Shown piece after piece: positions 1 through 64,000 of a stretch of DNA of 64,000 nucleotides. Numbering within the stretch: the first letter of the stretch is position 1; the number at the start of each line of letters is the position of its first letter. A model generated the notes under the pieces. That model was not told where the DNA came from. It searched no databases and saw nothing but the letters and a program-made list of their open reading frames with translations. Made by a program: the position numbers and the translations under genes. The stretch is from Chromatiales bacterium (GTDB lineage: Bacteria; Pseudomonadota; Gammaproteobacteria; SpSt-1174): contig JABURS010000043.1 of the NCBI GenBank assembly GCA_014762505.1, forward strand, positions 248,001 to 312,000, read 5' to 3'.

Positions 1-1654
1 GGCGCTTGTCGCTACCCACCAATGCCTCGACGGTGGACCACTTCTGCTTGGTGCGCTCGGCGCTGCCCTCATCTTCACCTTCGAGCAGGGCGTCGATCTC
101 GGCATCAATGAGCGGCCTTTCGTCCTCGTCCAGCTCGATACGGGCTAACCGGGACTCATAGTAGATAGGCACCGTGGCGCCGTCTTCAACGGCGCGGCTG
201 ATATCGTAGATGTCGATGTAGTGGCCAAACACGGCCGGCGTATTGACGTCGGTAGCCTCGATAGGGGTCCCCGTGAACCCGATGAAGGAGGCATTGGGTA
301 GCGCATCACGGAGGTACTTGGCGAAGCCGTAGGATACGTCGCCAGTCTTCGCGTCGATCTTGGCTCGGAAACCATACTGGCTTCGGTGGGCTTCATCGGC
401 GATCACCACCACGTTGGCGCGGGTGGTCAGCGGCTCATCGACAGCCCCAAACTTCTGCAATGTGGTGAAAATCACACCGCCGGACGCCCGATTCAGCAAT
501 TCACGCAGGTCCTCCCGGCCTTCGGCTTGAATCGGTGTCTGGCGGATCAGGTCGCGGCAGCTGGCGAAGGTGGCGAACAACTGGTCGTCCAGATCATTGC
601 GATCCGTGAGTACCACCAGTGTGGGGTTCTCCATGCGGGACTCAAAGATCAGCATGCCCGCATAGAAGGCCATCAGCAGGCTTTTGCCGGAACCCTGTGT
701 ATGCCAGATCACGCCAGCTTTACGATCACCTTTAGGTTGGCTGTCCACGCTAGGCAGGCCATACTCGGCTGGATCTTCCGCTTGGATATCCTTCTGGCTG
801 GCTCGTAGCGTGGACGCAACCGCTTTCCTAACCGCATGGAACTGGTGATAGCCTGCAATGATCTTGACTAGGCCATCGGCGCGTTCACTGAACACGGTGA
901 AGTGCCGCAGCAAATCGAGGAATCGCCTCGGCTCAAACACGCCCTCGACCAGGGTACCTATCTCTGCAGATCCCTTGGGCTCGATACGTGTGCCATCGGT
1001 GGTGCGCCAGGGCATGAAGCGCTCGAGGTCGGCCGACAGTGAGCCCACCCGCGCAGACAGCCCGTCCGAGGTCACCAGCAAGGCATTGGTGCGAAACAGT
1101 GCTGGGATCTGCTGTTTGTACGTCTGTAGTTGGTTGAAGGCCCCGGTCAGGGTGGCCGTTTCGCCACCGGGGGCCTTCAGCTCGATGACCGCCAGGCGCA
1201 GGCCGTTGATGAACACCACCACATCCGGCCTGCGCTTGTAATGACCTGCCACCACGGTGAACTGCTGCACCGCTAGCCAGTCATTTCGCTCTGGGCATTC
1301 AAAGTCGAGTAGCTGAATCTTGCCGGCGGTCAATACACCGTCCTCGGCGTAATACTCTACATCTGCGCCGTCGGTGAGTAGGCGGTGAATACGGCGGTTT
1401 TCCTCAAGCAGGTTGGGAAGTTCGGATTGCGTGAGGCGGCGGACGGCGTCGGCTCGTGCCTCGGCCGGAAAGTTTGGGTTCAGACGCGCGATAGCGGTCT
1501 CAAGCCGATCCTTCAGCACTACCTCGTCATAGGCCTCCCGCTCCGGGTGTTTGCTATCGGGGCCAATGATCTCGTCCGAGGCGCAGGCAAAGCCTAGACC
1601 TGCGAGCCGTTCCAGCAGCGCGGTTTCCAGTTGGGCTTCGGAAAGAAATGCCAT
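1..1654 (-). CDS. hsdR: Type I restriction endonuclease subunit R (partial, C-terminus beyond left edge)
   Basis: This is the motor/nuclease subunit of a type I restriction-modification complex, which translocates and cleaves unmethylated DNA together with HsdM and HsdS. About 551 N-terminal residues are in the window. The N-terminal PD-(D/E)xK nuclease shows as PDVV near residue 143 and ELK near 158-160. A Walker A motif (HTQGSGKS) follows near 318-325, and a DEAH box (ADEAHRSQYG) about 100 residues later, so the RecA-like motor is present. The ATG at 1654 shares a base with the TGA of the upstream Abi_C-like gene (TGATG), which fixes the start and implies translational coupling. It is the last visible gene of a six-gene operon. 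The frame is open to the edge, with no lesion seen. Confidence 0.95.
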   Translation of the reverse strand, partial: MAFLSEAQLETALLERLAGLGFACASDEIIGPDSKHPEREAYDEVVLKDRLETAIARLNPNFPAEARADAVRRLTQSELPNLLEENRRIHRLLTDGADVEYYAEDGVLTAGKIQLLDFECPERNDWLAVQQFTVVAGHYKRRPDVVVFINGLRLAVIELKAPGGETATLTGAFNQLQTYKQQIPALFRTNALLVTSDGLSARVGSLSADLERFMPWRTTDGTRIEPKGSAEIGTLVEGVFEPRRFLDLLRHFTVFSERADGLVKIIAGYHQFHAVRKAVASTLRASQKDIQAEDPAEYGLPSVDSQPKGDRKAGVIWHTQGSGKSLLMAFYAGMLIFESRMENPTLVVLTDRNDLDDQLFATFASCRDLIRQTPIQAEGREDLRELLNRASGGVIFTTLQKFGAVDEPLTTRANVVVIADEAHRSQYGFRAKIDAKTGDVSYGFAKYLRDALPNASFIGFTGTPIEATDVNTPAVFGHYIDIYDISRAVEDGATVPIYYESRLARIELDEDERPLIDAEIDALLEGEDEGSAERTKQKWSTVEALVGSDKR

Positions 1655-2418
1655 CAGCCTGCTGCCTCCATATTCTGTCCGGGGCCAGCTGCAGGCTCTG
1701 CGGTTTCAGTGCTTCTGGCGTTGCGGGCCGCGTTTAGGGCCTCCACGTAGGCCTCGCGGTCGAGCTGATACAGCAAGCGGCTGACTTCGATCGTCAGCGG
1801 CAGGGCATCACCTCCCGGTAACAGGAATCGCAGGCTGGTGAGACCATCGTCGTCGGTTTCCACGGCCAGCCCCACATGCGCATCGATCAATTCGTTATCC
1901 TCGCCGAAGTGCTCCCATGGCTCGCGCGAACTAATGGGATCAAGTGTTGCCTCCAGATACGCCTCATAGAGGAAAGCGACGATAGCGTCTGCGGCTAGTA
2001 CGGCTGTGCGCTGGTGGTGCGCAGCTAATCTCGCGAGATAAGGGTCTTTGCCGTGACTGACAGGGCCTCCTTTGTTACGCAAGTCATTCAAGGCATCAGC
2101 AAGTTTATGGTGGCTAGATACCAACTTCTTGAACTTCTCATCACGAACGTCGCCGAGCTTTAGGGCTCGTACGGCCGCACTTAGCCAATCAGAAAGGGAA
2201 GGTGTTTCCTGAGGTGGCTTGAGCGATGCCAGAGGTGAATGGAAGCTCTCTACGATCACACGGCATATCACTTCAACAACGGCTTTAGAACAATCGATGC
2301 AGGAGTCATTATTCTGTTCCAGTGAGCGTTCCAGTGCCTCGAAGGTTTGCTGCAACATAGGAGTATCGCGCCAGTGGCTACAAGCCAGGCGGATCCCAGG
2401 GCACCAGTCGAGCGTCAT
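1654..2418 (-). CDS. Abortive infection (Abi_C-like) family protein
   Basis: This is a 254-residue soluble protein. The stretch around residues 107-150 (ADALNDLRNKGGPVSHGKD, then a helix LAADAIVAFL) looks like the Abi_C domain, the C-terminal part of many abortive-infection proteins. The RN...H arrangement (R114-N115 ... H122) recalls HEPN-type RNase sites. That last point is inference. The rest, including the acidic region at 170-200, is not recognised. It sits between the helicase gene and hsdR. Its ATG overlaps the helicase stop (ATGA) and its TGA overlaps the hsdR start, so it is made from the same transcript. A role as effector or partner in the composite defence operon is plausible but not shown. 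Confidence 0.65.
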   Translation of the reverse strand: MTLDWCPGIRLACSHWRDTPMLQQTFEALERSLEQNNDSCIDCSKAVVEVICRVIVESFHSPLASLKPPQETPSLSDWLSAAVRALKLGDVRDEKFKKLVSSHHKLADALNDLRNKGGPVSHGKDPYLARLAAHHQRTAVLAADAIVAFLYEAYLEATLDPISSREPWEHFGEDNELIDAHVGLAVETDDDGLTSLRFLLPGGDALPLTIEVSRLLYQLDREAYVEALNAARNARSTETAEPAAGPGQNMEAAG

Positions 2419-5400
2419 GCCTTGCCCTCAATGATTGCCCACACCCGATGATAACTCTCGCCGCGAGGCCCAAGGGCGCTTTTCCAGTCGTCAACTTTGG
2501 CGCTTCGCAGTTTCGCTCGTACATCAGCTAGGGAATCACCGCCGCTGAGCTTGAGCGTGCGCGCCAGTGGCTGTGCTGCCGTTCGTGGCACGCCAAGCAA
2601 ACGAAGTGCAACGGCTTCATCTGAATTGACGCCATAATAAACCCGGGCCGGGAGATTTCGTATGAGCCGCTGATCATCAGCGGACAACTCATCAAGCCGA
2701 TCACCAAGGGTTAATGCCTGTAAGGCTGACAACCCCCAGGACGCGGTCTGAGTCAGCTTCCCGAAAACACTGCGACAGCATTGAGACATCGCATCTGCCT
2801 GATCCCTGGTGCGCCCCGATTCATCGGTCCCGAAATGTTCAACGGCCATTTCCGTCAACGGTTTCCCCTGCACCCAATCGCAGATGATTCTGGCTAATTT
2901 ATTTCCATTGGGTTGTCGCCCGCCTGTGACATAATGGAGAGAATCACGCAACTCCGGCACTTGTAGCAATACGCCTAACATGCGCTGGAGATCACCTTGG
3001 CGCGTACTGAATAGGTCCGGCGACCAGACGGCGTCGGACAAGTTGGACTCATTTAGCCGAACCAGGGTATTGCTCACCGACTCCCAGGAGAAGCCTGTGG
3101 AGTCAACTAGCTTCAGCGGCTTGCCTTTGATACGTTCGGCATAGTTGTAGACGCCTTGTACTAAAGCATCTGCCCACCCTCGATGACTCTTTCGTAGCGC
3201 CTGAAAGCCCAAGGTGCCGCGAAGCACCTGCTCAACTTCAGCGGCGAATCGCTCATGATCCCCAATCTGCCGATATGTATGCGCCAAATACTGTAGAAAT
3301 GCTGACCAGCCTGGCTGCCAAGCAAGCGTCTCAAGGCGTAGCAAGCCGCCCTGACCTACGGTTTGTTGCACCATATCTATGAGGGTCGAGTTCAGCTCAC
3401 CCACTTGTTTGGCGATAAATTGCTTAAGCTGTTCAGCCTTTGCGTCATCGGGAGCTGCCAGAGCTACAATGCCGATATCCCCTTGATCGACGCGGCCCGC
3501 TCGTCCGGCTATATTCCAGAAGTCCTCCGGCGGCATATCTTGGCCATACGGATATTGATGGCTGGCAAACACAACCCCCGACACTGGGAAATTCACTCCC
3601 TGTGCGATGGTTGTCGTCGCCACCAGCACGTTCAACATGGAGCGTTCCATCATCCACTCCACGAGCGTTCGGGTATCTTCAGAAAGACCCGAGTGGTGAA
3701 CACCGATGCCATACTCAATGAGGGAAGTTAATGGAAAATCCTCTCCCATTTCGTCGGCAAAGAACTGACGAATAGGTGCAAAGTCTTCGTTGTTAGGTTC
3801 AACCCGGTTGTCATCGTGCTTGAAGGCATTGGCGATTCCCCAAGTGTTACGTGGTTTATCCGCCAGCACGATGACGGTGCCCCGGTGTCTAATCGATTGA
3901 GCCGTTGCCGCCGCCAGCTTGCCAGGAGAATGGCTAACATCTGACCAGCGCAGGCCCAGCGGCTGCGCATTGCTGATAGTCAGTGATTCCGGGATATCCA
4001 TCGTATTGCGCGACGTGTGTTGCGTAACCAGCTTTACACTAAAGCTGCCGCGCTTTTCCCCTTGTGTCGGTCGGGCGATCGCTATCACTCGGTCATTGGG
4101 AATCCAGTCTATCCCGAGTTCGATATGCTTGTGGCTATCCGGCGCCAACCAACGCGCGATATCACCCGCGTTGCGGATAAATGGGGTCAACAGAAGGAAC
4201 TGGGCGTAGCGGCACTCCCGGTTGATGGTTGCCAGCAGCAATTCGAGCTTCAGTCCTCTCGAATCACCGGCCAGCCCGTGTGCCTCATCGACAACCACGA
4301 GCGTGAGAGGGCGACCGATCTTCTCTTCCCATCCGCTTCGCAGCATGAGATCCAGTTTTTCCGGCGTGGTCACCAGAATGCGGAACTGACGCTTTTCATC
4401 CTGTTCGGTCAGCATGTCGGCTTCGAGGCCGTCGATTTCCAGCGCTGGGCTGACTTTCTCGACAATATCGCCGAAGCCCGAAAAGTCCCGGCGAAGGCGC
4501 AGCGCAATTTGATTCACTAATGCCCGGGTCGGTGCCAGATAGGCGATCCAGCCGCGTTCGTGCTCGAACTGATTCAGGGCTTGAAGCATCCGGAATTCGG
4601 CGATAAAGGTCTTTCCGCTCGATGTGGGCAGACTTACCACAACAGAACGGTGACCCGACCCCAGCAGCCCCTCCTCTCGCAAGGTGCAACGTTGTGGGGG
4701 CAGCATCTCGAAGATGGGTTGCGCACGCCCCCGGTCGGTTAGCGACTGCACAAACTTCGTCACCCGGCTGTTGACTGCCCGGGTGACCGTCCAGATGCTG
4801 TTGTCGACCATGGTCCGCGACGTCCGCGCCAGCAGGCGCGCCAGCGTTTCCCGGGCCATGGACAAACCACTGCCGGAAGTGGCGATTGCTCGGTCGAATT
4901 GGGCTTCCAGTTGCTCACGGATGTCATAGTGGCCATCGACCACGCCCTGAACCAGATAGGTACCAAGGAGCTCCGCCGCCTTGGCCAAGTGGTAGGCGGT
5001 CATCAATGACCAGGCCGGACGCGCATCCTGTTGCTGCTCTGCTTGTTCGAGGTAGGCCGGTTCATACTGCCGCTGCTCATCCCGGAGGCGGGCCACCAGT
5101 TGCTGTACAGTATCGAGGTCATCCCAGCCGGACTTGCGCATCAGCCGCAACCAGAGTGCCATGATGGAGGCCCAGACGCGCTCACCCCAGTCCTCTGCGT
5201 CGAGCGATAAGTCTGGCAATGCGCCATCGACAAGCATACGACGCACATCGGCACCGCGATCAGCGAGAAAACCCAAACAGCTAACGCGCAGCAACGCCTC
5301 ACCAGCATCGATCGGCTCCTTTGCCAACGGTAGAACGCGCGCCACTTCGAAAGCCCCCGCCGCCGCATGACGAAGCTCGCTCACATCTTCGTCATCGAGG

Positions 5401-5576
5401 TGCTCCAGTACCTGCAGGAGCAAGGTATCGGAGACAAACTGCAGCGATGCATCATCCAGTCCATGGTCGCCCGCCGCCCCGAGGGCAGCCAGCAATCTGC
5501 GGCGCGTCGCCTCGGTCTTAGCCTCATCCAGACGACCTTCACCCAAGGACTGGATGATCCAGGAGGTACTGCTCAT
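2415..5576 (-). CDS. Large Ski2-like DEAD/DEAH helicase, Hachiman HamB-like
   Basis: This is a superfamily 2 helicase of about 1053 residues. The first 300 residues are helical and unrecognised. The motor begins with Walker A LPTSSGKT (316-323), motif Ia APTRALVNQ (348-356), TTPEKLD (403-409) and the DEAH box VVDEAHG (428-434). In the second RecA domain, TTTIAQGVNFP and AGRAGR are diagnostic for Ski2/PolQ-like enzymes. The start at 5576 is chosen because ATG overlaps the TGA of the nuclease gene (ATGA) and a GGAGGAGG ribosome site precedes it; an upstream TTG at 5606 is less likely. A nuclease-helicase pair of this size resembles HamA-HamB of Hachiman (or AbpAB). Such helicases also occur alone, so the assignment rests on the pairing. 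Confidence 0.8.
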   Translation of the reverse strand: MSSTSWIIQSLGEGRLDEAKTEATRRRLLAALGAAGDHGLDDASLQFVSDTLLLQVLEHLDDEDVSELRHAAAGAFEVARVLPLAKEPIDAGEALLRVSCLGFLADRGADVRRMLVDGALPDLSLDAEDWGERVWASIMALWLRLMRKSGWDDLDTVQQLVARLRDEQRQYEPAYLEQAEQQQDARPAWSLMTAYHLAKAAELLGTYLVQGVVDGHYDIREQLEAQFDRAIATSGSGLSMARETLARLLARTSRTMVDNSIWTVTRAVNSRVTKFVQSLTDRGRAQPIFEMLPPQRCTLREEGLLGSGHRSVVVSLPTSSGKTFIAEFRMLQALNQFEHERGWIAYLAPTRALVNQIALRLRRDFSGFGDIVEKVSPALEIDGLEADMLTEQDEKRQFRILVTTPEKLDLMLRSGWEEKIGRPLTLVVVDEAHGLAGDSRGLKLELLLATINRECRYAQFLLLTPFIRNAGDIARWLAPDSHKHIELGIDWIPNDRVIAIARPTQGEKRGSFSVKLVTQHTSRNTMDIPESLTISNAQPLGLRWSDVSHSPGKLAAATAQSIRHRGTVIVLADKPRNTWGIANAFKHDDNRVEPNNEDFAPIRQFFADEMGEDFPLTSLIEYGIGVHHSGLSEDTRTLVEWMMERSMLNVLVATTTIAQGVNFPVSGVVFASHQYPYGQDMPPEDFWNIAGRAGRVDQGDIGIVALAAPDDAKAEQLKQFIAKQVGELNSTLIDMVQQTVGQGGLLRLETLAWQPGWSAFLQYLAHTYRQIGDHERFAAEVEQVLRGTLGFQALRKSHRGWADALVQGVYNYAERIKGKPLKLVDSTGFSWESVSNTLVRLNESNLSDAVWSPDLFSTRQGDLQRMLGVLLQVPELRDSLHYVTGGRQPNGNKLARIICDWVQGKPLTEMAVEHFGTDESGRTRDQADAMSQCCRSVFGKLTQTASWGLSALQALTLGDRLDELSADDQRLIRNLPARVYYGVNSDEAVALRLLGVPRTAAQPLARTLKLSGGDSLADVRAKLRSAKVDDWKSALGPRGESYHRVWAIIEGKA

Positions 5577-6370
5577 GCCGCTGCCTCCTCCAACAGATCT
5601 GCCCACTCCTTGATCGGAATCGGTAGATACCAGGCAATGAGTTCACCCCGCATGGGCGCGTCGAGATTCTTGGCAAGGGTCTTGGCGCGTGCCTTGAGAT
5701 CCTGCTCACTCGGCGAGGTATCACGTACCAGGATCCCGACCAGCAGCAGTTCCCTTCCCCGAGAGGCCAGATAGCGGGAGACCGCCCGCTCGTAATAGTC
5801 CCGGTATGGTTGTTCCTTGCAGCGAGCCTGCAACCACTGCAAAAGTGAAAGTTGTATGTCGAGGCGGGAAGCGCTCTCCTCAAGCTGCCAGATCATGCCG
5901 CTGCCGCCAGACATCACCCCAGGCGGCGTGTTGGCATCCGAGGAGGTCTTGACCTCACCGAACAACAACAGGACCTCGTCGCCCTCCAGGCAAAAGCCGA
6001 CCAGGTCGGCCCCCGGCAGGCTGGCGCGCGGCGTGCGCCTGTCGCGCGCGGTGTTCCAGGGCCAACGGACCTCCCGGCCACCGTTGGTTTCGAGCACGCA
6101 TTCGGCTAAGGCTTCACCAACCTCCCAACCCTTTGGTTTGGGGACAGCTTTCAGTGCGTGCTCGACGAATTCGGTCGCCATGCCGGTCGTCGCAAGGGCC
6201 CGGAGGTCCGCCGCGAAACCCGAAGCGCTGTCCGTTACGCGTGGCGCGACGACCTTCCGTAGGTAGTCAGCAAACTCATCCTTGTCCTCAACCGCGTTCC
6301 CTGCCCAGCGAACCTGCTGTTCGCTGCCCGAGTAGGCGGCTGCCAGTGAGAGGCCAGCCGTTTCGCTCAT
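5573..6370 (-). CDS. PD-(D/E)xK nuclease-like protein, Hachiman HamA (DUF1837)-like
   Basis: This is a 265-residue soluble protein. A nuclease-type core can be read as Glu86/Glu90 in a helix (EVGEALAECVLE), then Asp122 in PGADLVGF and Glu139-x-Lys141 in LLLFGEVKTSSD. That is the D...ExK pattern of Cap4/HamA-type DNA nucleases. The ATG at 6370 overlaps the hsdS stop (ATGA), which rules out the longer open frame upstream. Its own TGA overlaps the helicase ATG. In Hachiman, HamA is a nuclease held inactive by the HamB helicase and released on sensing altered DNA; that is family knowledge. The assignment here is inferred from motif, size and the helicase neighbour. A homology search for DUF1837 would settle it. 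Confidence 0.6.
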   Translation of the reverse strand: MSETAGLSLAAAYSGSEQQVRWAGNAVEDKDEFADYLRKVVAPRVTDSASGFAADLRALATTGMATEFVEHALKAVPKPKGWEVGEALAECVLETNGGREVRWPWNTARDRRTPRASLPGADLVGFCLEGDEVLLLFGEVKTSSDANTPPGVMSGGSGMIWQLEESASRLDIQLSLLQWLQARCKEQPYRDYYERAVSRYLASRGRELLLVGILVRDTSPSEQDLKARAKTLAKNLDAPMRGELIAWYLPIPIKEWADLLEEAAA

Positions 6371-7723
6371 TCCGTTCCCTCGTTGATGTTTTCCATAAAT
6401 CGTTCGACATTCTTGATGCGCAGCTCGCCGGAGATCAGTCTTGGGAGCAAAGTATCTCTGAGACCGGCAAGATTTACCGAGACTTCCGCATTGGCCTTTA
6501 TGCTTTGAAACAGCGGCGTGATCTGATGGCCAAAGGTTTCCCACAACTTAGCATCAGATGGTGAGGCCACTTTGAATGCGGCAACCGAATCCCCCTGGGC
6601 GCGTTGACGGCCCGAGGTTCCAGTCATGCTTCGGATTGCATGGTCACGGAACGCACCGTCTCTCGCCAGTAGGTAGCCATAAGCGGGTGGCACCGGTGCT
6701 TTCGGTCGCATCACGATGTATTCGGTCGACCCCCATCCGACGGTTTCGTTCGGCAAACATTGAACGAAGGCCGTCTTGCCATTCTCCAAACAGGGTGTGA
6801 TGCGCGCCAGCAGGGTATCGCCATTACGAAAACGCATCCCGCTTCCAAACTCCCGCAGGATCGGCACATCGGGCCAGCTGCCTGACGTTGGTAGTGAGGC
6901 CATGTCGAGATACGGTGCTGGGGTGGCCCTGCGCAACGCTTCGGTTGGGTTGAATTCAATGAGCTCGCTCGCAGGAACCATCTTCCACCCCTCCGGTTTT
7001 CCCTCATCATCCAGCCGATCGGGGAAGAGCTGCCAGAGGTCGGGGGGGAGGTAGGGTTCGCGGCCTTCCATCTTGGCGCGGACGGGGCCGAAGTCGACGA
7101 ACCAGTCCTTGAACAGCGCGCGGGCCATGGCCTCCAGGGTCTGGTTGCGGCGGCGGTTGAGTTCGATCTTGTCGTCCAGCGTGCCGAGGATGTGGGCGAT
7201 GGCGCGTTGTTCATCTAGATCTGGAGGATGAGGAACAATTACGCTGCTAAGGAGCGATGTATTAAGCGAAGGCATTGTCGCACCGACAGCTATCGCGCGG
7301 ATATGCTCCTTGAATGTAGGATGCCCGAAGAAGTAGGAAAGATAGGACGAATCGATCTTTCCGGGATTCGGACGTACTCTTAGGCATCGACCGGAAAACA
7401 TCCACCCATCTTCTTCTTGTCGTACCAACGCACGTCGATCAACAGAGCCGACGCGGCTAAAGACGATGTCTCCTTCCCGAAGTAGATAGCGCGATAACCG
7501 GTCTCGGTCAGCGTCAGATACTCTAGGCAGATCTCGATGAAGGATGCGATTTTCACCGAGATGTTCGACCGTGATAATCGGGGTTCCTACGGGCACGTAG
7601 TCCTTTTGATGTAATTGGCTTCCGAACGGACCGGTCTGGATTCCTGAGGTGGGGTCGCACAGGTTCGCGAGGTCATCCGCCAGAAAATCGCCGGCAAATT
7701 GCCCGTAGGGGGTGTCGAGACCG

Positions 7724-7740
<17 letters not shown>
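6367..7740 (-). CDS. hsdS: Type I restriction-modification specificity subunit S
   Basis: HsdS recognises the two halves of the target site and docks HsdM and HsdR. The 457-residue protein has the usual two-repeat plan. A first target recognition domain covers about residues 1-180. A conserved helical spacer follows at about 182-240 ([17 protein letters not shown], then [20 protein letters not shown]). The second recognition domain runs to about 420, and a second conserved helix [13 protein letters not shown] lies near the end. The gene starts inside the end of hsdM, with ATG at 7740 or the in-frame ATG at 7734. Its stop overlaps the nuclease gene. The recognition domains are the parts expected to vary between strains, so the target sequence cannot be predicted. 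Confidence 0.95.
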
Positions 7741-9301
<1,561 letters not shown>

Positions 9302-9316
9302 GGTTGGTCCTTGGTT

Positions 9317-9335
9317 TTTCGGGCAGCACCCGAAA
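9317..9335 (-). promoter_or_regulatory. Inverted repeat just upstream of hsdM
   Basis: Perfect 7-bp arms (TTTCGGG and CCCGAAA) flank a 5-base loop, immediately before the hsdM ribosome site and start codon. It could be an operator or an mRNA hairpin that limits expression of the defence operon. No T-run follows on the minus strand, so a terminator reading into hsdM is unlikely. Confidence 0.5.
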
Positions 9336-9861
9336 TTCTGTCGTTTGCACCTCGGGCGGTCTAGTGCGTGTGCCTGTTTGGGGGCAAATTGGCACCGGGC
9401 ATGCGGGAGAGATGGGTCTTTGGGCTTGGCCCGAGCGGGCTGGGACCGAATTGTAGGGCTGTCTTCTGGCTCGTGAGCTTGCAACTGCGTCTTGTTCTCG
9501 TTTGGAAATCGCCCTGACACGCGGTCTGGGGCCAAACAAGGGTTATCGACGCAGGATGATCCCTACTGGAAGCGGCCCTCTGGGGCTGAATATCGCTCCA
9601 GATAGCGGTAACGGCACGCTCGTCAAATCTCCCTTTTCAGCGGGGATACTATCACGCAAACGGCGGCCTGGCGCGAGGTCGGCGGTTTAAGTCGCCAAAG
9701 GACTGAAGGGCGATATCTTGGGCGTTTTCTAGGGTGAAATGCGGTCCAAATCGCAGATCCGGCGGGTCCCTTGCGAATAATTCTCAACGAGGAGTTTTCT
9801 TAACTAGCTGAAAATAATAAATATTTCGGGTTTGAGGCGCCGTGGCGAGACGCCAACCTGA
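9336..9861. other. Non-coding gap between defence operon and groES (upstream part)
   Basis: About 525 bases carry no convincing gene; the short open frames here have no recognisable product. The stretch should hold the hsd promoter reading left (a TACAAT-like -10 lies on the minus strand near 9450 without a clear -35). It also contains an AT-rich patch around 9800-9835, unusual in this GC-rich DNA. It marks the junction between accessory DNA and the groESL core. No att-like repeat, tRNA or transposase remnant was seen. Confidence 0.5.
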
Positions 9862-9900
9862 CTATCAAGTCTATTGGCAAAGCTATCAACCTTATTGGCA
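9862..9900 (+). repeat. Two-copy 21-bp tandem repeat upstream of groES
   Basis: CTATCAA-N3-TATTGGCA occurs at 9862-9879 and again at 9883-9900, exactly 21 bases apart. Two turns of B-DNA place both copies on the same face. It lies just before the groES -35 box (9917), where an activator would bind. No known regulator was matched. Confidence 0.7.
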
Positions 9901-9916
9901 GGCGACACCGGTGGTC

Positions 9917-9944
9917 TTGACTTCGGTCGGGGCGTCACTATCAT
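9917..9944 (+). promoter_or_regulatory. Sigma70-type groES promoter
   Basis: TTGACT (9917-9922) and TATCAT (9939-9944) are separated by 16 bases, close to the sigma70 consensus. The -10 box abuts the CIRCE element, so a repressor bound there would cover the start site near 9951. No sigma32-type CTTGAA/CCCCAT pair was seen. Confidence 0.75.
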
Positions 9945-9970
9945 TAGCACTCACTTAGCCAGAGTGCTAA
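9944..9970. promoter_or_regulatory. CIRCE element (HrcA operator)
   Basis: TTAGCACTC-N9-GAGTGCTAA is an exact match to the CIRCE consensus: a perfect 9-bp inverted repeat with a 9-base spacer. It sits at the transcription start of groES. HrcA with GroEL as co-repressor is the known regulator of such sites, so groESL here should be under HrcA heat-shock control. hrcA itself is not in the window. Confidence 0.95.
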
Positions 9971-10023
9971 CAACCACAACACGACTTTCGCATTCAACTA
10001 CCTGATAAAGGAGTGAACTCAAC

Positions 10024-10311
10024 ATGAAGCTGCGTCCCCTGCACGACCGCGTGATCGTCAAGCGCATGGAAGAAGAACGGACCACGGCCGGTGGCATCGT
10101 GATCCCGGACAGCGCCGCCGAGAAGCCGGCCCGTGGCGAGATCGTCGCGGTCGGTGACGGCAAGAAGAACGACGCCGGCGAGACCATCGCCATGGCCGTC
10201 AAGGTCGGCGACAAGGTGCTGTTCGGCAAGTACGCCGGCACCGAGGTGAAGGTCGAAGGCGAAGACCTGCTGGTCATGCGCGAAGAAGACATCGTGGCCG
10301 TGATCGAGTGA
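10024..10311 (+). CDS. groES: Co-chaperonin GroES
   Basis: The seven-subunit lid of the GroEL folding chamber. The 95-residue length is standard, and [14 protein letters not shown] and the mobile loop ([15 protein letters not shown]) are textbook GroES. An AAAGGAG ribosome site sits before the ATG. It is the first gene of a groES-groEL operon, with 52 bases between the genes. Expression is expected from the TTGACT/TATCAT promoter, repressed through CIRCE and induced by heat or misfolded protein. Confidence 0.98.
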
Positions 10312-10357
10312 TCACCGCCACCGCAGTTCGTTCGAATTCAACGCTTTGAAGAGGTAG

Positions 10358-12001
<1,644 letters not shown>

Positions 12002-12025
12002 GCCCGGTCGCACAACGGCCCGACG

Positions 12026-12059
12026 AAAGGCCCCGCATCCTCGGATGCGGGGCCTTTTT
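12026..12059 (+). terminator. Intrinsic terminator of groESL
   Basis: A long GC-rich stem (12026-12038 pairing with 12043-12057, loop CTCG) runs into TTTTT. It ends 25 bases after the groEL stop. Confidence 0.93.
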
Positions 12060-12099
12060 ATTGGGCGATAGGCGAACCGGATTCTCCGCCTAACCCCCC

Positions 12100-12116
12100 T
12101 TTAAGTTCCACTTAAG
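12100..12116 (+). promoter_or_regulatory. PmrA/QseB-type response regulator box
   Basis: TTTAAG-N5-CTTAAG exactly fits the YTTAAK-N5-YTTAAK direct repeat bound by PmrA/QseB-family regulators. It lies 44 bases before the cytochrome b561 start, with a possible -10 (TTATCC, 12126-12131) downstream, as for activation from a site covering the -35. Confidence 0.55.
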
Positions 12117-12160
12117 TTTCCATGGTTATCCTTGGCCACATGCTGCAGAGGAGCCATGCC

Positions 12161-12703
12161 ATGACAGAGACCACCATTATCGATCGCGAACCGCGTACCG
12201 TGCCCGTCTGGGACATCGCAGTCCGTGTCTTTCACTGGGCGCTGGTGACGTTCTTCTTCACCGCCTATTTCACGGGTGACGAGCTCGAGGCCGTGCACGA
12301 GTTCGCGGGTTACGCGGTGCTCGGTCTGGTCGGCTTTCGCCTGGTGTGGGGGCTGATCGGTACGCGCCATGCCCGGTTTACGAGTTTCTGGTTCCGCCCG
12401 CGGGAGGTGCAGGCCTACCTGCGGTCGCTGCTCACACTGCGACCGCGGCATTACCTCGGCCACAATCCGGCGGGTGCCTGGATGATTTTTGCCCTGCTGG
12501 TCTCGCTGGTGTTGACCGCGACCACCGGCATCCTCACCGAGGAGGTGGGGCACGCCTGGGAGGATGTGCACGAGTTTTTCGCCAATCTCACCCTGTTCCT
12601 GGTGTTCGGACACGTGGCCGGTGTGCTCGTCTCCAGTCTGCTGCATCGCGAGAACCTGGTGCGGGCCATGTTCACCGGGCGCAAGCCTGTCTCGCCCGAG
12701 TAA
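12161..12703 (+). CDS. Cytochrome b561 family membrane protein
   Basis: A 180-residue inner-membrane di-haem b-type cytochrome expected to move electrons between the quinone pool and a periplasmic partner. Four hydrophobic segments are visible: VFHWALVTFFFTAYF, FAGYAVLGLVGFRLVWGLI, AGAWMIFALLVSLVLTATTGI and FANLTLFLVFGHVAGVLVSSL. Histidines suited to haem ligation lie in helix 1 (FHW), before helix 2 (HEF) and in helix 4 (GHV). The ATG at 12161 is preferred because AGGAG lies 8 bases upstream; the frame is open to 12122. A PmrA/QseB-type box precedes it, and a terminator follows 26 bases after the stop. The partner is unknown. Confidence 0.85.
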   Translation: MTETTIIDREPRTVPVWDIAVRVFHWALVTFFFTAYFTGDELEAVHEFAGYAVLGLVGFRLVWGLIGTRHARFTSFWFRPREVQAYLRSLLTLRPRHYLGHNPAGAWMIFALLVSLVLTATTGILTEEVGHAWEDVHEFFANLTLFLVFGHVAGVLVSSLLHRENLVRAMFTGRKPVSPE

Positions 12704-12729
12704 GACCTCTTCCCTCAGTGTGGTTGCCT

Positions 12730-12754
12730 GACCCGCCCCGGCGGGTCTCTTTTT
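12730..12754 (+). terminator. Intrinsic terminator after cytochrome b561 gene
   Basis: GACCCGCC pairs with GGCGGGTC over a tight turn and is followed by TCTTTTT. Confidence 0.85.
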
Positions 12755-12807
12755 GCCTGCGGGAAATGCCGCAGTGTGGCGGGCAACCGGTGTGTGATAT
12801 GCCGCAG

Positions 12808-12853
12808 TTGACCGTTATTCGTTGTTCTCGTATATGGTATGTATATGAATAAC
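12808..12853 (+). promoter_or_regulatory. Promoter and possible operator of the copper receptor gene
   Basis: TTGACC (12808-12813) and TATATG (12831-12836) are 17 bases apart. GTATATG recurs at 12830 and 12841 with an 11-base period. GTTATTC (12814-12820) and GAATAAC (12847-12853) form an inverted repeat that spans the promoter and could be an operator. Confidence 0.55.
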
Positions 12854-12918
12854 CTGGCTTAATCGAGTTTGGCATCGCATTTGCTCCCAAGGTCGGCATA
12901 ACAAACATGGGAGCCGTG

Positions 12919-14955
12919 ATGAAACAGTCCAGCCAGATGCCGGCGTCGCTTGCCATGGCGATCGCCTTCAGTCTTTCCGGGATGTCTGCCCAGGCCGCCG
13001 ATGCGCTCGCCCCGATTGCGGTCGAGGCCGAGGCAGACACCGCAGCCGAGCCCATCGTGCAGGGCAGGGACGCCCTCACGCCCTCTTCTGCGACAGTCGC
13101 CGAGCTGCTGAAGTCGGTGCCGGGTGCCGATGTGAACCGCAACGGCAGCCTGTCGGGTATCGCCCAGTACCGCGGCCTGTTCGGTGACCGCATCGACGTC
13201 AGCGTGAACGGCCAGCCCTCCGTGTCGGCCTGCACCAACGCCATGGATGCGCCGCTGTCCTATGCCCCCGCCCCGCTGTTCGAGCGCCTCACCGTGTATC
13301 GCGGCGTGGCCCCGGTGAGCGTGGCACAGGAGGGCATAGGCGGGGTGATGGTGGCCGAGACCTGGCGGCCCGCGTTCGAGGCCGGTACCCAGCGTCGTGT
13401 GACCGCGGGGGCGACCAGCGTGAACGAGGGCCATGCCCTGGGCGCGAATGCGGCCGTCGCCAGCGACACCCAGCAGCTGTGGGTCGCCGCCAGCCGCGAG
13501 CAGGCGAACGACACCGACTATGCGCATGGCACCATCGGCGCGACCGAGTACGAACGCAACAGCTACGAGCTGGGCTACCGCCTGCGGGCCGGCGGCGGGA
13601 TCTGGAGTCTGGAATTCGCGCGGGACGATGGTGGCCCGGCCGGTACCCCGGCCCTGGCCATGGACACCTACCGCAACGAGGCCGACCGCTACCAGCTGTC
13701 CTACGCCGGTACCCTGGGCGCGCATGGCGTGAACGTGACGGCATGGCGCAGCGACGGCGAGCACGATATGGACAACTACCACCTGCGCCCCAGCGCCACC
13801 ACCCTGCGCCGCTCGCTGACCAGTGCGGACGACCGGGGGGTGAAGGTCGATGTCAGCCGCGCCGCCGGCGGCGGCCTGCTCACCGTGGGGGCCGAGGCAC
13901 AGAAGACCGTGCACGAGGGCGACATCTATGACGCCGCCACCGACACCCTGCTCACCGTGGCCTACAACGACGTCGAGCGTGCCCCGATGGGCGCCTATAT
14001 CGAGTGGGAGGGACGGCGCGGGAACTGGCAGCTGGTGGCCGGTGCGCGCTACACGCGGGTGGCGATGGACGCGGGCGAGGTGGACTCCAGCATGGCGATG
14101 ATGAACCCCGCCGTGGCGGCCTATCGCGACGCCTTCAACGCCGCCGACCGCTCGGTAACCGATGACAACCTCAACTGGGCCCTGAACCTCCGCCGTCCGC
14201 TGACCGCCGGCACCGAGCTGGTCGTCGGGCTGTCGCGCAAGGTGCGTTCGGCCTCGTACCAGGAGCGCTACCTGTGGCTGCCGATGGAGTCCACGGGCGG
14301 GCTGGCCGACGGCAATGTCTATGTCGGGGATATCGGCCTGGATCCCGAGGTGGGTCACGAGATCGATCTGGGCGTCGACTGGCAGGCCGGTGCGCATTAC
14401 TTCACCCCGCGCGTGTTCTATCGCGACGTGAAGGACTACATCCAGGGCGTGCCCAATGGCGATACCTTCATGGGTAACCCGGTGTTCCAGTTTACCAACG
14501 TGGATGCCGAGCTCTACGGTGTCGATGCCGGCTTCGGCCTGGGCCTCACGCAGGCCCTGCGCGTGGATGGCGCCATGAGCTACACCCGTGGCAAGCGCAC
14601 CGATGTGGACGACGACCTCTACCGCATCGCACCCCCGCACCTGAATGCGGAACTCAGCTATGTGAGCGGGCGTTCGGTCTTCGGTGTGGAGGGGGTGTTC
14701 TATGCCGAGCAGGACGATGTGTCGGCGACCAACCTCGAGCAGACCACCGCGAACTATGCCGTCTACAACCTGAGCTGGCGCTATGCGGCCACGCGCAACG
14801 CCGATCTCACGCTGGGCGTGGACAACGTCTTCGACAATGGCTACCAGGATCATCTTGCCGGCTACAACCGTGTGGTCGACAGCGATGTACCGGTGGGTGA
14901 ACGCCTGCCGGGTGCCGGCCGCAACTTCCATGCCGGTCTTACCATGAGTTTTTGA
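12919..14955 (+). CDS. oprC: TonB-dependent copper receptor, OprC/NosA family
   Basis: A 678-residue outer-membrane barrel that imports a copper species with energy from TonB. The N-terminus is a signal peptide ending in SAQA. A plug domain follows (residues about 30-150, with AQYRGLFGDRIDVSVNG), then the barrel, ending in Phe (AGLTMSF). It carries both halves of the copper site known from OprC: CxxxM (Cys105-Met109, ACTNAMDAPLSY) and HxM (His282-Met284, GEHDMDNY). GGGAG lies 5 bases before the chosen ATG; an in-frame ATG at 12907 is less well placed. It has its own promoter and is followed by a tonB gene, probably its energy partner. Confidence 0.87.
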   Translation: MKQSSQMPASLAMAIAFSLSGMSAQAADALAPIAVEAEADTAAEPIVQGRDALTPSSATVAELLKSVPGADVNRNGSLSGIAQYRGLFGDRIDVSVNGQPSVSACTNAMDAPLSYAPAPLFERLTVYRGVAPVSVAQEGIGGVMVAETWRPAFEAGTQRRVTAGATSVNEGHALGANAAVASDTQQLWVAASREQANDTDYAHGTIGATEYERNSYELGYRLRAGGGIWSLEFARDDGGPAGTPALAMDTYRNEADRYQLSYAGTLGAHGVNVTAWRSDGEHDMDNYHLRPSATTLRRSLTSADDRGVKVDVSRAAGGGLLTVGAEAQKTVHEGDIYDAATDTLLTVAYNDVERAPMGAYIEWEGRRGNWQLVAGARYTRVAMDAGEVDSSMAMMNPAVAAYRDAFNAADRSVTDDNLNWALNLRRPLTAGTELVVGLSRKVRSASYQERYLWLPMESTGGLADGNVYVGDIGLDPEVGHEIDLGVDWQAGAHYFTPRVFYRDVKDYIQGVPNGDTFMGNPVFQFTNVDAELYGVDAGFGLGLTQALRVDGAMSYTRGKRTDVDDDLYRIAPPHLNAELSYVSGRSVFGVEGVFYAEQDDVSATNLEQTTANYAVYNLSWRYAATRNADLTLGVDNVFDNGYQDHLAGYNRVVDSDVPVGERLPGAGRNFHAGLTMSF

Positions 14956-15036
14956 GGCGGCCTCGCCTCGAACGGGCCTGCCCCAGGTCCGCCCTCCAGG
15001 CTCATGGTAAAATGCGCCCTCGGTCCCCAATGCCAT

Positions 15037-15062
15037 GCCCCGGCGGCGGGGGCCTCTTTTTT
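15037..15062 (+). terminator. Probable terminator between receptor gene and tonB
   Basis: GCCCC and GGGGC arms around a GC-rich loop are followed by CTCTTTTTT. Its position shows that the tonB start lies after it, at 15080. A TAAAAT box at 15007-15012 may be a separate promoter for tonB. Confidence 0.55.
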
Positions 15063-15079
15063 CCCGGGCCTCATCACCG

Positions 15080-15784
15080 ATGTCACGAAGTCTTGCACCA
15101 GCGCTGATGCTTTCCGCCGCCGTCCATGTCGCGGCCGCGGGCGGCTACTGGCTGTGGGGTGGTCAGCCGGTCGGGCATGACCGCCTGCCGGTGGTGGAGG
15201 TGGCCCTGCTGGCGGAGGCCGTCAGCCCCGCAGAGTCGGGGCCTGCCGATATCGCCCCTGAGCCGGTGAAGGCGCCGGTGAAGACACCGGTGAAGCCGGA
15301 TCCCGTTCCCGAGACGGCGGCCGGAACCGCGCCGCCCGCCAGCACCGACATGCCACCCGTCGAGCGTAGAATGCCCGAACCGGCACCGCGTGAGTCCATT
15401 GCCGAGCGCTCGCCTGCGTCGTCCACCGAGGCGCAACCGGCGGCATCGGCATCGACGTCACCGCGGCCTGCCGCCGCCCCGGGACTGATCGCCTCCATCG
15501 AACAGGCCTACAAGACCGCCCTGCAGGCGGAGATCGCCCGCCATCGCAGCTATCCGCTGATGGCCCGGCGCCTGCGCCAGGAGGGGACGGTGGCGGTGGG
15601 TTTCGTGGTACAGGCCGACGGGCGCCTGACCGCCATCGAGCTGCTGGAAAGCTCCGGTCATCAACTGCTGGACGAGGCCGCCCTGGCGGCCGTGCGCGAG
15701 GTCGCGCGGTTCCGTCCGATCCCCGAGGAACTGGGCCGCCAGGACTGGTCCCTCTCCGTGCCCCTCAATTTTCGGCTGCTCTAG
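15080..15784 (+). CDS. tonB: Energy transducer TonB
   Basis: A 234-residue TonB protein that couples the ExbB/ExbD proton channel to outer-membrane receptors. It has an N-terminal membrane anchor (SLAPALMLSAAVHVAAAGGYWLW) and a long Pro/Ala/Glu-rich periplasmic spacer with PVK repeats. The C-terminal TonB domain shows YPLMARRLRQEGTVAVGFVVQADGRL and ESSGHQLLDEAALAAVR. The ATG at 15080 is used because a terminator-like hairpin lies between the previous gene and this point. ExbB/ExbD genes are not nearby. Its place after the copper receptor suggests it serves that receptor. Confidence 0.9.
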   Translation: MSRSLAPALMLSAAVHVAAAGGYWLWGGQPVGHDRLPVVEVALLAEAVSPAESGPADIAPEPVKAPVKTPVKPDPVPETAAGTAPPASTDMPPVERRMPEPAPRESIAERSPASSTEAQPAASASTSPRPAAAPGLIASIEQAYKTALQAEIARHRSYPLMARRLRQEGTVAVGFVVQADGRLTAIELLESSGHQLLDEAALAAVREVARFRPIPEELGRQDWSLSVPLNFRLL

Positions 15785-15883
15785 CCGCTATCCCTGGATA
15801 CAGCACGATTCGTGTGAGATGGCCTGCCGTCCGTCCGTCGATTACCGCCGTCAGGACGGACAACGGGCAGTAATCCGGCCGGA

Positions 15884-15906
15884 TTCACGTCTATATAAGA
15901 CGTGAA
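15884..15906. promoter_or_regulatory. Perfect inverted repeat upstream of the chemotaxis gene
   Basis: TTCACGTCT and its exact complement AGACGTGAA flank ATATA. It lies 69-91 bases before the receptor start and contains a TATA-rich -10-like core, so it looks like an operator over a promoter. No regulator was recognised. Confidence 0.6.
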
Positions 15907-15974
15907 GGCCGTCTCACCACAAGAGCGCCTGCGAGGGCGCCGACGCGCAAGGCGAACGTAGGGGTAGAGTAATC

Positions 15975-18005
15975 ATGAAGCGTTTGATGCCGAACATGCA
16001 GATCCGCCACAAGATCTGGGCCGGATATGGCCTGCTGGTGGTCATACTGGCCGTGGTCTCGTTGAGTGCCTGGTTCGGGCTTAGCAGCACGCAACGGGCG
16101 ATGGCCGAGATCGTCAGCGTCAAGCAGCCGGCGATGATGCAGTCCCTGGAGCTTGCCCGGGACCTGGAGCGGGCAGTGGCGGGTATGGGCTTCTACCTGT
16201 TGAGCGGCGAAGAAGAGCATCGCGAAAACTTTACATTCGCGCTGACACGCGTGCAGGAGCTCTCGGCAGAACTTGCCGCCAACCCGTATGTTGCCAGCCA
16301 GGCCGAGCTTTCCGCACAGGTGGCCAGTATCGCGGCGAATGTCGAACGCCTGGGGGGCTTCAGTGAGGAGATCATCCGCCTGTCGCAGGATCCGGCAGCC
16401 AATATGCCGGCCATGGCCTTTGCCGGCCAATCCGTCAACCCGCTGAGCCAGCAGATGCTGCAGCAGCTCGGGCAGATGCTGCTCACCGAGGCGGAGGAAC
16501 CCGCCACCCCCGAGCGCAAGCGCCTGCTCACCGACATCAACGACCTGCGCTACGCCTGGGCCAACGTGATGAATGGCGTGCGCGCCTATCTCGCCTTTCG
16601 CGGTGAAAGTTCGTTGAATGAGGTGGCACTCTATCTCGAACAGACCGGCGCAGTGATCGAACGGATCCAGGAATCCTCCGCGTTGCTGACCTTCGACCAG
16701 GAGGATTCGCTGTCCCAGTTCATCGAACTGCGCGAGCAGTTCATCGCCAGCTACGAGGAGCTGAAGGCCATTCATGGCGGTGAGCAGGGCCGCATGGACG
16801 CCTACCTGATCCGCACCGAGATCGGGCCGCTGGTGGCCGAGATCGAGTACGACCTGGCAATGCTGGGTTCCTCGCTGCAGGAGGAGATCAAGACGGTGAC
16901 CGGCAGCCTCAACACGCAGCTGGCGGCCACCGAGTCGACGACGCTGGTGCTGATGCTGGTCGGTGTGGGCATCGGCATTCTCGCCGCCTGGGGCATGTCG
17001 CGCATGATCGGCGGGCCGCTGCGCCAGCTATCGGCGGCGATGACGGACATTGCCGAGGGCGAGGGCGACCTGACCCACCGTCTGCAGGTGACCAGCAGCG
17101 ACGAGATCGGTCAGCTGGCGCAGGCCTTCAATACCTTCGCCGGCAAGGTGCATGACGTGGTGAGCCAGGTGAAGGGCTCCGTGGCCCAGCTGGCGGCGGC
17201 GGCCGAGCAGATGTCCGTGATCACCTCGCAGACCAGCGAGGGCGTGGCCCGCCAGCAGCTGGAGACCGACCAGGTCGCCACGGCCATGCACCAGATGAAT
17301 GCCACGGCCCAGGAGGTGGCGCGCAACGCGGGCAACACCGCCAGCGCGACCGAAGAGGCGGACCGCGAGACCCGTTCCGGACAGGCGGTGGTGAACCGCA
17401 CGGTGGCGGCGATGAATGCCCTGGCCGGCGAGGTGGAGCGCGCTGCCGGCGTGATCATGAAGGTGGAGAAGGACTCCGAGAGCATCGGCACGGTCATGCA
17501 GGTGATCCGCGACATTGCCGAGCAGACCAACCTGCTGGCGCTCAATGCCGCCATCGAGGCGGCGCGCGCGGGCGAACAGGGCCGGGGCTTTGCGGTGGTG
17601 GCCGACGAGGTGCGCACCCTGGCCAGCCGAACGCAGGCCTCCACGGAGGAGATCGACCAGGTGATCAAGACCCTGCAGGGCGCCACGCGCGAGGCCGTGC
17701 AGGTGATGGAGGCGAGCCGCGACAAGGCGCGGACGGGGGTGGAGCAGGCCTCCGAGGCGGGCAAGTCACTGACCTCCATCTCAGGTGCGGTGGACAACAT
17801 CACCGAGATGGGTACCCAGATAGCCAGTGCCGCCGAGGAGCAGAGCGCCGTGGTCGAGGAGATCAGCCGCAACGTGACGAGTATCAGCGAGGTGGCGAGC
17901 CAGACCGCCGAGGGCACGCGTCAGCTGGCGGCGGCGAGCAACGAGCTGGCCAGCCTGTCGGCCGACCTGCAGGCCCTGGTGGGGCGCTTCAAGGTCGCCG
18001 ACTGA
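15975..18005 (+). CDS. Methyl-accepting chemotaxis protein
   Basis: A 676-residue transmembrane chemoreceptor that signals to CheA/CheW. TM1 lies near residues 15-37. A long all-helical periplasmic domain (about 40-315) follows; its length would suit a helical bimodular (HBM) type sensor of small organic acids, but that is tentative. TM2 is near 318-342. A HAMP domain follows ([25 protein letters not shown]), then the signalling coiled coil. The invariant hairpin tip is present ([21 protein letters not shown]). No C-terminal NWETF-type tether is present; it ends VGRFKVAD. It stands alone, converging on fbpC, with no che genes nearby. An inverted repeat precedes it. Confidence 0.95.
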
Positions 18006-18014
18006 CGGCTGCGG

Positions 18015-19076
18015 TTACGGGCGCACGTCCTCGCGACGCGGGAACATCACCAGGTGGTCGATGTCGAGGCGGATCTTCATGCGTGCGCCGACCTCGTAGT
18101 CGTAGTGACTGTGGGCCAGTGACAGCACCTTGACGCCGCTCTGCAGGCGCAGGGTGTAGAGGAACTGGGCCCCGCGAAAGGCCTTGTCCAGCACCTCGGC
18201 CGGCAGGTCGGCGTTGTCGTCGTGCACGATGTCGTCCGGACGCACCAGGATGTCGACCTGGCAGCCCTTGCCGCAGAATGCCGGCACCTCCCCCTCGATG
18301 ATGCCGAGTTCGGTCTCCACCTGGTGGGGGTTGAGCACCGTGCCCGGCAGCAGAACCCCCTGGCCGATGAAGTCGGCCACGAAGCGGTTGGCCGGCTGGT
18401 GATACAGCTGGTAGCCGTTGGCCCACTGCTGCAGCTCACCCGCATTGATCACGCCGATCTCGTCGGCCATGGCGAAGGCCTCGAACTGGTCGTGGGTGAC
18501 CAGTAGGCCGGAGATGCCCTCCTGCTTGAGGATCGCGCGCACCTCGCGCGCGAGTCCCTCGCGCAGCTCCACATCCATGCTGGAGAAGGGTTCGTCCATG
18601 AGCAGCAGCTTGGGGCGGGGCGCCAGCGCCCGGGCCAGGGCGATGCGCTGCTGCTGGCCGCCGGAGAGCTGGTGCGGGTAGGCCTTGCCGTAGGCGGGCA
18701 GGCCCACGAGCTGCAGCAGCTGGGTGACACGGTCCTTGCGCTCGCCCACCGACTGCTGGCGGATGCCGAAGGCGATGTTCTCCTCCACGGTGAGGTGGGG
18801 AAACAGCGCGAAGTCCTGGAAGACCATGCCGACCTGGCGCTTCTCCGGCGGCAGGGCGTAGCCCGCGCGGCTCACCACCTCGCTGGCGAGATAGATCCAG
18901 CCCGAGGCCACCGGCTCGAAACCGGCGATGGCGCGCAGCAGGGTGGTCTTGCCGCAGCCGCTCGGCCCCAGCAGGCAGCCGATCATGCCCTCCTCCAGCT
19001 GGAAGGAGACCTCGTGCACCACGTGGCGCCTGCCGTAGGCGATGCTTACCTTGTCCAGTTCAAGCAGCGTGCTCAT
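18015..19076 (-). CDS. fbpC: Ferric iron ABC transporter ATP-binding protein
   Basis: A 353-residue ATPase that powers uptake of periplasmic Fe(III) through FbpB. Visible motifs are Walker A GPSGCGKTT (about residues 37-45), the Q-loop, the ABC signature LSGGQQQR, Walker B LLLMDEPFSSMD and the switch His in VTHDQ. The C-terminal 120 residues form a TOBE-like regulatory domain. It is the last gene of fbpABC, and its ATG lies 17 bases inside the end of fbpB. It converges on the chemoreceptor gene with 9 bases between stops. Such importers are usually Fur-repressed; a Fur-like box lies ahead of fbpA. Confidence 0.92.
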   Translation of the reverse strand: MSTLLELDKVSIAYGRRHVVHEVSFQLEEGMIGCLLGPSGCGKTTLLRAIAGFEPVASGWIYLASEVVSRAGYALPPEKRQVGMVFQDFALFPHLTVEENIAFGIRQQSVGERKDRVTQLLQLVGLPAYGKAYPHQLSGGQQQRIALARALAPRPKLLLMDEPFSSMDVELREGLAREVRAILKQEGISGLLVTHDQFEAFAMADEIGVINAGELQQWANGYQLYHQPANRFVADFIGQGVLLPGTVLNPHQVETELGIIEGEVPAFCGKGCQVDILVRPDDIVHDDNADLPAEVLDKAFRGAQFLYTLRLQSGVKVLSLAHSHYDYEVGARMKIRLDIDHLVMFPRREDVRP

Positions 19077-20754
19077 GGCCCGGTCTCGATCGACTGATGG
19101 AACGGCTGAGGATGATCACCGGGACGATCCCCGCCACGACGATGGCGAGCGCCGCCGTGGAGGCGTCGGCCAGCCGCTCGTCGGAGGCCAGCTCGAAGGT
19201 GCGCACCGCCAGGGTGTTGAAGTTGAAGGGCCGCAGTATCAACGTCGCCGGCAGCTCTTTCAAGACATCGACGAATACCAGCAGTATCGCCGTGAGCAGC
19301 GTGCCGCGCATGATCGGCATGTGGATCTTGCGCAGTACCTGGCGCGGCGGCATGCCCAGCGAGCGGGCGGCGTCGTCCATGGTGGGGCGGATCTTGCCCA
19401 GGCCCGCCTCCACCGTCTGGATGGACACGGCCAGGAAGCGCACGGTGTAGGCGAACAGCAGCGCGACCAGGGTGCCGCTCAGGATCAAACCGGTGGAGAT
19501 GCCGAACTGGGCGCGCATCCAGGCATCGATGGCATTGTCCGTCCAGGCGAAGGGCAGCATCACCCCCACGGCGATGACCGTGCCGGGCACGGCATAGCCC
19601 ATGGCGGCGACGCGCACCGAGGCGACCATCAGCGGCGTGGGGCGCAGGCGCTTGCCATAGCCCATGAGCAGGGCGAGCCCCACGGCGATCAGGGCCGCGA
19701 GGCTCGCGAGCATCAGGCTGTTCCAGGTCAGCGCGATGAAGTCCGCATCCACCATGGTCCCGGCGGTCTGCCAGGCCCAGACGGCGAGCTGGCCCGCGGG
19801 CACCACGAAGCCCAGCAACAGGGGCAGCAGGCAGGCCAGCAGGGCCAGCGCGAGTCGCGTGCCGCTGAGGCGATGGCGGGGCAGCTGCAGGTAGCGGTTG
19901 CTGGTGTGGTGGAAACGGGCACGGCGCCGTGACCAGCGCTCCAGCACGATGAGCAGGAAGACGAAGCCCATCAGTAGGGCCGAGAGCTGGGCGGCGGCGG
20001 CGCTGTCGCCCAGGCCGAACCAGGTGCGGAAGATGCCCGTGGTGAAGGTGCTCACGCCGAAGTACTGCACCGTGCCGTAGTCGGCCAGGGTCTCCATCAG
20101 GGCCAGCGACAGGCCGGTGATGATGGCGGGGCGGGCCAGCGGCAGGGCCACGCGGAAGAAGCTCGCCCAGGGGCCGAGGCCCAGGGTGCGGCTCACCTCC
20201 AGGACGCAGACCGACTGCTCGAGAAAGCCCGCGCGCGCCAGCAGGTAGACATAGGGATAGAGCACCAGCGAGAGCATGGCGATGGCCCCGCCCAGCGAGC
20301 GGATCTCGGGGAACCAGTAGTCGCCATAACCCCAGCCGAAGGCCTCGCGCAGGGCATCCTGTATCGGGCCCTCGAAGCCGAGCATGCCCGTGTAGGTGTA
20401 GGCGATGATGTAGGCCGGCACGGCCATGGGCAGCAGTAGCGCCCATTCGAAGAAGCGTCGCCCCGGGAACTCGCACATGCTGGTGAGCCAAGCCGTGCTG
20501 ATGCCCATCGTCAGCGTGCCGATGGCCACGCCGACCATCAGCAGCAGCGAGTTGACGACGTAGTCGGCGAGCACCGTCTCGGCCAGGTGGCGCCAGACGT
20601 CGCCGGCCGGATAGAAGATGAAGCTGAACACCACCAGCACCGGCAGCGACAGCAGCAGGGCCGTCGCCACCACGCCCACGCCCCAGGCGTCCGGCAGGGC
20701 CAGACGCCTGGGGCGGGTCACGGGTTGTGGTGATGCCACCGGGTTCGGATTCAT
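19060..20754 (-). CDS. fbpB: Ferric iron ABC transporter permease (fused two-copy type)
   Basis: A 564-residue inner-membrane permease built of two fused homologous halves, as in FbpB/SfuB. About twelve hydrophobic segments are visible. An EAA-type cytoplasmic loop occurs in each half (LEVSRTLGLGPWASFFRVALPLARPAI and MDDAARSLGMPPRQVLRKIHMPIM), where FbpC docks. The ATG at 20754 is used; a TTG at 20772 is also possible. The end overlaps fbpC by 17 bases. The leader between fbpA and fbpB carries a strong hairpin likely to lower permease yield relative to the binding protein. Confidence 0.92.
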   Translation of the reverse strand: MNPNPVASPQPVTRPRRLALPDAWGVGVVATALLLSLPVLVVFSFIFYPAGDVWRHLAETVLADYVVNSLLLMVGVAIGTLTMGISTAWLTSMCEFPGRRFFEWALLLPMAVPAYIIAYTYTGMLGFEGPIQDALREAFGWGYGDYWFPEIRSLGGAIAMLSLVLYPYVYLLARAGFLEQSVCVLEVSRTLGLGPWASFFRVALPLARPAIITGLSLALMETLADYGTVQYFGVSTFTTGIFRTWFGLGDSAAAAQLSALLMGFVFLLIVLERWSRRRARFHHTSNRYLQLPRHRLSGTRLALALLACLLPLLLGFVVPAGQLAVWAWQTAGTMVDADFIALTWNSLMLASLAALIAVGLALLMGYGKRLRPTPLMVASVRVAAMGYAVPGTVIAVGVMLPFAWTDNAIDAWMRAQFGISTGLILSGTLVALLFAYTVRFLAVSIQTVEAGLGKIRPTMDDAARSLGMPPRQVLRKIHMPIMRGTLLTAILLVFVDVLKELPATLILRPFNFNTLAVRTFELASDERLADASTAALAIVVAGIVPVIILSRSISRSRPGHEHAA

Positions 20755-20773
20755 GGGCTGCAGCAAACGCAAA

Positions 20774-20792
20774 GGGGGCGCATTGCGCCCCC
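20774..20792 (-). terminator. Attenuator-like hairpin between fbpA and fbpB
   Basis: GGGGGCG and CGCCCCC arms with a 5-base loop are followed on the minus strand by TTTGCGTTT. The T-run is interrupted, so it should stop only part of transcription or stabilise the fbpA message. It sits just before the fbpB start. Confidence 0.65.
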
Positions 20793-20821
20793 GGGCAAGA
20801 ATGCCTGCAGTTTACCAGACA

Positions 20822-21844
20822 TCATTTCCAGCCGGCACGATCCATCAGCATCAGTGCCTCGGCATTCAGCTCGCCGAGCCTGCCCATGTTGACGGCGTCG
20901 GCCATGAACTGACCCCAGTCTTCCAGCGTATCGCTCCAGGCCACGCCTTCCAGCACCGGATATTCGTGGTTGGTCTCGGCATACCAGCGCTGGGACTCGG
21001 CCTTGCTCATGAACTCCAGCAGTTTGATGGCGTTGGCCTTGTTGCGGGATGCGGCCGTCACGCCGGCGCCGCTCACGTTGACGTGCGTACCGCGGTCTGC
21101 CTGGTTGGGCCAGAACACGCCGACCTTCTCCGCGGCCTCACGCTGGGTGGCATCCGAGCCGTTGAGCATCATGGCCAGGTAGTAGGTGTTGGCGATGGCG
21201 ATGTCGCAGCGACCGGCCGCGGCGGCACTGATCTGGTCGCGGTCACCCCCGCGCGGTGGCTGGGCGAAGTTGGCGACGAAGTCGCGGGCCCAGGACTCGG
21301 TGGTCTTGACGCCGTTGCTCGCGATCATCGAGGCGACCAGCGACTGGTTATAGATGTTGCTGGAGGAGCGGATGCAGATGCGGCCCTTCCACTTCGGGTC
21401 GGCCAGGGCCTCGTAGGTGGAGAGTTCGGCGGGGTCGACCTTGCCCTTCACGTACATGATGGGTCGGGCACGCAGCGACAGGCCATACCAGTAGCCATCC
21501 GGGTCGCGGTAGCTGGCGGGGATGGCGTTCTCGAGCACGGTCGATGTGATCGGCTGCAGCACGCCGGCCTCTCTGGCGCGGTGCAGGCGGCCCGCATCGG
21601 TGGTCAGCAGCAGGTCGGCCGGGGTGTTGCGGCCCTCGGACTGCAGGCGCTGCAGCAGGGCATCGGCCTTGCCGGTGACCAGGTTGACCTCGATGCCGGT
21701 TTCCTTGGTGAAGCGTTCCAGCAGGGGCTTGATGAGCTCTTCCTTGCGCGCGGAGTACAGGTTGACCTCTTCGGCCGCCTGGGCGGCGGCGCCAAACAGG
21801 CCCAGGGCCAGCAGACCGGCCAGCATCAGAAAACGACTACGCAT
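20822..21844 (-). CDS. fbpA: Ferric iron periplasmic binding protein
   Basis: A 340-residue Fe(III)-binding protein of the FbpA/FutA family. The signal peptide ends AAAQA (about residue 23). The mature protein begins EEVNLYSARKEELIKPLLERF, typical of the family. A region with clustered tyrosines (SNIYNQSLVASMI, NTYYLAMM) would supply iron ligands in the cleft. It is the first gene of fbpABC, with GGGAG before the ATG. A Fur-box-like sequence lies about 55-70 bases upstream, so iron repression is expected. Confidence 0.93.
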   Translation of the reverse strand: MRSRFLMLAGLLALGLFGAAAQAAEEVNLYSARKEELIKPLLERFTKETGIEVNLVTGKADALLQRLQSEGRNTPADLLLTTDAGRLHRAREAGVLQPITSTVLENAIPASYRDPDGYWYGLSLRARPIMYVKGKVDPAELSTYEALADPKWKGRICIRSSSNIYNQSLVASMIASNGVKTTESWARDFVANFAQPPRGGDRDQISAAAAGRCDIAIANTYYLAMMLNGSDATQREAAEKVGVFWPNQADRGTHVNVSGAGVTAASRNKANAIKLLEFMSKAESQRWYAETNHEYPVLEGVAWSDTLEDWGQFMADAVNMGRLGELNAEALMLMDRAGWK

Positions 21845-21897
21845 ACAACGACTCCCTGGTTGAATGAATGGTGTGGATCGTGGATAAAAGTCGTAAC

Positions 21898-21916
21898 GCG
21901 AATTATTATCATTTAA
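21898..21916 (-). promoter_or_regulatory. Fur-box-like site upstream of fbpA
   Basis: Read on the minus strand, this AT-rich site contains AAATGATAATAATT and matches the 19-base Fur consensus at about 13 positions by hand alignment. It stands out in GC-rich surroundings and lies 54-72 bases before an iron importer. Confidence 0.65.
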
Positions 21917-21970
21917 TGATTTGGTGGCGTCAAGGGGGGCGTATCACCCGGTACGCTGACTCCCAGACGG

Positions 21971-21994
21971 AAAAAGCGGCCACGAGGGCCGCTT
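21971..21994 (-). terminator. Intrinsic terminator after the anti-sigma gene
   Basis: Arms AAGCGGCC and GGCCGCTT around a 5-base loop are followed on the minus strand by TTTTT. It ends the sigma/anti-sigma operon 30 bases after the stop. Confidence 0.85.
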
Positions 21995-22024
21995 CGATGC
22001 TCGGTATGCGGGTTGTGAGGCGGC

Positions 22025-22717
22025 TCAGACCTTGATGTAGGTCCAGCCGTCGCGCATCCGCTCGATGATGTGCTCCACGGCAGAGGGCGCGGTATGGGTC
22101 CTGGGCAACAGCACCACGTCGACGCCGGCGCGCTCCAGGTGGCGGATGGCGGTGTCGCAGGCAATGAACTGGAGTTCCTCGTGCTCGGCCATCATGGCCA
22201 ACACGCGCTGGCCGTAGGGGGAGCCGCCCGCGCGCAACATGTGCAGTCCCTCGCTGTTGGCCACCACCTCGATCTGCACGCCCTGTTCGCGGTATTCCTC
22301 GAGCAGCGACTCGGCACGGTCGAGCGTGGCCTGCATCTTGGCCGGTTCGGCCGTGGCGATGTGCAGGAGGATGCGCGGTGCCTGTTCCGCCGTCGCCACC
22401 TGCTGCAGGGGGCTGGTGCTGTGATGGTTGGCCAGCCAGCCGCCGGAAAAGCCCAGTGAGATCAGCAGGGCGGCAGCGACGCCGAAGGCCGCCAGGCGCT
22501 TGCGCGGATGGTTCGTGTCGACGACCTCGCGGCGAGGTGCCTCCACCCCGTCATAGGCATGGCGCACGAGGTCCTTGAGGTTGCGCAGCTCGACGTACTC
22601 GGCGCGCAGGGCCGGGTCCTTTTCCATGTCGAGCAGGAAGGCGTCACGCTCCTGGTGGCTGAGTTCGCCATCCAGGTAGGCATGAATACGCGCTTCGTCG
22701 CGAACACTCTCGGTCAT
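22025..22717 (-). CDS. Transmembrane anti-sigma factor with periplasmic DsrE-like domain
   Basis: A 230-residue protein. Residues 1-60 look like a short cytoplasmic anti-sigma domain (EARIHAYLDGELSHQERDAFL), without the zinc-binding HxxxCxxC. One membrane helix lies at about 75-96. Residues 115-230 form a DsrE/DsrF-like domain (ILLHIATAEPAKMQATLDRA, GVQIEVVANSEGLHML, FIACDTAI with Cys187), which would face the periplasm. Its ATG overlaps the sigma stop (ATGA), the normal arrangement for a cognate pair. The DsrE half is clearly similar to the secreted protein encoded divergently at 23679, including the Cys. A sensor role for this domain is inference. A terminator follows. Confidence 0.75.
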   Translation of the reverse strand: MTESVRDEARIHAYLDGELSHQERDAFLLDMEKDPALRAEYVELRNLKDLVRHAYDGVEAPRREVVDTNHPRKRLAAFGVAAALLISLGFSGGWLANHHSTSPLQQVATAEQAPRILLHIATAEPAKMQATLDRAESLLEEYREQGVQIEVVANSEGLHMLRAGGSPYGQRVLAMMAEHEELQFIACDTAIRHLERAGVDVVLLPRTHTAPSAVEHIIERMRDGWTYIKV

Positions 22718-23277
22718 TTAACCCTCCTCAGATGAGGTCTGCCCGCCTCGGTGGCGGCGGCTGCAGGCATGTACAGATCGGTGAGAAACCCGGTCAGGGC
22801 GCGACGGGCCCGACACAGGCGGCTCATCACCGTCCCAACCGGGATGTCGAGTATCTCGGCCGTCTCGGCGTAGGCAAAGCCTTCGAGATCCACCAGTGTG
22901 AGCACCTCGCGCTGGCCAATGGGCAGTTTGCCCACGGCGCGGCGTACACGGTTGACGATCTCCTGGCTGGTCATCTCGACTTCGGGGCAATTCTCGCAGA
23001 CGAACATCTCGTCGTCGATCTCCACCCCGGGCTTCTGCCGGCGCAGGTGTTCCCGCCAGGTGTTGCTGAGGATGGCGCTGAGCCAGTGCTCGAGCTTGTT
23101 GCCATCACGCAGCTGGTGGCTCTTCTGCATGGCCTTGATCAGGGTGTCCTGTACCAGGTCGTCGGCCAGCATGGGGTCGCCACACCAGGCCAGGGCCATG
23201 CGGTACAGCCGCGTTCGACTGGCCTCCAGTTTCTTCTTGAACGTGCGCGTCGCACAGATGTGCTCGAGTACTTTCAT
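22714..23277 (-). CDS. ECF-type RNA polymerase sigma factor
   Basis: A 187-residue extracytoplasmic-function sigma factor. Region 2 is at about residues 20-85 (RMALAWCGDPMLADDLVQDTLIKAM, then LEHWLSAILSNTWREHLR). Region 4 is at about 110-165 (LPIGQREVLTLVDLEGFAYAETAEILDIPVGTVMSRLCRARRAL), which binds the -35 box. The last 20 residues are a basic tail. It is followed directly by its anti-sigma factor. A candidate promoter GGAATA-N16-CATCAT lies just ahead. The same motif lies ahead of the divergent DsrE-like gene, consistent with autoregulation and a shared regulon. Confidence 0.93.
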   Translation of the reverse strand: MKVLEHICATRTFKKKLEASRTRLYRMALAWCGDPMLADDLVQDTLIKAMQKSHQLRDGNKLEHWLSAILSNTWREHLRRQKPGVEIDDEMFVCENCPEVEMTSQEIVNRVRRAVGKLPIGQREVLTLVDLEGFAYAETAEILDIPVGTVMSRLCRARRALTGFLTDLYMPAAAATEAGRPHLRRVK

Positions 23278-23294
23278 CTCTCCACCTACCCTGC

Positions 23295-23322
23295 ATGATG
23301 CGTCGCCGGTTTTCTCTATTCC
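23295..23322 (-). promoter_or_regulatory. Candidate ECF promoter of the sigma operon
   Basis: Minus strand: GGAATA (23322-23317), 16 bases, CATCAT (23300-23295). The start site would fall about 11 bases before the sigma ATG, with a GGTGGAGAG ribosome site between. Both hexamers and the spacing match the copy at 23582-23609. Confidence 0.6.
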
Positions 23323-23581
23323 CGCTCTTGTGCGTGCATGGCTAGCGCGATGGCGGTTTTGCGACGTGGTTTGTCTGTCGGTGACTTCAGTAGTGGCGTA
23401 TTTCCTTTGCCAGCGAACGAGTCTACCGCCAGCGGCGTCGCATCGAAAGAAACAGAAGTATGTAAGAAACTTCTAATCTTCTAAGACTCCTTCGATATGG
23501 CGGTGTTTTTTCTGCTTTGAGTAACGAGAGCGTGATTGTTGCGATTCACCTGTGGCAAGGATGGCGTGTCGAGCAAGGAAA

Positions 23582-23609
23582 GGAATATTTGTGATCCGGC
23601 GTGCGTCAA
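23582..23609 (+). promoter_or_regulatory. Candidate ECF promoter of the DsrE-like/porin genes
   Basis: GGAATA (23582-23587), 16 bases, CGTCAA (23604-23609). The spacing equals that of the minus-strand copy, and both spacers contain CCGGCG. It would give a leader of about 60 bases before the 23679 start. Confidence 0.6.
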
Positions 23610-23678
23610 TTCGTCGTGGATGCAGAACAGCGCATGCATGTACGCCAGGGAAATCATCAACAACAACAGAGGCAGACA

Positions 23679-24134
23679 ATGAAACGCCACACCTTTTTCG
23701 CTGCGTTTTTCGCAGTGTTCTTGATTGCTGTCAGCGGTGCGTCGAGCGCTTTCGCAGCAGAGACCTCCTCCAAGCCATTCGCCGAAAAGCATGTCGTGCT
23801 GCAGATATCGGACGAAGATCCCTTCAAGCAGACGCTCGTGCTCAATGTGGCCAACAACCTCATCAAGCACTACGGTCCCGACAAGGTCGACATCGAGATC
23901 GTGGCCTTTGGGCCTGGTCTGAGATTGCTGTTTTCCGATAACGCAAACAGGGGGCGCATTGGCGATCTTTCACAGCAGGGGGTGCGGTTCGCCGCCTGTG
24001 AAAACACGATTGCCAACATGTCGCGCATCCTGGGCGAAGAACCGGTGTTGAACGACAAGGCCGTGCGGGTCTCTGCCGGCGTGGTGCGCATCCTGGATCT
24101 TGAGGCCGATGGGTACACGCTGATTCGTCCGTGA
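23679..24134 (+). CDS. Secreted DsrE-family protein
   Basis: A 151-residue periplasmic protein. The signal peptide ends near residue 27 (VSGASSAFAAE). The mature part is a DsrE-like alpha/beta fold: HVVLQISDEDPFKQTLVLNVANNL, VDIEIVAFGPGLRLLF, then GVRFAACENTI with Cys107. Cytoplasmic relatives carry persulfide on such a cysteine; a periplasmic role is not established. It is homologous to the periplasmic half of the anti-sigma factor encoded divergently, with the motif F-x-A-C-[DE]-x at the same place. The start MKRHTFF is chosen for the signal peptide; the open frame extends upstream without one. A porin follows. Confidence 0.8.
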   Translation: MKRHTFFAAFFAVFLIAVSGASSAFAAETSSKPFAEKHVVLQISDEDPFKQTLVLNVANNLIKHYGPDKVDIEIVAFGPGLRLLFSDNANRGRIGDLSQQGVRFAACENTIANMSRILGEEPVLNDKAVRVSAGVVRILDLEADGYTLIRP

Positions 24135-24200
24135 TCCAGGCTCGGGTTCTGCGCGCATATGCAGAGAAGGAAAAAGAAAAATATTGGGGAGTTAGATTTC

Positions 24201-25574
24201 ATGTTGAAAGCAAAAAGACTGGCTGGCGCGATGGCGCTGGCCCTGGGGATGGCCGCGGCAGGTCAGGTGCAGGCAGCGAACTGGGTGATGTTGCAGGGTA
24301 CGGAGGCGGATGGCATGGGCGAGCGGGCGAAGCTGTGGGGATTCCTGCAGCCGACCTATCGCTCCACTGACGGTACCGTGCTGCCTGCAGGACCATGGGA
24401 AGGGCAGCCCATGCAGCCCAACATGATTCCCACCGACCTGAGTTCGGATTCGCAGTTCCAGCTGTTGCGAGCCCGCATCGGCGTACGTGGCGTGGCAATG
24501 CCGATCGACAGCAAGGTGAATTATTTCCTGCTGGCGGAATTCGGTGACAACGGTATTACAGCCGGCAAGGGCGGGGCGGGCGTGATCTCCGATGCCAGCG
24601 TGACGCTCAATCACATTCCGGGTGCGCGCGTTCGCCTGGGTCTCTTCAAGACGCCGATGAGCGAGGAGATCTTCCAGGGCGTGGGGACGATGGACTATGT
24701 CAACTTTACCGCCTTTACCGATCAGCAGCTCAACGAGCGGCACCTGCCAACCGATGGGTTGGCGCCCTGTAATGCTGCAGCCGATGATGCATATCTGCGC
24801 TATTGCGAGGAGGGCAACACCTTCAGCGACTTCGGTGCGGCTCGCGATACCGGGGCCATGGTCTTCGACGCCTTCCGCCGTGGCGACTGGGAGCATACCT
24901 ATGCCGTGATGCTCGGCAACGGCAGCGGTGTGAACGCCGGGAATACCGATGACAACCTCGATACCCGTGCCTACTGGTCATCCGAGTGGATCTTCGGCGG
25001 TCAGGGGCCGCGTCGCGAGGGCTGGAAGCTCTATGCCTGGATGCATGACGGCAAGCGTACCGTGCTTGACAGTGTGCAGCTGGCCGCAGGCAACCGGGTC
25101 GAGAACGAATACGACTACGAGCGCTCCGGTGTGGGTACTACCTACCGTCGTGGCAAGTACCGTTTCTTCGCCGAGTACAACCAGGCCGAAGGCATGATCT
25201 TCAACGGTACCGACGGCGGGGCCGTGGCGGGTTCGGTGAATAACGCGGGCACCGCGGTATCCACCTTAAATCTCCTGCCGGAGGACAAGGCGAACGGTTA
25301 CTACCTCGATTTCGGTTACAAGATCACACCAAAGGTCGAGCTGGATGTGCGCTATGACGTGCTGAATCGTGGTACGGAGACCGACGTGGAAGAGCGTAAG
25401 TTCGAGACCGTGACACTCGGCGCCCAGTACTTCTTCAACCGCAAGTCGCGCCTGATCGTGAACTACGAGATGCGTGACCTGGAAGCACCCAATCTGCCGG
25501 CCAATGCCGTGCCGAACCAGATCGGTGAGGCCATCGATGATCGCCTGTCCGTCCAGGTCTTCATGGTCTTCTAG
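24201..25574 (+). CDS. Outer-membrane porin (phosphate-selective OprO/OprP-like barrel)
   Basis: A 457-residue barrel. The signal peptide ends GQVQA. Alternating strands are visible throughout (SKVNYFLLAEFG, ARVRLGLFKTPMSEEI, KYRFFAEYNQAEGMIF, KVELDVRYDVLNRG). The C-terminal residue is Phe (LSVQVFMVF), needed for BAM insertion. The GLFKTPMSEE region resembles phosphate-selective porins O and P, but the solute is not known. GGGAG lies 10 bases before the ATG. It lies 66 bases after the DsrE-like gene with no terminator between them, so both are probably expressed from the ECF-type promoter. A strong terminator follows. Confidence 0.85.
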   Translation: MLKAKRLAGAMALALGMAAAGQVQAANWVMLQGTEADGMGERAKLWGFLQPTYRSTDGTVLPAGPWEGQPMQPNMIPTDLSSDSQFQLLRARIGVRGVAMPIDSKVNYFLLAEFGDNGITAGKGGAGVISDASVTLNHIPGARVRLGLFKTPMSEEIFQGVGTMDYVNFTAFTDQQLNERHLPTDGLAPCNAAADDAYLRYCEEGNTFSDFGAARDTGAMVFDAFRRGDWEHTYAVMLGNGSGVNAGNTDDNLDTRAYWSSEWIFGGQGPRREGWKLYAWMHDGKRTVLDSVQLAAGNRVENEYDYERSGVGTTYRRGKYRFFAEYNQAEGMIFNGTDGGAVAGSVNNAGTAVSTLNLLPEDKANGYYLDFGYKITPKVELDVRYDVLNRGTETDVEERKFETVTLGAQYFFNRKSRLIVNYEMRDLEAPNLPANAVPNQIGEAIDDRLSVQVFMVF

Positions 25575-25636
25575 GATTCAAGGCTCCTGCAAGCGATAAG
25601 AAGAACCTGCGTAATCAGGGTATGGCAGTGACGTTG

Positions 25637-25661
25637 ACCCCGGGCTTCCGGGGTTTTTTTT
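25637..25661 (+). terminator. Intrinsic terminator after the porin gene
   Basis: ACCCCGG and CCGGGGT arms around GCTT are followed by eight T residues. Confidence 0.93.
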
Positions 25662-25679
25662 GCCCGGATATTTTTTAGT

Positions 25680-25740
25680 CACAGAGCACACAGAGGAAGA
25701 ACAAAACCCGGTCATCTCTGTGTCCTCCGTGACCTCTGTG
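25680..25740. repeat. REP-like imperfect inverted repeat (CACAGAG family)
   Basis: Arms at 25680-25696 and 25724-25740 are inverted copies matching at 14 of 17 positions, rich in CACAGAG/CTCTGTG. The unit is non-coding and intergenic. CACAGAG/CTCTGTG inverted units of this look are scattered through many proteobacterial genomes; membership is inferred from appearance only. Confidence 0.55.
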
Positions 25741-25784
25741 GCGTTCAGACTCTCACACTTCACACCTCACGCCATACCCAGGTG

Positions 25785-28103
25785 TCAGGCCAGGGTGCCG
25801 GGCGTGTACTCGAAGAGTTGCGGGCGCGGCATGGGGCGGGCGAACAGGTAGCCCTGGTAGGCATCGCAGCCGGCGGTCTCGAGGAAGTGATGCTGCTCCT
25901 TCGTCTCCACTCCCTCGGCGATGATCTCGAGATTGAGGGAGTGCCCCATGGCGATGATGGCGTGGATGATGGCGGCATCGCTGGGGTTGAGCAGCACATC
26001 GCGGACGAAGGAGGTGTCGATCTTGACCTGGTCCAGCGGCAGGCGCTTGAGGTAGGAGAGCGAGGAGTAGCCGGTGCCGAAGTCGTCCATGGAGAAGCGC
26101 AGCCCCAGTTCGCGCAGCTGGTGAATCTTCCCCGCGATCTCCTTCGGGTCACCCAGCACCACGGTCTCCGTGAGTTCCAGCTTGATCAGCCGCGGGTCGA
26201 CACCGGTCTCTTCCAGGATGCGTGTCACGCGCTGGATGTAATCGTTCTGGTGGAACTGACGGGCGCTGACATTGACGGCGATGCTGCGCGGCGGTTGCGG
26301 CTGATGCCGGTTCCAGTCGATGGTGGTGAGGCAGGCGTGCTCAAGGACCCAGTCACCGATCGGGACGATGAGGCCGGTCTCCTCGGCCAGCGGGATGAAG
26401 GTGGCGGGCGAGACCGGCGCCTCGTCGGCAGGCAGCCAGCGCAACAAGGCCTCGGCACCGATGAGATTCCCGGAGCGGTCGATCTGTGGCTGGTAGTGCA
26501 GTTCGAGTTCGTCGTTTTCCAGGGCATTGGCCAGGGTCGCCTCGAGCGAGGCGCGTTGCTCGACCACGCGCTGCATGCGCGGGTTGAAGAAGACGGCGGT
26601 GTTGCGTCCCGCCGACTTGGCGGCATAGAGGGCCATGTCGGCCTGTTTGAGCAGGTCTTCCAGCGGCGTACCCTGTCCCTGGAACAGGGTGATGCCAATG
26701 CTCGGGGTGATGCGGTAGGCGCGTATCACGCCGAGGTCATAGGGCTCGCTCAGGTGATGACGGATCTTTTCCGCAATGTCTTCCGCCTGCCGGGTCGCGG
26801 TTGTCGCGTTGCTGTCCAGGGCCTCGAGCAGGATGACGAACTCGTCGCCGCCGAGGCGGGCGATGGTGTCGACCTCGCGCACCAGCATGCGCAGGCGCTG
26901 CGCGATCTGCACCAGCAGGGTGTCGCCGGCGTCGTGTCCGCGCGTGTCGTTGAGCGTCTTGAAACGGTCGAGATCGATCATCAGCACCGCGCCGCGATCG
27001 CCGGAACGGTTGCTGGTGGCCAGGGCATGAGCCAGCCGGTCGTGCAGCAGGCGGCGGTTGGCCAGGTGCGTGAGCGGATCGTAGAAGGCCAGCTGGTGGA
27101 TGCGGCGCTCGGCGTCCTTGCGGTCGGTGATGTCGGAGAAGGCCGCCACGTAATGCGTGGTCTCGCCGGCATCGTTGCAGACCTCGCTGATGGAGAGCCA
27201 TTCGGGGTAGACGCTGCCGGACTTGCGCCGGTTCCAGATCTCGCCTTCCCAGTAGCCGCGCTCGTGGATGGCCCGCCACATGTCGGCATAAAAGGCCGGG
27301 TCGTGACGCCCCGACTGCAGGATGCGCGGGGTCTGGCCGACAACCTCTTCCGGGGCATAGCCGGTGATGCGGGTGAAGGCGCGGTTGACCTGCTCGATGC
27401 GGCCATCGCGGTCGGTGATCATGATGCCTTCCTGCGACTCGAAGGCCACGGCAGCAATGCCCAGGCGCTCCTCGCTCTGCTTGCGACGGGTGACGTCCGT
27501 GTGCGTGCCCATCACCCATTCGGGACGGCCGTCGGCGTCGCGGGTGATCACCTGGCCGCGATCGTGTATCCAGACCCAGTGTCCCTGCCGATGGCGCATG
27601 CGGAACTCGATGTCGTAATGATCCAGCTCGCCGGAGAAGTGGCGCTGGAGCAGTTGCTCGGCACGGGGGAGGTCGTCCGGATGCGTGAGGCGGCGCCAGG
27701 TCTCGATGTCCGTGGGTTCGAGTTCCTCCAGCGTGTAGCCAAGGATGCCGGCCCAGCGCTCGTTGAAGATGGTCTGGCCGGTGAGGACGTTCCATTCCCA
27801 GGTCCCGGCACGGGTGCCATCGATGATGGCCGCCAGGCGCCGTCGCTCATCGCCGAGTGCCTGGCGCGCCTCGTCGGTGTGGCGGGACTCGTGGCGGACC
27901 ATGAGGTACACGAACAGGATGGAGAGCAGGACGAAGACGAGGCCCTTGGTGCTCTGCACATGACGCATCTGTTCGATACTCAGAGGCGCCAGGCTCACGA
28001 CCCAATCGGACAGCAGGATCCAGCCCGTGCCGAACAGGCCGTAATACAGGGCGCAGCGTCCGGCGATGCCGAGGCGATGTAGCAGGATCGGGCTGGGTAT
28101 CAT
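25785..28103 (-). CDS. PAS-PAS-GGDEF-EAL cyclic-di-GMP protein
   Basis: A 772-residue membrane protein that can in principle make and break c-di-GMP. Two N-terminal hydrophobic segments (GRCALYYGLFGTGWILLSDWVV and GLVFVLLSILFVYLMV) precede two PAS domains (about residues 75-190 and 200-320). The GGDEF motif is intact (ARLGGDEFVIL), and an RxxD inhibitory site lies exactly five residues before it (REVD). The EAL domain keeps EALLRW, NVSARQF, ELTET, DDFGTGYSS, KID and EGVET. Both activities therefore look possible. The start at 28103 is chosen because the longer frame runs into the divergent gene. PAS ligands are not predictable. Confidence 0.93.
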   Translation of the reverse strand: MIPSPILLHRLGIAGRCALYYGLFGTGWILLSDWVVSLAPLSIEQMRHVQSTKGLVFVLLSILFVYLMVRHESRHTDEARQALGDERRRLAAIIDGTRAGTWEWNVLTGQTIFNERWAGILGYTLEELEPTDIETWRRLTHPDDLPRAEQLLQRHFSGELDHYDIEFRMRHRQGHWVWIHDRGQVITRDADGRPEWVMGTHTDVTRRKQSEERLGIAAVAFESQEGIMITDRDGRIEQVNRAFTRITGYAPEEVVGQTPRILQSGRHDPAFYADMWRAIHERGYWEGEIWNRRKSGSVYPEWLSISEVCNDAGETTHYVAAFSDITDRKDAERRIHQLAFYDPLTHLANRRLLHDRLAHALATSNRSGDRGAVLMIDLDRFKTLNDTRGHDAGDTLLVQIAQRLRMLVREVDTIARLGGDEFVILLEALDSNATTATRQAEDIAEKIRHHLSEPYDLGVIRAYRITPSIGITLFQGQGTPLEDLLKQADMALYAAKSAGRNTAVFFNPRMQRVVEQRASLEATLANALENDELELHYQPQIDRSGNLIGAEALLRWLPADEAPVSPATFIPLAEETGLIVPIGDWVLEHACLTTIDWNRHQPQPPRSIAVNVSARQFHQNDYIQRVTRILEETGVDPRLIKLELTETVVLGDPKEIAGKIHQLRELGLRFSMDDFGTGYSSLSYLKRLPLDQVKIDTSFVRDVLLNPSDAAIIHAIIAMGHSLNLEIIAEGVETKEQHHFLETAGCDAYQGYLFARPMPRPQLFEYTPGTLA

Positions 28104-28200
28104 GCAAGCTTGCCGGTGTAGTGGGCCGGACTGGTAGTGGCCTCGGCCCGGCGTGAGTGTATGCGGGGAGTATATACATATCCTGCCCCGGGTATCAGCG

Positions 28201-28225
28201 CCACACGGCTTGAGCCGCCGTGTGG
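28201..28225. promoter_or_regulatory. Inverted repeat between divergent c-di-GMP genes
   Basis: Perfect 9-bp arms CCACACGGC and GCCGTGTGG flank TTGAGCC in the 178-base divergent region. A TATATACATA stretch beside it (28172-28181) may be a -10 for the minus gene. An operator serving both genes is possible. Confidence 0.45.
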
Positions 28226-28281
28226 TATCGCGTAGTTTCAGGCTCAGTAGAGACGGCTGATTACAAGGGGTGGTTCCAGAC

Positions 28282-29322
28282 ATGACCCATGATTGCCAAT
28301 GCCACTCGGGCAGACGGCGGCTGCGTATCCGCTTTGCGGAGGCGGGGGCCGTGCCCGCGGTGGTGCATACGGCGGCAGCCAAGCTCGGGTGGGAGACGGT
28401 GGCCGACGGGCGTTCCTTTGATCTGGAGATCGGGGGAGGGGCGCGCTTTTCCAGCCCGGCGGAGCTGGCGGTCTATCTGCGCGAGATCGCCGCCGAGGCC
28501 TTCGATGGGATGGATGCCCAGTGGTTCGACGGTGAGGGGCAGCCGGCAGAACCCCTGTCGAAGAACCTGGCCGGCTTCGATACCAACCCGCTCTATGCCC
28601 TGCTGGAGGAGCGGCGGCTGGCCACCTGGTTTCAGCCGGTCTTCGACCACGACCTCCGGGTATGGGGTTACGAATGCCTGGTGCGCGCCCACGACGCGGA
28701 CGGCGAACTGATCACGCCGGATCGTCTCATCGGCTGGGCGCGGGACGAGAACCTGCTGTTCTACTTCGACCGGATCTGTCGCGAGACCCATGTCGCCAAT
28801 GCGGCGGTCGCCCAGGCGCCGGCTGATGCCCGCTTTCTCATCAATTTCCTGCCGACCACCATTTACGAGCCCACCGTCTGTCTGCGCACCACGTTGAAGG
28901 CCGTGGAGCAGGCGGGACTTGCCAAGGAGCGGGTGATCTTCGAGGTGGTGGAAAGCGAGAAGATCGAGGATGCCGCACACCTGCGCCGCATCCTCGACCA
29001 TTATCGCGAGAGCGGATTCGGTGTCGCCCTGGACGACCTGGGCACCGGGCATTCCGGCCTGTTCCTGCTGGCCGAGCTCGAGCCGGACCTCATCAAGCTC
29101 GACCGCGAACTGGTCGCACGCGTGGCGGACTCGCGCATCCACCGCTCCATCTGCCGCAGCATCATCGATCTCGGCCGGGAGGAGGGGAAGCTGGTGCTGG
29201 CCGAAGGGATCGAGACAGCCGAGCAACACGCGATGCTGCTCGAACTGGGGGCCGACCTGTTCCAGGGGTTCTACCTCGGCCGCCCGGCTGCCGAGCCGGC
29301 GCTCTCCGCATTGATCGACTGA
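28282..29322 (+). CDS. EAL-domain cyclic-di-GMP phosphodiesterase (ECL variant)
   Basis: A 346-residue soluble protein. The first 85 residues are a small unrecognised domain. The EAL domain spans about 95-340. The signature reads YECLVRA rather than EALxR, so Glu is kept but Ala-Leu becomes Cys-Leu. Other catalytic residues are present: Asn in INFLPT, Glu in FEVVESE, DD in LDDLGTGHSG, Lys in LIKLDR, Glu in AEGIET and Gln in FQGFYLGRP. Activity is therefore plausible. It is encoded divergently from a GGDEF-EAL gene. An AGGGG ribosome site supports ATG 28282. Confidence 0.88.
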   Translation: MTHDCQCHSGRRRLRIRFAEAGAVPAVVHTAAAKLGWETVADGRSFDLEIGGGARFSSPAELAVYLREIAAEAFDGMDAQWFDGEGQPAEPLSKNLAGFDTNPLYALLEERRLATWFQPVFDHDLRVWGYECLVRAHDADGELITPDRLIGWARDENLLFYFDRICRETHVANAAVAQAPADARFLINFLPTTIYEPTVCLRTTLKAVEQAGLAKERVIFEVVESEKIEDAAHLRRILDHYRESGFGVALDDLGTGHSGLFLLAELEPDLIKLDRELVARVADSRIHRSICRSIIDLGREEGKLVLAEGIETAEQHAMLLELGADLFQGFYLGRPAAEPALSALID

Positions 29323-29422
29323 TCCGCTTGCCCTGTCAGGGTGTGACGCCACCCGGTATTTCCCGGCATGCCGGGGCGGTATACTCCCCGCCGTTTCGTC
29401 CACCACTGACAAGGAGTTCAAG

Positions 29423-29956
29423 ATGAAAAAGACGCTGATGGCACTGGGCATGATGGCGGCCCTGACTGCCGGCGGACCCGCGCTGGCCGCCGATGGCAGC
29501 TACGCATCCGCCAGTCCCTATTTCGGCGCCCAGCTGGGCATTGCCGACGTGGACGGTTTCGACGAGGGGCTGATGGTTGCCGGCACGCTGGGTCTGCCGG
29601 CGGATCAGCTGGTTCCCAACCTGGCCTTCGAGGCCGAGCTCGGCATGAGCCTGGTCGACCCCGAGCGCGATGTGGTGGGCGGCACGGTCGAGATCTCCTA
29701 CTGGTACCTGGCCGGCTTTGGCGTGTACAACGTGCCGCTCAACGGCGACTTCAAGCTGCGCGGCAAGCTCGGCATGGGTTACCTGGATGCCGAGGCCGAT
29801 GGCCCGGGTGGTTCCGCCTCCGACAGCGACCTGGAGCTGATGTACGGTGTCGGTCTCAGCATCCCGCTGCGTAGCGATCTGCGAGGGCTGGTCGAATACA
29901 CCCACGTGGAGTCGGATCTCGGACAGCTCTCGGCCGGGGTGCAGTTCAACTTCTGA
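29423..29956 (+). CDS. Small outer-membrane beta-barrel protein
   Basis: A 177-residue protein with a clear signal peptide (MKKTLMALGMMAALTAGGPALA). Alternating strands follow (SPYFGAQLGIADV, LAFEAELGMSL, GTVEISYWYLAGFGVYNV, FKLRGKLGMGYLDAEA, LELMYGVGLSIPL). It ends in Phe (SAGVQFNF), as barrel proteins do. The size fits an eight-stranded OmpA/OmpX-like barrel. Function is unknown. GGAG lies before the ATG and a strong terminator follows, so it is probably a single-gene unit. Confidence 0.8.
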   Translation: MKKTLMALGMMAALTAGGPALAADGSYASASPYFGAQLGIADVDGFDEGLMVAGTLGLPADQLVPNLAFEAELGMSLVDPERDVVGGTVEISYWYLAGFGVYNVPLNGDFKLRGKLGMGYLDAEADGPGGSASDSDLELMYGVGLSIPLRSDLRGLVEYTHVESDLGQLSAGVQFNF

Positions 29957-29978
29957 TCGGGTTCTGACTGGTCATATG

Positions 29979-30009
29979 AAAAAGGCCGGGTTTCTGCCCG
30001 GCCTTTTTT
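29979..30009 (+). terminator. Intrinsic terminator after the small OMP gene
   Basis: An AAAAAGGCCGGG stem with its complement runs into TTTTTT. The A/T symmetry means it may also act on the converging minus-strand gene. Confidence 0.9.
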
Positions 30010-30018
30010 ATGCCTTGT

Positions 30019-31815
30019 TCATGCCTCGCCGACGGCGCGTGCCGTATCGACGGCCTCATTTGCCGGGGTCAGGTGCTGCCGCCGGGAGACGAACAGCGCA
30101 TTGCCTTCCATCGACTTGGCCATGTGCTTGGCATCGGTGGCCAGTGTGGCCACCTCGTGATGGGAGGCGCAGCGTCGGGTATCCGGATTCGCCACGCCCA
30201 CTGACACACTCAATAATGGGAAGAAGGTAGGCTGTCCCTGCCTGTCGCTGGCCTCGATGCCACCGCGGGCGATGTCGGCCGGCTCGTAGAAATCCATCGT
30301 GGCATCGGCAAAGGCATCCAGTATGCGCTGGCAGCGGGCCTGCCAGTCTGTGCTGCGCAGGATGGCGACGAAGTCATCGCCACCGACATGGCCAATGAAG
30401 TCATTGCGTGGGTCGAGCTCGGCTTCCAGGATCTGTGCCAGCCGCTTGATGACCTGATCGCCCTTGCTGTAGCCGTAGGTGTCGTTATAGGGCTTGAAAT
30501 TATCGAGATCGAAATAGGCAATATGGAAGGTGCTGCCTTCCTGCAGCAGGCGATCGATGGTCTCGTAGATCGGCACGTTGCCGGGCAGTTGCGTGAGCGG
30601 GTTGGAGTGGCGGGCGTTACGTATCTGCAGGTCGGTGATCTTGCGCAGCAGATCGCGTACATGACCCATGCCGAGGTACTTCCCCTGCTTGCTGATGATG
30701 AAGTCATGGCGCATGTCCAGCTGGGGGTTCTCGGTGAGCTTCTGGCTGACGGTTTCCACCGGGGAGTCATGGGGTACGATCATGGGTCTGGAGTCCATGA
30801 ATTGTTCGATGGGCTTCTTGCCATGCAGTTCGCGGCCATAGCGGCTGGCGAAGAGCTCCAGCATGGTGTCACGGTGCATGATGCCCACCGGGCGTTGCTG
30901 ACGTAGTACCGGCAGCGACTGCAGCCCCTGTACCATCTGGAACATCTCCGCCACCTGGTTGACGCGTGTGCCAGCATCTACCGATGGCACGCGCACGGCC
31001 AGACTTTCGATGGTCTCTGACAGCCGGGGCATACGCTGGTTGCCGCTGCAGTTGCGGCATTGCAGCAGGGCCTCATCCAGCAGCTCCGGCGGCATGGCCT
31101 GTGGTCGGCCGAAGTAATAGCCCTGCCCCAGGCGGATACCCATGTTGAACACGGTCTGGTATTCGGCGGGCGTCTCGATGCCCTCGCCAATCACGCGGCA
31201 GCCCAGGCCGGCGGCGATGTCGATGATCGAGCGGACGAACTCCTGCTTGACGACGTCTTCATCGATGCCCGCGATGAAGTGCCGGTCGATCTTCACGTAG
31301 TCCGGGCGCAGCTCCGACCAGCTGCGCAGGCCCGCGTAGCCCGCACCCAGGTCGTCGATGGCGATCTCGAATCCCATGGCCCGGTAATGGCGCACGGTGT
31401 CACGGATCAGGTCGTAATCATCCAGCGGGTATTGCTCCGAGATCTCGATGACGACCGAGCGCGGGCTGATGCCCGCCTGCTCCAGGATGAGCGGCGTCTG
31501 GTTGGAGGGGTAGTCGCGTTCCAGCAGGCTGGTTGGGCTGACGTTGAGAAAGAGCTTGCCGGCCAGATCCAGGTGGGCGAACTGCAGGGCGGAGATCTCG
31601 CGTGCCAGCAGCTCCACATCGGCGAGCCGGTTGTAGCGGTTGGCTGCTTCGAACAGATTGATCGGGGCATGCAGGCTGCTGTCGGACGGACCGCGGATCA
31701 AGGCCTCATAACCCAGCATGCAGCGTTCCTGGAAGTCCACGATGGGCTGGAACAGGGCGCTGAGGGCGCGGGCATCGAGGATGCGATTGAGTTCGGCCTG
31801 GGAGGTTGAAGGCAT
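30019..31815 (-). CDS. EAL-CBS-GGDEF cyclic-di-GMP protein
   Basis: A 598-residue cytoplasmic protein with the order EAL (about 1-250), CBS pair (about 265-400), GGDEF (about 420-570). EAL motifs are intact (YEALIRG, NVSPTSL, EISEQ, IDDLGAGYAG, YVKIDR, GEGIET). The GGDEF signature reads HVGGDDF, so the fourth residue is Asp. Activity of the cyclase is uncertain, though GTP binding may remain. CBS pairs usually bind adenine nucleotides, which would link c-di-GMP turnover to energy state (inference). The ATG at 31815 is chosen; a GTG at 31869 is possible, and neither has a good ribosome site. Confidence 0.88.
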   Translation of the reverse strand: MPSTSQAELNRILDARALSALFQPIVDFQERCMLGYEALIRGPSDSSLHAPINLFEAANRYNRLADVELLAREISALQFAHLDLAGKLFLNVSPTSLLERDYPSNQTPLILEQAGISPRSVVIEISEQYPLDDYDLIRDTVRHYRAMGFEIAIDDLGAGYAGLRSWSELRPDYVKIDRHFIAGIDEDVVKQEFVRSIIDIAAGLGCRVIGEGIETPAEYQTVFNMGIRLGQGYYFGRPQAMPPELLDEALLQCRNCSGNQRMPRLSETIESLAVRVPSVDAGTRVNQVAEMFQMVQGLQSLPVLRQQRPVGIMHRDTMLELFASRYGRELHGKKPIEQFMDSRPMIVPHDSPVETVSQKLTENPQLDMRHDFIISKQGKYLGMGHVRDLLRKITDLQIRNARHSNPLTQLPGNVPIYETIDRLLQEGSTFHIAYFDLDNFKPYNDTYGYSKGDQVIKRLAQILEAELDPRNDFIGHVGGDDFVAILRSTDWQARCQRILDAFADATMDFYEPADIARGGIEASDRQGQPTFFPLLSVSVGVANPDTRRCASHHEVATLATDAKHMAKSMEGNALFVSRRQHLTPANEAVDTARAVGEA

Positions 31816-31930
31816 GCAGTCGGCCCGGCATGAGGATGGATGCACAGGGCGTGAACGATACGAAACCACTGTGACAGCGGGATGACGGTGGATGACTCTG
31901 TCGTCAGGGCGTGGTCAGCGCTGGCTGGGA

Positions 31931-32746
31931 CTAGTCGGTCGGCAGGCAGGCCGACCAGTCGCGGCTGTCGGCGCCGAAGACGAAGAATTCGGGGTTGAGC
32001 AGGCTGTCGCTCGTGTTGTAACGCAGGGGATTCAAGGCGGTATCGGTGACCTGGCCGCCGGCCGCCTCGACCACGCACTGGGCGGCGGCCGTGTCCCACT
32101 CGGAGGTGGGGCCCAGGCGCACGTAGAGGTCGGCCGTGCCCTCGGCCACCAGGCAGGACTTGAGTGCGCTGCCCATGCTGATGTGCTTGTGGGGACCGAC
32201 GTTCTCGAGGAAGCGGCCGAGGCGCGAGCCGGCATGCGACCGGGCGCCTGCCACGACGGGACGGCGGCTGCCCAGCCGGCGGACGTGGATGGGGCGTGGC
32301 GGATCGGCCTCGTCCTGGCGATAGGCGGTTCCGCCCTCGATGGCGTAATAACTGGTACCCAGCGCCGGTGCATGCACGATGCCGAGGATCGGCCGGTGGT
32401 CGTGCACCAGGGCGATGTTGACCGTGAACTCGTCGTTGCGCTTGATGAATTCGCGCGTGCCGTCCCGCGGGTCGATGAGCCAGTAGGTCTCCCAGCTGGC
32501 GCGCTCGCTGACGGGGATGGCCTCGGATTCCTCCGACAGCACGGGGTAGTGCGGCTGCAGGGTGCTCAGGCCGCCGACGATGCAGCGATGGGCCGCCAGG
32601 TCGGCGGTGGTCAGCGGGCTGCGGTCGGCCTTTTCCTGCACGTCGAAGCCCTCGCGGTAGACGCGCAGGATCTCGACGCCCGCCTCGCGGGCCAGGGCCA
32701 GGGCCTGACGCAGCAGCCCGTCCAGGGTCTCGGCGTCAGGCCTCAT
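31931..32746 (-). CDS. cysQ: 3'(2'),5'-bisphosphate nucleotidase CysQ
   Basis: Hydrolyses PAP from sulfate assimilation to AMP, in the inositol-monophosphatase fold with Mg2+. The 271-residue protein shows the metal site WLIDPRDGTREF (usual DPxDGT), EESE near residue 72 and EWDTAAAQCVVEAAGG near 215, all typical of CysQ. Its ATG overlaps the nudE stop (ATGA), so the pair is translationally coupled. The nudE-cysQ order is common in gammaproteobacteria. Confidence 0.92.
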   Translation of the reverse strand: MRPDAETLDGLLRQALALAREAGVEILRVYREGFDVQEKADRSPLTTADLAAHRCIVGGLSTLQPHYPVLSEESEAIPVSERASWETYWLIDPRDGTREFIKRNDEFTVNIALVHDHRPILGIVHAPALGTSYYAIEGGTAYRQDEADPPRPIHVRRLGSRRPVVAGARSHAGSRLGRFLENVGPHKHISMGSALKSCLVAEGTADLYVRLGPTSEWDTAAAQCVVEAAGGQVTDTALNPLRYNTSDSLLNPEFFVFGADSRDWSACLPTD

Positions 32747-33300
32747 GCGGGTTCGCGGGCGAGGCGGTCGCGGGTGAGATAGAGGGCGGCGAGGCTGCGG
32801 GCCTCGGTGAAGTCCTCGCGGGCCACCAGTTCGTCGAGCCGGTCCAGCCGCCAGGGCACCACCTCGATCTCCTCGGGCTCGTCGCCCGGCAGGCGCTTCT
32901 CGTAGAGTTCGGTGGCCAGCACGATGTGGGTGGTGTGGCCGAGATAGCCCGGGGCGAGGCTCAGGTGGCTGAGGATCTCGAGCCGGCGGGCGCCATAGCC
33001 GACCTCCTCCATGATCTCGCGGTTGGCGGCCTCGAGGATGTCTTCGTCCCGCTCGATACGCCCCTTGGGCAGGGCCAGTTCATAGCGGTCGGTACCGCCG
33101 GCGTATTCGCGGATGAGCAGCACGGTGTACGGATCGAGCAGTGGGACGATGAGTACGGCACCGAAGCCGGAACTGCGCAGCCGCTCGTATTGCGCGCGGT
33201 TGCCGTTGGCGAACTCGAGATCGATCTGCTCGATGCTGAACAGGCGGCTCTCGGCGACGATGCGCTGATCCAGGATACGGGGTTTTTTCTTCTCGGCCAT
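32743..33300 (-). CDS. nudE: ADP-compounds hydrolase NudE (Nudix)
   Basis: A 185-residue Nudix hydrolase acting on ADP-ribose, Ap3A and NADH-type substrates. The Nudix box is complete (G-RIERD-E-DILEAAN-REIMEEVG, residues about 80-102). The upstream ALPKG and downstream LSLAPGYLGHTTHI are as in NudE. It is the first gene of nudE-cysQ. A secreted-protein gene lies 34 bases upstream on the same strand and yrfG beyond it, as often seen with nudE. Confidence 0.93.
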   Translation of the reverse strand: MAEKKKPRILDQRIVAESRLFSIEQIDLEFANGNRAQYERLRSSGFGAVLIVPLLDPYTVLLIREYAGGTDRYELALPKGRIERDEDILEAANREIMEEVGYGARRLEILSHLSLAPGYLGHTTHIVLATELYEKRLPGDEPEEIEVVPWRLDRLDELVAREDFTEARSLAALYLTRDRLAREPA

Positions 33301-33334
33301 GTGGCGTCAGCCCTCGGGCGCCACCGGCGGGCGC

Positions 33335-34021
33335 TCAGCAGGTGGATGGTCCGGCACGCTTGCAGCTGTCGAAACGGACCTCGGTCTGCAGTCTTCCTTC
33401 GAACCAGGCATTGATCTCGACCCCCTGCGTACTGGATGTCACGTCAAAGCCCTCCTGGCGTGGGGGCTGTATCCCGGCAAAGCGCAGCTGCCGTTCGGGG
33501 AGGCGGATGTCCATCGATACCCGCATCGGGTAGTAGCCGTCGAGGAAACGGCGCATGAACGGCCCGTTGCGCAGGGTGTAGCTGCCATCCCCGTTGGCGA
33601 CCAGGGCGCGCGTCTCGGCCCGCACGCACAGCCGCGCATCCGGGCCGACGTCCTCGAGCTGTACGCTGGCGCCATCTACCCAGGCCCGGCCGATGTTCTC
33701 GACCTCGGTGACCTCGAGTCCGCGGCTGCGGTCCTCATTGTACACGACCTGGGCGCGGCGGACGGCGTCGAGGTTCTCGTGGCACTGCAACAGTCCCACC
33801 CAGCCGTCCTCCAGGCTGCTGGCGGAGAGTTCGATGGTGTTGTGGTGATGGTGCACCGGCTTGCCCGCGGGCCTGTCGATGAACCGGAGTTCGCCCTCGT
33901 TCACCTCCAGGGCGCGGAACTCGCTGTCGTCTTCCAGCCAGGCCTCGTCGGGGTCGGTGGCCAGCAGGGTGGCGGGAAGCAGGCTGAGACTGGCGAGCAG
34001 GGGCAGGAATCGGGCGGGCAT
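33335..34021 (-). CDS. Secreted protein of unknown function
   Basis: A 228-residue protein with a signal peptide (MPARFLPLLASLSLLPATLLA). The mature part begins with an acidic stretch (TDPDEAWLEDDSEF). It contains an HHHH cluster near residue 58 and two cysteines (near 85 and 132) that could pair, plus two near the end. No domain is recognised with confidence. CNP1-like families resemble it in layout only. The start is chosen for the signal peptide and a GAGGTG ribosome site. It reads toward nudE and may share its transcript. Confidence 0.6.
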   Translation of the reverse strand: MPARFLPLLASLSLLPATLLATDPDEAWLEDDSEFRALEVNEGELRFIDRPAGKPVHHHHNTIELSASSLEDGWVGLLQCHENLDAVRRAQVVYNEDRSRGLEVTEVENIGRAWVDGASVQLEDVGPDARLCVRAETRALVANGDGSYTLRNGPFMRRFLDGYYPMRVSMDIRLPERQLRFAGIQPPRQEGFDVTSSTQGVEINAWFEGRLQTEVRFDSCKRAGPSTC

Positions 34022-34138
34022 GGGACACCTCGTCGTTTGCGGCTGACGTACTAGAGGGAGTCGCGAATCCTTCCGGAGTTCCCCGTCTGTTATAGCCAAT
34101 CCGGCCACGGGCTGCCGGGGCTCGTGTACACTGCGCGC

Positions 34139-34864
34139 ATGGATACCGGAACCATACACCCGTCACCGGCCGGGCTGCCGGCCCCCGACTGGGCGCGCAT
34201 CCGCACCGTGTTTCTCGACATGGACGGGACGCTGCTCGACCTGCACTTCGACAACCACTTCTGGCTGGAGCACCTGCCGCTGCGCTATGCCGAGGAACAC
34301 GGCATCAGCGTGACCGAGGCCAAGGGCCGCCTGTATCCGCAGCTGAAGGCGGCGGAAGGCACCCTGTCCTGGTACTGCCTGGACCACTGGAGCCGGGAGC
34401 TGGGCCTGGACATCGTGGCCCTCAAGCACGAGGTGGCCCATCTCATCGACGTGCACAGCCACGTGCCGGAATTTCTCGACACCCTGCGCCGGGCGGGCAA
34501 GCGCGTGGTGCTGCTCACCAATGCCCATGGCGCCAGTGTCTCGCTCAAGCTCGACTACACGGGCATCGAGGGGCACTTCGACCGGGTGATCACCTCCCAT
34601 GCCCTTGGGCTGGCCAAGGAGCAGCCGGGGTTCTGGGCCAGGCTCAACACCGTCGAGCCCTACGACCCTGCCACCACCCTCATGGTGGATGACAATCTCA
34701 GTGTGCTGGCGGCGGCCCGTGACTACGGGGTGGGCTATCTGCTGGCCGTGCGCCAGCCGGACACGAAGGGGGTGCCGAAGGATACGGCCGACTATCCGGC
34801 GGTGGAGGGTGTTGGAGCGATGATCCCCGCGATCGAGGCCGCCGCGACAGGGCGCGGCGGCTGA
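34139..34864 (+). CDS. yrfG: GMP/IMP nucleotidase (HAD family)
   Basis: A 241-residue haloacid-dehalogenase-type phosphatase that dephosphorylates purine nucleoside monophosphates. HAD motif I is VFLDMDGTLLD (about residues 24-34), motif II LLTNAHG, and motif IV MVDDNLSVL. Length and sequence fit YrfG, which neighbours nudE in enteric bacteria too. A TACACT -10-like box ends 7 bases before the ATG, so the mRNA may have almost no leader. It converges on the cysteine-cluster gene. Confidence 0.92.
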   Translation: MDTGTIHPSPAGLPAPDWARIRTVFLDMDGTLLDLHFDNHFWLEHLPLRYAEEHGISVTEAKGRLYPQLKAAEGTLSWYCLDHWSRELGLDIVALKHEVAHLIDVHSHVPEFLDTLRRAGKRVVLLTNAHGASVSLKLDYTGIEGHFDRVITSHALGLAKEQPGFWARLNTVEPYDPATTLMVDDNLSVLAAARDYGVGYLLAVRQPDTKGVPKDTADYPAVEGVGAMIPAIEAAATGRGG

Positions 34865-34871
34865 CCCCGAC

Positions 34872-35288
34872 TCAGCCGCGCTCCCACTTCTTGAAGCGTT
34901 TCTTGCAGTACTTCAGCAGCGAGGCGTAGTCGGGGAAGTAGAGCTCGAAGCCGTCCTCGGCGGGGGCATCGAACTCGCAGTAGTCGTTGGAATGCTCGCG
35001 GCAGATCTCGGGGCGGTTCTCGTAGATGCCGCAGCCGCCATCCGGCAGGAGGTGGGTGCAGCGCGCCTCCACCAGCAGATACCAGCCGTCCTCGTCCTTG
35101 TAGGCCGCGATATTCTCGTGCGAGACCTGCCATAGCAGGTGTTCGAAGTCGTACTTGCTCTTCGGGGTGTCGATTTCCTGGGTGATGTAGGTACAGCACT
35201 TGGAGTTGGTGCAAAAACCGCACTTGTTCTCCGGCGTGATCTTCACCTTGATGTCCGCGAGTTTCTTCTTGGCCATGCCGTCAGCCAT
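34872..35288 (-). CDS. YkgJ-family cysteine cluster protein
   Basis: A 138-residue soluble protein with the zinc/iron-chelating cysteine cluster of the YkgJ/YcgN family: CGFCTNSKCCTY near residue 22, then CTHLLPDGGCGIYENRPEICREH near 75-97, and a final Cys in YCEF. The metal and role are not known for the family. The ATG at 35288 or 35276 could be used; the upstream one has a weak AGGCAAG ribosome site. It lies between yrfG and the gsp operon. Confidence 0.8.
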   Translation of the reverse strand: MADGMAKKKLADIKVKITPENKCGFCTNSKCCTYITQEIDTPKSKYDFEHLLWQVSHENIAAYKDEDGWYLLVEARCTHLLPDGGCGIYENRPEICREHSNDYCEFDAPAEDGFELYFPDYASLLKYCKKRFKKWERG

Positions 35289-35350
35289 CTTGCCTGTGAG
35301 TGGATGGGGCATGATACGCCAGTGCGCCGTTCTGCGCCTGTCCGCGTGGC

Positions 35351-35950
35351 CTAGTTGCCGATCCAGCGCTGCAGTTCCCCGCGTTGCACCAGCGTGATGC
35401 TGCCATCGGTGGCCGGCCGTCCGGCCAGCCTCAGGGCATTGACCAGTGCCGGGTCGGCATCCGGGTGCGGACGCAGCGTCACATTGAGCTGGTAGCGGCT
35501 GCCCTGGGTGAGCCGGAACTGGCCGCGTGCACTCAGTGGTTCTTCGCTGCTGGTGATGGTCCCGGTCACGATCTTGCCGGTGGTGGTGAAGTCGACAGTG
35601 AAATCGCCAAGTTCCAGCTCGCCGGGGAAGGTGAGGGCTGCCTGTTGCAGTCTGAGCTGCCCCTCGACCAACGTGATGCCGGTGGCATCGGCATGCGCAT
35701 GGTCGATGCGCCCGGTGAGCTGGCCGCGGGTGGGAGCGAGGCCGGGCGGTCGCGAGGTGATGGCCAGTACGTCCAGCGTGAGGTCGAGCTCGCTGATGTC
35801 CAGTTCGGACTCGTTGACCCAGACATGCGCTCGAGCCTTCCCCAGCGGGCCGTCGAACTGCATGTTCGCACCCAGCCGCCCGATGAGCAGGGGCAGGATA
35901 TCCAGTTGCCATCTGACGTCACCCAACGGGCCGCGGCGCCAGGTTTGCAT
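35351..35950 (-). pseudogene. gspN: Type II secretion protein N, missing its N-terminus
   Basis: About 199 residues match the C-terminal part of GspN: LGDVRWQLDILPLLIGRLGANM, then a beta-rich AsmA-like body ending VQRGELQRWIGN. Normal GspN is about 250 residues with an N-terminal membrane anchor, and that anchor is absent. Upstream in this frame is only gspM read out of frame. The first ATG (35950) lies inside gspM. The join with the shortened gspM suggests one deletion removed the end of gspM and the start of gspN, leaving the pieces in different frames. Confidence 0.7.
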
Positions 35951-36161
35951 TGCGGGCGCGCAGGCGCGCCACTTCCACGGCAGCGGACTGCATCCAGGAG
36001 AAGCTCGCGCGCTGGGCGGCGACGCTGGTCTCCAACTGCGTGATCTGGCGCTGTAGCGGCGCCCATGCCAGCACATAGAAGAGCAGGGGCAGGGCGACGG
36101 CAGCGCCCGCGATCAGTATGCGTCGGTCCCGCGGGCTGAGCTGGTCGATCCATGTCCTCAT
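35919..36161 (-). pseudogene. gspM: Type II secretion protein M, truncated
   Basis: The 80-residue frame has the GspM N-terminus: a short cytoplasmic arm (MRTWIDQLSPRDRRIL), a membrane helix (IAGAAVALPLLFYVLAWAPL) and the start of the coiled segment (RASFSWMQSAAVEVARLRARN). GspM is normally about 160 residues with a ferredoxin-like periplasmic domain, and that domain is missing. After residue 75 it runs into sequence that makes sense only as gspN in another frame. Its ATG overlaps the gspL stop (ATGA), as in intact operons. Confidence 0.75.
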
Positions 36162-37360
36162 CGTGTCTGCTCCACGTTGAGCCGGCCGACGACGCGGCTG
36201 CCCTGGGTGTCCACGGACTGCAGGCTGGCATTCAGGCCATTGGCCTGAATGGACTGCTTGATCTGTTCCAGTGTGCCCGCGTCGCCCGTCTCGAGTTCGA
36301 GCTCAAGCCGGCCGTTGCGGAAGGTGATCAGGTTGATGCGCACCTCGTCCAGATCCGTGATCGCCCCTCCGGCGGTATCCAGCATGGTCAGGAAGGAGGT
36401 GCCCGTGCCCCCACGCATGCTGGCCCGGAAGGTTTCGAGGCGCTGCTCCATCAGCAGCCGGGGGTCCGGCACCCGGCTGGCATCCGGGAAGGTGTCCAGG
36501 TAGAGCGTGCGCATGGCGCCCTGGTACTCGGCTCTGAGATGCCTGAGTTCGCTGTACTGCAGGAGGTCCTGGGCAAAGGTCAGCAACAGCCAGCCGGCAG
36601 CCAGTGCGGCAGCAATCCACCAGGGGGCGTGACGACGTGCCAGACGCCTGGAGCGGAAGGCGCCCTGCAGCAGGTTGAGCGGTGGATAACGTCCCCATGC
36701 GGCGGGGATCAGCGTCAGCGGATTGCCCGTGCAGGGCTGCTCTTTCACCGGGGTGCCGGCTGGCCGGGGAATGGGGGTCCGGGTCTCGCCACAGCGCCAG
36801 ACGTCGAGGCCCGCCGGGGTGGTGCTGGCCGCCTCCAGTGCCGTCAGCAGCAGGGGCTCGAACGCCCTGTCGTCGGCGACGAGGCCGCAGGCGGGCCCGG
36901 TGCGCAGCAGCCCGCGCCGGCCCTCGAGCAGCAGGCTGACGTGCCCCTCGGTCAAGGGCAGTGCAAGGACATCCGGCACCAATGCATGGGGGTAGAGGCC
37001 GTTGCTCTCGAGACTGGTGAGCCAGGCCTGCAGGCGTTCCCGGGAAACCACGGCGACGGGTACCGGGTCGTTGTCCTCCGCCTTGCCGAAGGCGAAGTGC
37101 AGGTTCTCGACGTCCTCGGCGAGCTCGTCCTCCAGTACGTAGGGTGTCGCGCGGTTCAGTTCCCGGCGGTTGGGGATGGTCACCTCGGTGAGCAGGACGT
37201 CCTCCGACGGAACCAGCCAGAGCAGCCGTGCATCCTCGCAGGTACGCGCCAGTTCGGCGAAGCGGCCCTCGCCGAAGCGCGGCTCGCCGCTGGACGGATC
37301 GACACGCCATTGCAGCAGGTCAGGATCATGCGGATGCTGACGGGCGATCACGGTATCCAT
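36158..37360 (-). CDS. gspL: Type II secretion protein L
   Basis: The inner-membrane protein that recruits the GspE ATPase. The 400-residue protein has an actin-like cytoplasmic domain (about 1-230, with VLLTEVTIPNRRELNRATPYVLEDELAED typical of GspL). One membrane helix is at about 255-275 (WWIAAALAAGWLLLTFAQ). A periplasmic ferredoxin-like domain closes the protein. Reading frame and length are normal. It overlaps gspM by 4 bases. Confidence 0.9.
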   Translation of the reverse strand: MDTVIARQHPHDPDLLQWRVDPSSGEPRFGEGRFAELARTCEDARLLWLVPSEDVLLTEVTIPNRRELNRATPYVLEDELAEDVENLHFAFGKAEDNDPVPVAVVSRERLQAWLTSLESNGLYPHALVPDVLALPLTEGHVSLLLEGRRGLLRTGPACGLVADDRAFEPLLLTALEAASTTPAGLDVWRCGETRTPIPRPAGTPVKEQPCTGNPLTLIPAAWGRYPPLNLLQGAFRSRRLARRHAPWWIAAALAAGWLLLTFAQDLLQYSELRHLRAEYQGAMRTLYLDTFPDASRVPDPRLLMEQRLETFRASMRGGTGTSFLTMLDTAGGAITDLDEVRINLITFRNGRLELELETGDAGTLEQIKQSIQANGLNASLQSVDTQGSRVVGRLNVEQTR

Positions 37361-37364
37361 GGCG

Positions 37365-38291
37365 TCAGAAGAGCTCCTGGCGACGATGCAGGATTTTCAG
37401 TGTACCGCTTTCCTCGCGTCGTATCAGGCTGGACAACGATAGTTCGGCGCTGGCGAAACGCACCTGGCTGTACAGGGCGAAATGGCGCGAGCTGACGCTC
37501 AGGCCGGTGCGCTCGATGCCCGAACCCTTGACTGCCGGCAGGGCGAAGAGGGCGTCGACCGAGGCAAAGGGTGTCGCGGCCCTGGCCTCGAGGACCGAGG
37601 TGATCGCGTCTTCAGGGATGCCGATGGCGGCAAGCAGCTCGGGCGAGGCCGTGTTGATATTGATGGGCGTGGCGTCGGGCAGGGCGGTGACCTGTGACGC
37701 GAGGCGCTGATAGCCCTCCTCGTCGATGCCTGCCACCAGCCGCAATTCCGTCGTGCTCAGCATGCGTGCATTGGGCGGCAGGTAGGACGGGTCTAGGCGG
37801 GTATAGCTGTCGTCCTCCGCACCGTACGTGCCCTGGGGTTCGCGGTCGGCATCGATCCAGTCGACGATGGCCGCAGCCAGTTCCGGGGACAGCTCCAGCG
37901 TCGCCAGCAACCGCTCCAGACGGGCGAGCGCGACGCCGTCGAGCTTGCCGTCGGCGGTGAGCAGGCTGTTGAGATTGAAGCGTCCCTGCAGGTCGATGAT
38001 CTGGCCGGCAATCATGGCCTGGTCGGAGAGGGCCAGGCTGGCGGGCTGTGCCCAGGCCTCGTCTGGCGAATCGACCCCGGGGTCATCCTCCATGAGCGCA
38101 ATCAGCGCCAGACCCTCGGCGGCGTGCACGTATTCCATCGCCTGGTCGTGTGCCAGCAGGTTGTGGCTCTGGCGAATACCGAGTTGCTGGTCGAAGGCGA
38201 GAAAGGCCGCGGCGGAAACGGCTACGGCCACCACGGCCATGGCCGTGATGAGTGCGACACCCTGCTGTCGAGGTGCGTGACCCTGCATCAT
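37365..38291 (-). CDS. gspK: Type II secretion minor pseudopilin K
   Basis: The large minor pseudopilin that caps the pseudopilus. The 308-residue protein has a prepilin-like N-terminus (RQQG-VALITAMAVVAVAVSAAAFL) and the GspK body (QIIDLQGRFNLNSLL, IVDWIDADREPQGTYGAEDDSY, ININTASPELLAAIG). Its ATG overlaps the gspJ stop (ATGA), which fixes the start. Confidence 0.92.
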   Translation of the reverse strand: MMQGHAPRQQGVALITAMAVVAVAVSAAAFLAFDQQLGIRQSHNLLAHDQAMEYVHAAEGLALIALMEDDPGVDSPDEAWAQPASLALSDQAMIAGQIIDLQGRFNLNSLLTADGKLDGVALARLERLLATLELSPELAAAIVDWIDADREPQGTYGAEDDSYTRLDPSYLPPNARMLSTTELRLVAGIDEEGYQRLASQVTALPDATPININTASPELLAAIGIPEDAITSVLEARAATPFASVDALFALPAVKGSGIERTGLSVSSRHFALYSQVRFASAELSLSSLIRREESGTLKILHRRQELF

Positions 38292-38893
38292 GTTCCCACC
38301 TGCAGCAGTCGCTGTATCGGGCCCCAGCGCGGATGGTCGATGTTCAGCTGCACGGCGCGCGGCAGGGCGTTCGGGTCGACTGCATCCGCTGGCGGCCAGT
38401 CGCTGACCCATTGCCCGTCGGTCGTCAGGAAGCGGACGTCCGTCTCCCTTGTGCCTTCCAGCATCACGGCGGTGGACGCCGTATCCGCCTGCGCGCCGTC
38501 GACATGCACCCAGCTCAGGCGCAACAGCCGGTCGCCGTCCAGCACATAGCTCAGGCGCAGCAGTTCGCTGCGGGGGGTGGCGGCGGGGTTGGGCCAGCCG
38601 CTTCGTGTAAAGGTGAAGAGCGTGCCCGTACCGGGTCCGCCGAACCAGGCCGGCTGCGTGTCGCCAAGGCTGTCCCGGGAAGGGCGTGCCACCGCATGGG
38701 CGAGGTCGCGCTCGAGCATCAGCATGTCGCGCTGCAGCAGCATGAGGTCCTCGCTCATGGCGTCGACCTCGGCCCGGGTGTCGAGTATGGCCACCAGGCC
38801 CACCTGGATGATCCCGGCCATGATCGCAAAGATCGCAACCGAGACCAGAAGCTCCAGCAGGGTGAATCCCTGCATGTGCCGCCCCCCGGTCAT
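38288..38893 (-). CDS. gspJ: Type II secretion minor pseudopilin J
   Basis: A 201-residue minor pseudopilin. The cleavage motif is QG-FTLLELLVSVAIFAIMAGII, and the body contains LLQRDMLMLERDLAHAVARPSRD, typical of GspJ. The ATG at 38893 overlaps the gspI stop; an internal Met (MQGF) six residues later is an alternative start. It forms the tip complex with GspI and GspK. Confidence 0.92.
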   Translation of the reverse strand: MTGGRHMQGFTLLELLVSVAIFAIMAGIIQVGLVAILDTRAEVDAMSEDLMLLQRDMLMLERDLAHAVARPSRDSLGDTQPAWFGGPGTGTLFTFTRSGWPNPAATPRSELLRLSYVLDGDRLLRLSWVHVDGAQADTASTAVMLEGTRETDVRFLTTDGQWVSDWPPADAVDPNALPRAVQLNIDHPRWGPIQRLLQVGT

Positions 38894-39294
38894 CGGCGAT
38901 TGCCTGCGGCGGCAGGGGTGGTGGGTTGCGGCTGCAGCAGATAGGTCTCGAGACGGGTGCGCACGGTATCGCGCGGGTCCGCTTCCAGGCGCACCGTGAT
39001 CTCGATGCGGCGCAGGCGTGCATCCTCGGTACTGTGCACATTGCGCTCCCAGTACCAGTCGCGCCCGGCGAGCTGCAGCGTGCCGCGTTGCTCCCCGGGG
39101 CGTGGCCACTCCTGGTGTATGCGCAGTCCGGTGAGGTGGTCACGGGCGATCCAGTGCGCGAAGCTGGCGATCTGCATGGCATCGGTATTGCTTACCGCCT
39201 GCAGCGTGGTGCGTTGTACGGCCGCCAGTGCCACGGCCACCACCGCCAGTGCGACCAGCAGTTCGATCAGGGTGAAACCAGCGGGCCGGCGCAT
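38890..39294 (-). CDS. gspI: Type II secretion minor pseudopilin I
   Basis: A 134-residue minor pseudopilin that nucleates the pseudopilus tip. Prepilin motif AG-FTLIELLVALAVVAVALAA, then ASFAHWIARDHLTGLRI and RDWYWERNV, standard for GspI. Length is usual. It lies 4 bases after gspH and overlaps gspJ. Confidence 0.92.
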   Translation of the reverse strand: MRRPAGFTLIELLVALAVVAVALAAVQRTTLQAVSNTDAMQIASFAHWIARDHLTGLRIHQEWPRPGEQRGTLQLAGRDWYWERNVHSTEDARLRRIEITVRLEADPRDTVRTRLETYLLQPQPTTPAAAGNRR

Positions 39295-39298
39295 CGGG

Positions 39299-39787
39299 CT
39301 ACGGCTCCCGTGTCAGGGACAGATGCCCCAGGGCGTCGCCGCTCAGACTGATCTGTCGGTCGTCGGTGAAGAACTCGACGGTAAAGGGTTGCATCTCTCC
39401 GGAGGACAGGATGAAGACCTGGGGCTGGTCAACCCGGCTGCCACTGAACGCGATGCGGATGCCGTCCAGATAGACCTCTGCCCGTACCGGATCGGCATAG
39501 CGGTGCGGCATCAGCAGGCGGTCGCCGGTATAGGGCACCCAGGCCCGGTCGCGATCCAGCAGCTGAAACTGATATCCGGACGGGTCGAAGCTGAGTGCCA
39601 GCTGGCGATTGTAGAGCATGGCATCCTGCTGGGCGTAGGTGATGACGGCCTTCAGGCGGTGGCCTTCCTGTTCGAGTTTTTCGCCGGCGGAGTCGAACAG
39701 GGTCAGCGAAACGCTGCCGATGATGATCGCCATGATGACGGTGACCACCAGTATTTCGATCAGGGTAAAACCGCGCGCGTGAAACAT
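39299..39787 (-). CDS. gspH: Type II secretion minor pseudopilin H
   Basis: A 162-residue minor pseudopilin linking the tip complex to the GspG filament. Prepilin motif RG-FTLIEILVVTVIMAIIIGS, then EQEGHRLKAVITYAQQDAMLYNRQLALSF, as in GspH. The start at 39787 (MFHARGF) gives the usual short leader; the long open frame above it is gspG out of frame. Confidence 0.92.
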   Translation of the reverse strand: MFHARGFTLIEILVVTVIMAIIIGSVSLTLFDSAGEKLEQEGHRLKAVITYAQQDAMLYNRQLALSFDPSGYQFQLLDRDRAWVPYTGDRLLMPHRYADPVRAEVYLDGIRIAFSGSRVDQPQVFILSSGEMQPFTVEFFTDDRQISLSGDALGHLSLTREP

Positions 39788-39804
39788 GGCCTGCTGATGG
39801 CTGC

Positions 39805-40251
39805 CTATTCGAGATTCCAGTTGCCGATATCGTCGTCGCTGGGCTGCTGGTCGGGCCCCAGAGAATAGATGTCGATCTCGCCGCGCTGCCCCGGATTGAG
39901 ATAGAGGTAGGGATTGCCCCAGGGATCGTTGGGCAGACGCTTGATGTACCCCCCCGTCTTCCAGTTGCGCGGTTCGGGCATGCCGGTGGGCTTTTCGATC
40001 AGGGCCTGCAGCCCCTGGTCGGTGCTGGGGTAGTGGAAGTTGTTGGCACGGTAGATCTCCAGGGCGCTTTCCAGCGTGCGGATGTCGGTCTTGGCACGCG
40101 TGATGGCGGCCCTCTCCGGCTCGTCTACCACGTTGGGGATGATGGCCGCGGCGAGGATGGCGAGGATCACCACCACCACGATCACCTCGATGAGCGTGAA
40201 GCCGTGCTGGTGCCTGCCGCACGACGGTGAGATTGCATGAGTCTGTTGCAT
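39805..40251 (-). CDS. gspG: Type II secretion major pseudopilin G
   Basis: The major pseudopilin that polymerises to push substrates through the secretin. The 148-residue protein has prepilin motif HG-FTLIEVIVVVVILAILAAAIIPNVV, TDIRTLESALEIYRANNFHYPSTDQGLQAL, WGNPYLYLNPG and a Ca2+-binding-type end (SDDDIGNW). The start at 40251 is backed by AGAAGGA 7 bases upstream; a Met eight codons earlier overlaps the gspF stop. Confidence 0.95.
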   Translation of the reverse strand: MQQTHAISPSCGRHQHGFTLIEVIVVVVILAILAAAIIPNVVDEPERAAITRAKTDIRTLESALEIYRANNFHYPSTDQGLQALIEKPTGMPEPRNWKTGGYIKRLPNDPWGNPYLYLNPGQRGEIDIYSLGPDQQPSDDDIGNWNLE

Positions 40252-40274
40252 GACGGATGTTCCTTCTGGTTGCA

Positions 40275-41492
40275 TTAGCCGAACATCTGCTGGCTTTCGA
40301 AGATGGGCAGCAGAATGGCCAGTACGATCAATAGCACCACACCGCCCATGGCGATGATCAGCAGCGGCTCGAATACGCCGAGTGCCATGGCGATCGTGGC
40401 GTCGGTCTCGCGTTCCTGCTGGGTGGCAGCGCGCTCCAGCATGTTGTCCAGTTCGCCACTGCTTTCACCGCTGGCGATGAGATGAATGGTCATGGGCGGG
40501 AAGTGCCCCGCGTCCTCGAGGGCGCGGTGAATGGCCGTGCCTTCCCGCACCCTGACGGCAACCTGCTCGACCGCAGTGCGCATCGGCAGGTTGCTGATTA
40601 CCTGGGCCGAGATCTGCAGCGCCTGCAGGATCGGTACGCCACTGGCGGCGAGGATGCTCAGGGTGCGCGCAAAACGGGCGGCATTGAGACCGCGTACCAG
40701 TGCGCCGAACAGCGGCAGGCGCAGCTGCAGTGCATGGACGCGGTGACGGAAGGCCGGGCGCCTCATCAGCCGGAAGAAGCCTGCAATCAGCAGGGCGGCG
40801 GCGATCAGCAGCACAATCCCCCAGTCGCGGGCAATGTCGCTGCTGGCGAGCAGTGCGCGGGTGAGCAGCGGGAGTTCCTGTCCCAGGTTGTCGAAGACCT
40901 CGACCACCTTGGGCACCACGAAACCGAGCAGGCCGGCGAGGACCGCGAGCGCCATGATGCTGAGCAGGGCTGGATAGAGCATGGCCTGTACCAGCCGCTG
41001 ATGCATGCTCTGGCGTGATTCGGTGTAGTCGGCCAGGCGTTCGAGTACCGCATCGAGATAGCCCGACTCCTCGCCGGCGGCGACCGTGGCGCGATAGAGC
41101 TCGGGAAAGGCCTGCGGGTAATCGGCCAGCCCGCTCGCCAGTGGGTGGCCTTCCACCACGCGGGCCCGCACGGCCAGGATGATGCCTTTCACGCTGCGCC
41201 GATGCGTCTGTCGCGAGATGGTGGCCAGCGCCTCCTCGAGAGGCGAGCCGGCATGCAGCAGCGTCGCGAGCTGTCGGGTGAACAGCGCCAGGTCGGCGGC
41301 CGTCATCTTCTTGCGCCACAGGTGCCCGCCGATCCCCGCAGGCTGCTCGCGCCGTTCCACCGGGCTGACATCCAGCGGCGTGAGCCCGCCTTCGCGCAGC
41401 AGCTGGCGCACCTGGTGGGCATTGTCCCCCTCCATCACGCCGCGTTCCTTGCGGCCGGTGGGTTTGAGTGCGGTGTATGCGAAGGCGGGCAT
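40275..41492 (-). CDS. gspF: Type II secretion inner-membrane platform protein F
   Basis: A 405-residue polytopic platform protein with two homologous cytoplasmic helical domains and three membrane helices, PilC/GspF family. The N-terminus MPAFAYTALKPTGRKERGVMEGDNAHQVRQLLREGGLTPL is typical. LFTRQLATLLHAGSPLEEAL and ARFARTLSILAASGVPILQAL mark the two repeats. Length is normal and the frame intact. Confidence 0.95.
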   Translation of the reverse strand: MPAFAYTALKPTGRKERGVMEGDNAHQVRQLLREGGLTPLDVSPVERREQPAGIGGHLWRKKMTAADLALFTRQLATLLHAGSPLEEALATISRQTHRRSVKGIILAVRARVVEGHPLASGLADYPQAFPELYRATVAAGEESGYLDAVLERLADYTESRQSMHQRLVQAMLYPALLSIMALAVLAGLLGFVVPKVVEVFDNLGQELPLLTRALLASSDIARDWGIVLLIAAALLIAGFFRLMRRPAFRHRVHALQLRLPLFGALVRGLNAARFARTLSILAASGVPILQALQISAQVISNLPMRTAVEQVAVRVREGTAIHRALEDAGHFPPMTIHLIASGESSGELDNMLERAATQQERETDATIAMALGVFEPLLIIAMGGVVLLIVLAILLPIFESQQMFG

Positions 41493-41502
41493 GGGTGGCG
41501 TC

Positions 41503-43005
41503 CTACTCGTCTTCGCGTGTCACGCGCAGCACTTCTTCCAGCGTGGTGTCACCGGCCAGTACGCGGCGCAGGCCGTCCTGCCGGATGCTGGGGGCGATGT
41601 CGCGGGCATGCCGTTCCAGCGCATGTTCGGCCGCGCCGTCGTGAATCAGGCGGCGTAATGTCGAGTCGACGGGGACCAGCTCGTAGATGCCGGTGCGGCC
41701 GCTGTAACCGGTGTGATTGCACTCCGGGCAGCCGACGGCACGGTAAAGGGTCGGCGGGTCCTGCGGGTCCGCCTTGAGCAGCCCGCATTCCGTGGTGTCC
41801 GCCGGGTAGGGTTGGCGACACTGCCTGCAGAGGGTGCGAACGAGCCGTTGGGCAAGCATGCCGAGCAGTGTGGAGGCGAGCAGATAGGGCTCCACGCCCA
41901 TGTCCCGCAGTCGGGTGATCGCGCCCACGGCCGTGTTGGTATGCAGGGTGGAAAACACCAGGTGGCCGGTGAGGCTCGCCTGGATGGCGATGTGTACGGT
42001 TTCGATGTCACGGATCTCGCCAACCATGACCACGTCCGGGTCCTGGCGCAGGATGGCGCGCAGCCCCCGGGCAAAGCTCATATCGACCTTGCTGTTGACC
42101 TGGGTCTGGCCGATGCCGTCGATGAAGTACTCGATGGGGTCTTCCACCGTCAGGATATTGCGGCTGCTGTCGTTCAGGTGAGCCAGTGCTGCGTACAGCG
42201 TGGTGGTCTTGCCGGAGCCGGTGGGGCCGGTGACGAGCAGTATCCCGTGGGGTTTGGCGATGAGCTCCCTGAGGCGTTCATGGGTTTGCGGGTCCATGCC
42301 CAGGCGACCGAGTTCGAGCCGGCCGGCCTGCTTGTCGAGCAGGCGCAGCACGATGCGTTCTCCGTACCCCGACGGCAGGGTGGAGACGCGCACATCGATT
42401 GGATGCCCGGCGACCTTGAGCGAGATGCGCCCGTCCTGTGGCAGACGTTTTTCGGCGATGTCGAGCCGCGCCATGACCTTGATACGCGAGGTGATCAGCG
42501 GACCGAGGGCGCGCGGTGGTTCGAGGATCTCATGCAGCACGCCATCGACGCGCAGGCGCACCACCAGACGGTCCTCGAAACTCTCGATATGGATGTCCGA
42601 GGCATTTTCCTTGACGGCCTGGGTGAGGATGGCGTTGATGAGGCGAATGATGGGGGCGTCATCCTCGGATTCGAGCAGGTCCTCCGGTTCCGGCAGGGAG
42701 GCCGCGACGCTGTTCAGGTCGAGCTCCTCACCCAGGTCGCTCATCATGGCCTGCGCACCGTCATCGGCCAGCTGATAGAGCTCCGCCAGGCGGGTGTCGA
42801 ATTGCGCGGCATCGATGGGGCGGAGCTCTATCGGCTGGCCGAGGAAGCGGCGCAGCTCCGCGATCAGGCGTGGTTTCGGCCGGTCGCGATGATAAATGAT
42901 GAACGCGCCATCGGCTGCCCGCTCCACCAGCAGGCCATGACGCCTGGCGAAGCCATAGGGCGGGCGTTGAGATGTCCCGCTTGAAGTGTCGGCGGCTGCG
43001 CTCAT
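41503..43005 (-). CDS. gspE: Type II secretion ATPase E
   Basis: The 500-residue cytoplasmic ATPase driving pseudopilus assembly. Walker A is [10 protein letters not shown], then the Asp box, Walker B ([12 protein letters not shown]) and His box ([11 protein letters not shown]). The zinc-finger module CRQC...CPEC sits near residues 395-440. All catalytic motifs are intact. It lies between gspD and gspF with short gaps. Confidence 0.95.
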
Positions 43006-43012
43006 GTCGTGT

Positions 43013-45031
43013 TCAGGGCTCGATGCGTGGCGTGGTCAGAATGTCCTCGAGTCCGGTTTCCTTCGGGCGCAGTACCTCGGGCGGCGGCAGCTGGGTCACC
43101 AGTTCCTCCAGGTCGGGGAATACCGCCCGGGAGTCGCGGATCAGGCCGCGCTCGCCAATCCCCGCCTCGAGCTGGCGGGCGCGCAGGTAGTCGTACTTGC
43201 GGTTGGTGTATTCACCCGCCTCTACCGAGTCCTTGATGATCGCGGGATGAATGAAGACCATCAGGTTCTGCTTGATCTTCTGGGTGCTGTCGTAGCGGAA
43301 CAGCCGCCCGAGCAGCGGGATATCGCCGAGCAGCGGCACCTTTTCCTGCCGGTCGCGGAAGCTGTCCTCGATCAGCCCGCCGAGGACGAGGATCTGTCCG
43401 TCCTCGACGGTAACGGTGGTGCGCAGGGCCCGCTTGTTGGTGATCAGGTCGGCGGCCGAGGCCGCAGAACTGGCGATGCTGGAGACCTCCTGTTCGATGG
43501 CGAGCTTGATCCGGTTGCCCTCATTGACCTGGGGCGTGACGCGCAGACTCAGCCCCACATCCTGGCGCTGGATGGTCTGGAAGGGGTTGGTGACGGAGCC
43601 GGTGGTGCCGGTGGTGGTGTAGCTGCCGGTGACGAAGGGCACGTTCTGCCCGACCACGATCTCGGCCTCCTCGTTGTCGGTGGTCACCAGCGTTGGCGTG
43701 GAGAGGATGTTGGTGGCGGCATCGCCGGCCAGGGCGCGCAGCACCATTGCCCAGTTGGTGCGCCCGTCGCGCAGATCGCCGACGCCGAGCAACAGGCCCA
43801 CCGGCGGGGTGGCGGTGCCGCGCGCCACACTCAGGGCCGTCTCGGCAAGACCGCCGACGTTGCTCACGGCAACCGGACCGCTATCGTCGCCGCGCTCCGT
43901 GCCGTCCACCGCCCAGGCCACGCCGAGATCGCGCGACAAATCGGTAGAGACCTCGGCAATGACCGCCTCGACCAGCACCTGGGCACGCGGAATGTCGAGC
44001 TGGCGCACCACCGAGGCGATGTTGCGCTGCATGTCGGCGGGGGCGGTAATGATCAGTGCGTTGTTGGTCTGGTCGGCCTGGATGTCGATCTCCTGGCTGG
44101 AAGCCGGCGGCTTGGCCTGCTGCCCCTGTTGCTGCTGGGACTTGGCCGTGCCCTGCAGTACCGCGACCAGCTCCTCTGCCTTGGCATACTTGAGGAAGAT
44201 GACCTGGGTGCCGCCATAGGCCTCGAGCGGGGTGTCGAGGTGGGCGATCAGTCCCCGGATGCGCAGGCGCGCCGGGCGGTCGCCGGACAGCAGGATGGAG
44301 TTGGTACGGTCGTCGGCGGCCAGGATCGGTTTGCCGGGTGCACCCTGGCCAGGCTGCTCGCTCTGGCTCAGGGAATTCACGATGCGCACGATCTCGCCGG
44401 CCGAGGCATGTCGCAGCTGTATTACCTCGATCTCCTCGCTCTCGGAGCGATCGATACGGCGCACGATCTCGACCAGGCGGTCGATGTTGGCGGCACGATC
44501 CGAGATTACCAGGACGTTGGTCGCGGGGTAGGCGGCCAGGTGGCCCTGCTGGGGGACCAGCGGGCGCAGGATGGGTACGAGCTGTGCGGCGGGTACATGC
44601 CGGATCTGCAGCACACGCGTGACGAGTTCGTCGCCGGTGCCGGGACTGGCCTCGCTGACCGTGGGGACCGGCCCCTGGCGGGCATTGGCATCGGGCACGA
44701 TCTTGATGACCTCCCCTACCGGCACGGCGGCGTAGCCGTGGACCTAGAGGATGGAGAGGAAGACCTGGTAGAGCTCCTCCTTTTCCATCGGCCGTGCGGT
44801 GATGACGGTGACGTTGGCCTTGACCCGCGGATCGACGACGAAGTTGCGGCCGGTGACGCGCGAAACCGTGTCCACCAGGGTGCGGATGTCTGCGTCCTTG
44901 AGGTTGAGGCTGGCCTCGGCCTGCGCCTGTGCGGCGAGGGGCAGCGTCGCGACACAGCACAACAGCAGCAGTCCGGCAACCGAGCGCAATGTGGTCATAT
45001 CGAGTCTGTCATTCCGGTTCGGGGGCTGCAT
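43013..45031 (-). pseudogene. gspD: Type II secretin GspD with in-frame amber stop
   Basis: The outer-membrane secretin. The signal peptide (TLRSVAGLLLLCCVATLPLAAQAQA) and N0 domain (SLNLKDADIRTLVDTVSRVTGRNFVVDP) read until LYQVFLSIL. A TAG codon then occurs at 44744-44746, and the same frame continues VHGYAAVPVGEVIKIVPDANA to the end. Other secretins have an ordinary residue here, often Gln, so a single CAG-to-TAG change explains it. N1-N3, the secretin core (LGVAWAVDG, VPLLGDIPLLGRLF) and the S-domain-like tail remain. Total length is about 672 codons, normal. The start 45031 follows AGGGG; ATG 44998 is an alternative. Confidence 0.88.
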
Positions 45032-45047
45032 CTGCGCCCCTGGGTGG

Positions 45048-45902
45048 TTACTTGCCGATACTGGCCTGTATGGTTTGTATCGATCCATCGCGCAGCACCG
45101 TCACGTTGAGCACGCTGGCCGTGGCCAGCTGGCGCAGCACGGTGACACCGGCCTCCGGCCTGTTCAGTGCGATGCCGTTGACCTCGGTGACCACGTCGCC
45201 CGGCCTGAGGCCCGCCTGCTCGAACAGCGGCAAGGGCTGCCTCGGTGTCAGGCGATAGCCGATCATGCGGTCGCCGTCCATCACCGGGTCGGCGGCGATG
45301 GACTCGGCCAGGCGTGCCGGGTTGCGCAAGGCGTCGTTACGATAGCGCTGTAACTGGATCGCGACATTGTCCTGTGTCATTTCGGCCGCATTGGGGCCGC
45401 CGATACCCAGTGCGCTGTCGAGTGTCTCCAGCGGCAGTTTCAGGGTTTCCAGCTGGCCGTTACGCTCGAGAATGACGCGGTCGGGATAGACCGATCGCAG
45501 TGTGGCATTGCCCGGCAGGGTATCGCCGACGCCGTACAGGGTCGCCTGCCGCTGGCCCGGGATGATGATCGCCAGGGCGGAGGCGTCGCCGGTGGCAAAG
45601 ACGCCGACGAGCTTCAGGTCGAGCCGGGTCTCCGGTGCGTCGGCCGGCGTGTCGCCCAGGACCTCGGCGGTGCCGAACAGGTGCTTGAGTGCCAGCGGGA
45701 TGGCCGGGTTCTGCGCCTGGACACGGGAGGTCTCTGCCGGCGTAGGTGCCGGCATGACGACTTCGATCGGCGGGTGGGGGGTGACGAGTTGCCAGGTCAA
45801 ACCGGACAGGGTCCTGGCCAGCAGGATCAGCACGGCCAGCACTGCCAGGCGGAACAGCCAGGGTTCGTGGCGCAGCCAGTTGCTGAATTGCGTGGACGTC
45901 AT
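45048..45902 (-). CDS. gspC: Type II secretion protein C
   Basis: The inner-membrane protein linking the platform to the secretin. The 284-residue protein has one membrane helix (LFRLAVLAVLILLARTLSGLTW), an HR domain (LDLKLVGVFATGDASALAIIIPGQRQATLYGVGDTL), and a C-terminal PDZ domain (GYRLTPRQPLPLFEQAGLRPGDVVTEVNGIAL). Its ATG overlaps the stop of the small gene upstream. It is the first gsp gene. Confidence 0.93.
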   Translation of the reverse strand: MTSTQFSNWLRHEPWLFRLAVLAVLILLARTLSGLTWQLVTPHPPIEVVMPAPTPAETSRVQAQNPAIPLALKHLFGTAEVLGDTPADAPETRLDLKLVGVFATGDASALAIIIPGQRQATLYGVGDTLPGNATLRSVYPDRVILERNGQLETLKLPLETLDSALGIGGPNAAEMTQDNVAIQLQRYRNDALRNPARLAESIAADPVMDGDRMIGYRLTPRQPLPLFEQAGLRPGDVVTEVNGIALNRPEAGVTVLRQLATASVLNVTVLRDGSIQTIQASIGK

Positions 45903-46144
45903 TTCACGGGTGTCGGCAGGTTGCGTATGAGGTCCAGGCGGATCAGGTGGTCGGTGTCGTTCTCGTCACGCGCCCGCAGATAGCGGCGCTGGTCCCGTTC
46001 GATGATCTCCCGCGGCTGGAGCGTACCGAGAAAGGCCTGGCTGCCTTCTTCCGCGGCCCACTGCAGCTTGAGTTTTTCGCCGCAGAGGATGGCGATTTCG
46101 AGGCGCTCCTCGACGTGGGCCGGCACGGGCGTATAGGGTTTCAT
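45899..46144 (-). CDS. Small protein, possibly Rho-binding antiterminator (Rof)-like
   Basis: An 81-residue soluble protein. The layout RLEIAILCGEKLKLQW...GTLQPREIIERDQRRYLRARDENDTDHLIRLDLI resembles the small Sm-like fold of Rof/YaeO, which binds Rho and blocks termination. Similarity is by eye and weak, so the call is tentative. Its stop overlaps the gspC start (ATGA), so it may be the first gene of the gsp operon. Confidence 0.45.
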   Translation of the reverse strand: MKPYTPVPAHVEERLEIAILCGEKLKLQWAAEEGSQAFLGTLQPREIIERDQRRYLRARDENDTDHLIRLDLIRNLPTPVK

Positions 46145-46165
46145 GGTCTGGTCTGTCGTCTGTGG

Positions 46166-46843
46166 CTATGGTTGATCATAGTCGGTGCCTCGGGGCTTTT
46201 TGAAGCCTGCCGGATCGTGCAGCCCCAGTTCGGCAAAGGCCGCACGGCGTTTGTCGCACTGTGGACAGGCGCCGCATTGCTGTGGGTATCCGAGCAGGCA
46301 GCTGTAACTGTGACCATAGTCTACGCCGAGCTCGAGGCCCAGCGCGATGATCTCGCTCTTGCTGCGATCGAGCAGCGGGGTGGTGATGTCGATGGCATCC
46401 AGTGTCCGTGCCAGCGCCCGCAGGTGATCGACAAAGGCGCTGGAGGCACTGGCATAGGCGGCGGTGTCCTCGCGGTTGAGGGCCAGGGCGACGGCCGTGG
46501 CCTGCTGCTGTGCCGCAAAACTGATGGCGAGGCTGGCGATCACCAGGTTGCGATGCGGCAGCGGCACGTGCAGCCGTCGCTCCTGGCCGGCGCGAAAGCC
46601 CTCCCCCACGGCGGCCATGTCCAGTTCGCGCAGGGACAGACCGAGTGCGGCGCACTGGGCCCGGGCCGCCTCCCGCTCGCGTGCAGCGGCGCGCTGGCCG
46701 TAATCGATGAACAGCGGATGGACGCGGTCCTTGCGGTGGAGCAGGTGCAGCAGCGTCGCGCTTTCGATGCCTCCGCTGAGCAGCAGCACGGAACCCTCGC
46801 GGCCGGTTGTGTCAAATGGGCTGTGCAGGCGGGTTTCCTCCAT
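46166..46843 (-). CDS. queC: 7-cyano-7-deazaguanine synthase-like protein
   Basis: A 225-residue ATP-pyrophosphatase that makes preQ0 for queuosine. The PP-loop is LLLSGGIESATLL, where most QueC have SGGxDS, so Asp is Glu here. The C-terminal zinc site is SCLLGYPQQCGACPQCDKRRAAF. HRNLVIASLAISFA and LLDRSKSEIIALGLELGVDY are as in QueC. The Glu substitution may mark a QueC-like subgroup. It is divergent from hspQ. Confidence 0.75.
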   Translation of the reverse strand: MEETRLHSPFDTTGREGSVLLLSGGIESATLLHLLHRKDRVHPLFIDYGQRAAAREREAARAQCAALGLSLRELDMAAVGEGFRAGQERRLHVPLPHRNLVIASLAISFAAQQQATAVALALNREDTAAYASASSAFVDHLRALARTLDAIDITTPLLDRSKSEIIALGLELGVDYGHSYSCLLGYPQQCGACPQCDKRRAAFAELGLHDPAGFKKPRGTDYDQP

Positions 46844-46945
46844 GGTGGATCCTGTGATGTCGGCCGGTCTGTCAGGCAGGACGATTTGTGCGAAGATAAT
46901 GCACCTGCGGCGCCGCCCTGCGCGTCACCCAGAGTATCTCAGTTG

Positions 46946-47275
46946 ATGAATGATTCGATCCACAATTTCTCGGCGGGCTTCTTCCCGGGCCAGCTCGTGC
47001 GCCACCGGCTGTTCGGCTATCGCGGCGTGGTCTACGATGTCGATCCCGTATTCGATGAAAGCGATGCATGGTACGAGGCGATGGCCGGTACCCGTCCCCC
47101 CCGGGACCGTCCCTGGTACCGGGTGCTGGTCGACGGCCAGCCGGTGACGACCTATGTCGCCGAGCGCAACCTGGAGGCGGATGACAGCGCCATGCCCGTC
47201 AATCATCCCCTCGTCGAGGCCTTTTTCACCGGGTTTGAAGCCGGTGTCTACCATCTGCGCGTGAGTACGAACTGA
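46946..47275 (+). CDS. hspQ: Heat shock protein HspQ
   Basis: A 109-residue haemimethylated-DNA-binding/YccV-type protein, which in E. coli restrains DnaA and modulates Lon. FFPGQLVRHRLFGYRGVVYDVDP and PWYRVLVDGQPVTTYVAERNL are diagnostic. The ATG at 46946 fits the family start; the open frame above it is queC read antisense. The terB-like gene begins 2 bases after its stop, so the two are cotranscribed. Confidence 0.92.
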   Translation: MNDSIHNFSAGFFPGQLVRHRLFGYRGVVYDVDPVFDESDAWYEAMAGTRPPRDRPWYRVLVDGQPVTTYVAERNLEADDSAMPVNHPLVEAFFTGFEAGVYHLRVSTN

Positions 47276-47277
47276 CC

Positions 47278-47730
47278 ATGCTGGGTGCGATCAGGCAGTT
47301 TTTCGCCGAACAGCTGGGGGCGGCCGATGGCAGGGCCGACGATGCCCATACCCTGCACATGGCGTCGGCCATGCTGTTGCTGGAGGTGAGCCGGGCGGAT
47401 TTTTCCGTCGAGGCGGCGGAGCTGGCTGTGGTCGCCGGCATCCTGCGACGCCAGTTCGGGTTCTCCGCGCGGGAGGTCGACGAGCTCGTCGAGCTGGCCC
47501 TGCGGCACAGTGACGAGACGCATTCGATCCATCCTTTTCTGCGGCTGCTCAACGAGCACTGCGATGCCGGCGAGAAGGAGCGGATGATCGAGGACCTTTG
47601 GCGCGTGGCCTACGCGGACGACCGGTTGGACAAGTACGAGGAGCATCAGATACGCAAGATCGCGGATCTGCTGTACGTCCCGCATGCCAACTTCATTCGC
47701 ACCAAGCACCGTGTCCAGGCCGGGGAGTGA
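47278..47730 (+). CDS. TerB-family protein
   Basis: A 150-residue all-helical cytoplasmic protein of the TerB (tellurite resistance B) fold. It has two repeats with acidic metal-binding-type turns (MLLLEVSRADFSVEAAELAVV and LWRVAYADDRLDKYEEHQIRKIADLL). Standalone TerB proteins in proteobacteria have no proven function. It follows hspQ directly and ends at a strong bidirectional terminator. Confidence 0.88.
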   Translation: MLGAIRQFFAEQLGAADGRADDAHTLHMASAMLLLEVSRADFSVEAAELAVVAGILRRQFGFSAREVDELVELALRHSDETHSIHPFLRLLNEHCDAGEKERMIEDLWRVAYADDRLDKYEEHQIRKIADLLYVPHANFIRTKHRVQAGE

Positions 47731-47781
47731 GCATGGTCCGCTGACCCTGTGTTAACCACCCGATGGTGACCCCATTGGCAT

Positions 47782-47827
47782 GCCAGCAACGAAAAAGGGG
47801 CCCTGGGGCCCCTTTTTCGTTGCTGGC
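47782..47827. terminator. Bidirectional terminator between terB-like and HU genes
   Basis: A perfect 21-bp stem (47782-47802 with 47807-47827) with loop CTGG. Each arm contains an A5 or T5 run, so it works for both converging genes. Confidence 0.95.
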
Positions 47828-47838
47828 GAGGACGGACC

Positions 47839-48195
47839 TCAGACCATGTCTTTCAGCCCCTTGAGCGGCTGCACCTTCACGACCTTGCGGGCCGGCTTGG
47901 CCTTGAACACGGTCTCTTCGCCGGTGAAGGGGTTGATGCCCTTGCGTGCCTTGGTGGCCGGCTTCTTGATGACCTTGATCTTCATGAGGCCCGGCACGGT
48001 GAAGGCACCCGGACCGCGGGCCTTCAGGTTCTTGCCGATCATGCCGTTCAGCGAATCGAACACGGCGCTCACGTCCTTGCGGGTGAGGCCCGTTTCGCCG
48101 GCGATATGGTTTAGAATTTCGGACTTGGTCGGCGGCTTGGCAACGGCGCTGGCGGTTGCGGTTTTTTTCTTAGCGGCCTTTTTCTTTGCAGCCAT
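47839..48195 (-). CDS. HU/IHF-family DNA-binding protein with Lys/Ala-rich N-tail
   Basis: A 118-residue nucleoid protein. The first 22 residues are a Lys/Ala tail (MAAKKKAAKKKTATASAVAK). The HU fold follows: SEILNHIAGETGLTRKDVSAVFDSL, GPGAFTVPGLMKIKVIKKPATKARKG, then INPFTGEETVFKAKPARKVVKVQPLKGLKDMV. The DNA-contact arm carries NPFTGE in place of the usual RNPxTG. GAAGGAG supports the ATG. The tail resembles histone-H1-like extensions and may compact DNA (inference). Confidence 0.88.
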   Translation of the reverse strand: MAAKKKAAKKKTATASAVAKPPTKSEILNHIAGETGLTRKDVSAVFDSLNGMIGKNLKARGPGAFTVPGLMKIKVIKKPATKARKGINPFTGEETVFKAKPARKVVKVQPLKGLKDMV

Positions 48196-48328
48196 TGGCA
48201 ACTCCTTCGGATGGTTTGACGGCGACTTGCCGGGTAAGGTCGGGGAAAAGATAGCACGCTGTCTGCGTGGGTGCGAGTGATAATATGCTTGTATATAAGT
48301 GTTTTCTTCAATTCGACGGGGTGTCGGC

Positions 48329-49027
48329 ATGGACCTGCTGACGCTCTGTCTCACGGCCTTTGCCTCGGGACTGCTCGGTGGCGTGCACTGCGTGGGCATG
48401 TGCGGCGGCGTGGTGGGCGCCATGACCTTCGGCCTGCCGGAGCAGGAGCGGCGGCCCGGTGGCCGTTTGCTGCTGTTCCTGGCCGGCTACAATCTCGGCC
48501 GTATCGCGAGCTACATGCTGGCGGGCCTGATCGTCGGTGGTGTCGCCGGTCTGGCGGTGGATCTCGTCGACCTGCGCACGGCGACCATGGTGCTGCTGCT
48601 GCTGGCGGGCATCTTCATGCTCCTGCTCGGGCTGTATCTGGCAGGATGGTGGCGGGGGCTGGCGCAGATCGAACGTCTGGGTGGTCTGCTGTGGCGCCGC
48701 ATCGAGCCGCTGGCGCGCCGTCTGATGATCGTGCGTACCCCCTGGCAGACGCTGCCCATGGGCCTGGTCTGGGGCTGGCTGCCCTGCGGGCTCGTCTATA
48801 GCGCGTTGATCCTCGCGTTGGCGGCCGGCGGGCCGCTGGAGGGGGCGCTGGTGATGCTGAGCTTCGGCCTGGGCACCCTGCCCAACCTGATGCTGATCGG
48901 CGTGTTCGCGGCCCAGCTCTCCCGCTTTACGCGCAACCCGCGGGTGCGGGTCGTGGCCGGCCTGCTGGTGATGGGCTTCGGGGTGTATTACCTGGGACTG
49001 GCGTTGACCGGTTCGCTGCCGGCCTGA
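48329..49027 (+). CDS. TauE/SafE-like (DsbD_2 type) membrane protein
   Basis: A 232-residue inner-membrane protein with about six hydrophobic segments. The motif GGVHCVGMCGGVVGAMTFGLP near residues 15-36 and GLVWGWLPCGLVYSALILALAAG near 150 identify the family often named sulfite exporter TauE/SafE or the UreH/DsbD_2 type. Relatives commonly sit beside cbb3 oxidase genes, hinting at metal or thiol traffic. No such neighbours are here. The ATG follows GGGGTG. It is divergent from the HU gene. Confidence 0.82.
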   Translation: MDLLTLCLTAFASGLLGGVHCVGMCGGVVGAMTFGLPEQERRPGGRLLLFLAGYNLGRIASYMLAGLIVGGVAGLAVDLVDLRTATMVLLLLAGIFMLLLGLYLAGWWRGLAQIERLGGLLWRRIEPLARRLMIVRTPWQTLPMGLVWGWLPCGLVYSALILALAAGGPLEGALVMLSFGLGTLPNLMLIGVFAAQLSRFTRNPRVRVVAGLLVMGFGVYYLGLALTGSLPA

Positions 49028-49060
49028 GCCGGCCGCGGGTGATCCCGCGGCCGGACTGTC

Positions 49061-49507
49061 TCAGTTGACGAAGAACTGCTGGCGGAAGCTCAGGGTTCCT
49101 CGCGGCCCGCCCTCCGGCACCACCTCCACCGTGAAGTCCACCGTCTCGCCGTCCACGATGCGGAAGTCGGCGATGTAGTAGATGGAGTCCTGGTCGACGA
49201 TCTCGCGCACGGTCATCGGCTTGACCTGCTGGTTGAGATTCACCGCGCGCACGCTGATCTGGGCCTTGACCGGCTGGTTGGGCACGCCGGCCGTGCGCTT
49301 CAGCACGGAGAAGGTCACCATGGCGCGGTTGGCACTGCGCTGGATGTCGTAGGCCCGCGCCGTTTCCGGGGCGAGGAAGTCGGTGCCCAGGGCGTTGTAG
49401 TGGACGACGAAGTCACCGATCTCCTGGAACTTCTCGGCCTGGGCGGCCGGGACGAGGGCGATGAGCAGGAACAGGACGAAAGCCGAGATGCGCCTGGCGT
49501 GAGTCAT
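49061..49507 (-). CDS. DUF4426 periplasmic protein
   Basis: A 148-residue secreted protein (signal MTHARRISAFVLFLLIALVPAAQA). KFQEIGDFVVHYNALGTDFLAPETARAYDIQRSANRAMVTFSVL is typical of DUF4426, a family regularly found after metW in gammaproteobacteria. Function unknown. It lies 75 bases downstream of metW on the same strand and is probably the last gene of metX-metW-DUF4426. Confidence 0.85.
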   Translation of the reverse strand: MTHARRISAFVLFLLIALVPAAQAEKFQEIGDFVVHYNALGTDFLAPETARAYDIQRSANRAMVTFSVLKRTAGVPNQPVKAQISVRAVNLNQQVKPMTVREIVDQDSIYYIADFRIVDGETVDFTVEVVPEGGPRGTLSFRQQFFVN

Positions 49508-49582
49508 GGGCGGATCCTCCGTTGCTTGTTGTTATGTATGGAGTGTAGGCGAAGATTCATCCCCCGCCAGCCGCTGCAGTGA

Positions 49583-50179
49583 TCAGCCGCGGCAGAAGCG
49601 GTACAGGGCGATCTCGCCAAGCAGGTTGGGCATGACGTGCATGCCGTGATGGCGGCGATGCGCGGCGTCCACCACCTCGCGCTGCAAGATGTGTATGCCG
49701 CGCTCGCGGCACAGGGCCTCGAAGTCGCGGATGGTGCACAGGTGGATGTTGGGCGTGTCATACCAGGCGTTGGGCAGGGTGCGGGAGACCGGCATGCGGC
49801 CCCTGAATGCCAGATGCAGCCGGTTCTTCCAGTGGCCCATGTTGGGGAAGGTGACGATGCCTTCGCGGCCGACGCGCAGCATCTCGTCGAGCAGGCGTTC
49901 GGGATGCGTCATCGCCTGCAGGGTCTGCGACATGATGACGTAGTCGAAGGAGTCCTCGTCGAAGAACACGGACAGCCCGTCGTCCAGGTCGGTCTGGATG
50001 ACGTTCACCCCCTTGTCGATGCAGGCGACGATGTTGTCGTCGTCGATCTCCAGGCCGTAGCCGGTGACGTCGCGCTGCGTTTCCAGGTGGGCGAGCAGCG
50101 TGCCGTCGCCGCAGCCCAGGTCCAGCACCCGCGAGCCCGGCTCGATCCATTCGGCGATGATGGCCAGATCGGGACGCAT
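49583..50179 (-). CDS. metW: Methionine biosynthesis protein MetW
   Basis: A 198-residue SAM-methyltransferase-fold protein. VLDLGCGDGTLLAHLE is the SAM loop. SFDYVIMSQTLQAMTHPERLLDEMLRVGREGIVTFPNMGHW is diagnostic for MetW. MetW acts with MetX in homoserine acylation. Its ATG shares one base with the metX stop (TGATG), so the two are coupled. Confidence 0.94.
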   Translation of the reverse strand: MRPDLAIIAEWIEPGSRVLDLGCGDGTLLAHLETQRDVTGYGLEIDDDNIVACIDKGVNVIQTDLDDGLSVFFDEDSFDYVIMSQTLQAMTHPERLLDEMLRVGREGIVTFPNMGHWKNRLHLAFRGRMPVSRTLPNAWYDTPNIHLCTIRDFEALCRERGIHILQREVVDAAHRRHHGMHVMPNLLGEIALYRFCRG

Positions 50180-51324
50180 CAGCCGATCTCCTCTTCGACG
50201 CGGCGCATGTAGCTGTACAGCACCTTCATGTACTGCGGGATCGGCAGCAGGAAGGCATCGTGGCCGTGGTGGGCCTCCACCTCGGCATAGCTCACCACCC
50301 GGTCGGCATCCAGCAGGGCACGGGTGATCTCGCGCGAACGCTGCGGCGCGAAGCGCCAGTCGCTGGTGAAGGACACCACCAGGAACTCCGCGCTGGCACG
50401 GCGGAAGGCCTCGGCCAGGTCGCCCTCGTAGTCGTGCGCCGGGTCGAAGTAGTCCAGCGCCTTGGTCATGAGCAGGTAGGTGTTGGCGTCGAAGCGCTCG
50501 ACGAAGGACTCGCCCTGGTAGCGCAGGTAGCTCTCGATCTGGAACTCGACGTCGAAGCCGAAGTTGATCTTGCCCTCGCGCAGGTCGCGGCCGAACTTGG
50601 CGCGCATGGCCTCGTCCGAGAGGTAGGTGATGTGGCCGAGCATGCGCGCCAGGCGCAGGCCGCGACGCGGCACTGTGTCGTGGGCGTAGAAATGCCCCTC
50701 GTGGAATTCCGGGTCGGTGAGGATGGCCTGGCGGGCCACCTCGTTGAAGGCGATGTTCTGTGCCGAGAGCTTGGGCGCGGCGGCGATGACGATGGCGTGG
50801 CGCAGACGCTCGGGCAGATCGATGGCCCACTGCATCACCTGCATGCCACCGAGGCTGCCGCCGATCACGGCGGCCCACTGTGCGATGCCGAGCGTGTCGG
50901 CCAGGCGCGCCTGGCTCTTCACCCAGTCCTTGACCGTGACGATGGGGAAGTCGGCCCCCCATTCCCTGCCGGTCGCGGGGTTGACCTGGTTGGGGCCGCT
51001 CGAGCCCTTGCAGCCGCCCAGGTTGTTGAGCGAGACGATGAAGTACTTGCGGGTGTCGAACGGCTTGCCCGGGCCGATGCAGCTGTCCCACCAGCCGGGC
51101 TTGCGGTCTTCCATGCGGTGATAGCCGGCGGCATGGTGGTCGCCGGACAGGGCATGGCAGATCAGGATGGCGTTGGAGCGGTCGGCGTTGAGCTCGCCGT
51201 AGGTCTCGTAGACGAGATCGTATTCCACGAGCGCACGCCCGCATTCCAGCTCGAGCGGCTGGTCGAAATGCAGCGTCTGGGGGGATACCAGGCCGACGGA
51301 ATCGGCGGGTATGGTCTCCGGCAT
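50179..51324 (-). CDS. metX: Homoserine O-acyltransferase MetX
   Basis: A 381-residue alpha/beta-hydrolase that acylates homoserine at the start of methionine synthesis; MetX with MetW in this class is usually the succinyl type. The nucleophile elbow is GGSLGGMQ, the late Asp lies in LLDADRVV or nearby, and the catalytic His is in [22 protein letters not shown] and [13 protein letters not shown] shape the site. Length is normal. Confidence 0.94.
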
Positions 51325-51366
51325 CGTGGGAATCGTGTGTCTGGCTGGGAAAAAAGTCGTCTGAGT

Positions 51367-51702
51367 CTAATGATGGGGTCCGGCGGATGCAACCGGACTC
51401 CTGTCGGTGCCGGGGATGACCGGTGGCAGCCGCCGCGGTGCGCGGATGCGCAGGCGCTTGTCGCGGCCGGTCTCGCCGGCCAGCAGCTCGATGCTCCCCC
51501 GGGGCACCCCGAAGGCCCTGGCGAGGAAGGCCGTCAGTGCGGCATTCGCCTGGCCGTCCACCGGCGGCGCCGTGAGCCGGACCTTGAGCCGGTCGCCCAG
51601 CACCTCGGCGAAGCCGTCGCGGCTGGCGCGCGGCTGCACCTTCAGCTTGAGGATGAGGTCGCCGTCCTCCCAGCGGAAGAAGGCGCCGGCATCCTCAGAC
51701 AT
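51367..51702 (-). CDS. yggU: DUF167 protein YggU
   Basis: A 111-residue small protein of the YggU/DUF167 family. LILKLKVQPRASRDGFAEVLGDRLKVRLTAPPVDGQANAALTAFLARAFGV is diagnostic. Function unknown. The C-terminal 20 residues extend beyond the family. It overlaps the end of yggT by 8 bases, in the common yggS-proC-yggT-yggU order. Confidence 0.9.
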   Translation of the reverse strand: MSEDAGAFFRWEDGDLILKLKVQPRASRDGFAEVLGDRLKVRLTAPPVDGQANAALTAFLARAFGVPRGSIELLAGETGRDKRLRIRAPRRLPPVIPGTDRSPVASAGPHH

Positions 51703-52248
51703 AGCCGACCAGGTGATCCAGTATCCGCAGGCCGATGAACAGGAGCAGGATCGCGATCATCGGCGTGATGTCGATCATGCCGAACGGCGGGATCACGCGG
51801 CGCAGCGGACGCATCAGCGGCTCGGTGAGGCTCCAGGCCAGGGAGGCGGCCGGGTTGCGGCTGCCGGGGCGACCCAGCTGACGATGACCTGGATGAAGAT
51901 GGCGGCGATGAAGACCCACACGCCCAGGCGCGCCAGCTGCACCACCGAGGCCAGCAGGATCGCCCCGACGGGGGTCGGGCGGCCGTGGAGCAGGAGCAGC
52001 AGCGTGAGCTCGATGGCCTGCAGCAGCAGCATGAGCAGGATGGCGGCGGTGTCGATGCGGCCGATCGGCGGGATCACGCGGCGCAGCGGCACTAGGATCG
52101 GGTTGGTGACGCTGACGATGGCCTGCGAGAGCGGGTTGTAGAAGTCCGCGCGTACCCAGGCCAGCAGGAAACGCAGCATCACGAAGACGATCAGGAAGGA
52201 AAACAGGAACTGGATCAGCAGGGATCCGATGTCTTGCCCGAGATTCAT
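51695..52248 (-). pseudogene. yggT: YggT-family membrane protein with a -1 frameshift
   Basis: YggT has two YGGT repeats, each with membrane helices and the motif PLRRVIPPxGxID. The first repeat and most of the second read from ATG 52248 to VIVSWVAP. The frame then shifts and continues as GSRNPAASLAWSLTEPLMRPLRRVIPPFGMID in another frame to 51695. Adding one base at the run of four G/C (51866-51869) restores a full-length protein of about 184 residues. It is either a real mutation or a homopolymer sequencing error. Confidence 0.85.
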
Positions 52249-52249
52249 G

Positions 52250-53086
52250 TCAGTCTTTCCCCAGTTCGTCGCCCAGTTCGCGGGCACGGTCGGCGGCCGC
52301 GGCCAGGGCCTGTTCGAAGAGTGGCATCAGGCCGCCGGACTCCAGCGCCCGGATGGCCCGTTCGGTGGTGCCCCCGGGGGAAGTCACCCGGGCGCGCAGG
52401 GTGGCGGCGTCGTCGGTGCTCTCCAGGGCGAGCTTGGCGGCCCCGAAGGCGGTCTCCAGCACCAGCAGGCGGGCCTGTTCCGGGGCCAGCCCCAGCTTCT
52501 CGCCGGCCGCCTGCATCGCCTCCATCACGTAGAAGAAGTAGGCCGGGCCGCTGCCGGAGACGGCGGTCACGGCATCCAGCTGCGCCTCGTTCCCCACCCA
52601 CAGCGTGAGGCCGACGGCACGCAGGATGCGTTCGGCGGCATTGCGCTGGGCCGCGGACACGGCCAGGTTCGCATACAGGCCGCTGGCGCCGCTGCGCACC
52701 AGTGCCGGGGTGTTGGGCATGCAGCGCACGATGGCATGGCCGCCGCCCAGCCAGCGGTCGATGTCGCCTGCCCGCACCCCGGCGGCGATGGAGACGATGA
52801 GCGGGCGCCTGCGCGCCACGGTGGGCAGCAGGTCTTCCGTCACGGCGCGCATCACCTGCGGCTTGACGGCCAGCACCAGGATGCCGGCGTCGGCGGCTGC
52901 AGCGTGGTTGTCTGCGGTGGTGCACAGGCCGGGCCAGCGCGCGGCCAGGCCTGCCAGGGTCTCGGCGGAGGGGTCGGCGACGATGATGCCCTCGGGGGCG
53001 CGGCCGTCGGCCACCAGCCCGCCGATGATGCTGGCGGCCATGTTGCCGCCGCCGATGAAGCAGATGCTGTCGTTGTGCGTGGTCAT
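52250..53086 (-). CDS. proC: Pyrroline-5-carboxylate reductase
   Basis: The last step of proline synthesis: NAD(P)H reduction of pyrroline-5-carboxylate. The 278-residue protein has the Rossmann motif FIGGGNMA and the signature VTAVSGSGPAYFFYVMEAM, then VTSPGGTTERAIRALE. It sits between yggS and yggT, its usual place. Confidence 0.95.
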   Translation of the reverse strand: MTTHNDSICFIGGGNMAASIIGGLVADGRAPEGIIVADPSAETLAGLAARWPGLCTTADNHAAAADAGILVLAVKPQVMRAVTEDLLPTVARRRPLIVSIAAGVRAGDIDRWLGGGHAIVRCMPNTPALVRSGASGLYANLAVSAAQRNAAERILRAVGLTLWVGNEAQLDAVTAVSGSGPAYFFYVMEAMQAAGEKLGLAPEQARLLVLETAFGAAKLALESTDDAATLRARVTSPGGTTERAIRALESGGLMPLFEQALAAAADRARELGDELGKD

Positions 53087-53119
53087 GATGTGCGCTGTCT
53101 GGTGGTGTATGGGCTCATT

Positions 53120-53803
53120 CTACCCGCGCGCCCCGAAGATTGCCGTACCGATGCGCACCAGGGTGGCCCCCTCGGCGATGGCGGCGGCCATGTCGCCCGT
53201 CATGCCCATGGAAAGGGTGTCGAGCACGTGGCCGCGGGCGATCAGCGCCTCCTGCGCCTCCCTTACCCGGGCGAAGACGCGGCGCTGGGCATCGAAGTCG
53301 GTGCTCGGGGCCGGGATGGCCATCAGGCCCCGCAGGCGCAGCGCGGACAGGCCGGCGATGGTCTCGGCCAGGGCCGGCAGGGCCTCCGGCGTCACTCCGG
53401 ACTTGCTCGCCTCGCCGCTGATGTTCACCTGCAGGCAGACGTTCAGCGGGGCCATGTGCGCCGGGCGCTGCTCATGCAGGCGCCGGGCGATCTTCCCGCG
53501 GTCCAGGCTGTGCATCCAGTCGGCCCGTTCGGCGACGATGCGCGACTTGTTCGATTGCAGCGGGCCGATGAAATGCCACTCGATGCCCGCATCGGCCAGT
53601 GCCTCCTGCTTCTCCTCCAGCTCCTGCACGTAGTTCTCGCCGAAGGCGCGCTGTCCGCAGGCCAGCGCCTCGCGCAGGTCGGCGACGGGCTTGGTCTTGC
53701 TCACGGCCAGCAGCCGCACGCTGTCCGGCACGCGGCCAAAACGGGCCTCGAGCTGGTGGATTTCGTCGCGAATCCTGCGCAGATTGTCGCAAATTCCGGT
53801 CAT
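53120..53803 (-). CDS. yggS: PLP homeostasis protein YggS
   Basis: A 227-residue alanine-racemase-fold protein that binds pyridoxal phosphate. The PLP lysine is in LLAVSKTKP. FGENYVQELEEK, EWHFIGPLQSNK and LSMGMTGDMAAAIAEGATLVRIGTAIFG are family signatures. It has no enzyme activity in relatives and buffers PLP. It is divergent from pilT. Confidence 0.94.
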   Translation of the reverse strand: MTGICDNLRRIRDEIHQLEARFGRVPDSVRLLAVSKTKPVADLREALACGQRAFGENYVQELEEKQEALADAGIEWHFIGPLQSNKSRIVAERADWMHSLDRGKIARRLHEQRPAHMAPLNVCLQVNISGEASKSGVTPEALPALAETIAGLSALRLRGLMAIPAPSTDFDAQRRVFARVREAQEALIARGHVLDTLSMGMTGDMAAAIAEGATLVRIGTAIFGARG

Positions 53804-53811
53804 GACCCCTG

Positions 53812-53820
53812 TGCTATAGT
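53812..53820 (+). promoter_or_regulatory. Extended -10 promoter upstream of pilT
   Basis: TGCTATAGT is an extended -10 (TGn-TATAGT), 108 bases before the pilT start, with no good -35. Confidence 0.45.
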
Positions 53821-53927
53821 TGCTTTTCGTGGGCGTTGGGACGCATTATTTTCCCGGTCACATCCGCCGGCCGGCATGGCTTGCCCGGATCGGTGGCATA
53901 TAAGAACCATAAATTCTGGGGGGATCG

Positions 53928-54962
53928 ATGGATATCGCGCAACTTCTCGCCTTTGCGGTCAAGAACGGTGCATCCGACCTGCATCTCTCCGCCGGATTGC
54001 CGCCGATGATACGCGTGGATGGCGACGTGCGCCGTATCAACGTGCCGGCCATGGACCACAAGCAGGTCCACGGCATGGTGTACGACATCATGAACGACAA
54101 GCAGCGCAAGGACTACGAGGAATTCTGGGAGACCGACTTCTCCTTCGAGATCCCGGGCCTGGCGCGCTTTCGTGTCAACGCCTTCAACCACAACCGCGGT
54201 GCGGGGGCGGTGTTCCGTACCATCCCCTCCAAGATCCTCACCCTCGAGGAGCTGGGTGCGCCCAAGATCTTCGAGTCGATCTCCGAATACCCGCGCGGCA
54301 TCGTGCTGGTCACCGGGCCGACCGGCTCGGGCAAGTCGACCACGCTCGCAGCCATGATGAACCACAAGAACGAGACCGAGTACGGGCACATCCTCACTGT
54401 CGAGGACCCGATCGAGTTCGTGCACGAGAGCAAGAAGTGCCTCATCAACCAGCGCGAGGTGCATCGCGACACCATGGGCTTCAACGAGGCCCTGCGCTCG
54501 GCCCTGCGTGAAGACCCGGACACCATCCTGGTCGGCGAGATGCGCGACCTCGAGACCATCCGCCTGGCGCTCACGGCGGCCGAGACCGGCCATCTCGTGT
54601 TCGGCACCCTGCACACCAGTTCGGCCGCCAAGACCATCGACCGTGTGGTCGACGTGTTTCCGGCTGCGGAAAAGGACATGGTGCGGGCGATGCTCTCCGA
54701 ATCGCTGCGTGCGGTCATCTCGCAGTCGCTGCTGAAGAAGATCGGCGGCGGCCGTGTGGCGGCGCACGAGATCATGATCGGTACCCCCGCCATTCGCAAC
54801 CTCATTCGTGAAAACAAGATCGCGCAGATGTACTCGGCCATCCAGACCGGTCAGAACATCGGCATGCAGACGCTCGACCAGTCGCTGAAGGAGCTGGTGG
54901 CGCGCGGCGTCGTGAGCAAGGAAGAGGCGCGTCGTAAGGCCGCCAACCCCGACTCGCTGTAA
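53928..54962 (+). CDS. pilT: Type IV pilus retraction ATPase PilT
   Basis: A 344-residue hexameric motor that depolymerises pilin for twitching. Walker A GPTGSGKST (about residues 129-137), Asp box [11 protein letters not shown], Walker B (DPDTILVGEMRD), His box GHLVFGTLHTSSAAKT, and the retraction signature AIRNLIRENK near 287. It is first of three tandem retraction ATPase genes. Pilin and assembly genes are elsewhere. Confidence 0.96.
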   Translation: MDIAQLLAFAVKNGASDLHLSAGLPPMIRVDGDVRRINVPAMDHKQVHGMVYDIMNDKQRKDYEEFWETDFSFEIPGLARFRVNAFNHNRGAGAVFRTIPSKILTLEELGAPKIFESISEYPRGIVLVTGPTGSGKSTTLAAMMNHKNETEYGHILTVEDPIEFVHESKKCLINQREVHRDTMGFNEALRSALREDPDTILVGEMRDLETIRLALTAAETGHLVFGTLHTSSAAKTIDRVVDVFPAAEKDMVRAMLSESLRAVISQSLLKKIGGGRVAAHEIMIGTPAIRNLIRENKIAQMYSAIQTGQNIGMQTLDQSLKELVARGVVSKEEARRKAANPDSL

Positions 54963-54989
54963 TCACGCGATCAACGCTGGAGAGTCTCA

Positions 54990-56153
54990 ATGGATCGCGA
55001 TAAGGCCATACGTTTCATGCACGACCTGCTGAGGACCATGCTCAGCAAGGACGGCTCCGACCTCTTCATCACCTCTGGCGCACCGCCCTCGATGAAGGTG
55101 AACGGCAAGATGATGCCGATCACCAACCAGCCCCTGTCGCCCTCGCATACGCAGGTGCTGGTGCGTTCCATCATGAACGACAAGCAGGCGGCCGAGTTCG
55201 AGGAGCACATGGAATGCAACTTCGCCATCAGCCTGCCGGGCGTGGCGCGTTTTCGTGTCAACGCCTTCACCCAGCGTGGCAGCAGCGGCATGGTGCTGCG
55301 TGTCATCAACTCGGAGATCCCCAAGTTCGAGGACCTCGGTCTGCCCAAGGTGCTGTCGGACATCGCCATGACCAAGCGCGGCCTGGTGATCTTCGTCGGC
55401 GGCACCGGTTCCGGTAAGTCGACCTCGCTGGCGGCGATGGTCGGCTATCGCAACCACAACAGCTACGGGCACATCGTCACCATCGAGGACCCGATCGAGT
55501 TCGTGCACAACCACGGCAACTGCATCGTCACGCAGCGCGAGGTCGGCGTGGATACCGAGACCTACGAGATCGCGCTGAAGAACACCCTGCGACAGGCGCC
55601 GGACGTGATCCTGATCGGCGAAATCCGTGACCGCGACACCATGGACTACGGTATCGCCTTCGCCGAGACCGGCCATCTGTGTCTGTCCACCCTGCATGCC
55701 AACAGTACCAACCAGGCACTGGACCGCATCATCAACTTCTTCCCGGAAGAGCGCCGCCCGCAGCTTTTGATGGACCTGTCGCTCAACCTGCGTGCCGTCA
55801 TCTCCCAGCGCCTGATTCCGCGTGCCGATGGCAAGGGGCGCGTGCCGGCGGTGGAGATCATGATCAATACGCCGCTCATGTCCGACCTCATCTTCAAGGG
55901 CGAGGTCCACGAGATGAAGGAGCTGATGAAGAAGTCCAACGAGGCCGGCATGAAGACCTTCGACCAGGCCCTGTTCGATCTCTACGAATCCGGCCAGATC
56001 ACGCTCGAAGACGCCCTGCGCAATGCCGATTCGGTCAACGACCTGCGCCTGCGCGTCAAGCTGGAGAGCAAACGCGAGCAGTCGGACATCATGGAAGGTC
56101 TGGACGATCTGCAGGTGGAAGAGACCTCCGAGGAAAGCGGGCTGCTGCGCTAG
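54990..56153 (+). CDS. pilU: Type IV pilus retraction ATPase PilU
   Basis: A 387-residue PilU, the PilT-dependent accessory retraction motor. Walker A GGTGSGKST, IVTIEDPIEFVHNH, VILIGEIRDRDTMDYGIAFAETGHLCLSTLHANSTNQALDRIINFFPEE. The C-terminal 40 residues are charged. It lies 27 bases after pilT, the standard pair. Confidence 0.95.
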   Translation: MDRDKAIRFMHDLLRTMLSKDGSDLFITSGAPPSMKVNGKMMPITNQPLSPSHTQVLVRSIMNDKQAAEFEEHMECNFAISLPGVARFRVNAFTQRGSSGMVLRVINSEIPKFEDLGLPKVLSDIAMTKRGLVIFVGGTGSGKSTSLAAMVGYRNHNSYGHIVTIEDPIEFVHNHGNCIVTQREVGVDTETYEIALKNTLRQAPDVILIGEIRDRDTMDYGIAFAETGHLCLSTLHANSTNQALDRIINFFPEERRPQLLMDLSLNLRAVISQRLIPRADGKGRVPAVEIMINTPLMSDLIFKGEVHEMKELMKKSNEAGMKTFDQALFDLYESGQITLEDALRNADSVNDLRLRVKLESKREQSDIMEGLDDLQVEETSEESGLLR

Positions 56154-56179
56154 TGGCTCCACACAAAAACAACTGACAC

Positions 56180-57439
56180 ATGAATATCGAACCCTATCTC
56201 AAGCTGATGGCCCAGCAGGGTGCATCGGACATGTTCTTCACCACCGGTGCGCCTGTCAGTATCAAGGTGGAAGGGCACTTCAAGCCGGTGAGCAAGCAGG
56301 CCCTGCAGCCGGGGCTCATCAAGCGCATCGCCTATTCGCTCATGAGCGAAGAGCAGATCAAGGAGTTCGAGGAGACCCGGGAGATGAATCTCGGGATCTC
56401 GATGATGAATCTCGGGCGCTTCCGCGTGAACATCTACGTGCAGCGCGGCGAGACCTCCATGGTGATTCGCTACATACGCTCCGTGATCCCGAGTATCGAG
56501 GAGCTGAAGCTGCCGCCGATTCTCAAGGACCTGGTGATGCACAACACCGGGCTCATCATCGTGGTGGGGGCCACGGGCTCCGGGAAGTCCACCTCGCTGG
56601 CCTCGATGATCGATTTCCGCAACACCAATCGCATGGGGCATATCCTCACCGTCGAGGACCCCATCGAGTTCGTGTATCAGCACAAGAAGTCCATCGTCGG
56701 TCAGCGCGAGGTAGGGCTGGACACCCTGTCCTACGCCAACGCCCTGCGCGAGGCCATGCGCGAGGCCCCGGACATGATCATGATCGGCGAGGTGCGTGAC
56801 CGTCATACGATGGAGGCGGCGATCGGCTTCGCCGACACCGGCCATCTGGCGCTCACCACCCTGCATGCGGTCAACGCCAACCAGGCGCTGGACCGCATCA
56901 TCAACATGTTCCCGCCGGATGCGAAGCAGCAGATCCTGATGGATCTCTCGCTCAACCTGCGCGGCATCATCTCGCAGCGCCTGGTGCCGAGCACCAGCGG
57001 CAAGCGCGTGGCGGCGGTGGAGGTGATGATCAACACGCCCTACATCTCGGAGCTGATCCGCAAGGGGCAGATGAACGACATCAAGGAAGTGATGGAGAAG
57101 GGCGGCTCGGTGGGCATGCAGACCTTCGACCAGTCGCTGTTCGAACTCTACAAGGCCGGCCAGATCACCCTGCAGAGCGCCCTCAATCATGCCGATTCGC
57201 GCGGGGATCTCGAATGGCGCATCAACTTCGGCGGGGGCGTCAAGAGCCTCAAGCAGGAGGAGGAGAGCCTGCAGTTCCCGAGCGAGATGCTGGACGATGC
57301 CGGCCTGTCGGAGAAGGCCGAGAAGAAGGGTGCCGCGGTCGAAGACGAGGATGACGACGACGATTTCGGCAGCCTGCTGGACGACCTCACGTTGCCCTCC
57401 GAGGGCGGGGTCGACATCGATCTCGACGAGGGCAAGTAG
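56180..57439 (+). CDS. Second PilU-type ATPase with acidic tail
   Basis: A 419-residue PilT/PilU family ATPase, closer to PilU (GQREVGLDTLSYANALREAMREAPDMIMIGEVRDRHTMEAAIGFADTGHLALTTLHAVNANQALDRIINMFPPD). Walker A is GATGSGKST. The last 60 residues are extended and strongly acidic (EDEDDDDDFGSLLDDL, ending VDIDLDEGK), unlike the other two. It follows pilU by 26 bases. Duplication within the locus is the simplest origin. A separate role or regulation of retraction is inference. Confidence 0.9.
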   Translation: MNIEPYLKLMAQQGASDMFFTTGAPVSIKVEGHFKPVSKQALQPGLIKRIAYSLMSEEQIKEFEETREMNLGISMMNLGRFRVNIYVQRGETSMVIRYIRSVIPSIEELKLPPILKDLVMHNTGLIIVVGATGSGKSTSLASMIDFRNTNRMGHILTVEDPIEFVYQHKKSIVGQREVGLDTLSYANALREAMREAPDMIMIGEVRDRHTMEAAIGFADTGHLALTTLHAVNANQALDRIINMFPPDAKQQILMDLSLNLRGIISQRLVPSTSGKRVAAVEVMINTPYISELIRKGQMNDIKEVMEKGGSVGMQTFDQSLFELYKAGQITLQSALNHADSRGDLEWRINFGGGVKSLKQEEESLQFPSEMLDDAGLSEKAEKKGAAVEDEDDDDDFGSLLDDLTLPSEGGVDIDLDEGK

Positions 57440-57443
57440 GCCC

Positions 57444-57463
57444 GCGGGGCCGGCCGGCCCCGC
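57444..57463. terminator. Perfect GC palindrome between converging genes
   Basis: A 20-base perfect palindrome of G and C between the pilU-type stop and the pyrK-like stop. It has no T-run, so termination is uncertain. Confidence 0.4.
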
Positions 57464-57475
57464 TCACATCCCCGC

Positions 57476-58354
57476 TCAGAAGACGGCGGCGGCCTCGAAT
57501 ACCGGACCATCCACGCACACGCGCTTCATCGCCGGTCCCTGCGGGGTCTTCACCTCCACCACGCAGCCGGCACAGCCCCCCACCGCGCAGGCCATGAATT
57601 CCTCCAGCGAGACCTGGCAGGGCAGGTCGAATTCGGCGGCAAGCCCGGCCACCGCCTCCAGCATGGGATGCGGTCCGCAGCTGAAGATCTCCACCTCCGC
57701 GCGTTCGTCCTCCGGGAGCGCAGCCAGCCACAGGCGTGCCAGGTCGGTGACGTAGCCCTCATGGCAACCGGCGTAGCCCTGCAGGCTGGTGAGGCGTGAG
57801 GGGACGCCCCAGTCCTCCAGCAGCGGCATGGCAGCGATCACGCCCTCCGGCATGCCCGGCACCATGATCTGCGAGGGGCGGGGCTTGAACGGGAAGGGGA
57901 CTTCCGAACCCATGATGACGAAGGGCTTCCAGCCCGACTGCCGGCGCAGGGTGTCGGCGACGAAGACCATGGGCGGGATGCCCACGCCGCCACCGATGAG
58001 CAGCGGGCGGGTACGTTCCGGGTGGAAGGCAAAGGGCTTGCCGATGGGGCCCATCACGCTGAGGGTCTCGCCCACCGCGCGCCGTGCCAGCAGGCGCGTG
58101 CCTTCGCCCACCGCCTTGTAGAGGAATTCCACCCAGCCGGCCTCCCGCGAGACGCGCATGATGGACAGCGGCCGGCGCATGGGCAGCAGCGGGTCGCACT
58201 GGATGTGGGCGAAGCTGCCGGCCTCGGCCATCGCGGCGCACTTGGGCGCCCGCACGCGCAGGATGTATTGTGCGCCCTCGAAGGCCTCGTGGCTGAGGAT
58301 CTCGGCGTCCTCGACGAAGATGGTGTCGCGATGCGGTTTCGGCTTCTGGCTCAT
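57476..58354 (-). CDS. pyrK: Dihydroorotate dehydrogenase electron transfer subunit-like (PyrK family)
   Basis: A 292-residue FAD and 2Fe-2S protein. The ferredoxin-reductase fold shows as RRPLSIMRV (FAD) and LLIGGGVGIPPMVFVADTL (NAD-type pocket). The cluster ligands lie in CQVSLEEFMACAVGGCAGCVVEV plus a Cys near the end (KRVCVDGP). It is the last gene of the pyr cluster. No PyrD of the class that needs PyrK is in the window, so its partner is unclear. Confidence 0.82.
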   Translation of the reverse strand: MSQKPKPHRDTIFVEDAEILSHEAFEGAQYILRVRAPKCAAMAEAGSFAHIQCDPLLPMRRPLSIMRVSREAGWVEFLYKAVGEGTRLLARRAVGETLSVMGPIGKPFAFHPERTRPLLIGGGVGIPPMVFVADTLRRQSGWKPFVIMGSEVPFPFKPRPSQIMVPGMPEGVIAAMPLLEDWGVPSRLTSLQGYAGCHEGYVTDLARLWLAALPEDERAEVEIFSCGPHPMLEAVAGLAAEFDLPCQVSLEEFMACAVGGCAGCVVEVKTPQGPAMKRVCVDGPVFEAAAVF

Positions 58355-58385
58355 GACGGTGCTCGTTACGGTGTACGGGTGGTCG

Positions 58386-59662
58386 TCAGGGGGCGAGCTC
58401 GAAGGCTACGCGCCCGTCGACCAGGGTATGGGTGACGCGGCCGGCAAACTCCCAGCCGAGGAAGGGGGTGTTCTTGCCGGCACTCAGCAGGCTGCGTTCG
58501 TCCAGCGTCCAGGGCTGTTCCGGATCATAGACGCAGACGTCGGCGGCCGCGCCTACCGACAGGGTGCCGGCCGCAAGGCCCAGGATCTGCGCGGGGCCGC
58601 AGGTGATGCGGCGCACCGCCTCGGGCAGTGTCAGCGTGCCGTCGTCCACCAGCTGCAGGGTGAGCGGCAGCAGGGTCTCCAGGGCCGAGATGCCGGGCTC
58701 GGTGGCGGGGAAGGGGGCCAGCTTGGCGTCTTCCTCGTGGGGCTGATGGTCGGAGCAGATGGCCCCGATGCTGCCCTTGCCCAGGCACTGGCGCAGGCCG
58801 TCACGGTCGCGCAGGGTGCGCAGCGGCGGCTGGGTGTGGCACAGGCTGTTGAAGTCGCCGATGTCGACCTCCGTCAGGTACAGCTGGTGGGCGCAGACGT
58901 CCATGCTCACCGGCAGGCCGTCGTACTGGGCGCGCTGGATCATGGCCGCGCCGCGTGCGGTGGAGACGCGGCAGAAGTGGGCGCGCACGCCGGTCTGTTC
59001 GATCAGCGCCAGCTGCTGGCCGATGGCGGCGGTCTCCGCCGCCTCGGGGATGCCGGGCAGGCCGAGGCGCGAGGCCACCGCGCCCTCGTGGGCGCAGCCC
59101 TGGTTGGCCAGCTCGAAGTCGATCGGGTGCAGGAACACGGTGAGTTCGTGGCTGCCGGCGTATTCCATGGCGCGGCGCAGCACCAGGGCGGAGCTCACCG
59201 GCTTCAAGGCATTGCTCACGCCCAGGCAGCCGGCGGCCTTCAGCGCCGCCATCTCGCTCAGGAATTCGCCCTCGAGCTCGGCGGTCAGTGCCCCCAGGGC
59301 ATAGACCTTGGCCTGGCCGGCGGCCTTGGCCAGGCGGGTGACGAGGTTGATCTCGGCCGGCGAGTCGATGGGCGGCACGGTATCCGGCGGGCAGCACAGC
59401 GCGGTGATGCCGCCGGCCGCGGCCGCGCGGGTCTCGCTGGCGATGGTGGCCTTGTGCTCCTGGCCGGGCTGGCGCAGGCGGGCGGCGAGGTCCACCAGGC
59501 CCGGTAGCACGTAACAGCCCCGGGCCTCGATGACCCGATCGGGGGAGTAGCCGTCGGGGGCCTGGCCGAGTGCGGTGATGCGCCCGTAGGCGATGAACAG
59601 GTCGGTAACCTCGTCGATGCCGTTGGCGGGGTCGATCACGCGCCCGCCGCGTATCTGCAGCT

Positions 59663-59666
<4 letters not shown>
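58386..59666 (-). CDS. pyrC': Dihydroorotase-like protein, probably noncatalytic (PyrC')
   Basis: A 426-residue amidohydrolase-fold protein. The first metal motif, normally DxHxHxR, reads [10 protein letters not shown], so both histidines are lost. Later parts remain ([25 protein letters not shown]). Loss of HxH is the mark of the noncatalytic DHOase partner that assembles with aspartate transcarbamoylase in Pseudomonas-type PyrB/PyrC' complexes. Its ATG overlaps the pyrB stop (ATGA), as expected for a structural partner. An active PyrC should be encoded elsewhere. Confidence 0.9.
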
Positions 59667-60660
<994 letters not shown>

Positions 60661-60661
<1 letters not shown>

Positions 60662-61170
60662 CAGGCCGTGTCCTCGGTGCGCACCAGGCTGAGTTCCAGG
60701 GGCTCGGGACCACTGAGCTTGAGCTGTTCCTGCGGGCCCAGATCGAGGCGGGCACCAACCACCTGCGCCTCGATGGGCAGCTCGCGCCCGCCGCGTTCCA
60801 CCAGCACCGCCAGGGTGATGGAGGCCGGCCGGCCGAAGTCGAACAGCTCGTTCATCGCCGCGCGGATGGTGCGGCCGGTGTAGAGTACGTCGTCGACCAG
60901 GATGATGTGGGCGTCGTCCAGGCTGAACGGTAGGTTGGAGGGCTTCACCTGCGGGTGCATGCCGATGCGGCTGAAGTCGTCGCGGTAGAAGGAGATGTCG
61001 AGTTCGCCGAGACGCCCGGGCAGGCCCAGGCGGCGGTGCAGCTCGCGCGCCACCCACACCCCGCCGGTATGGATGCCGACCATGAGCGGATCCTCCAGCC
61101 CGCGCTCGCGGATCAGGTCCGTCAGCGCGCCGGTCATGTGGTCCAGTAGTGTGTCGACCTTGGGTATCAT
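60661..61170 (-). CDS. pyrR: PyrR bifunctional regulator / uracil phosphoribosyltransferase
   Basis: A 169-residue PRTase-fold protein. The PRPP loop is [21 protein letters not shown], and the [10 protein letters not shown] region is as in PyrR. In Gram-positive bacteria PyrR binds pyr mRNA leaders. In gammaproteobacteria the regulatory role is uncertain. No leader terminator of that type was seen here. It precedes pyrB. Confidence 0.92.
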
Positions 61171-61174
61171 TCGT

Positions 61175-61603
61175 TCATGCCCCTCCGGACATCCAGGTTT
61201 CGAGCAGGATGGCGGCGGATAGTCTATCGATTTCGTCCTTGCGAATCTTCCTGCGCCGGCCTTTTTGTCGCGTCTCGATCAACCGGGCGCTGGCCTCGGC
61301 CGAGGTCAGGCGCTCATCCACCAGGGTCACCGGCAGGCCGTAGCGGCCCTCCAGCTGGCGGGCGAAGCGCTCGACCACGGGCTTCAGCTCGTGCTCGCGC
61401 CCGTCCAGGTGGCGCGGCAGGCCGACGATGAGCCGCTGCGGCCGCCATTCCGCAATCAGTGCGCCGATGGCCTCCCAGTCCGGCCGGCTGTTGTCGCAGG
61501 CCACCGTGGCCAGTGCCGAGGCGGTGCCGGTGAGCGTCTGGCCCACGGCCACGCCGATGCGGCGCGCGCCGTAGTCGAAGCCCAGCAGGGTCTGCGCGGT
61601 CAA
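61175..61603 (-). CDS. ruvX: Holliday junction resolvase-like RuvX (YqgF)
   Basis: A 142-residue RNase-H-fold nuclease needed for 16S rRNA 5'-end processing. LLGFDYGARRIGVAVGQ starts the fold, LIVGLPRHLDGREHE and LVDERLTSAEASARL follow. A TTG start at 61603 is proposed because GGGGAG lies 9 bases upstream and no ATG or GTG fits. It is followed by pyrR after 4 bases. Confidence 0.92.
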   Translation of the reverse strand: MTAQTLLGFDYGARRIGVAVGQTLTGTASALATVACDNSRPDWEAIGALIAEWRPQRLIVGLPRHLDGREHELKPVVERFARQLEGRYGLPVTLVDERLTSAEASARLIETRQKGRRRKIRKDEIDRLSAAILLETWMSGGA

Positions 61604-61622
61604 GGCCGCCGTCTCCCCGGCC

Positions 61623-62186
61623 TCACGCGTGACCGGCCCCGTCCGACAGCAGGTCGAGGTCGATGCCGAGCTGGCGGGCCGCAGCGTGCCAGCGCTTCTC
61701 CGGGGGCGTGTCGAACAGGATGTCGAGACTGGCCGGCGAGGTGAGCCAGGCGTTGTCGGCCATCTCCTGCTCGAGCTGGCCAGCGCCCCAGCCGGCGTAG
61801 CCCAGTGCCACCAGCACACGTTCGGGGCCGCGGCCCTCGGCCAGGGCCCGCAGGATGTCGCTGGAGGTGGTGAGCGCCAGCTGGTCGGTGATCTGCAGGC
61901 TGCCCTCCCAGGCGCCGACCGGCTGGTGCAGCACGAAGCCGCGCTCCATCTCCACCGGGCCGCCGCTGTAGACGGGTCGGGCGGCGATGTCCTCGCGGTC
62001 GGTGGCGATCTCCAGGTGGTCGAGCAGCTCGCCCAGGCGGATCTCCGTGGGCTGGTTGATAACGATACCCAGCGCCCCGTCGGCGTTGTGCTCGCAGATC
62101 AGCGTCACCGTGCGAAAGAAGTTCGGGTCGGCCAGCGCGGGCATGGCGATGAGGAACTGGTTGGTGAAGTAGCTGGAGGCGGACAT
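61623..62186 (-). CDS. algH: YqgE/AlgH family protein
   Basis: A 187-residue protein of the YqgE/AlgH family (UPF0301). The N-terminus YFTNQFLIAMPALADPNFFRTVTLICEHNADGALGIVINQPT is diagnostic; PVYSGGPVEMERGFVLH follows. Function is not settled, though linked to alginate regulation in Pseudomonas. It precedes ruvX, its usual neighbour. Confidence 0.94.
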   Translation of the reverse strand: MSASSYFTNQFLIAMPALADPNFFRTVTLICEHNADGALGIVINQPTEIRLGELLDHLEIATDREDIAARPVYSGGPVEMERGFVLHQPVGAWEGSLQITDQLALTTSSDILRALAEGRGPERVLVALGYAGWGAGQLEQEMADNAWLTSPASLDILFDTPPEKRWHAAARQLGIDLDLLSDGAGHA

Positions 62187-62232
62187 GCTGCAAGTATCGG
62201 GTGCCGGCCGCGGGCTCGCAAGCCGGGGCCGC

Positions 62233-63114
62233 TCAGCGGGTGGTGAGACCGCCCACCTCGAAGCGCCAGGTGCGGGTGATGACGAGCTCGTCGTAGGCCT
62301 TTTGCATCTCGCGGTCGAAGGGGGCGAAGGGCTCGGACAGGCGCACGATGCGCCTGGCGGCGTCGTCCAGCACCTGGTGACCGGAGGACTTGCCGAGCTC
62401 GATGCCCAGCACCTTGCCGTCCCGGTTGACGGTGACGTGCAGGATGAGCTCGCCCTCGAGCTTGCGGCGCAGGGCCTCGTCCGGGTAGTTGAGGTTGCCG
62501 ATGCGCTCGACCTTCTCCTTGAAGGCGCGGAAGTAGTCGGCCTCGATCACGCTCTTGGCACTGGAGAACGACAGGTAGTGACGGCGCGGGCGCTCGGCGT
62601 AGCGCTGTTCGCGCTCGCTGATCTCGGCGGCCAGGCGTGCGATCTCCAGGCTGCGGTCCACCAGCTCACGGCCGCGGCGGTCCGGCACCGGCTGTTCCTG
62701 ACGGGTCTGTTCCTCGGTGGGGACCTGGTAGTCCGAGCGGCGGGTGGTCATCGCCTGGACCTGTTCCTCTTCCGGCTGCACGGGGGACTGCGCCTGGATC
62801 TGCATGGGCGCGGTGCCGTCGTGCGGGCGCGGATCGAGCGAGGTGACCGGGCTGGTGGGACGGTTCGGCTCGTCGGTGCTGCCGCTGGCCTGCTGGTTGG
62901 CCTGGGCGATGAACTTCGCATCGTCCGGCGCCTCGTGGGTCTCGGTCTGCACCAGGGTGACGTCCAGCGACGGAGGGACGTAGCGCTCGGGCATGAGGTC
63001 CACGCCGAAGGCGATGCCGAGGATGACCAGGCCGTGGACGATGGCGGCGAGGAACAGGCTGATACCGAAGCGGTCGTTCGATGAAAGCTGTGGGGTCAGG
63101 CTGAACGCGGTCAT
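62233..63114 (-). CDS. TonB-family energy transducer (second copy)
   Basis: A 293-residue TonB-type protein. Membrane anchor FGISLFLAAIVHGLVILGIAFGV near residues 16-38, then a Glu/Gln/Pro-rich periplasmic spacer with a charged coiled segment (EIARLAAEISEREQRYAERPRRH), then the TonB domain (NLNYPDEALRRKLEGELILHVTVNRDGKVLGIELGKSSGHQVLDDAARRIV). It differs from the copper-receptor TonB. Its place in a housekeeping operon is common for TonB proteins of this class. The ATG overlaps the preceding gene (ATGA). Confidence 0.9.
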   Translation of the reverse strand: MTAFSLTPQLSSNDRFGISLFLAAIVHGLVILGIAFGVDLMPERYVPPSLDVTLVQTETHEAPDDAKFIAQANQQASGSTDEPNRPTSPVTSLDPRPHDGTAPMQIQAQSPVQPEEEQVQAMTTRRSDYQVPTEEQTRQEQPVPDRRGRELVDRSLEIARLAAEISEREQRYAERPRRHYLSFSSAKSVIEADYFRAFKEKVERIGNLNYPDEALRRKLEGELILHVTVNRDGKVLGIELGKSSGHQVLDDAARRIVRLSEPFAPFDREMQKAYDELVITRTWRFEVGGLTTR

Positions 63115-63638
63115 TCGGTCGTTGTCGTGAGCTGGCGGATGATGGCCTGCGCGATTGTACCGCTAACCAGCCCGAAGATCAGGCTGGCGCTCATCAAAAT
63201 GGGATAGAGTCGCCAGATGGCATCCGTGGGGATGAACAGCCCCCAGGCGACGAGGAACTGGCCCGTCATGTGCGCCAGGGCCGCGATCACGCTCAGGCCG
63301 ATGGCGCTGAGCCGGTGCCCGGCGATGGCCCAGGCCAGGCCCAGGGCGGCCAGTGCGGCCAGTGCGCCGCTCAGGCTGAGCAGGAAGGTGGGCGAGAGGA
63401 AGGTGCCGAGGAACAGGCTGCCGGCCACGACCCGCAGCACGGCCACCGACAGGGCCGCGCGCCAGCCATAGAGCAGCAGGGCCATGATCACCACCACGTT
63501 GGCCAGGCCGGGCTTCACCCCGGGCAGCGGGGAGGGGAAGGCCGCCTCCAGCACATGGATGGCCACCGCCAGCGCCGCGAGCCAGGCGATGCGCAGGTCG
63601 TCGGCGGTGGCCGTGAGTTGCCGGGCGGTCGCGGGCAT
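63111..63638 (-). CDS. Gx transporter / heptaprenyl diphosphate synthase component I-like membrane protein
   Basis: A 175-residue inner-membrane protein with five to six hydrophobic segments. The motif HVLEAAFPSPLPGVKPGLANVVVIMALLLYG marks the Gx transporter family, once named heptaprenyl diphosphate synthase subunit I. Substrate unknown; ECF-transporter S-component-like. Overlaps with both neighbours show one operon with a NusG-II-domain gene, a pairing common with ApbE and NADH-type loci. Confidence 0.82.
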   Translation of the reverse strand: MPATARQLTATADDLRIAWLAALAVAIHVLEAAFPSPLPGVKPGLANVVVIMALLLYGWRAALSVAVLRVVAGSLFLGTFLSPTFLLSLSGALAALAALGLAWAIAGHRLSAIGLSVIAALAHMTGQFLVAWGLFIPTDAIWRLYPILMSASLIFGLVSGTIAQAIIRQLTTTTE

Positions 63639-64000
63639 CAGAAGTTGATCGCGTCGAAGTCGCGGGCGGGACCGGCGAGCTGTACCACCACGCGGTTGGG
63701 CACGCAGGCGATCACTTCGCCGGCGTGATTCAGCCAGCCGTAGTGCACGCAGAACTTGTCGTGACAGGGCGAGTCGGTGAAGCGGGCGCGGCCGTCGCGT
63801 ACCTCGACGTGGCTGTTGCCGAGCGGCCCGGGGATCTCCAGGTGCCGGTGCCCGGCCAGCGGGACCTGCTGCGGCGGGGCGCCGGCGGCCTGTATCCGGG
63901 CGGAGTCGGCGGGGGCGGCGGGGGCGGCGGGCGTCCAGAAGTGGGCGTAGAGGGCGCCGACCAGCAGTGCCCCGCCGACCAGCACCAGCCAGTCGCCCGG
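63638..64000 (-). CDS. NusG domain II-containing protein (partial at right edge)
   Basis: About 120 residues are visible; the start lies just outside the window, since the frame is open through GDWLVLVGGALLVGALYAHFW, a typical membrane anchor for this family. The C-terminal half is the NusG-II domain (HLEIPGPLGNSHVEVRDGRARFTDSPCHDKFCVHYGWLNHAGEVIACVPNRVVVQL), with CxxxxC. Function unknown. It shares a base with the next gene (TGATG). Confidence 0.82.
   Translation of the reverse strand, partial: PGDWLVLVGGALLVGALYAHFWTPAAPAAPADSARIQAAGAPPQQVPLAGHRHLEIPGPLGNSHVEVRDGRARFTDSPCHDKFCVHYGWLNHAGEVIACVPNRVVVQLAGPARDFDAINF

Follow-up and report, generated by a model that had tools for sequence, protein, structure and literature searches.

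Control of sulfur genes by ECF sigma factors is not new as such. In the accessible part of its published description, the Sinorhizobium meliloti system of RpoE1 and RpoE4 (ECF26) responds to sulfite-generating thiosulfate or taurine and controls sorT (PMC3511301). Its likeness to the locus analysed here, for which autoregulation and a response to sulfur are predicted, lies in an autoregulated, sulfur-responsive ECF sigma/anti-sigma pair with the periplasmic SorT as a target; however, the same part of that paper calls the partner a putative anti-sigma factor, mentions neither a DsrE sensor nor a secreted DsrE protein or a porin, and names sulfite oxidation in a heterotroph as the target process (PMC3511301). 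In Arcobacter butzleri, sigma2 and sigma7 also belong to ECF sigma/anti-sigma pairs whose mutants show altered soxCDXYZAB expression, but their regulons are broad and overlapping (nap, tct and sox), and the description, on which this comparison is based, reports no DsrE domain (PMC3445524). Regulation of sox genes in facultative sulfur oxidisers is known to involve SoxR and sHdrR, both of them repressors that reside in the cytoplasm (PMC11582611). As studied with SoxT in Hyphomicrobium denitrificans, they tie sox expression to sulfur, and a SoxT-like PF04143 transporter belongs to the regulon predicted here as well; they differ in belonging to the ArsR type and in depending on SoxT for the import of sulfur, whereas the sensor described here faces the periplasm and would act by releasing a sigma factor (PMC10451225, PMC12423496, PMC11582611). 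SoxT carries sulfur or a signal across the membrane (PMC11582611).

Two further families have to be compared with the locus. DsrE proteins are sulfur carriers, and the DsrE/TusD/MTH1491 members known to us (PDB entry 1l1s, PF02635) are soluble proteins. The domains studied here share with them the fold, the position of a conserved cysteine and a C-terminal strand, but one of the two forms the sensor of a membrane anti-sigma factor, and the other is exported. FecI/FecR systems comprise a sigma factor and a membrane anti-sigma factor next to a gene for an outer-membrane protein, an arrangement that is also seen here; in contrast to them, the partner is porin-like and not a recognised TonB receptor, and a DsrE domain stands in place of the FecR domain.

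A search of the open papers accessible to searching revealed no described system in which an ECF sigma or anti-sigma factor is combined with DsrE. Within that literature the arrangement appears to be new, and its new parts are (i) a DsrE sensor outside the membrane, (ii) a partner operon for a secreted DsrE protein and a porin, and (iii) a promoter shared with sulfur genes.

Gene content and domain architecture of the locus

The locus was found in a DNA stretch of 64,000 nucleotides (the window). The conserved unit consists of four genes: a sigma factor and its anti-sigma factor with a DsrE domain, divergent from a secreted DsrE protein and an OprO/P-like porin (Table 1). The genes, their coordinates and the F-x-A-C-[DE] pattern are as the initial annotation had given them; the exact motifs are FIACD, with Cys187, in the anti-sigma factor and FAACE, with Cys107, in the secreted protein.

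Table 1. Genes and predicted promoters of the locus (positions in the window)
Feature	Position	Strand	Details
Anti-sigma factor with periplasmic DsrE sensor domain (P0001)	22025..22717	minus	230 aa
ECF sigma factor (P0002)	22714..23277	minus	187 aa; Sigma70_r4_2 1e-17, Sigma70_r2 3e-13
Predicted sigma-dependent promoter of sigma/anti-sigma operon, GGAATAGAGAAAACCGGCGACGCATC	23297..23322	minus	45 to 20 bases before sigma start; weaker match
Predicted sigma-dependent promoter of dsrE-porin operon, GGAATATTTGTGATCCGGCGTGCGTC	23582..23607	plus	97 bases before dsrE start
Secreted DsrE-fold protein (P0003)	23679..24134	plus	151 aa, ATG 23679; Sec-type signal peptide about 1-26; single invariant Cys107
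Outer-membrane porin-like protein, OprO/P-like (P0004)	24159..25574	plus	24 bases after dsrE

The sigma factor is assigned to the ECF group (group 4 of the sigma-70 family) by Pfam matches above cut-off to both regions r2 and r4_2, by the adjoining anti-sigma gene, and by the promoter that its orthologues share. The 3' end of its gene overlaps the start of the anti-sigma gene by 4 bases, and the two genes are adjacent in all loci from named genomes except those cut by a contig end.

The anti-sigma factor has the layout of a membrane anti-sigma factor, with an N-terminal helical region, one transmembrane helix and a C-terminal sensor outside. In the AlphaFold model, three cytoplasmic helices occupy residues 2-54, the transmembrane helix spans about residues 79-96, within a hydrophobic stretch of about 75-96, and the DsrE domain extends over residues 115-229. 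Lysine or arginine residues lie N-terminal to the single transmembrane helix in nearly all of 34 aligned sensor members; therefore the DsrE domain is placed on the periplasmic side, as first proposed, and a cytoplasmic location is ruled out. Cys187 is the sole cysteine of the window's protein; it is retained in all 34 sensors, none of which has a further cysteine past residue 97.

Two familiar types of anti-sigma factor were considered and rejected. The Pfam zf-HC2 model scores 20.3 bits on the N-terminus, a marginal value below the cut-off of 22.2, and the HxxxC motif is absent from the first 60 residues of the 34 sensor members, which rules out a zinc anti-sigma factor (zf-HC2, HxxxCxxC). 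TonB-type cell-surface signalling of the FecI/FecR kind was rejected on the Pfam search of the anti-sigma factor, which detected no FecR domain, and on the porin, a homologue of which matches PF07396. This match, to Porin_O_P, was obtained for one member of the porin family (2e-13); we take PF07396 to be a family of outer-membrane anion porins.

Kinship of the two DsrE domains

A BLASTP comparison of the two window proteins alone found no significant similarity (E 6.9), so that profile and structure comparisons were needed. Alignment of the family profiles with hhalign identified the sensor and secreted DsrE families as homologous over the whole domain (probability 99.5, E 4e-23), and a phmmer search with the secreted protein recovered the anti-sigma factor in the genome at E 1e-7. 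By sequence, PDB entry 1l1s (MTH1491) is matched by both the C-terminal domain of the anti-sigma factor (E 1.6e-7) and the secreted protein (E 2.6e-11). AlphaFold modelling of the two proteins from alignments of related loci gave mean pLDDT values of 84.0 and 87.4, with more than 90 in the DsrE parts; both models match 1l1s with a target TM of 0.92 and, more weakly, ST0148, DsrEFH, TusBCD or YchN. Thus, both domains are predicted to adopt the DsrE fold. The conserved active cysteine of the DsrE/DsrF-like superfamily is present in each, as Cys187 in the sensors and as Cys107 in the aligned secreted proteins, where it is invariant and lines up with the cysteines of 1l1s and 2pd2. The resemblance between the periplasmic half of the anti-sigma factor and the secreted protein that the initial annotation had noticed in the sequence therefore reflects homology, and its DsrE assignment of the sensor stands.

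Pfam and NCBIfam name neither of the window's DsrE domains, both of which stay below PF02635; the model is reached by a second secreted DsrE protein of the same genome and by the Thiobacillus form. The arrangement is therefore easily missed. In the tree, the sensor domains form one branch (support 99/100) opposite the linked secreted proteins, a split that is consistent with one fusion event. The DsrE protein linked to Thiobacillus-type loci belongs to a different subfamily.

Conservation of the module

We counted full-length sensor loci in 369 genomes of the window's class and found 81 of them in 63 genomes from 39 families, or in about one-sixth of the sample. A DsrE gene lies within 3.5 kb of the sensor in 46 of the 81 loci. 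Upstream, divergent positions account for 37 placements, with little variation in distance, and positions downstream on the sensor's strand for 14. A porin gene stands divergently upstream of the sensor in 39 of the 81. Neither DsrE nor porin was detected near the sensor in 30 loci, some of which lie at contig ends and some of which form a separate subfamily. Contig ends conceal partners, for example in genome G069, where the sensor and the DsrE-porin pair stand at the ends of two contigs. Many DsrE-porin pairs are found without a sensor nearby.

A separate scan of named genomes, using a profile from a five-row alignment, yielded 41 sensor loci, mostly from Thiobacillus, Thiohalobacter, Thiogranum, Thioalkalivibrio, Thiomicrospira, Thiomicrorhabdus and Halothiobacillus; a DsrE gene is clustered with the sensor in 32 of them and a porin gene in 22. 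The Thiobacillus loci adjoin a gene for a thioredoxin-like protein of the SSP411 type. A subclade of sensors from Thiohalobacter and Thiogranum (L049, L051, L066, L072 and L075) has no linked dsrE of the window's type, and its -35 box is a variant that starts with TGAATAA or CGAATAA; the sensor family therefore includes more than one specificity. Among 130 genomes sampled from the phylum, many of the same class and few from outside it, no full-length sensor was found outside the window's class.

The survey thus supports the expectation that sigma/anti-sigma-DsrE genes would stand next to a secreted DsrE gene in many genomes. Three outcomes had been named at the outset as counting against the proposal, namely a missing DsrE fold in the anti-sigma factor, a cytoplasmic topology, and loss of linkage in other genomes, and none of them occurred.

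Promoter motif and predicted regulon

In the named loci, sigma and dsrE genes share an upstream pattern, GGAATAW-N15-C[G/A]TC, present at 29 of the 33 linked dsrE genes and at the majority of sigma genes. At the sigma gene of the window the match is weak, with a weight-matrix score of 3.8 where the 95% null lies at 3.6, and its support comes mainly from the strong sites of orthologues. Since the weight matrix was trained partly on the sites that it scores, only exact-pattern matches at independent genes count as independent evidence. The pattern resembles other ECF promoters, and some sites could serve another ECF sigma factor.

An exact pattern search through the whole of the window's own genome gave only four sites, against one for the reversed pattern. 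These sites are (i) the promoter of the dsrE-porin operon, (ii) a site about 140 bases before the gene of the second secreted DsrE protein (L042:7372-7812, PF02635) on another contig, (iii) a site about 120 bases before the gene of a SoxT/TsuA-like PF04143 'Sulphur transport' protein (L108), and (iv) a site at 7944-7969 of the window, antisense within a type I restriction-modification methylase gene, that was taken as a chance match.

In ten other sensor-bearing genomes, the pattern occurred 45 times and its reversed form 12 times. Sites precede soxX in genomes G309 and G206, soxB in G011, a PF04143-like transporter gene in G001 and, in both G001 and G188, the gene of one and the same putative solute-binding protein. 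Upstream regions of soxX carry an exact sense-strand site in 10 of 59 sensor-bearing genomes, where shuffling predicts 0.03, and in 1 of 40 genomes that lack the sensor; the excess over shuffling is the stronger result, the contrast between the two sets of genomes reaching only p 0.046. Control of sox genes is therefore lineage-specific, and in the window's own genome no such control was seen. The common core of the predicted regulon is the link to the dsrE-porin operon. Because a predicted sigma promoter precedes dsrE, the secreted DsrE protein is likely to be a target, or output, of the sigma factor. The initial annotation had correctly recognised a secreted DsrE-like partner, which has both the signal peptide and the fold, but had overlooked the porin in the module, the sigma promoter, the partner's likely status as a sigma target and the tie to lineages with sox genes.

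Co-occurrence with sulfur oxidation

The soxB gene, which encodes a thiosulfohydrolase, was detected above the curated cut-off in about 147 of the 369 genomes. It is present in 62 of 63 genomes with a sensor versus 86 of 306 genomes without one (Fisher p 8e-28), and the only soxB-less sensor genome, G057, has soxX. With one genome per family, the counts are 31 of 32 versus 36 of 126 (p 4e-13); in both comparisons some phylogenetic dependence remains. This co-occurrence of sensor and sox genes is a correlation. Taken with the regulon, the lineage evidence for a role in sulfur metabolism is strong.

Proposed mechanism and alternative explanations

We propose that the ECF sigma/anti-sigma system reports reduced sulfur in the periplasm and drives a regulon for sulfur uptake and oxidation, a reading to which we assign a probability of about 0.7. 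In the resting state, the sigma factor would be bound at the membrane by the anti-sigma factor's cytoplasmic helices. A sulfur species (derived from thiosulfate or tetrathionate, a persulfide or a polysulfide) would then modify Cys187, either directly or via a carrier. DsrE3A of Metallosphaera reacts in vitro only with tetrathionate and not with sulfide or polysulfide (PMC4175335); since some DsrE proteins are thus inert to the latter, the species listed are candidates. Sensing probably proceeds through chemistry at Cys187, and modification of this residue is the simplest trigger, because the sensor's one invariant cysteine has no partner with which to form an internal disulfide. The modification would loosen the hold of the anti-sigma factor and free the sigma factor, by a change of shape or by proteolysis. 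The freed sigma factor would transcribe its own operon and the sulfur regulon from the promoters of the above pattern: in the window's genome, the genes for the secreted DsrE protein and the anion-porin-like protein, the second secreted DsrE protein and the PF04143 transporter, and in other lineages also the soxX operon or soxB. In the periplasm, these secreted proteins of the DsrE type would carry or bind sulfur, and their homology to the sensor could allow them to influence it in return.

The initial annotation suggested that the secreted protein could pair with the sensor domain or compete with it. Such a contact, in which the secreted DsrE protein docks on the sensor DsrE domain in mixed trimers or hexamers and either transfers sulfur from Cys107 to Cys187 or acts as a decoy, may exist as an obligatory step of sensing, and we regard this as possible but doubtful. 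The homology of the two domains, the one invariant cysteine in each and the strong gene linkage speak for it, as does a precedent: DsrE3A forms Cys-S-thiosulfonates with tetrathionate, binds TusA tightly and hands thiosulfate to it (PMC4175335). Against it, many sensor loci have no DsrE gene nearby, many DsrE-porin pairs have no sensor nearby, the linked DsrE of the Thiobacillus type is of another subfamily, and the promoter marks the secreted protein as a likely output. The specific version, with a persulfide or thiosulfonate on Cys107, co-assembly with the sensor and sulfur transfer to Cys187 as the step that would release the sigma factor, we hold to be decidedly tentative.

The cysteine might instead report periplasmic oxidants or disulfide stress, sulfur flow being tied to redox state. 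Single-cysteine chemistry would also suit an intermolecular disulfide or a sulfenic acid, and the thioredoxin-like gene beside the Thiobacillus loci fits such a role. However, the predicted targets are genes of sulfur uptake, binding and oxidation rather than of oxidant defence, nearly all carriers are sox-bearing genomes, and the periplasmic part lacks a second cysteine for an internal disulfide, so that we consider redox or thiol-stress sensing unlikely. Of the original suggestion that the system reports on sulfur or redox state in the periplasm, the sulfur part has thus gained ground, through the soxX and PF04143 sites and the soxB co-occurrence, and the redox part is retained as a less likely rival.

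It is still less probable that the system senses the state of the envelope or its porins in the manner of RseA, with the DsrE fold as a structural binding domain devoid of sulfur chemistry. Membrane anti-sigma factors often report envelope state and a porin belongs to the module, but the porin is missing at many sensor loci, the cysteine is invariant in all sensors, and both regulon and lineage are sulfur-specific. Finally, a chance pairing of an ordinary sigma/anti-sigma pair with an unrelated DsrE gene of coincidental similarity, which the two-protein BLASTP result and the sub-threshold Pfam scores might suggest, has a negligible probability given the profile comparison and the structures, and is refuted by the conserved linkage and the shared promoters.

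Implications

The way in which sulfur oxidisers sense sulfur outside the cytoplasm has been described as poorly understood (PMC11582611). A candidate periplasmic sensor can now be put forward, for which a promoter and target genes are defined, and the presence of cultured Thiobacillus, Thiomicrospira and Thiomicrorhabdus among the carriers makes the sensing question directly testable. The two proteins and the one promoter would also yield a cell-surface sulfur biosensor. If the relay from Cys107 to Cys187 is true, this would be the first sigma system to be switched by sulfur that passes from one protein to another outside the cytoplasm, and one common to many lineages of chemolithotrophic sulfur oxidisers. 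The switch with the DsrE sensor may be the means by which sulfur oxidisers sense extracellular sulfur compounds.

Further DsrE genes and occurrences of the predicted sigma promoter

The genome of the window (G000) also encodes a second secreted DsrE protein; in Thiobacillus, DsrE proteins of this type are encoded in linkage with the sigma gene. Despite lying on a separate contig, the G000 gene has its own predicted promoter, GGAATAAG-N14-CGTC. The third DsrE protein of this genome has a twin-arginine-like signal (RRRFLRG), and the sigma promoter is absent at its gene.

The predicted promoter is also found ~120 bases 5' of a sulfur transporter gene of G000, and the same promoter precedes a PF04143-like gene in another sensor-bearing genome (G001, locus L172). 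In two genomes (locus L167 in G188 and L173 in G001), it is followed by the same putative extracytoplasmic solute-binding protein, for the tested piece of which NCBIfam gave no name. The exact promoter-pattern match inside a methylase gene of the window is probably due to chance.

Coordinates of additional features
Feature	Location	Position	Context
Second secreted DsrE (PF02635)	L042 (G000:C35)	7372-7812	contig other than the window's
Third DsrE	L043 (G000:C28)	6795-7301	flanked by dnaJ and dapB
PF04143 transporter (TsuA/SoxT-like)	L108 (G000:C26)	around 1648-2919	
Additional DsrE-like secreted protein	L059 (Thiobacillus)	6042-6776	near module
Ferric-type ABC transporter (binding protein, permease, ATPase)	window	18015-21844	after anti-sigma gene
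Exact promoter-pattern match	window	7944-7969	antisense, within type I restriction-modification methylase gene

Variation among sensor loci

The ferric-type ABC transporter beside the anti-sigma gene is common to the window and the near relative L044 and is not clustered in the remaining named loci. Thiobacillus loci, such as L059, have an additional DsrE-like secreted protein near the module, and a gene for a secreted SSP411/thioredoxin-like protein directly 3' of the anti-sigma gene.

Sensors of Thiohalobacter/Thiogranum (L049, L051, L057, L066, L072, and L075) form a separate subfamily, for which no linked secreted DsrE was found at these loci and the -35 box is a variant, TGAATAA or CGAATAA. 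The conserved neighbor of the L051 and L057 sensors is a large secreted protein; those of the L066 and L075 sensors are metallo-beta-lactamase-fold proteins and another DsrE.

What the first reader, a model, noticed from the sequence alone, without database searches (positions are those of the whole stretch)
23295..23609. Same ECF promoter motif in both directions: GGAATA-N16-CRTCAW
Two outward copies with equal spacing lie before the sigma operon and before the DsrE-porin genes; both spacers contain CCGGCG. This defines a testable regulon: autoregulated sigma, secreted DsrE protein, porin.
Basis: seen in the sequence. Interest (0 to 1): 0.75.

Follow-up and report, generated by a model that had tools for sequence, protein, structure and literature searches.

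The report
Sulfur-linked sigma factor's divergent promoters
Two matching promoter sequences sit back to back between a gene switch and the genes it probably controls; related bacteria keep the same signal at this spot and some also have it in front of sulfur-oxidation genes, so this looks like a small sulfur-sensing circuit with an unusual sulfur-protein-like sensor.

Summary
GGAATA-N16-CRTCAW occurs twice in the 64 kb window, only at 23295-23322 (-) and 23582-23609 (+); 0.01 is expected. In relatives the motif lies upstream of the orthologous sigma gene in 18 of 22 loci and upstream of dsrE in 11 of 14 genes from genomes with the sigma system, but in 0 of 10 dsrE genes from genomes without it. 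The shared CCGGCG is not conserved (3 of 23 sites), nor is the trailing AW.

The regulon idea holds and grows. In the window's own genome the motif also precedes a YeeE/YedE sulfur transporter and a second exported DsrE. In some relatives it precedes soxX, soxB and YeeE. Full-length anti-sigma homologues occur almost only in SoxB-bearing genomes (17 of 18 versus 19 of 76).

The promoter is the ECF26-type consensus (-35 GGAAT, -10 CGTC) published for sulfite-responsive RpoE4/SigE. What departs is the sensor: the anti-sigma carries a predicted periplasmic DsrE-fold domain with an invariant cysteine, paralogous to the secreted DsrE. I propose an autoregulated periplasmic sulfur-responsive switch. 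Promoter and regulon are well supported by comparative sequence; signal and cysteine mechanism are inferred.

The parts
23295..23322 (-). Predicted ECF promoter of the sigma/anti-sigma operon: GGAATA-N16-CATCAT
   Evidence: equivalent site within 160 bp of the sigma start in 18 of 22 loci
23582..23609 (+). Predicted ECF promoter of the dsrE-porin genes: GGAATA-N16-CGTCAA
   Evidence: equivalent site within 350 bp of dsrE in 11 of 14 genes from sigma-bearing genomes, 0 of 10 from others
22714..23277 (-). ECF sigma factor, 187 aa (regions 2 and 4)
   Evidence: Pfam PF04542 3e-13 and PF08281 1e-17; 41% identical to the sigma factor of a DUF305-linked locus on a Methylorubrum plasmid
22025..22717 (-). 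Anti-sigma factor, 230 aa: N-terminal helical domain (weak zf-HC2 match), one predicted TM helix (about 73-97), C-terminal DsrE-fold domain (about 113-230, probably periplasmic) with invariant Cys187; start overlaps the sigma stop by 4 bp
   Evidence: Cys187 in 21 of 21; AlphaFold2 model; 1l1s Z 19.1; E. coli YchN 14.3; TusD 13.0; DsrE 12.9; profile match to the secreted DsrE family, E 1e-32
23679..24134 (+). Secreted DsrE-family protein, 151 aa, probable signal peptide, invariant Cys107
   Evidence: Cys107 in 28 of 28; profile of the family matches 1l1s, E 1e-30; no Pfam or NCBIfam match for this copy
24201..25574 (+). Putative outer-membrane porin, 457 aa, 66 bp after dsrE and probably co-transcribed; no curated family match
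   Evidence: homologue beside dsrE in most relatives with enough flank

Best explanation
The two sites are divergent promoters of one ECF sigma factor. Leftward, the sigma transcribes its own sigma/anti-sigma operon (positive autoregulation with coupled production of its inhibitor). Rightward, it transcribes dsrE and porin. Without signal, the cytoplasmic N-terminal domain of the membrane-bound anti-sigma holds the sigma. The anti-sigma's periplasmic DsrE-fold domain, through its invariant cysteine, senses reduced or sulfane sulfur (directly, or passed on by the secreted DsrE protein, its paralogue) and releases the sigma. The output is handling of reduced sulfur in the periplasm: DsrE proteins, a porin, YeeE/YedE-type sulfur transporters and, in some relatives, SoxX and SoxB. 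Shown by sequence comparison: sites, conservation, regulon members, domain architecture, invariant cysteine, co-occurrence with SoxB. Inferred: that this sigma reads these sites, the topology, the signal and the release mechanism.
For: Motif above chance in the window. Kept at the same two places: 18 of 22 sigma genes and 11 of 14 dsrE genes in sigma-bearing genomes against 0 of 10 dsrE genes elsewhere (Fisher 1.5e-4 for the dsrE contrast). Stricter GGAATAAA-N13/14-CGTC: 35 matches in 21 genomes against 10 for the reversed control; the genes downstream include sigma, dsrE, porin, SoxB, SoxX, YeeE/YedE and a YeiH-like transporter. Sox regions: 14 motif hits in 269 kb (18 regions) of sigma-bearing genomes against 2 in 313 kb (20 regions) of others. 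In G084 six of 39 genome-wide matches lie in one 18 kb sox region (binomial 1e-7), before soxX (followed by soxZ and soxA), soxB and YeeE among others. Full-length anti-sigma and SoxB co-occur: 17 of 18 against 19 of 76 (Fisher 6e-8). DsrE fold of the anti-sigma C-terminal domain and invariant Cys187. Published -35 GGAAT/-10 CGTC for sulfite-linked ECF26 sigma factors (PMC6527743, section 12).
Against: No transcript data. The window genome's own soxB lacks the motif in its 300 bp upstream, as do 15 of 18 soxB genes in sigma-bearing genomes in all, so sox control is at most lineage-specific. Four of 22 sigma genes lack the site with this pattern (L010, L036, L023, L024; L023 has a TGTC variant), two of them among the three copies in G082. 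Three of 14 dsrE genes lack it. Genome-wide hits include many inside ORFs. Some hits precede genes with no clear sulfur role (BepA-like protease, fatty-acid hydroxylase). In G082 the pattern's excess over the reversed control is only 31 against 16. Two motif hits occur in sox regions of genomes without the full-length anti-sigma, one upstream of a SoxX-like gene in G066. Nothing here measures the signal.
Confidence: 0.75

Rival explanations
1. The circuit is a general envelope or redox stress response rather than a sulfur response: the anti-sigma DsrE cysteine senses oxidants or electrophiles, and the porin and thioredoxin-like or protease targets are the main outputs.
For: In G084 the motif precedes a BepA-like envelope protease and a thioredoxin-fold protein, in G082 a DsbD; ECF systems commonly serve envelope stress (general knowledge).
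Against: Co-occurrence with SoxB (17 of 18 against 19 of 76), enrichment in sox regions, YeeE/YedE and DsrE targets in the same genome, and the published sulfur link of the same consensus.
Confidence: 0.2
2. The signal is sulfite, as in ECF26 RpoE4/SigE, and the DsrE domain binds or reacts with sulfite or a sulfonated intermediate rather than sulfane sulfur.
For: Same promoter consensus; sulfite proposed as the signal of RpoE4/SigE (PMC6527743, PMC3511301).
Against: No sulfite-oxidising enzyme was recognised among the motif-preceded genes examined; the DsrE family is known for sulfane-sulfur transfer (general knowledge). I did not search for sulfite-oxidase families directly.
Confidence: 0.3
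3. A different ECF sigma in the same genome reads these sites, and this sigma only sits nearby.
For: The consensus is broad: ECF26-type sigma factors elsewhere share it, including a Methylorubrum plasmid locus (L265) with two divergent sites, and there is a hit near a 42%-identical ECF gene in G086 (L271).
Against: The site starts 45-108 bp upstream of this very sigma gene in 18 of 22 loci from many families, and 0 of 10 dsrE genes have it where the system is absent.
Confidence: 0.07

Closest known systems
ECF26 sigma factors RpoE4/RpoE1 (Sinorhizobium meliloti) and SigE (Starkeya novella)
   Same: Promoter consensus -35 GGAAT, -10 CGTC with 1 bp spacing variation (PMC6527743 section 12); sigma followed by an anti-sigma gene; autoregulation (RpoE4, RpoE1); link to thiosulfate/sulfite metabolism. 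A DUF305-linked plasmid locus resembling RpoE1's has the same divergent pair of sites.
   Different: Targets here are DsrE, porin, YeeE/YedE and in some genomes sox genes; no sulfite oxidase was recognised. The outer part of the anti-sigma is a DsrE fold; the anti-sigma of the Methylorubrum locus aligned only over the N-terminal and TM part (columns 4-99). The published work calls the release mechanism unknown.
DsrE/TusD/YchN family sulfur-carrier proteins (DsrEFH, TusBCD, MTH1491)
   Same: Fold of the anti-sigma C-terminal domain and of the secreted protein; a conserved cysteine aligns with a cysteine of 1l1s.
   Different: Characterised DsrE and TusD are cytoplasmic sulfur-transfer subunits (general knowledge); here one copy is exported and another is fused to an anti-sigma factor.
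Ordinary autoregulated ECF/anti-sigma pairs (for example RpoE/RseA; general knowledge)
   Same: Sigma and single-TM anti-sigma in one operon, sigma-dependent promoter in front.
   Different: Different promoter, different periplasmic domain, sulfur-related targets.

Membership tests
ECF sigma factor with cognate anti-sigma | Sigma regions 2 and 4 without region 3 | tested here: met
   Pfam Sigma70_r2 and Sigma70_r4_2 over the gathering scores, 187 aa, no region 3 match
ECF sigma factor with cognate anti-sigma | Adjacent anti-sigma with N-terminal sigma-binding domain and one TM helix | tested here: met
   Sub-threshold zf-HC2 and NCBIfam anti-sigma matches, helix layout in the model, N-terminal profile match to an annotated anti-sigma; binding itself not tested
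ECF26-type sulfur regulators | -35 GGAAT and -10 CGTC promoter | tested here: met
   GGAATA and CATC/CGTC in the window; 18 of 22 sigma loci; published consensus read in PMC6527743
ECF26-type sulfur regulators | Formal group assignment by the ECF classification models or a tree with ECF26 references | not tested
   The ECF classification models and the S. meliloti/S. novella sequences were not at hand; only a 41% identity to an RpoE1-like, DUF305-linked plasmid sigma
ECF26-type sulfur regulators | Control of a sulfite-oxidising enzyme | tested here: inconclusive
   None recognised among the examined downstream genes, but sulfite-oxidase families were not searched for directly
DsrE/DsrF superfamily (anti-sigma C-terminal domain and secreted protein) | DsrE fold | tested here: met
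   Model of the anti-sigma: 1l1s Z 19.1, rmsd 1.6, 110 aligned; 2d1p TusD Z 13.0; 2hy5 DsrE Z 12.9. Secreted protein by profile only: 1l1s E 1.4e-30
DsrE/DsrF superfamily (anti-sigma C-terminal domain and secreted protein) | Cysteine at the sulfur-carrying position | tested here: inconclusive
   One cysteine invariant in 21 of 21 anti-sigma and 28 of 28 DsrE proteins, aligned with a cysteine of 1l1s; equivalence to the DsrE/TusD active cysteine was not established residue by residue
DsrE/DsrF superfamily (anti-sigma C-terminal domain and secreted protein) | Sulfur-transfer activity | not testable with these tools
   Needs biochemistry

The most novel reading that the evidence does not exclude
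The anti-sigma factor is a transmembrane sulfur receptor: the secreted DsrE protein, itself a product of the circuit, picks up sulfane sulfur in the periplasm and hands it to the invariant cysteine of the anti-sigma's DsrE domain, so that a sulfur-carrier relay, rather than proteolysis triggered by misfolded proteins, frees the sigma factor and switches on sulfur uptake and oxidation genes.
Probability: 0.25. Interest if true: 0.82.

Novelty: new variant of a known kind. Interest (0 to 1): 0.6.

Why it matters
How ECF sigma factors sense sulfur compounds is described as unknown in a paper read here (PMC6527743, passages). A sensor domain of known sulfur-carrier fold with one invariant cysteine, on the anti-sigma factor of a circuit that co-occurs with SoxB across family-level representatives of one class, gives a concrete residue and a ready set of promoters to test. 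It also suggests a regulatory layer over sox genes in some sulfur-oxidising lineages.

Tried and rejected
CCGGCG as a shared spacer element: rejected, 3 of 23 sites. The ABC transporter genes downstream of the anti-sigma (18015-21844) as part of the system: rejected; among 21 loci searched by tblastn they are found only in L006. The site at 7944 as a third window promoter: set aside, inside a long ORF. Sox control in the window's own genome: not found with this pattern. Sigma-70 promoters in 23270-24210: none. PLSDB plasmids as a source of anti-sigma relatives: only DsrE-like matches over half the query in 7 Azospirillum records. Literature: searches for ECF sigma factor + anti-sigma + DsrE, extracytoplasmic function sigma + sulfur oxidation + thiosulfate + sox (33), DsrE + periplasmic + anti-sigma factor (34), DsrE + secreted + sulfur oxidation + porin + sigma factor (51), sulfane sulfur + anti-sigma (83), ECF sigma + soxB + thiosulfate oxidation (84) gave no paper that, from listings or the passages I opened, described a DsrE-domain anti-sigma; the library holds open-licence papers only. 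Papers opened: PMC3511301 (passages, section 22), PMC6527743 (passages, section 12), and passages of PMC10512742, PMC7406223 (no hits), PMC8103513, PMC7451513, PMC7787665; the rest were seen as listings only.

Rows dropped before counts: the sigma set is all 22 distinct sigma proteins found by tblastn at E up to 1e-5 in the loci used (the window's own copy included; the contig-cut L019 and the 30%-identical L007 left out; G082 gives three and G011 two). The dsrE positive set is 14 genes I chose as closest to the window's dsrE in sigma-bearing genomes (window included); distant DsrE paralogues downstream of the anti-sigma (L020, L024, L037) and the own-genome L047 were left out. The negative set is the 10 DsrE hits from genomes with no full-length anti-sigma match; one (L035) had only 153 bp upstream. 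Sigma-bearing means that the anti-sigma match reached its N-terminal half: 18 of 94 genomes; 10 further genomes matched over the DsrE domain only.

Full report
Check of the observation. The pattern GGAATA-N16-CRTCAW occurs exactly twice in the window, at 23295-23322 on the minus strand and 23582-23609 on the plus strand, where 0.01 matches are expected. The whole 2.77 Mb genome has five matches and none for the reversed control; the looser GGAATA-N15/16-CRTC has 19 against 2. The two sites face outward. The minus-strand site lies about 20 nt before the ATG of an ECF sigma gene (22714-23277), whose stop overlaps the start of an anti-sigma gene (22025-22717). The plus-strand site lies about 70 nt before dsrE (23679-24134), followed 66 bp later by a porin gene (24201-25574). 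The shared CCGGCG is present in both spacers as described but is not conserved: 3 of 23 sites.

Conservation. The anti-sigma protein was searched in 94 genomes, nearly all from different families: 28 had a match, of which 18 (own genome included) matched over the N-terminal half as well as the C-terminal domain. In most of these with enough flank the same divergent order, sigma/anti-sigma on one side and dsrE-porin on the other, is seen. Upstream of the sigma gene (160 bp) GGAATN-N15/16-CRTC occurs in 18 of 22 loci against 0.04 expected from shuffles; upstream of dsrE (350 bp) in 11 of 14 genes of sigma-bearing genomes against 0.15 expected, and in 0 of 10 dsrE genes of genomes without the full-length anti-sigma. 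The first two sets include the window itself. The spacers differ between relatives, so conservation is confined to the two elements.

Regulon. In the window's own genome, besides the two window sites, the motif lies about 105-126 nt (by start chosen) before a YeeE/YedE-type transporter gene (L038; Pfam Sulf_transp 6e-56) and 95-137 nt before a gene for a second exported DsrE protein (L047; Pfam DsrE 6e-10), and 70 nt before a fatty-acid hydroxylase gene (L051); most of the other matches lie inside long ORFs. A stricter form, GGAATAAA-N13/14-CGTC, gave 35 matches in 21 genomes against 10 for the reversed control. Downstream genes include sigma, dsrE and porin genes and, outside the locus, SoxB (L061, L086), SoxX (L075), YeeE/YedE (L068), a YeiH-like transporter (L083), a cytochrome c (L070) and a DUF302 protein (L084); others of the 35 have no evident sulfur link, and 30 of the 35 were returned as loci and examined. 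In G084, six of 39 genome-wide matches lie in one 18 kb sox region (binomial 1e-7), in front of soxX (followed by soxZ and soxA), soxB and YeeE among others. Over all sox regions fetched, sigma-bearing genomes have 14 matches in 269 kb (18 regions) and other genomes 2 in 313 kb (20 regions). The sox link is not universal: directly upstream of soxB the motif is found in 3 of 18 genes of sigma-bearing genomes and 0 of 20 of others, and regions with any match are 6 of 18 against 2 of 20. The window genome's own soxB has none. YeeE/YedE genes carry it in G000, G002, G082 and G084; all 18 sigma-bearing genomes have such a gene, and the 30 loci returned of 50 matches were scanned.

Co-occurrence. 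SoxB over its curated cut-off is found in 17 of the 18 genomes with the full-length anti-sigma and in 19 of the other 76 (Fisher 5.6e-8). The exception is G057.

The sensor. The AlphaFold2 model of the anti-sigma (mean pLDDT 84.6) has an N-terminal helical part, one long helix at 73-97 and a well-predicted alpha/beta domain at 115-230. That domain matches DsrE-family structures: MTH1491 (1l1s, Z 19.1), YchN (14.3), TusD (13.0), DsrE (12.9) (Foldseek). It is a paralogue of the secreted DsrE family (profile E 1e-32). One cysteine is invariant in both: Cys187 in 21 of 21 anti-sigma proteins and Cys107 in 28 of 28 DsrE proteins. The basic residues before the long helix suggest an N-in topology with the DsrE domain outside (inference).

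What it resembles. The published consensus for the sulfite-linked ECF26 sigma factors of S. meliloti and S. novella is -35 GGAAT, -10 CGTC, with spacing varying by 1 bp (PMC6527743, section 12 and passages read). RpoE1 and RpoE4 are activated by thiosulfate or taurine metabolism and are autoregulated (PMC3511301, section 22 and passages read). A Methylorubrum plasmid locus with a 41%-identical sigma, an anti-sigma and a divergent DUF305 gene has two divergent GGAATA-N15/16-CATC sites. Its anti-sigma aligns with ours only over the N-terminal and TM parts. Two other plasmid loci looked at (L266, L267) have no strict site. So the promoter logic is known; the DsrE-type sensor and the dsrE-porin output are what differ. 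Formal ECF26 membership was not tested.

Mechanism. Most likely the sigma drives both promoters, and sulfur chemistry at the periplasmic DsrE domain relieves inhibition by the anti-sigma. The first half is well supported by comparative evidence; the second is inference from fold, invariant cysteine and regulon. The signal could be sulfane sulfur, sulfite or an oxidant; these are the rivals.

Verdict. Confirmed observation, supported interpretation, extended to a probable sulfur circuit. New variant of a known kind.

Noticed in passing
18015-21844 (-): ABC transporter (solute-binding protein, permease, ATPase) follows the anti-sigma gene on the same strand; best NCBIfam matches are below cut-off, to aminoethylphosphonate- or polyamine-type systems. 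Kept only in the close relative L006 among 21 loci.
   Followed up: partly
L006 (DSDH01000421.1): A contig labelled Phycisphaerales carries the whole locus at 79-95% protein identity to the window, so it is probably misbinned from a relative of the window's organism.
   Followed up: no
L020, L024, L037: In some genomes a distant DsrE paralogue lies directly downstream of the anti-sigma gene on the same strand.
   Followed up: partly
L105/L028 (G092) and L077/L092 (G085): Here the gene divergent from sigma is a porin homologue (G092) or a 5'-nucleotidase/SoxB-like protein (G085), each behind the same motif, so the divergent slot can hold different outputs.
   Followed up: partly
L139:4131-5667: In G084 the motif also precedes a gene for a BepA-like outer-membrane assembly protease next to the sox genes.
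   Followed up: no
L271 (G086) near 2345 (-): A genome without the full-length anti-sigma has the same motif near an ECF gene 42% identical to the window's sigma, so related sigma factors with other sensors may read the same promoter.
   Followed up: no
L067 and L085 (G003, ends of contigs C8 and C22): The same motif sequence sits at the ends of two contigs, probably a repeat that broke the assembly.
   Followed up: no
25785-29322: A long ORF that reads like a PAS/GGDEF/EAL protein (-; by eye) and an EAL-domain protein (+; Pfam) lie next to the porin gene.
   Followed up: no
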